Shown here: positions 1-10,681 of the stretch, piece after piece
Numbering within the stretch: position 1 is the first letter of the stretch
Layout of the letters: every line of letters starts with the position of its first letter
Source of the DNA: an uncultured Mucilaginibacter sp.
Lineage (GTDB): Bacteria; Bacteroidota; Bacteroidia; Sphingobacteriales; Sphingobacteriaceae
Direction of reading: 5' to 3'
NCBI GenBank assembly: GCA_946479225.1
Contig: CAMLFI010000047.1
Location: forward strand, 1-10,681
DNA length: 10,681 nt
Notes under the pieces: model-generated
The model's input: the letters and a program-made list of their open reading frames with translations, nothing else
Databases searched by the model: none
Told to the model about the DNA's origin: nothing
Made by a program: the position numbers and the translations under genes

Positions 1-2500
1 CAGATTTGTAATAAAGGCCGGCACCAAGCGGCATCCCGGTGTTTGCTTGATAAGCAAATGCAGGCGGAACCTCGTCCATAAAGATGATCTTACTTTTTGC
101 ATAAGCTACGTTTGCGGTAACTGAATAAGACACCTGTCCAATCTTGTTCCGATGTGTCAAATCCACTTCAAACCCGCTGGTATTCACCTTTCCTATGTTT
201 TCTTCGGGCAATTTGGGGAATCCGTTCACCGCACTAACCGAAAGATTGCGCTGACGGAGGATGTTTGATCGTTTTTGATTGAATACAGTAATGTCTACAT
301 CAAGCTTTCTGTTGAATAAACTAGCACTCAATCCGAAGTCCAGTTTTTTACTCACCTCCCATCCAATATTCGGATTGGAAAGAACAGTGGAGAAAATACC
401 CGGTACGGTACTGCCGCCAAAAACATAATTATTTCCAAAGTCAAAAGTCTGTAGGAATTGGAATTGACCCACCTGGTCATTACCAAGCTCGCCATACGAA
501 GCCCTAAGCTTTAAAGTATTGACAAATTGCACAGGCTTCATGAAATCCTCCTCAGATATTACCCAGCCTGCAGATGCAGATGGGAAGAATCCATATCTGT
601 TATAAGTAGGAAATATGGTCGACCCGTCAGAGCGGAATGCAAATTCCAGCAAGTATTTGGATTGATAATTATAATTTAATCGACCCAAATAACTATTGTA
701 AGCTCCCGCAGAAGCATTGCCGGCATTGCCTAAATCCTCTGGTCTCGTGCCCCCTAAACTAACTTGCGGAAGTGCCGCGCTAAGAAAGTTTCTGCGTGTC
801 GCCGATGCAAACGTATTTGAATTTCTCTGCTGCTCGGCACCTACCATTGCGGCGATGTTATGGTCTTTGCCAATTGTAGTTCTGTAAGATAGCCTAACGT
901 TGGTTAGGGTAGTGACCCACCTGTCGTATCTATCGGTAAGTTGTATCGGAGAAGTCGATGCTATACGATCATAGTCCTTCGTGTTTGGATTGTACACGTG
1001 CCAGTAATGTGGCTGAGAGAAGTTTTTTTGGAACTGGTTTCTCAAGTCGTAATTATAGGAAGCATCAAGCACCAATCCATTTACATGAGGCACTTTAAAA
1101 GATGCTGTAAATGTTGTAGTTATAGGATCATCTTTCCATTGCTGGTACCCTCTCCGGTCTGAAAGAAGCGGGCTGTTATCAAATCGCCCCCCGGCAAGCA
1201 GCCCGTTAGGGTATATGGCTGGTAGCGTTGGATTTGCCTGCAATGTGGTAGAGAAGTCAGTTCCATTTGCTGCAGTCCGCTGAGTGAACACGCCAGCGAT
1301 ATTAGCACCTACGGTTAAATACTGTGATAGATCTGCATCAATTCTTACTCTGGAGTTATACTGGTTATATTTGTAAGGTTGATTTTTAAAATTACTGCCT
1401 TGGCTAGCTGATCCGAAAGAAAGCAGGTATCTCACCTTATCCGAGCCTCCGCTCGCCTGAAAATTCAGCCTTTTCTGGGGAGTGTTCCTATTTAAAGATA
1501 CATCTGCCCAATTAGTGTTCGGGTATAAAATGGGGTCAGACCCGTCACGGTATTTTTGGATCTCTGCAGCCGACTTATAGGGCCCTCTTCCCAGGTAAGA
1601 ATAGGTTTCATTTACCACCTCCGAAAACAGCGCCGCATCCATCATTTCCGGAATTTTGGTAGGGTTAGTAATACCATATACGTAGGAGAAATTATAACTG
1701 GTCTTGCCTCTGGCGCCTGGTTTGGTGGTAACCAAAACTACGCCGTTGGCGGCTCGGGCACCATATATAGCAGCTGAACCGTCTTTTAATACGGTTATAC
1801 TCTCAATATCCTGCGGGTTAAGGGTTGAAAGTATCCCTGTACCACGCGGCACACCGTCAACTACAATCAGAGGGTTATTGTTACCAAAAGTACTTGCACC
1901 GCGAATGACGATGTTGAGATCTTCTGCCCCAGGTACGCCATTACGCTGATTGACAACGAGGCCAGGTAGTCTACCTGCCAGGCTGGTTGTAACATTCACA
2001 GACTGGTTTTTAGTTAGATCTTCCCCTTTCACTCTTGATATCGAACCCGTCAGGGTTTCTCTTTTTTGGGTACCATAACCCACCACAACAACTTCATCAA
2101 GTTGTGTATCTATGGGTACAAGTTTTACATTGATAATTGCACCATTGCCTGCAGGTAAATCTTGGGGTTGATATCCCAGTACCGTAAAAGTTAGTGTAGC
2201 ATTATTGGGCACTGTGATAGAATACTTACCATTTCCATCGGTTATTACCCCGTTTGTTGTTCCTTTTACTGTTACACTAACGCCGGGCATCGGCTGGTTA
2301 GTTTCGTCTGTTACAGTACCGGTCTTGGTTACGTTTTGCTGTTGCAGCAAGGCGGTGGTATTGAAGTTTTCTATCCCATGCACACTTTCGTGAGCGCTTG
2401 AAATATTGACTAGAGCGATAGTCGCAATTGATGTTGCAATTACCGTTTTTTTGGACAATACCGTCCATGCTCGAAGCATGACCTTCGAATTTAATGTCAT
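1..2500 (-). CDS. SusC-like TonB-dependent outer-membrane receptor (partial; C-terminus beyond left edge)
   Basis: This is an outer-membrane importer of oligosaccharides powered by TonB, normally paired with a SusD surface lipoprotein. The frame is open for 833 codons from ATG at 2500-2498 to the left edge; the family is usually about 1,000-1,100 residues, so the last strands of the barrel are missing. Residues 1-36 look like a signal peptide (KK at 17-18, hydrophobic core, cleavage near SSA|HES). Next come a carboxypeptidase-regulatory-like domain (about 60-130, with GTVTDETNQPMPGVSV), the conserved DEVVVVGYGT segment (135-144) and a plug domain with VIRGAST, VVDGVPRG and LKDGSAAIYGARAANGVVLV (about 150-260), then barrel. 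There is no STN domain between signal peptide and regulatory-like domain, so sigma/anti-sigma transenvelope signalling is unlikely. It is divergent from the araC gene. A second ATG lies at codon 8, but the longer start keeps a normal signal peptide. Specificity cannot be read from the sequence. Confidence 0.95.
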   Translation of the reverse strand, partial: MTLNSKVMLRAWTVLSKKTVIATSIATIALVNISSAHESVHGIENFNTTALLQQQNVTKTGTVTDETNQPMPGVSVTVKGTTNGVITDGNGKYSITVPNNATLTFTVLGYQPQDLPAGNGAIINVKLVPIDTQLDEVVVVGYGTQKRETLTGSISRVKGEDLTKNQSVNVTTSLAGRLPGLVVNQRNGVPGAEDLNIVIRGASTFGNNNPLIVVDGVPRGTGILSTLNPQDIESITVLKDGSAAIYGARAANGVVLVTTKPGARGKTSYNFSYVYGITNPTKIPEMMDAALFSEVVNETYSYLGRGPYKSAAEIQKYRDGSDPILYPNTNWADVSLNRNTPQKRLNFQASGGSDKVRYLLSFGSASQGSNFKNQPYKYNQYNSRVRIDADLSQYLTVGANIAGVFTQRTAANGTDFSTTLQANPTLPAIYPNGLLAGGRFDNSPLLSDRRGYQQWKDDPITTTFTASFKVPHVNGLVLDASYNYDLRNQFQKNFSQPHYWHVYNPNTKDYDRIASTSPIQLTDRYDRWVTTLTNVRLSYRTTIGKDHNIAAMVGAEQQRNSNTFASATRRNFLSAALPQVSLGGTRPEDLGNAGNASAGAYNSYLGRLNYNYQSKYLLEFAFRSDGSTIFPTYNRYGFFPSASAGWVISEEDFMKPVQFVNTLKLRASYGELGNDQVGQFQFLQTFDFGNNYVFGGSTVPGIFSTVLSNPNIGWEVSKKLDFGLSASLFNRKLDVDITVFNQKRSNILRQRNLSVSAVNGFPKLPEENIGKVNTSGFEVDLTHRNKIGQVSYSVTANVAYAKSKIIFMDEVPPAFAYQANTGMPLGAGLYYKS

Positions 2501-2637
2501 AATTTTAAGTTTTAGTTTTTTTGTAGTTGGTTAATTAAAATTGGTGATGACAGAACGTCAAGCAGTGTTTAGTTTTGTTTTCCTCATAAGCATTTTAATA
2601 ATTTAATAATTTAGTTAGATGCAAAGCATTAGAGTAC

Positions 2638-2669
2638 TTTGTGGTAAAAATGGTTGTCAAATTAACTTG
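2638..2669 (+). promoter_or_regulatory. Weak candidate promoter for the araC-family gene
   Basis: A TTTG at 2638-2641 is followed after 21 bp by TAACTTG at 2663-2669. This resembles, imperfectly, the Bacteroidota -33 (TTTG) and -7 (TAnnTTTG) promoter pattern. The -7-like box and expected start site fall inside the left copy of the 69-bp element, which would fit autorepression. The match is one base short of the consensus spacing within the -7 box, and the region is so AT-rich that chance matches are likely. The remainder of the 2501-2771 intergenic region is AT-rich leader sequence with a short TTTAATAA-type tandem repeat near 2594-2611. Confidence 0.2.
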
Positions 2670-2725
2670 TAAAAAACTGTATAGCGTTGCACGTAATTAC
2701 CGTATTATTAAGGAATATTACCATT
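2657..2725 (-). promoter_or_regulatory. Left copy of the duplicated 69-bp element, facing susC (putative AraC-family operator/promoter)
   Basis: Read on the minus strand, this 69-bp stretch matches 3681-3749 read on the plus strand. The first 20 bases are identical (AATGGTAATATTCCTTAATA) and the last 9 are identical (TTAATTTGA); overall 54 of 69 positions agree without gaps, by hand count. GGTAAT occurs at plus-strand 2717-2722 and again at 2696-2701 (as ATTACC), exactly 21 bp apart. The terminal TTAATTTG agrees with the Bacteroidota -7 consensus TAnnTTTG at all but one fixed position and may be the activated -7 box for susC, which would give a leader of about 150 nt. The element also covers the region just upstream of araC, so autoregulation is plausible. 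The operator role is inference; the repeat is directly visible. Confidence 0.7.
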
Positions 2726-2771
2726 TTATGGAAGATGCTTTCTAAAATTGGTATGTTTACCTCAGTTAATT

Positions 2772-3656
2772 ATGGAACCGGAATTACTCAAAGTTTCTAA
2801 CCAGTCAGCCTTTTCTTTTAGTATAAGGTTAGACCGTGTGCCAAACGTAAATAGCAGATGGCATTTTCATCCCGAAGTTGAGCTTATATACCTTCATCGC
2901 GGTTCTGGAATGCAGTTTATTGGTGATAGTATAAAAAGATTTCACGAGGGCGATATAATTTTAATTGGATCTAATCTGCCGCACTACTTCAAATTTGATA
3001 AGGAAAAGCAAATAAGTAGTAATAATGAAAGTCCTTATTCAACAGTTATTCATTTTTACGAGGACTTTTGGGGTAGGGCATTCCTTGAATTACCTGAAAA
3101 TGCTATTATTAAACGCGCTTTGGAAAAGGCAAAAAGAGGTATTCTGATTTCAGCTAGAAAAGAACCTATAATCTCCAATTTGATAAAGCAATTGTCCGTG
3201 TCTGAAGGCCATTCGCGCATAGTATTGTTAATGGAAGCTCTTGCGTTAATCGGTTCCAGCAGTAGCGGAAAATTACTATCATCAATAGGTTTTAAATATA
3301 ATTTCGAAGAGTCTGATAAATACCGCATAAACCTTATTTATGAATATTCTTTTGCTCATTTTAAAGACAAAATTTCATTGCAAAAGATTGCTCAGATTGC
3401 TAACCTTGCGCCTAATTCCTTTTGTCGTTATTTTAAAGCAAAAACCAGGAAAACTTATTTTCAATTTGTTAATGAGATACGCGTAAGCCACGCTTGTAAA
3501 TTGCTTATTGAGGACGAGGTTAGTATAAAGCAAATATGTTATGAAAGTGGCTTTAATAATTTTTCCTCTTTTCATGCTGTTTTTAAGCAAATAACCGGGA
3601 AAACACCACTTACTTATAAGCAACATATTATTCCAAGTTCCGCGCTTGCTAATTAG
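2772..3656 (+). CDS. AraC-family transcriptional regulator with N-terminal cupin domain
   Basis: This is a cytoplasmic DNA-binding regulator of 294 residues, normal for the family. The N-terminal half is a cupin-type effector domain: WHFHPEVELIYLHRGSG at about 30-46, then a second-motif-like stretch HEGDIILIGSNLPH at about 58-71. The C-terminal half (about 190-290) holds two helix-turn-helix units: LQKIAQIANLAPNSFCRYFK at 203-222, and IKQICYESGFNNFSSFHAVF at 252-271 followed by KQITGKTPLTY. The second unit matches the AraC signature. An in-frame TTG at 2748 would add eight residues (VCLPQLI-type, unlike the family); I prefer ATG at 2772, which begins directly at the typical N-terminus. It lies between the susC-like gene and the sugar-oxidation operon and is flanked by inverted copies of a 69-bp element, so it probably controls both. 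The inducer is unknown; L-galactose or a pathway intermediate is the natural candidate. Confidence 0.95.
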   Translation: MEPELLKVSNQSAFSFSIRLDRVPNVNSRWHFHPEVELIYLHRGSGMQFIGDSIKRFHEGDIILIGSNLPHYFKFDKEKQISSNNESPYSTVIHFYEDFWGRAFLELPENAIIKRALEKAKRGILISARKEPIISNLIKQLSVSEGHSRIVLLMEALALIGSSSSGKLLSSIGFKYNFEESDKYRINLIYEYSFAHFKDKISLQKIAQIANLAPNSFCRYFKAKTRKTYFQFVNEIRVSHACKLLIEDEVSIKQICYESGFNNFSSFHAVFKQITGKTPLTYKQHIIPSSALAN

Positions 3657-3672
3657 TGGACTAATTAGCAAG
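3645..3672 (+). terminator. Perfect 12-bp hairpin overlapping the araC stop codon
   Basis: CTTGCTAATTAG (3645-3656) and CTAATTAGCAAG (3661-3672) form a perfect 12-bp stem with a TGGA loop, and the TAG stop codon is the last three bases of the left arm. Its place at the gene end, just before the next regulatory element, suggests a transcription terminator or mRNA-stabilising hairpin. There is no T-run after the stem (ATTCCGG follows), so it is not a classical intrinsic terminator. The inner CTAATTAG is itself a palindrome and so occurs twice with a 12-bp period; a protein-binding site is the alternative reading. Confidence 0.5.
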
Positions 3673-3680
3673 ATTCCGGT

Positions 3681-3749
3681 AATGGTAATATTCCTTAATA
3701 GTAAGTTAATTTCCTGCAATCGCTAACAATTTTTAAGCAGTTAATTTGA
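3681..3749 (+). promoter_or_regulatory. Right copy of the duplicated 69-bp element, facing the sugar-oxidation operon (putative AraC-family operator/promoter)
   Basis: This is the plus-strand partner of the element at 2657-2725, with the same length and a perfect 20-bp core at 3681-3700. The direct repeat is GGTAAT at 3684-3689 and GTTAAT at 3705-3710, again 21 bp apart; both are followed by TTCCT within a few bases. A third related site, AGTTAATTT, is present at 3739-3747 (also at 3704-3712), and the element ends in the conserved TTAATTTGA. The next gene downstream is the aldo/keto reductase, 249 bp away. Conservation of this stretch, in contrast to its diverged flanks, points to a common binding protein, most simply the regulator encoded between the copies. 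Confidence 0.7.
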
Positions 3750-3998
3750 AGCTCCGATCAATTATAGCCAATATTAAAATGATGCCCCAAAATCATAAAT
3801 TATTAGCATTTTTTTGAATGGGCAGCATAACTATGTTTTTTAATTACCATATGGTTGTTTATGCAAATCATATTTTTAACGCAGGCTACTTTATGCGTAA
3901 TTATAGAATCGGTTTGAAGAATAAATTGATATCTTTAAAATTAATTATGGGGTTATTTATGGCTGAATATCGAAGTCGCAAATAATTTCGAACAAATT
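3750..3998 (+). other. AT-rich leader region upstream of the sugar-oxidation operon
   Basis: No gene is supported here. Visible items are an ATGAT/ATCAT dyad near 3780-3797, a 10-bp palindrome ACCATATGGT at 3846-3855, and TATCTTTA at 3930-3937, which differs from the Bacteroidota -7 consensus TAnnTTTG in the last base and lies about 60 bp before the aldo/keto reductase start. The nearest upstream TTTG (3913-3916) is only 13 bp from it, shorter than the usual spacing of about 19-21 bp, so a promoter here is uncertain. A 12-codon ORF at 3947-3985 (MGLFMAEYRSRK) has no supporting evidence. No riboswitch-like fold is recognisable by eye. Confidence 0.4.
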
Positions 3999-5027
3999 AT
4001 GACCAACATCCTAAATCAATCAACTCCGAATTTGCCAAAAATAGTTTTTGGCACAAGCAGCCTTGGAAATTTATTTGTAGCACTTAATGATACTGTAAAG
4101 CAGGATATAGTTGCGGAGTGCGTTAAGCATTCGCCAGGTAAGGTGGTATTTGATTCCGCCGGTAAATATGGAGCTGGTTTGGCACTTGAATCACTTGGCA
4201 GAGCATTAAGTGATTTAGAAGTTAACCCTGACAATGTTGTTATAAGCAATAAATTGGGATGGTTTAGAACAGAATTGAAAACCCCTGAACCAACATTCGA
4301 AAAAGGGGTATGGGTAGGTATAAAGCATGACGCTGTTCAAATGATAAGTTATGATGGCATGATGAAATGTTTTGAACAGGGTAATGAATTGCTAGGCGGA
4401 TGGGCCTCTGAAATGGTTTCAGTACACGACCCGGATGAATATCTGGCAGCCGCCACTTCGCCCAAAGACGAAGCAAAAAGATACAATGACGTACTTGAAG
4501 CCTATAAAGCGTTAGTCGATTTAAAGGCCGGAGGGCGGGCCAAGTCAGTAGGAATAGGAGCGAAGGATTGGAGGACAATTGTTAGAATAGCGAAGGATGT
4601 AAAGCTGGATTGGATAATGGTAGCCAACAGCATGACAATTAAAAGCCACCCGGCGGAATTGTTGGAATTTATGGCAGATATGAAGCGAAAAGGCATTCCT
4701 ATTATCAACTCAGCCGTATTCCATTCAGGATTTTTAATTGGCGGTACTCATTATGATTATAAACTGGTGGATGAGAATTTTCCGGGACATAACGAGCTCT
4801 TAAAATGGCGCGAAGACTTCTTTGCCACTTGTAAGGAATTCAACATCACACCCGCAACTGCCTGCGTGGCATATGCATTAAAGGTGCCGGGTGTAGAAAG
4901 CGTTGCATTAAGTACTACTAACCCTTTGCGAGTTAAGGATAATATAAATATGGCCCATGCAGTCATTCCAAAAGGTTTTTGGACGAAAATGGTTGAAAGA
5001 GGTTTGTTAGATTTCTCTTTTAACTAA
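3999..5027 (+). CDS. Aldo/keto reductase, predicted L-galactose (L-fucose/D-threo-aldose type) 1-dehydrogenase
   Basis: This is a cytoplasmic NAD(P)-dependent oxidoreductase of 342 residues with an (alpha/beta)8 aldo/keto reductase fold, predicted to oxidise the anomeric carbon of an aldose to the aldonolactone. The catalytic tetrad is readable: D52 and Y57 (FDSAGKYGAG), K85 (VISNKLGW) and H143 (SVHDPDEY). The N-terminal KIVFGTSSLGN matches the first strand of the D-threo-aldose/L-fucose/L-galactose dehydrogenase subgroup. The C-terminal VALSTTNPLRVKDNI occupies the usual cofactor-binding position. It is first in the tight run and starts 7 bp before a lactonase, which supports a dehydrogenase that makes a lactone. 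L-fucose is the main alternative substrate, but the UxaB-like enzyme downstream and the absence of fuconate dehydratase favour L-galactose. No clear ribosome-binding site is seen before the ATG, as is common in this phylum. Confidence 0.9.
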   Translation: MTNILNQSTPNLPKIVFGTSSLGNLFVALNDTVKQDIVAECVKHSPGKVVFDSAGKYGAGLALESLGRALSDLEVNPDNVVISNKLGWFRTELKTPEPTFEKGVWVGIKHDAVQMISYDGMMKCFEQGNELLGGWASEMVSVHDPDEYLAAATSPKDEAKRYNDVLEAYKALVDLKAGGRAKSVGIGAKDWRTIVRIAKDVKLDWIMVANSMTIKSHPAELLEFMADMKRKGIPIINSAVFHSGFLIGGTHYDYKLVDENFPGHNELLKWREDFFATCKEFNITPATACVAYALKVPGVESVALSTTNPLRVKDNINMAHAVIPKGFWTKMVERGLLDFSFN

Positions 5028-5034
5028 CAAGAAT

Positions 5035-5871
5035 ATGTCAAAAATAGATTCTCATCAACACTTTTGGAAATATGATCCGATACGGGATTCATGGATAACG
5101 GATGACATGGCCGTGATTCAAAGAGATTTTTTCCCTGAAGATCTTGAACCGGTACTTAAAAATAACGGAATTGACGGTTGCGTAATAGTGCAATCTGATC
5201 AGTCTGAAGAAGAAAACAGTTTTCAATTAAAAAATGCTGCAGATCATAGCTTTATTAAGGGAGTTGTCGGTTGGGTTGATCTTTTGTCGGCAGATGTTGA
5301 GCAAAGACTTGAATATTACAGCCAATTTAAAAAATTGAAAGGTTTTCGGCATGTGTTACAGGGCGAGCCACAGCGCGATTTTATGTTGCGCCCCGATTTT
5401 TTAAATGGTATATCGTTGCTTAACAAGTATAATTTCGCATATGATATTCTGGTGTTTCCGGATCAGTTAAAATTTACCAACGAAATGGTTGCAATGTTTC
5501 CTGAGCAGAGATTTGTTTTGGATCATATTGCTAAGCCTTATATTAAAGATAAAGTTTTAACAGACTGGGATGTGAATATTAAGGCGTTGGGCAAATTTGA
5601 TAATGTGTTCTGCAAAATTTCAGGAATGGTTACAGAAACCAATTGGAATAACTGGCAACCAGAGGAATTTGACCCATACATAGATGTTGTAGTTAACGCC
5701 TTTGGAACCGACAGAATAATGTTTGGATCTGATTGGCCCGTTTGTAAAGTAGCCGCCACTTACGAGGAAGTGCATGGCATTGTTAAAAATTACTTCTCCG
5801 GTTACAGTGAGAGTGAAAAAGGGAAGATCCTTGGAGAAAATGCAATTAAGTTTTATAGTTTATCTGAATAA
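5035..5871 (+). CDS. COG3618 amidohydrolase-family lactonase, predicted L-galactono-lactone hydrolase
   Basis: This is a cytoplasmic 278-residue TIM-barrel hydrolase of the amidohydrolase superfamily (COG3618, Amidohydro_2). Family members open sugar lactones such as L-fucono-1,5-lactone, L-rhamnonolactone and L-galactono-lactone. Visible motifs are IDSHQHFW (H7 and H9, start of the barrel), GFRHVLQGEP (about 103-112), LDHIAKP (H164), CKISGM (193-198) and FGSDWPV, in which D233 is the expected catalytic acid, followed by the C-terminal ENAIKFYSL. Length is normal. It lies 7 bp after the aldose dehydrogenase and 3 bp before the zinc dehydrogenase, so translation is probably coupled. The expected step is hydrolysis of L-galactono-1,5- (or 1,4-) lactone to L-galactonate; substrate choice rests on context and not on sequence alone. 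Confidence 0.9.
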   Translation: MSKIDSHQHFWKYDPIRDSWITDDMAVIQRDFFPEDLEPVLKNNGIDGCVIVQSDQSEEENSFQLKNAADHSFIKGVVGWVDLLSADVEQRLEYYSQFKKLKGFRHVLQGEPQRDFMLRPDFLNGISLLNKYNFAYDILVFPDQLKFTNEMVAMFPEQRFVLDHIAKPYIKDKVLTDWDVNIKALGKFDNVFCKISGMVTETNWNNWQPEEFDPYIDVVVNAFGTDRIMFGSDWPVCKVAATYEEVHGIVKNYFSGYSESEKGKILGENAIKFYSLSE

Positions 5872-5874
5872 AAA

Positions 5875-6885
5875 ATGAATTCGTTGGTTTGTGCCCATCC
5901 GGGAAAATTTGAATATAAGCAATCTGATCGGCCCGTGTTAACTCCCGGAAATGCCATTATAAAAATAAGAAGAATTGGCATTTGCGGGACAGACCTTCAC
6001 GCCTTTAGGGGCACGCAGCCATATTTTAATTATCCGCGTGTGTTAGGACACGAACTTTCGGGCGATTTAGTTGAAGCTGATGATGCACCTGGATTTACGA
6101 TAGGTGAGCGTGTAACTTTTATACCCTACATTAACTGCCAGCATTGTATTGCATGCAGATCCGGCAAGCCTAACTGCTGTGTAAATATCCAGGTGTGTGG
6201 CGTGCATATTGACGGCGGCATGGCCGAATATTATTCCATTCCTTCTCGGTTATTAGTACACGGCGAAGGATTAAGTTATGATGAATTGGCACTGATTGAG
6301 CCTTTAGCCATAGGTGCACACGGTATAAGACGGGCCGGAGTTGTTCCCGGCGAATTTGTATTGGTAATTGGTGCCGGCCCTATTGGCTTAGGCACCATGG
6401 AGTTTGCCCGTATAGCGGGTGCCCGGGTTATCGCTATGGATATAAATGATAACAGACTTGCTTTTTGTAAGGAAAAGTTGGGTATACATTACACAGTTAA
6501 TGCACTGGAAGACGCAAAAGAGCAAATAAGTAAAATTACCGGTGGCGACATGCCTACTGTAGTAATAGATGCTACAGGCAACCAGAAAGCTATAAACTCG
6601 GCGCTTCAATTTATGGCGCACAGCGCTCGTTTAGTACTGATAGGTTTACAGAAAGAAGAAATATCGTTTAGTCATCCTGAGTTTCATAAACGCGAAGCCA
6701 CGTTAATGAGCAGCAGAAATGCAACCCGAGAAGACTTTGAACATGTTATTGATTCGGTAAAAAAGGGGCTTATTAATCCGCTGGCTTATATAACACATCG
6801 TTCAGCGTTTAACGCACTGAGCGTAGATTTTCAAAGCTGGCTAGATCCGGCTTCAAACGTAATTAAGGCCGTTGCTACATTATAA
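5875..6885 (+). CDS. Zinc-dependent MDR alcohol dehydrogenase, predicted L-galactonate 5-dehydrogenase (LgoD type)
   Basis: This is a cytoplasmic medium-chain dehydrogenase of 336 residues. Catalytic-zinc residues are C37 (GICGTDLH), H59-E60 (LGHELSG) and E142 (LIEPLAIG). Structural-zinc cysteines are C88, C91, C94 and C102. The Rossmann motif GAGPIG lies at 166-171, and D189 at the end of the second strand suggests NAD over NADP. The general layout matches the sorbitol/threonine dehydrogenase subgroup that includes E. coli LgoD (YjjN), which oxidises L-galactonate at C5 to D-tagaturonate, and, as I recall, the corresponding Bacteroides vulgatus enzyme. Lying between a sugar lactonase and a tagaturonate reductase, that reaction is exactly the missing step. 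L-gulonate, L-idonate or another polyol is the alternative substrate. Confidence 0.88.
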   Translation: MNSLVCAHPGKFEYKQSDRPVLTPGNAIIKIRRIGICGTDLHAFRGTQPYFNYPRVLGHELSGDLVEADDAPGFTIGERVTFIPYINCQHCIACRSGKPNCCVNIQVCGVHIDGGMAEYYSIPSRLLVHGEGLSYDELALIEPLAIGAHGIRRAGVVPGEFVLVIGAGPIGLGTMEFARIAGARVIAMDINDNRLAFCKEKLGIHYTVNALEDAKEQISKITGGDMPTVVIDATGNQKAINSALQFMAHSARLVLIGLQKEEISFSHPEFHKREATLMSSRNATREDFEHVIDSVKKGLINPLAYITHRSAFNALSVDFQSWLDPASNVIKAVATL

Positions 6886-6896
6886 ATAGAATTACG

Positions 6897-8399
6897 ATGG
6901 ATGGACAGAATGCGGCGACGACAAGCGTTAACCTTATACGCCTCTCAGGTAAAACCGTGGGCCACATCAATGCCCCCGATGTGATTACACCCTCTATTGA
7001 TTATTTGACGCTTCCCGTCAAAGTTTTACAATTTGGTACTGGCGTTCTATTACGTGGATTAACAGATCACGTTATTGACAAAGCTAATAGAGCCGGCATA
7101 TTTAATGGACGAATTGCTGTTGTAAAGTCAACAAGTACAGGCGGTACCGACGCTTTTGCCGGGCAGAACAATCTGTATACGCTGCAGATGAAGGGCATCG
7201 AAAATAAGCAGTTAACGGAAGAAACCGTTATTAATACTTCTATAAGTAAAATATTATCTGCCGCCGGGGAGTGGGATCTGGTTTTAAAGGAAGCTGAAAA
7301 TCCCGAACTCACGGTTGTTATTTCAAATACGACTGAAGTTGGCCTTCAGTTGGTAGAAGAAGATATTACTCAGCAACCACCTTCATCATTCCCTGCAAAG
7401 TTATTAGCTGTATTGCATCATCGGTATAAAACTTTTAACGGGAGCAGCGAAAGCGGTTTGGTAATTATACCCACGGAGCTTTTACCTGAAAACGCAACTA
7501 TACTCAGATCAATTATAACACAACTCATTGCCTTTAACCACTTGAGCGCTGATTTTGAGAACTGGATAAATGAAAATAACTATTTCTGCAATTCATTGGT
7601 GGATAGAATAGTAACCGGCAAGCCATCAGCCGAAGAACAACGTCTCTTCGAAGAAAAGAACGGGTACCGTGATGACTTATTGATCGTATCAGAGCCGTAT
7701 TGCCTATGGGCTATTGAAGGCAATGATAAAGTAAAATCAATTTTGAGTTTTGAACAGGCAGATCCCGGTGTTATTGTTATCCCCGATATTGAAGTTCATC
7801 GCGAGTTAAAATTACGCCTTCTGAATGGTACGCACACGCTGAGTTGCGCGTTAGCGCTCACTATGGGTTTTGATCTGGTAAATGCGGCAACCAACGATGC
7901 GGAATTTTCTTCCTTTTTGCAAAATTTAATGGAAGAGATAAGGTTGGCTATGCCCTATAAAGCTGAACCTGCGCTGATGAAAGACTTTTCTGAGCGGGTT
8001 TTAGATAGGTTCAGAAATCCATATATACAGCATCAATGGGTAGCCATCGCGCAGCAATACACTACCAAAATGATAACAAGAGTGCTTCCTGTTCTGAAGG
8101 AGCATTATAGGTTATACAAACATGCCCCTGAAAACATAGCAAGAGGATTTGCTGCTTATATTTCACTTATGAGTAAGGTTATTAAGTATAATGATCAGTA
8201 TTATTTAGTTTATAAGAGTGAACGTTATCTTTTAAAAGACGAGAAAATAGCTTTGTTGGTAGCTAAGTGGGCTACACACTCAACAGAAAGTATTGCATCA
8301 GAAGTTCTTGACAGTAGTGAAATATGGGGAGAAGACTTATCACAATTACCAGGTTTTGTAAATGCAGTTCAACACCATTTAAATAACCTGATTAAATAA
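6897..8399 (+). CDS. uxaB: Tagaturonate reductase (altronate oxidoreductase, UxaB family)
   Basis: This 500-residue cytoplasmic enzyme (E. coli UxaB is about 480) belongs to the polyol-specific long-chain dehydrogenase family and reduces D-tagaturonate to D-altronate with NADH. The Rossmann start is VLQFGTGVLLRGL at 43-55. UxaB hallmarks follow: SNTTEVGL (143-150), FNG...GLVIIPTELL (180-196), SLVDRIVTG (233-241) and RFRNPYIQHQ (371-380). Active-site residues are K305, N310 and H313 (LKLRLLNGTHT), with the same spacing as the Lys-Asn-His set of mannitol dehydrogenases. The start at 6897 leaves about 40 residues before the first strand, slightly longer than E. coli. It is the last gene of the packed run, 11 bp after the zinc dehydrogenase. 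Its presence indicates that the pathway goes through tagaturonate; altronate dehydratase is not in the window. Confidence 0.93.
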   Translation: MDGQNAATTSVNLIRLSGKTVGHINAPDVITPSIDYLTLPVKVLQFGTGVLLRGLTDHVIDKANRAGIFNGRIAVVKSTSTGGTDAFAGQNNLYTLQMKGIENKQLTEETVINTSISKILSAAGEWDLVLKEAENPELTVVISNTTEVGLQLVEEDITQQPPSSFPAKLLAVLHHRYKTFNGSSESGLVIIPTELLPENATILRSIITQLIAFNHLSADFENWINENNYFCNSLVDRIVTGKPSAEEQRLFEEKNGYRDDLLIVSEPYCLWAIEGNDKVKSILSFEQADPGVIVIPDIEVHRELKLRLLNGTHTLSCALALTMGFDLVNAATNDAEFSSFLQNLMEEIRLAMPYKAEPALMKDFSERVLDRFRNPYIQHQWVAIAQQYTTKMITRVLPVLKEHYRLYKHAPENIARGFAAYISLMSKVIKYNDQYYLVYKSERYLLKDEKIALLVAKWATHSTESIASEVLDSSEIWGEDLSQLPGFVNAVQHHLNNLIK

Positions 8400-8505
8400 G
8401 ATTGCGGCGTTAATAAATGATGCAACTTGTATAACGAATAAAGTCTGCCTGCTTCGCCATTTGAAGCAGAAATACACTGTCCGATAGATAAAATCATTAA
8501 AAAAA
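8400..8505 (+). other. 106-bp gap before GH97 gene, with a small hairpin
   Basis: CTGCTTC (8449-8455) and GAAGCAG (8463-8469) form a 7-bp stem with a 7-nt loop. No T-run follows, so it may be a processing or attenuation hairpin more than a terminator. TTTG at 8460-8463 and TAGATAAA at 8485-8492, 21 bp apart, are a weak promoter-like pair just before the GH97 start. No copy of the 69-bp element is present. The GH97 gene could be read through from the operon or have its own promoter. Confidence 0.35.
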
Positions 8506-10446
8506 ATGAAAATTAATAAGTCCGCCGTTTTGGGGTTGTGTATAGCAGTTATATGTAATTCTGTTGTATTAGCACAAAAAATATCGGTCCAATCACCCAA
8601 CCAAAAAATAAGCGTTGGGTTGTTTAATCAGCAAAATGGCGATAGAGGCGTTTGGTATTTAAAAGTATCTTACACAGCAGATAGCAAATCAACTGAAGCT
8701 ATTTCGCATATCGATCTTGGATTAGTAAGAGCCGATCAGGAATTTGCAAAGGAATTGACGTTTGTAAAAGCAGGGAAGCTTACGCCGATAAATGAGCAAT
8801 ATAAAGCAGTTTACGGTAAGCGCTCAGTTAGAAGTAATAGTGCAAACGAAGTAATGATCTCGTTTCAAAATCCGGATAAAACTAAATTGAATATCATAAT
8901 ACGAGTCTACAATGACGGCATGGCATTTCGGTATGAATTTCCGGACAAACAAGCCGCCGTTATGGTTAAGGACGAGTTGACTGCTTATAGTATCCCAAAG
9001 GAAACCAACCGGTGGATGGAAAAATGGAATGCAGCCAATGAAGGTTATTATACGGCGATGAGTGATGACAAAGTGCAGCAGCAGGAGTGGTGCTACCCCG
9101 CACTTTTCAATACAAAAGATAATGCATGCTGGTTTTTACTGCATGAAGCCGACCTCGACAGAAATTATTGTGGAACCAAGTTGAGTAACGTGACCGATGC
9201 CACAAAGTATAAACTTACCTTTCCTAATCCTAGAGACGGACGCGGAACAGGGGTATCTGAGCCAACAATAAATTTCCCTTGGAAATCACCTTGGCGGGTT
9301 GTAATTATGGGCAAATTGCAGGATGTGGTTGCTTCAACACTGGTTGATGATATATCCACTCCATCGGTAGTTAAAAACACAGATTGGATAAAGCCGGGCC
9401 TTGTATCATGGAATTACTGGTCAAGCAATCACGGTACGAAAGATTATAAAATAATTACCCGTTTCGCAGACCTGGCTGCTGATATGAATTGGCCGTACAC
9501 TCTTTTAGATTGGGAGTGGGATAGTATGGGCAATGGCGGCAAATTAGAAGATGCTTTAACTTATATAAAGGCCAAGGGTGTAAAACCCTTAATGTGGTAT
9601 AACTCCGGAGGCAACCACACTACTGTAACTTCAACGCCGAAGGACCGTATGCTCACGCATGAAAGCCGCGTAGCTGAATTTACTAAGCTGAGAGAATTAG
9701 GTGTGGCGGGTGTTAAAATAGATTTTTTTGAGAGCGAAAAGCAGAATATGATCCAGTATTACCTGGATATTTTAGATGATGCCGCACAATTTCAGATCAT
9801 GGTGTATTTTCACGGTTGCCTGGTTCCACGTGGATGGTCAAGAACCTACCCGCACTTAATGACTTATGAAGCAGTTCGCGGTGCGGAGTGGTACAATAAC
9901 GTACCCGATTTTACGATGGCTGCGCCTGAGCATAACACCATTTTGCCGTTTACCCGCAACGTAATCGGGCCAATGGATTATACACCGGTTACATTTACCA
10001 ATTCGCAATATCCACACGTTACATCTTATGGCCACGAGCTGGCTCTGAGCGTGCTGTTTGAATCAGGTTTGCAACATTTGGCAGATAGGCCCGAAGGATA
10101 CTATGAGCTACAGGATGCGGCAAAAGCTTTTTTACGAAACGTGCCTAATGCTTGGGATGATTCAAAGTTAGTGGATGGTTATCCCGGTAAGGATATAACA
10201 ATGGCGCGCCGTAAAGGCAACAATTGGTACATAGCAGGTATAAACGGCGAGCAGCGCGAGAAAAGAAAGAGTATAAAGCTTGATTTTTTAACTGACAAAG
10301 TAAAATATAAGCTAACGCTTATTGCAGATGGCGCTCATGACAAAGAATTTTCCACACAATATATGGTGGTAGATAAATCCAGTACGATAGATATTAAAAT
10401 GTTGCGTCGAGGTGGCTTCGCAGGCGTTATAACAAGCGAACTTTAA
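8506..10446 (+). CDS. Exported glycoside hydrolase family 97 enzyme, retaining (alpha-galactosidase-like) subgroup
   Basis: This is a 646-residue secreted or periplasmic hydrolase. Residues 1-23 form a type I signal peptide (KINK, hydrophobic stretch, VVLA|Q); there is no lipobox. The N-terminal GH97 beta-sandwich covers about 25-285 (RVYNDGMAFRYEF at 133-145), the catalytic TIM barrel about 295-545 (PGLVSWNYWSS at 297-307, LLDWEWD at 333-339), and a C-terminal beta domain follows. In the barrel D406 (GVKIDFFES) fits the nucleophile and E461 (EAVRGAEW) the acid/base; their 55-residue spacing equals that of D415/E470 in the retaining alpha-galactosidase BtGH97b, as I recall it. E455 fits a calcium ligand. 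Inverting SusB-type glucosidases lack this aspartate. Known retaining GH97 substrates are alpha-D-galactosides and beta-L-arabinopyranosides, so its place beside an L-galactose pathway is unexpected. It follows uxaB by 106 bp. Confidence 0.93.
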   Translation: MKINKSAVLGLCIAVICNSVVLAQKISVQSPNQKISVGLFNQQNGDRGVWYLKVSYTADSKSTEAISHIDLGLVRADQEFAKELTFVKAGKLTPINEQYKAVYGKRSVRSNSANEVMISFQNPDKTKLNIIIRVYNDGMAFRYEFPDKQAAVMVKDELTAYSIPKETNRWMEKWNAANEGYYTAMSDDKVQQQEWCYPALFNTKDNACWFLLHEADLDRNYCGTKLSNVTDATKYKLTFPNPRDGRGTGVSEPTINFPWKSPWRVVIMGKLQDVVASTLVDDISTPSVVKNTDWIKPGLVSWNYWSSNHGTKDYKIITRFADLAADMNWPYTLLDWEWDSMGNGGKLEDALTYIKAKGVKPLMWYNSGGNHTTVTSTPKDRMLTHESRVAEFTKLRELGVAGVKIDFFESEKQNMIQYYLDILDDAAQFQIMVYFHGCLVPRGWSRTYPHLMTYEAVRGAEWYNNVPDFTMAAPEHNTILPFTRNVIGPMDYTPVTFTNSQYPHVTSYGHELALSVLFESGLQHLADRPEGYYELQDAAKAFLRNVPNAWDDSKLVDGYPGKDITMARRKGNNWYIAGINGEQREKRKSIKLDFLTDKVKYKLTLIADGAHDKEFSTQYMVVDKSSTIDIKMLRRGGFAGVITSEL

Positions 10447-10452
10447 ACATAA

Positions 10453-10479
10453 TTATAAAAAAAATTCTAATTTTTATAA
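10453..10479 (+). terminator. All-AT dyad after the GH97 gene, possible weak terminator
   Basis: TTATAAAAA (10453-10461) and TTTTTATAA (10471-10479) are exact complements around a 9-nt loop, six bases after the GH97 stop codon. The position and T-rich right arm suggest a weak terminator, but the stem has no G or C and may be chance in AT-rich sequence. The rest of the gap up to 10547 shows TACGATTTG near 10494-10503, loosely like a -7 box, and nothing else recognisable. Confidence 0.3.
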
Positions 10480-10547
10480 CTTACAACGTTTTCGTACGAT
10501 TTGTATCTTAATATAAATAATTAACCAACTATCTATTCAAAAATTAC

Positions 10548-10681
10548 ATGAAGTTTAACAAGCTAATAGTCTCGCTGATTCTGCTAGGGCCGATGTTTGC
10601 GCACGCCCAGACACCGGGTCTATCCTTAAATGATCTAACGCCATCTGGCGGATCAGAAAAAAACTGGGAGTCTGTTTCTGA
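10548..10681 (+). CDS. Exported protein, N-terminal fragment (cut by right edge)
   Basis: An ATG at 10548 opens a frame that continues to the window end, giving 44 complete codons. The first 21 residues are a clear signal peptide: MKFNK, hydrophobic IVSLILLGPMF, then AHA|Q as the cleavage site. The mature start reads QTPGLSLNDLTPSGG followed by SEKNWESVS. The LSLNDL...NW pattern resembles the beginning of Bacteroidota secreted proteins with a DUF1080 (3-keto-disaccharide hydrolase/LamG-like) domain, but 20-odd mature residues are too few to assign a family. The gap of about 100 bp from the GH97 gene and same strand suggest it belongs to the same utilisation locus. Confidence 0.75.
   Translation, partial: MKFNKLIVSLILLGPMFAHAQTPGLSLNDLTPSGGSEKNWESVS

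Follow-up and report, generated by a model that had tools for sequence, protein, structure and literature searches.

Inverted 69-bp elements on both sides of an AraC-type gene in a Mucilaginibacter are putative promoters for coordinated sugar import and oxidation

Within a 10,681-bp stretch of DNA from an uncultured Mucilaginibacter sp. (hereafter the window), a gene for an AraC/XylS-type regulator is flanked by two 69-bp elements in inverted orientation. Comparison with related genomes makes it very probable that each element is one regulated promoter and that the regulator encoded between them binds both copies, switching susC and a catabolic operon together.

Results

Two inverted elements flank the regulator gene

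Compared on opposite strands, the elements (Table 1) are identical at 54 of 69 positions, and their arms head the list of inverted pairs that a repeat search returned for the window (69 nt, 78%). In 500 first-order Markov shuffles, the best 69-nt inverted match between both intergenic regions had a mean of 35.7 identities (SD 1.7) and a maximum of 45. The pair described in the initial annotation, with its coordinates, equal length, inverted arrangement and number of identities, is therefore borne out, as is the perfect 20-bp core shared by both copies. The far end, annotated as a perfect match of 9 bp, is indeed perfect, but over 11 bp (3739-3749 in the right copy). A weaker likeness (AGCA..TTCC) that was thought to continue on the araC side did not hold up: the AGCA is in register, the TTCC is one base out, and the likeness is absent from the six other sites of the ortholog clade. 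We regard it as chance.

Between the araC flanks, the best inverted match over 69 nt drops from 54 identities in the window to 47 in the closest orthologous locus (L111) and to at most 39 in 80 relatives. By raw similarity, those 80 relatives contain no comparable second inverted pair (best 26/40 over 40 nt and 39/69 over 69 nt), and querying five relatives with 100 bases of DNA from the right element gave no match.

Table 1. Coordinates of genes and putative regulatory features in the window
Feature	Position	Strand	Remarks
SusC/RagA TonB-dependent importer gene, putative left target	2..2500	-	TIGR04056; runs off the window
Left 69-bp element	2657..2725	-	
Presumed susC-promoter -7 box TTAATTTG	2658..2665	-	one mismatch to TAnnTTTG
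Putative left operator half-site 2 GGTAATTACGTGCAACG	2685..2701	-	21 bp further, direct repeat
Putative left operator half-site 1 GGTAATATTCCTTAATA	2706..2722	-	inside perfect 20-bp core 2706-2725
AraC/XylS-type regulator gene, 294 aa	2772..3656	+	N-terminal AraC_binding/cupin PF02311, C-terminal HTH_18 PF12833
Right 69-bp element	3681..3749	+	
Putative right operator half-site 1 GGTAATATTCCTTAATA	3684..3700	+	inside perfect 20-bp core 3681-3700
Putative right operator half-site 2 GTTAATTTCCTGCAATC	3705..3721	+	21-bp offset
Presumed catabolic-operon promoter -7 box TTAATTTG	3741..3748	+	TTTG spacing, one mismatch to TAnnTTTG
AKR, fuconolactonase-like amidohydrolase, RspB-like Zn-dehydrogenase and tagaturonate reductase genes, putative right target	3999..8399	+	family profile matches
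GH97 glycoside hydrolase gene	8506..10446	+	PF10566; downstream of the enzyme genes

The regulator and the genes around it

The regulator has the C-terminal double helix-turn-helix of the AraC/XylS family (PF12833, 2.1e-20; PF00165, 2.9e-09) together with the N-terminal cupin-like ligand-binding domain of its sugar-responsive members (PF02311, 4.3e-07), and a protein search returned homologues at 95% and 87%. The gene names originally given around the elements are right in outline. To the right, four families fitting a sugar dehydrogenase, a lactonase, an L-galactonate dehydrogenase and a tagaturonate reductase stand consecutively. The tagaturonate reductase scores 508 bits, above the cut-off of 359; the nearest model for the amidohydrolase is L-fucono-1,5-lactonase (267 bits, below the cut-off of 400); the Zn-dehydrogenase is RspB-like and below its own NCBIfam cut-off; and the AKR has only a weak likeness to solved L-galactose dehydrogenases. 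Judged by these families, the enzyme set fits a putative route from L-galactose, the presumed substrate, via L-galactonate to tagaturonate and altronate. PMC12632266 names tagaturonate as an intermediate in the breakdown of L-galactose by Phocaeicola vulgatus and of L-galactonate by E. coli.

Two further features adjoin the regulator gene. The araC stop codon is spanned by a perfect 12-bp inverted repeat with a 4-nt loop (3645-3672; fold -15 kcal/mol), the only hairpin of the window with arms of at least 10 bp and a loop of 3-9 nt. It is possibly an insulating terminator, one without a T run, and the equivalent stretch of the closest ortholog genome contains no hairpin with arms of at least 7 bp. 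At the other end, TATGTTTA on the plus strand (2752-2759), immediately before araC, may be a -7 box of araC itself; the left operator would then be an upstream element of araC as well, which may suggest autoregulation.

Both copies resemble an operator joined to a promoter

Each copy looks like a regulated promoter module in which two direct-repeat half-sites 21 bp apart precede TTAATTTG. We read both copies in this way because they combine the 21-bp half-site repeat with a fixed TTTG spacing and the published -7 box, whose Bacteroidota consensus is given as TAnnTTTG (PMC7366714). A position weight matrix (PWM) built without the window scores the left motif (2701-2722) at 20.4 bits and the right motif (3684-3705) at 14.8 bits. 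Eight sites make up the ortholog-clade set, two of them from the window, and 30 of 110 columns are invariant among them. On the 38-nt PWM trained on these eight, the sites score 44-54, with the right site of the window lowest (44.1 versus 51.9 for the left).

Offset counts returned the arrangement expected of an AraC/XylS operator, two direct-repeat half-sites approximately 21 bp apart. In the ortholog clade the best offset is 21 bp (9.6 of 17 matches; the next best among offsets 8-39 gives 7.5), and in 54 relatives 21 is again the best among offsets 18-24 (4.0 of 8 versus 2.0-2.6 for the others). The spacing to the presumed promoter is similarly constrained: TTAATTTG lies 57-64 bp from the operator start, and the TTTG stands at +61 in seven of the eight ortholog-clade sites and at +60 in the remaining one, as well as at +60/61 in 29 of the 54 relatives.

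On inspection of the sequence, neither copy has a TTTG at the expected -33 distance. A -33 motif was likewise not identified in Flavobacterium johnsoniae, according to the excerpted text of PMC7366714. The missing TTTG would fit dependence on an activator, though the -33 motif is also absent in some Bacteroidota. With the inner half-site reaching into the -33 region, the layout resembles that of an activator in contact with RNA polymerase.

The elements recur in genomes with close orthologs of the regulator

Orthologs of the regulator were found in G011 (88% identical) and G098 (73%) among 149 genomes of the genus, and in G165 (70%) among 399 genomes drawn from the family. G011 has the order susC, araC, MFS permease, AKR, amidohydrolase, dehydrogenase, tagaturonate reductase, altronate dehydratase, acetylesterase-like protein and GH97, the last being 82% identical to the downstream GH97 of the window. 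It retains both elements with positions and orientations unchanged. Conservation of the two copies near orthologous loci, whose absence the initial annotation had listed among the outcomes that would refute its reading, is found on both sides of araC in one of the three close orthologs, and G011 alone shares the gene order on both sides of araC. The MFS permease gene of G011 (L111 7506-8798) opens the catabolic operon, and in the window the long leader that precedes the AKR gene, downstream of the right promoter (3740-3930), aligns with the promoter and start of this permease gene; to judge from the alignment, the leader appears to be what is left of a permease gene that has since been lost.

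The other two orthologs have different layouts. On the araC contig of G098, susCD is divergent from araC, the catabolic genes are absent, and one strong element beside araC faces susC; the catabolic operon is found on a short contig that breaks off within the amidohydrolase gene, its promoter lying beyond the contig end. Downstream of araC in G165 come one further gene, a permease and then the enzyme genes; upstream, and pointing the same way, is a distant susCD (29%/24%). The sole araC-adjacent element of G165 is downstream of araC and faces the enzyme operon. Two more elements approximately 11 kb away stand back to back, facing a nearer susC relative (approximately 50%) and a GH95 gene (L125 920-3364). 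Because the G165 sites sit at the catabolic operon, at susC and at GH95, the elements accompany their targets and not araC itself. A relative of the tagaturonate reductase (47%) is located elsewhere in G165, without a strong site. GH95 is a family of alpha-L-fucosidases and alpha-L-galactosidases, and the operator before this gene points to a glycan containing L-galactose or L-fucose.

Allowing up to two mismatches, the 20-base pattern ATGKTAATATYCCTTAATAA matches twice in the 4.0 Mb of G011, at the two araC-flanking elements, and its reversed control gives no match. In G098 the same search gives three matches, one at araC and two inside reading frames; these two (on contigs C43 and C189, with two mismatches each) score below 11 bits on the 22-nt PWM and were treated as chance. 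Three extra near-matches in G165 (2-3 mismatches, with four for the reversed control) were dismissed in the same way, at no more than 15.7 on the 38-nt PWM. Two of the 149 genus genomes (G011 and G098) and two of the 399 family genomes (G011 and G165), the two sets overlapping, contain an exact match to a two-half-site pattern that was designed around the known sites; the reversed pattern has no match in either set. Among the searched genomes, the exact operator is therefore present only in the three that have an ortholog at least 70% identical.

A related motif lies beside more distant regulators

We also analysed 80 loci with regulator homologues that are 50-59% identical, the best 80 of at least 545 confirmed relatives. 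An EM motif search in 68 nonredundant upstream regions of this set, with the window excluded, recovered GCcAATATnGCTTAATAaTTnG, which is the same core. With a PWM trained on those same loci, a total of 1.96 Mb of strand gave the following matches of 15 bits or more: 57 on the outward strand in the 350 bp before araC, 4 upstream on the opposite strand, 2 in the 400 bp after the gene and 16 in other places. The search near orthologues proposed at the outset thus finds the motif beside regulator homologues, mostly upstream and facing outwards.

A second PWM was trained on 62 loci from outside Mucilaginibacter, with a training log-likelihood of 345 versus 77-94 in four shuffled sets that were given fewer starts. 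It was applied to 31 held-out loci, of which the genus of G001 supplied 30 and its family the remaining one; none was dropped, and the set keeps near-duplicates (L091 and L092) and deliberately untrained genomes (L085 = L001). At 12 bits or more, 13 of the 31 upstream regions have a match (12 outward), compared with 5 of 620 shuffled regions, and 4 of the 31 downstream regions have one, all outward. The other 18 upstream regions have no 12-bit match, several of them having weaker outward matches at -65. One shuffled region scored 19.2 bits, and lone matches therefore prove little.

The paired layout may recur in two distant relatives, which have motif matches on both sides of araC: L042 at 1503 (-), 1639 (-) and 2581 (+), and L050 at 5919 (-) and 6956 (+). 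In each, one match faces an altronate dehydratase gene. L106 and L108 have a strong outward site approximately 208 bp after araC (19.4 bits) and a weak one upstream (7.3 bits).

Discussion

We infer that an AraC-type dimer would occupy the two direct-repeat half-sites, which at a spacing of 21 bp lie on the same face of the DNA, with a footprint spanning approximately positions -71 to -34, counted from the presumed start. Its inner half-site would reach the -33 region of a promoter with the -7 box TTAATTTG. Binding to both copies would switch susC, for import, at the same time as the AKR-lactonase-dehydrogenase-tagaturonate reductase operon. Both are most likely activated, when an L-galactose-type sugar or one of its oxidation products binds the cupin domain. 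Control of import and catabolism through both copies was the reading offered from the window alone; the pair in G011, the recurrence of the motif, the arrangement in G165 and the co-occurrence with the regulator lend it good comparative support. We think it improbable, though worth stating, that a dimer-bridged loop between the operators, which are approximately 980 bp apart and in opposite orientation, encloses araC and couples import, catabolism and araC synthesis, with the motif serving as a readable code for many Bacteroidota AraC regulators.

The elements might instead bind a different transcription factor encoded elsewhere, with araC merely lying between two target promoters. These genomes probably contain many related AraC-type genes (a first look gave up to 114 candidates in a single genome, of which at most 16 were scored), leaving room for such a factor; however, the motif adjoins regulator homologues in many loci and the exact operator occurs, among the searched genomes, only alongside a close ortholog, and we give this explanation a small chance.

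Two other accounts were rejected on the evidence at hand. Generic Bacteroidota promoter sequence could make two AT-rich promoters look alike, and here both intergenic regions flanking araC have 27-29% GC and share the presumed -7 box. Yet the 20-bp core lies approximately 40 bp upstream of that box, and the core with its second half-site is confined to ortholog-bearing genomes in the overlapping sets of 149 and 399, which makes this account very improbable. That inverted copies flank a single gene would also suit a small segment, mobile or invertible, that carried araC and had the two copies as its ends. This we rate as the least probable of all: no target-site sequence is repeated just outside the arms, neither a recombinase nor a transposase was found in a scan of seven proteins from the window, the sites in G098 and G165 are single or elsewhere relative to araC, and the TTTG spacing is fixed.

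Control of both promoters by the regulator encoded between them offers a specific operator-promoter model for a subfamily of AraC regulators that occurs in Mucilaginibacter, Pedobacter and their relatives. The regulon expected from this model is very small, comprising import and an L-galactose-type oxidation pathway, with a GH95 hydrolase in one relative, and the sensed sugar becomes testable with two short DNA probes. Among the literature matches listed, which consisted of titles and abstract openings with few subscription journals, the regulator, the motif and the paired layout were not found.

Comparison with known systems

E. coli AraC at araBAD (I1-I2) and XylS at Pm use direct-repeat half-sites 21 bp apart, the inner one beside or overlapping the -35 element. 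Both of these promoters have sigma-70 -10/-35 elements, and AraC also loops via the distant O2 site. Unlike these, the presumed promoters of the window are close to the TAnnTTTG type, and we see no evidence for a distant looping site in the window.

Direct repeats of 21 bp have already been predicted for Bacteroides AraC-type regulators, as a 21-bp periodicity in the AraC-family rhamnose regulators (PMC3878776, PMC3870299) and as predicted HTCS operators with repeats averaging 21 bp (PMC3878776). E. coli RhaR and RhaS bind inverted repeats (PMC3870299), so the 21-bp direct repeat is common but not universal in AraC/XylS. The regulator resembles RhaR (BT3768) of Bacteroides as an AraC-family sugar-pathway regulator of Bacteroidota; the sugar pathway differs, and the excerpted texts describe no flanking operators on both sides of the RhaR gene (PMC3870299, PMC3878776). 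With HTCS, whose sites lie in polysaccharide-utilisation loci, it shares the AraC-type DNA-binding domain, but it is a 294-aa one-component protein with a cupin-like domain, whereas HTCS have a periplasmic sensor and a histidine kinase (PMC3878776).

CgrA of Zobellia galactanivorans is likewise an AraC-family regulator of a Bacteroidota carbohydrate locus, with a carrageenan-induced regulon that includes a distant susCD-like pair; the polysaccharide, carrageenan, differs, and the CgrA operator is not described in the excerpted text (PMC5698469). The putative catabolic route is like those for L-galactose in Phocaeicola (Bacteroides) vulgatus and Luteolibacter LG18, which have D-tagaturonate as an intermediate (PMC12632266). 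The LG18 cluster is assigned an HTH-type regulator, lguR (the word AraC is absent from the excerpted text), and it has an L-galactonate dehydrogenase and a tagaturonate reductase (PMC12632266), as the enzyme families of the window would suggest here too.
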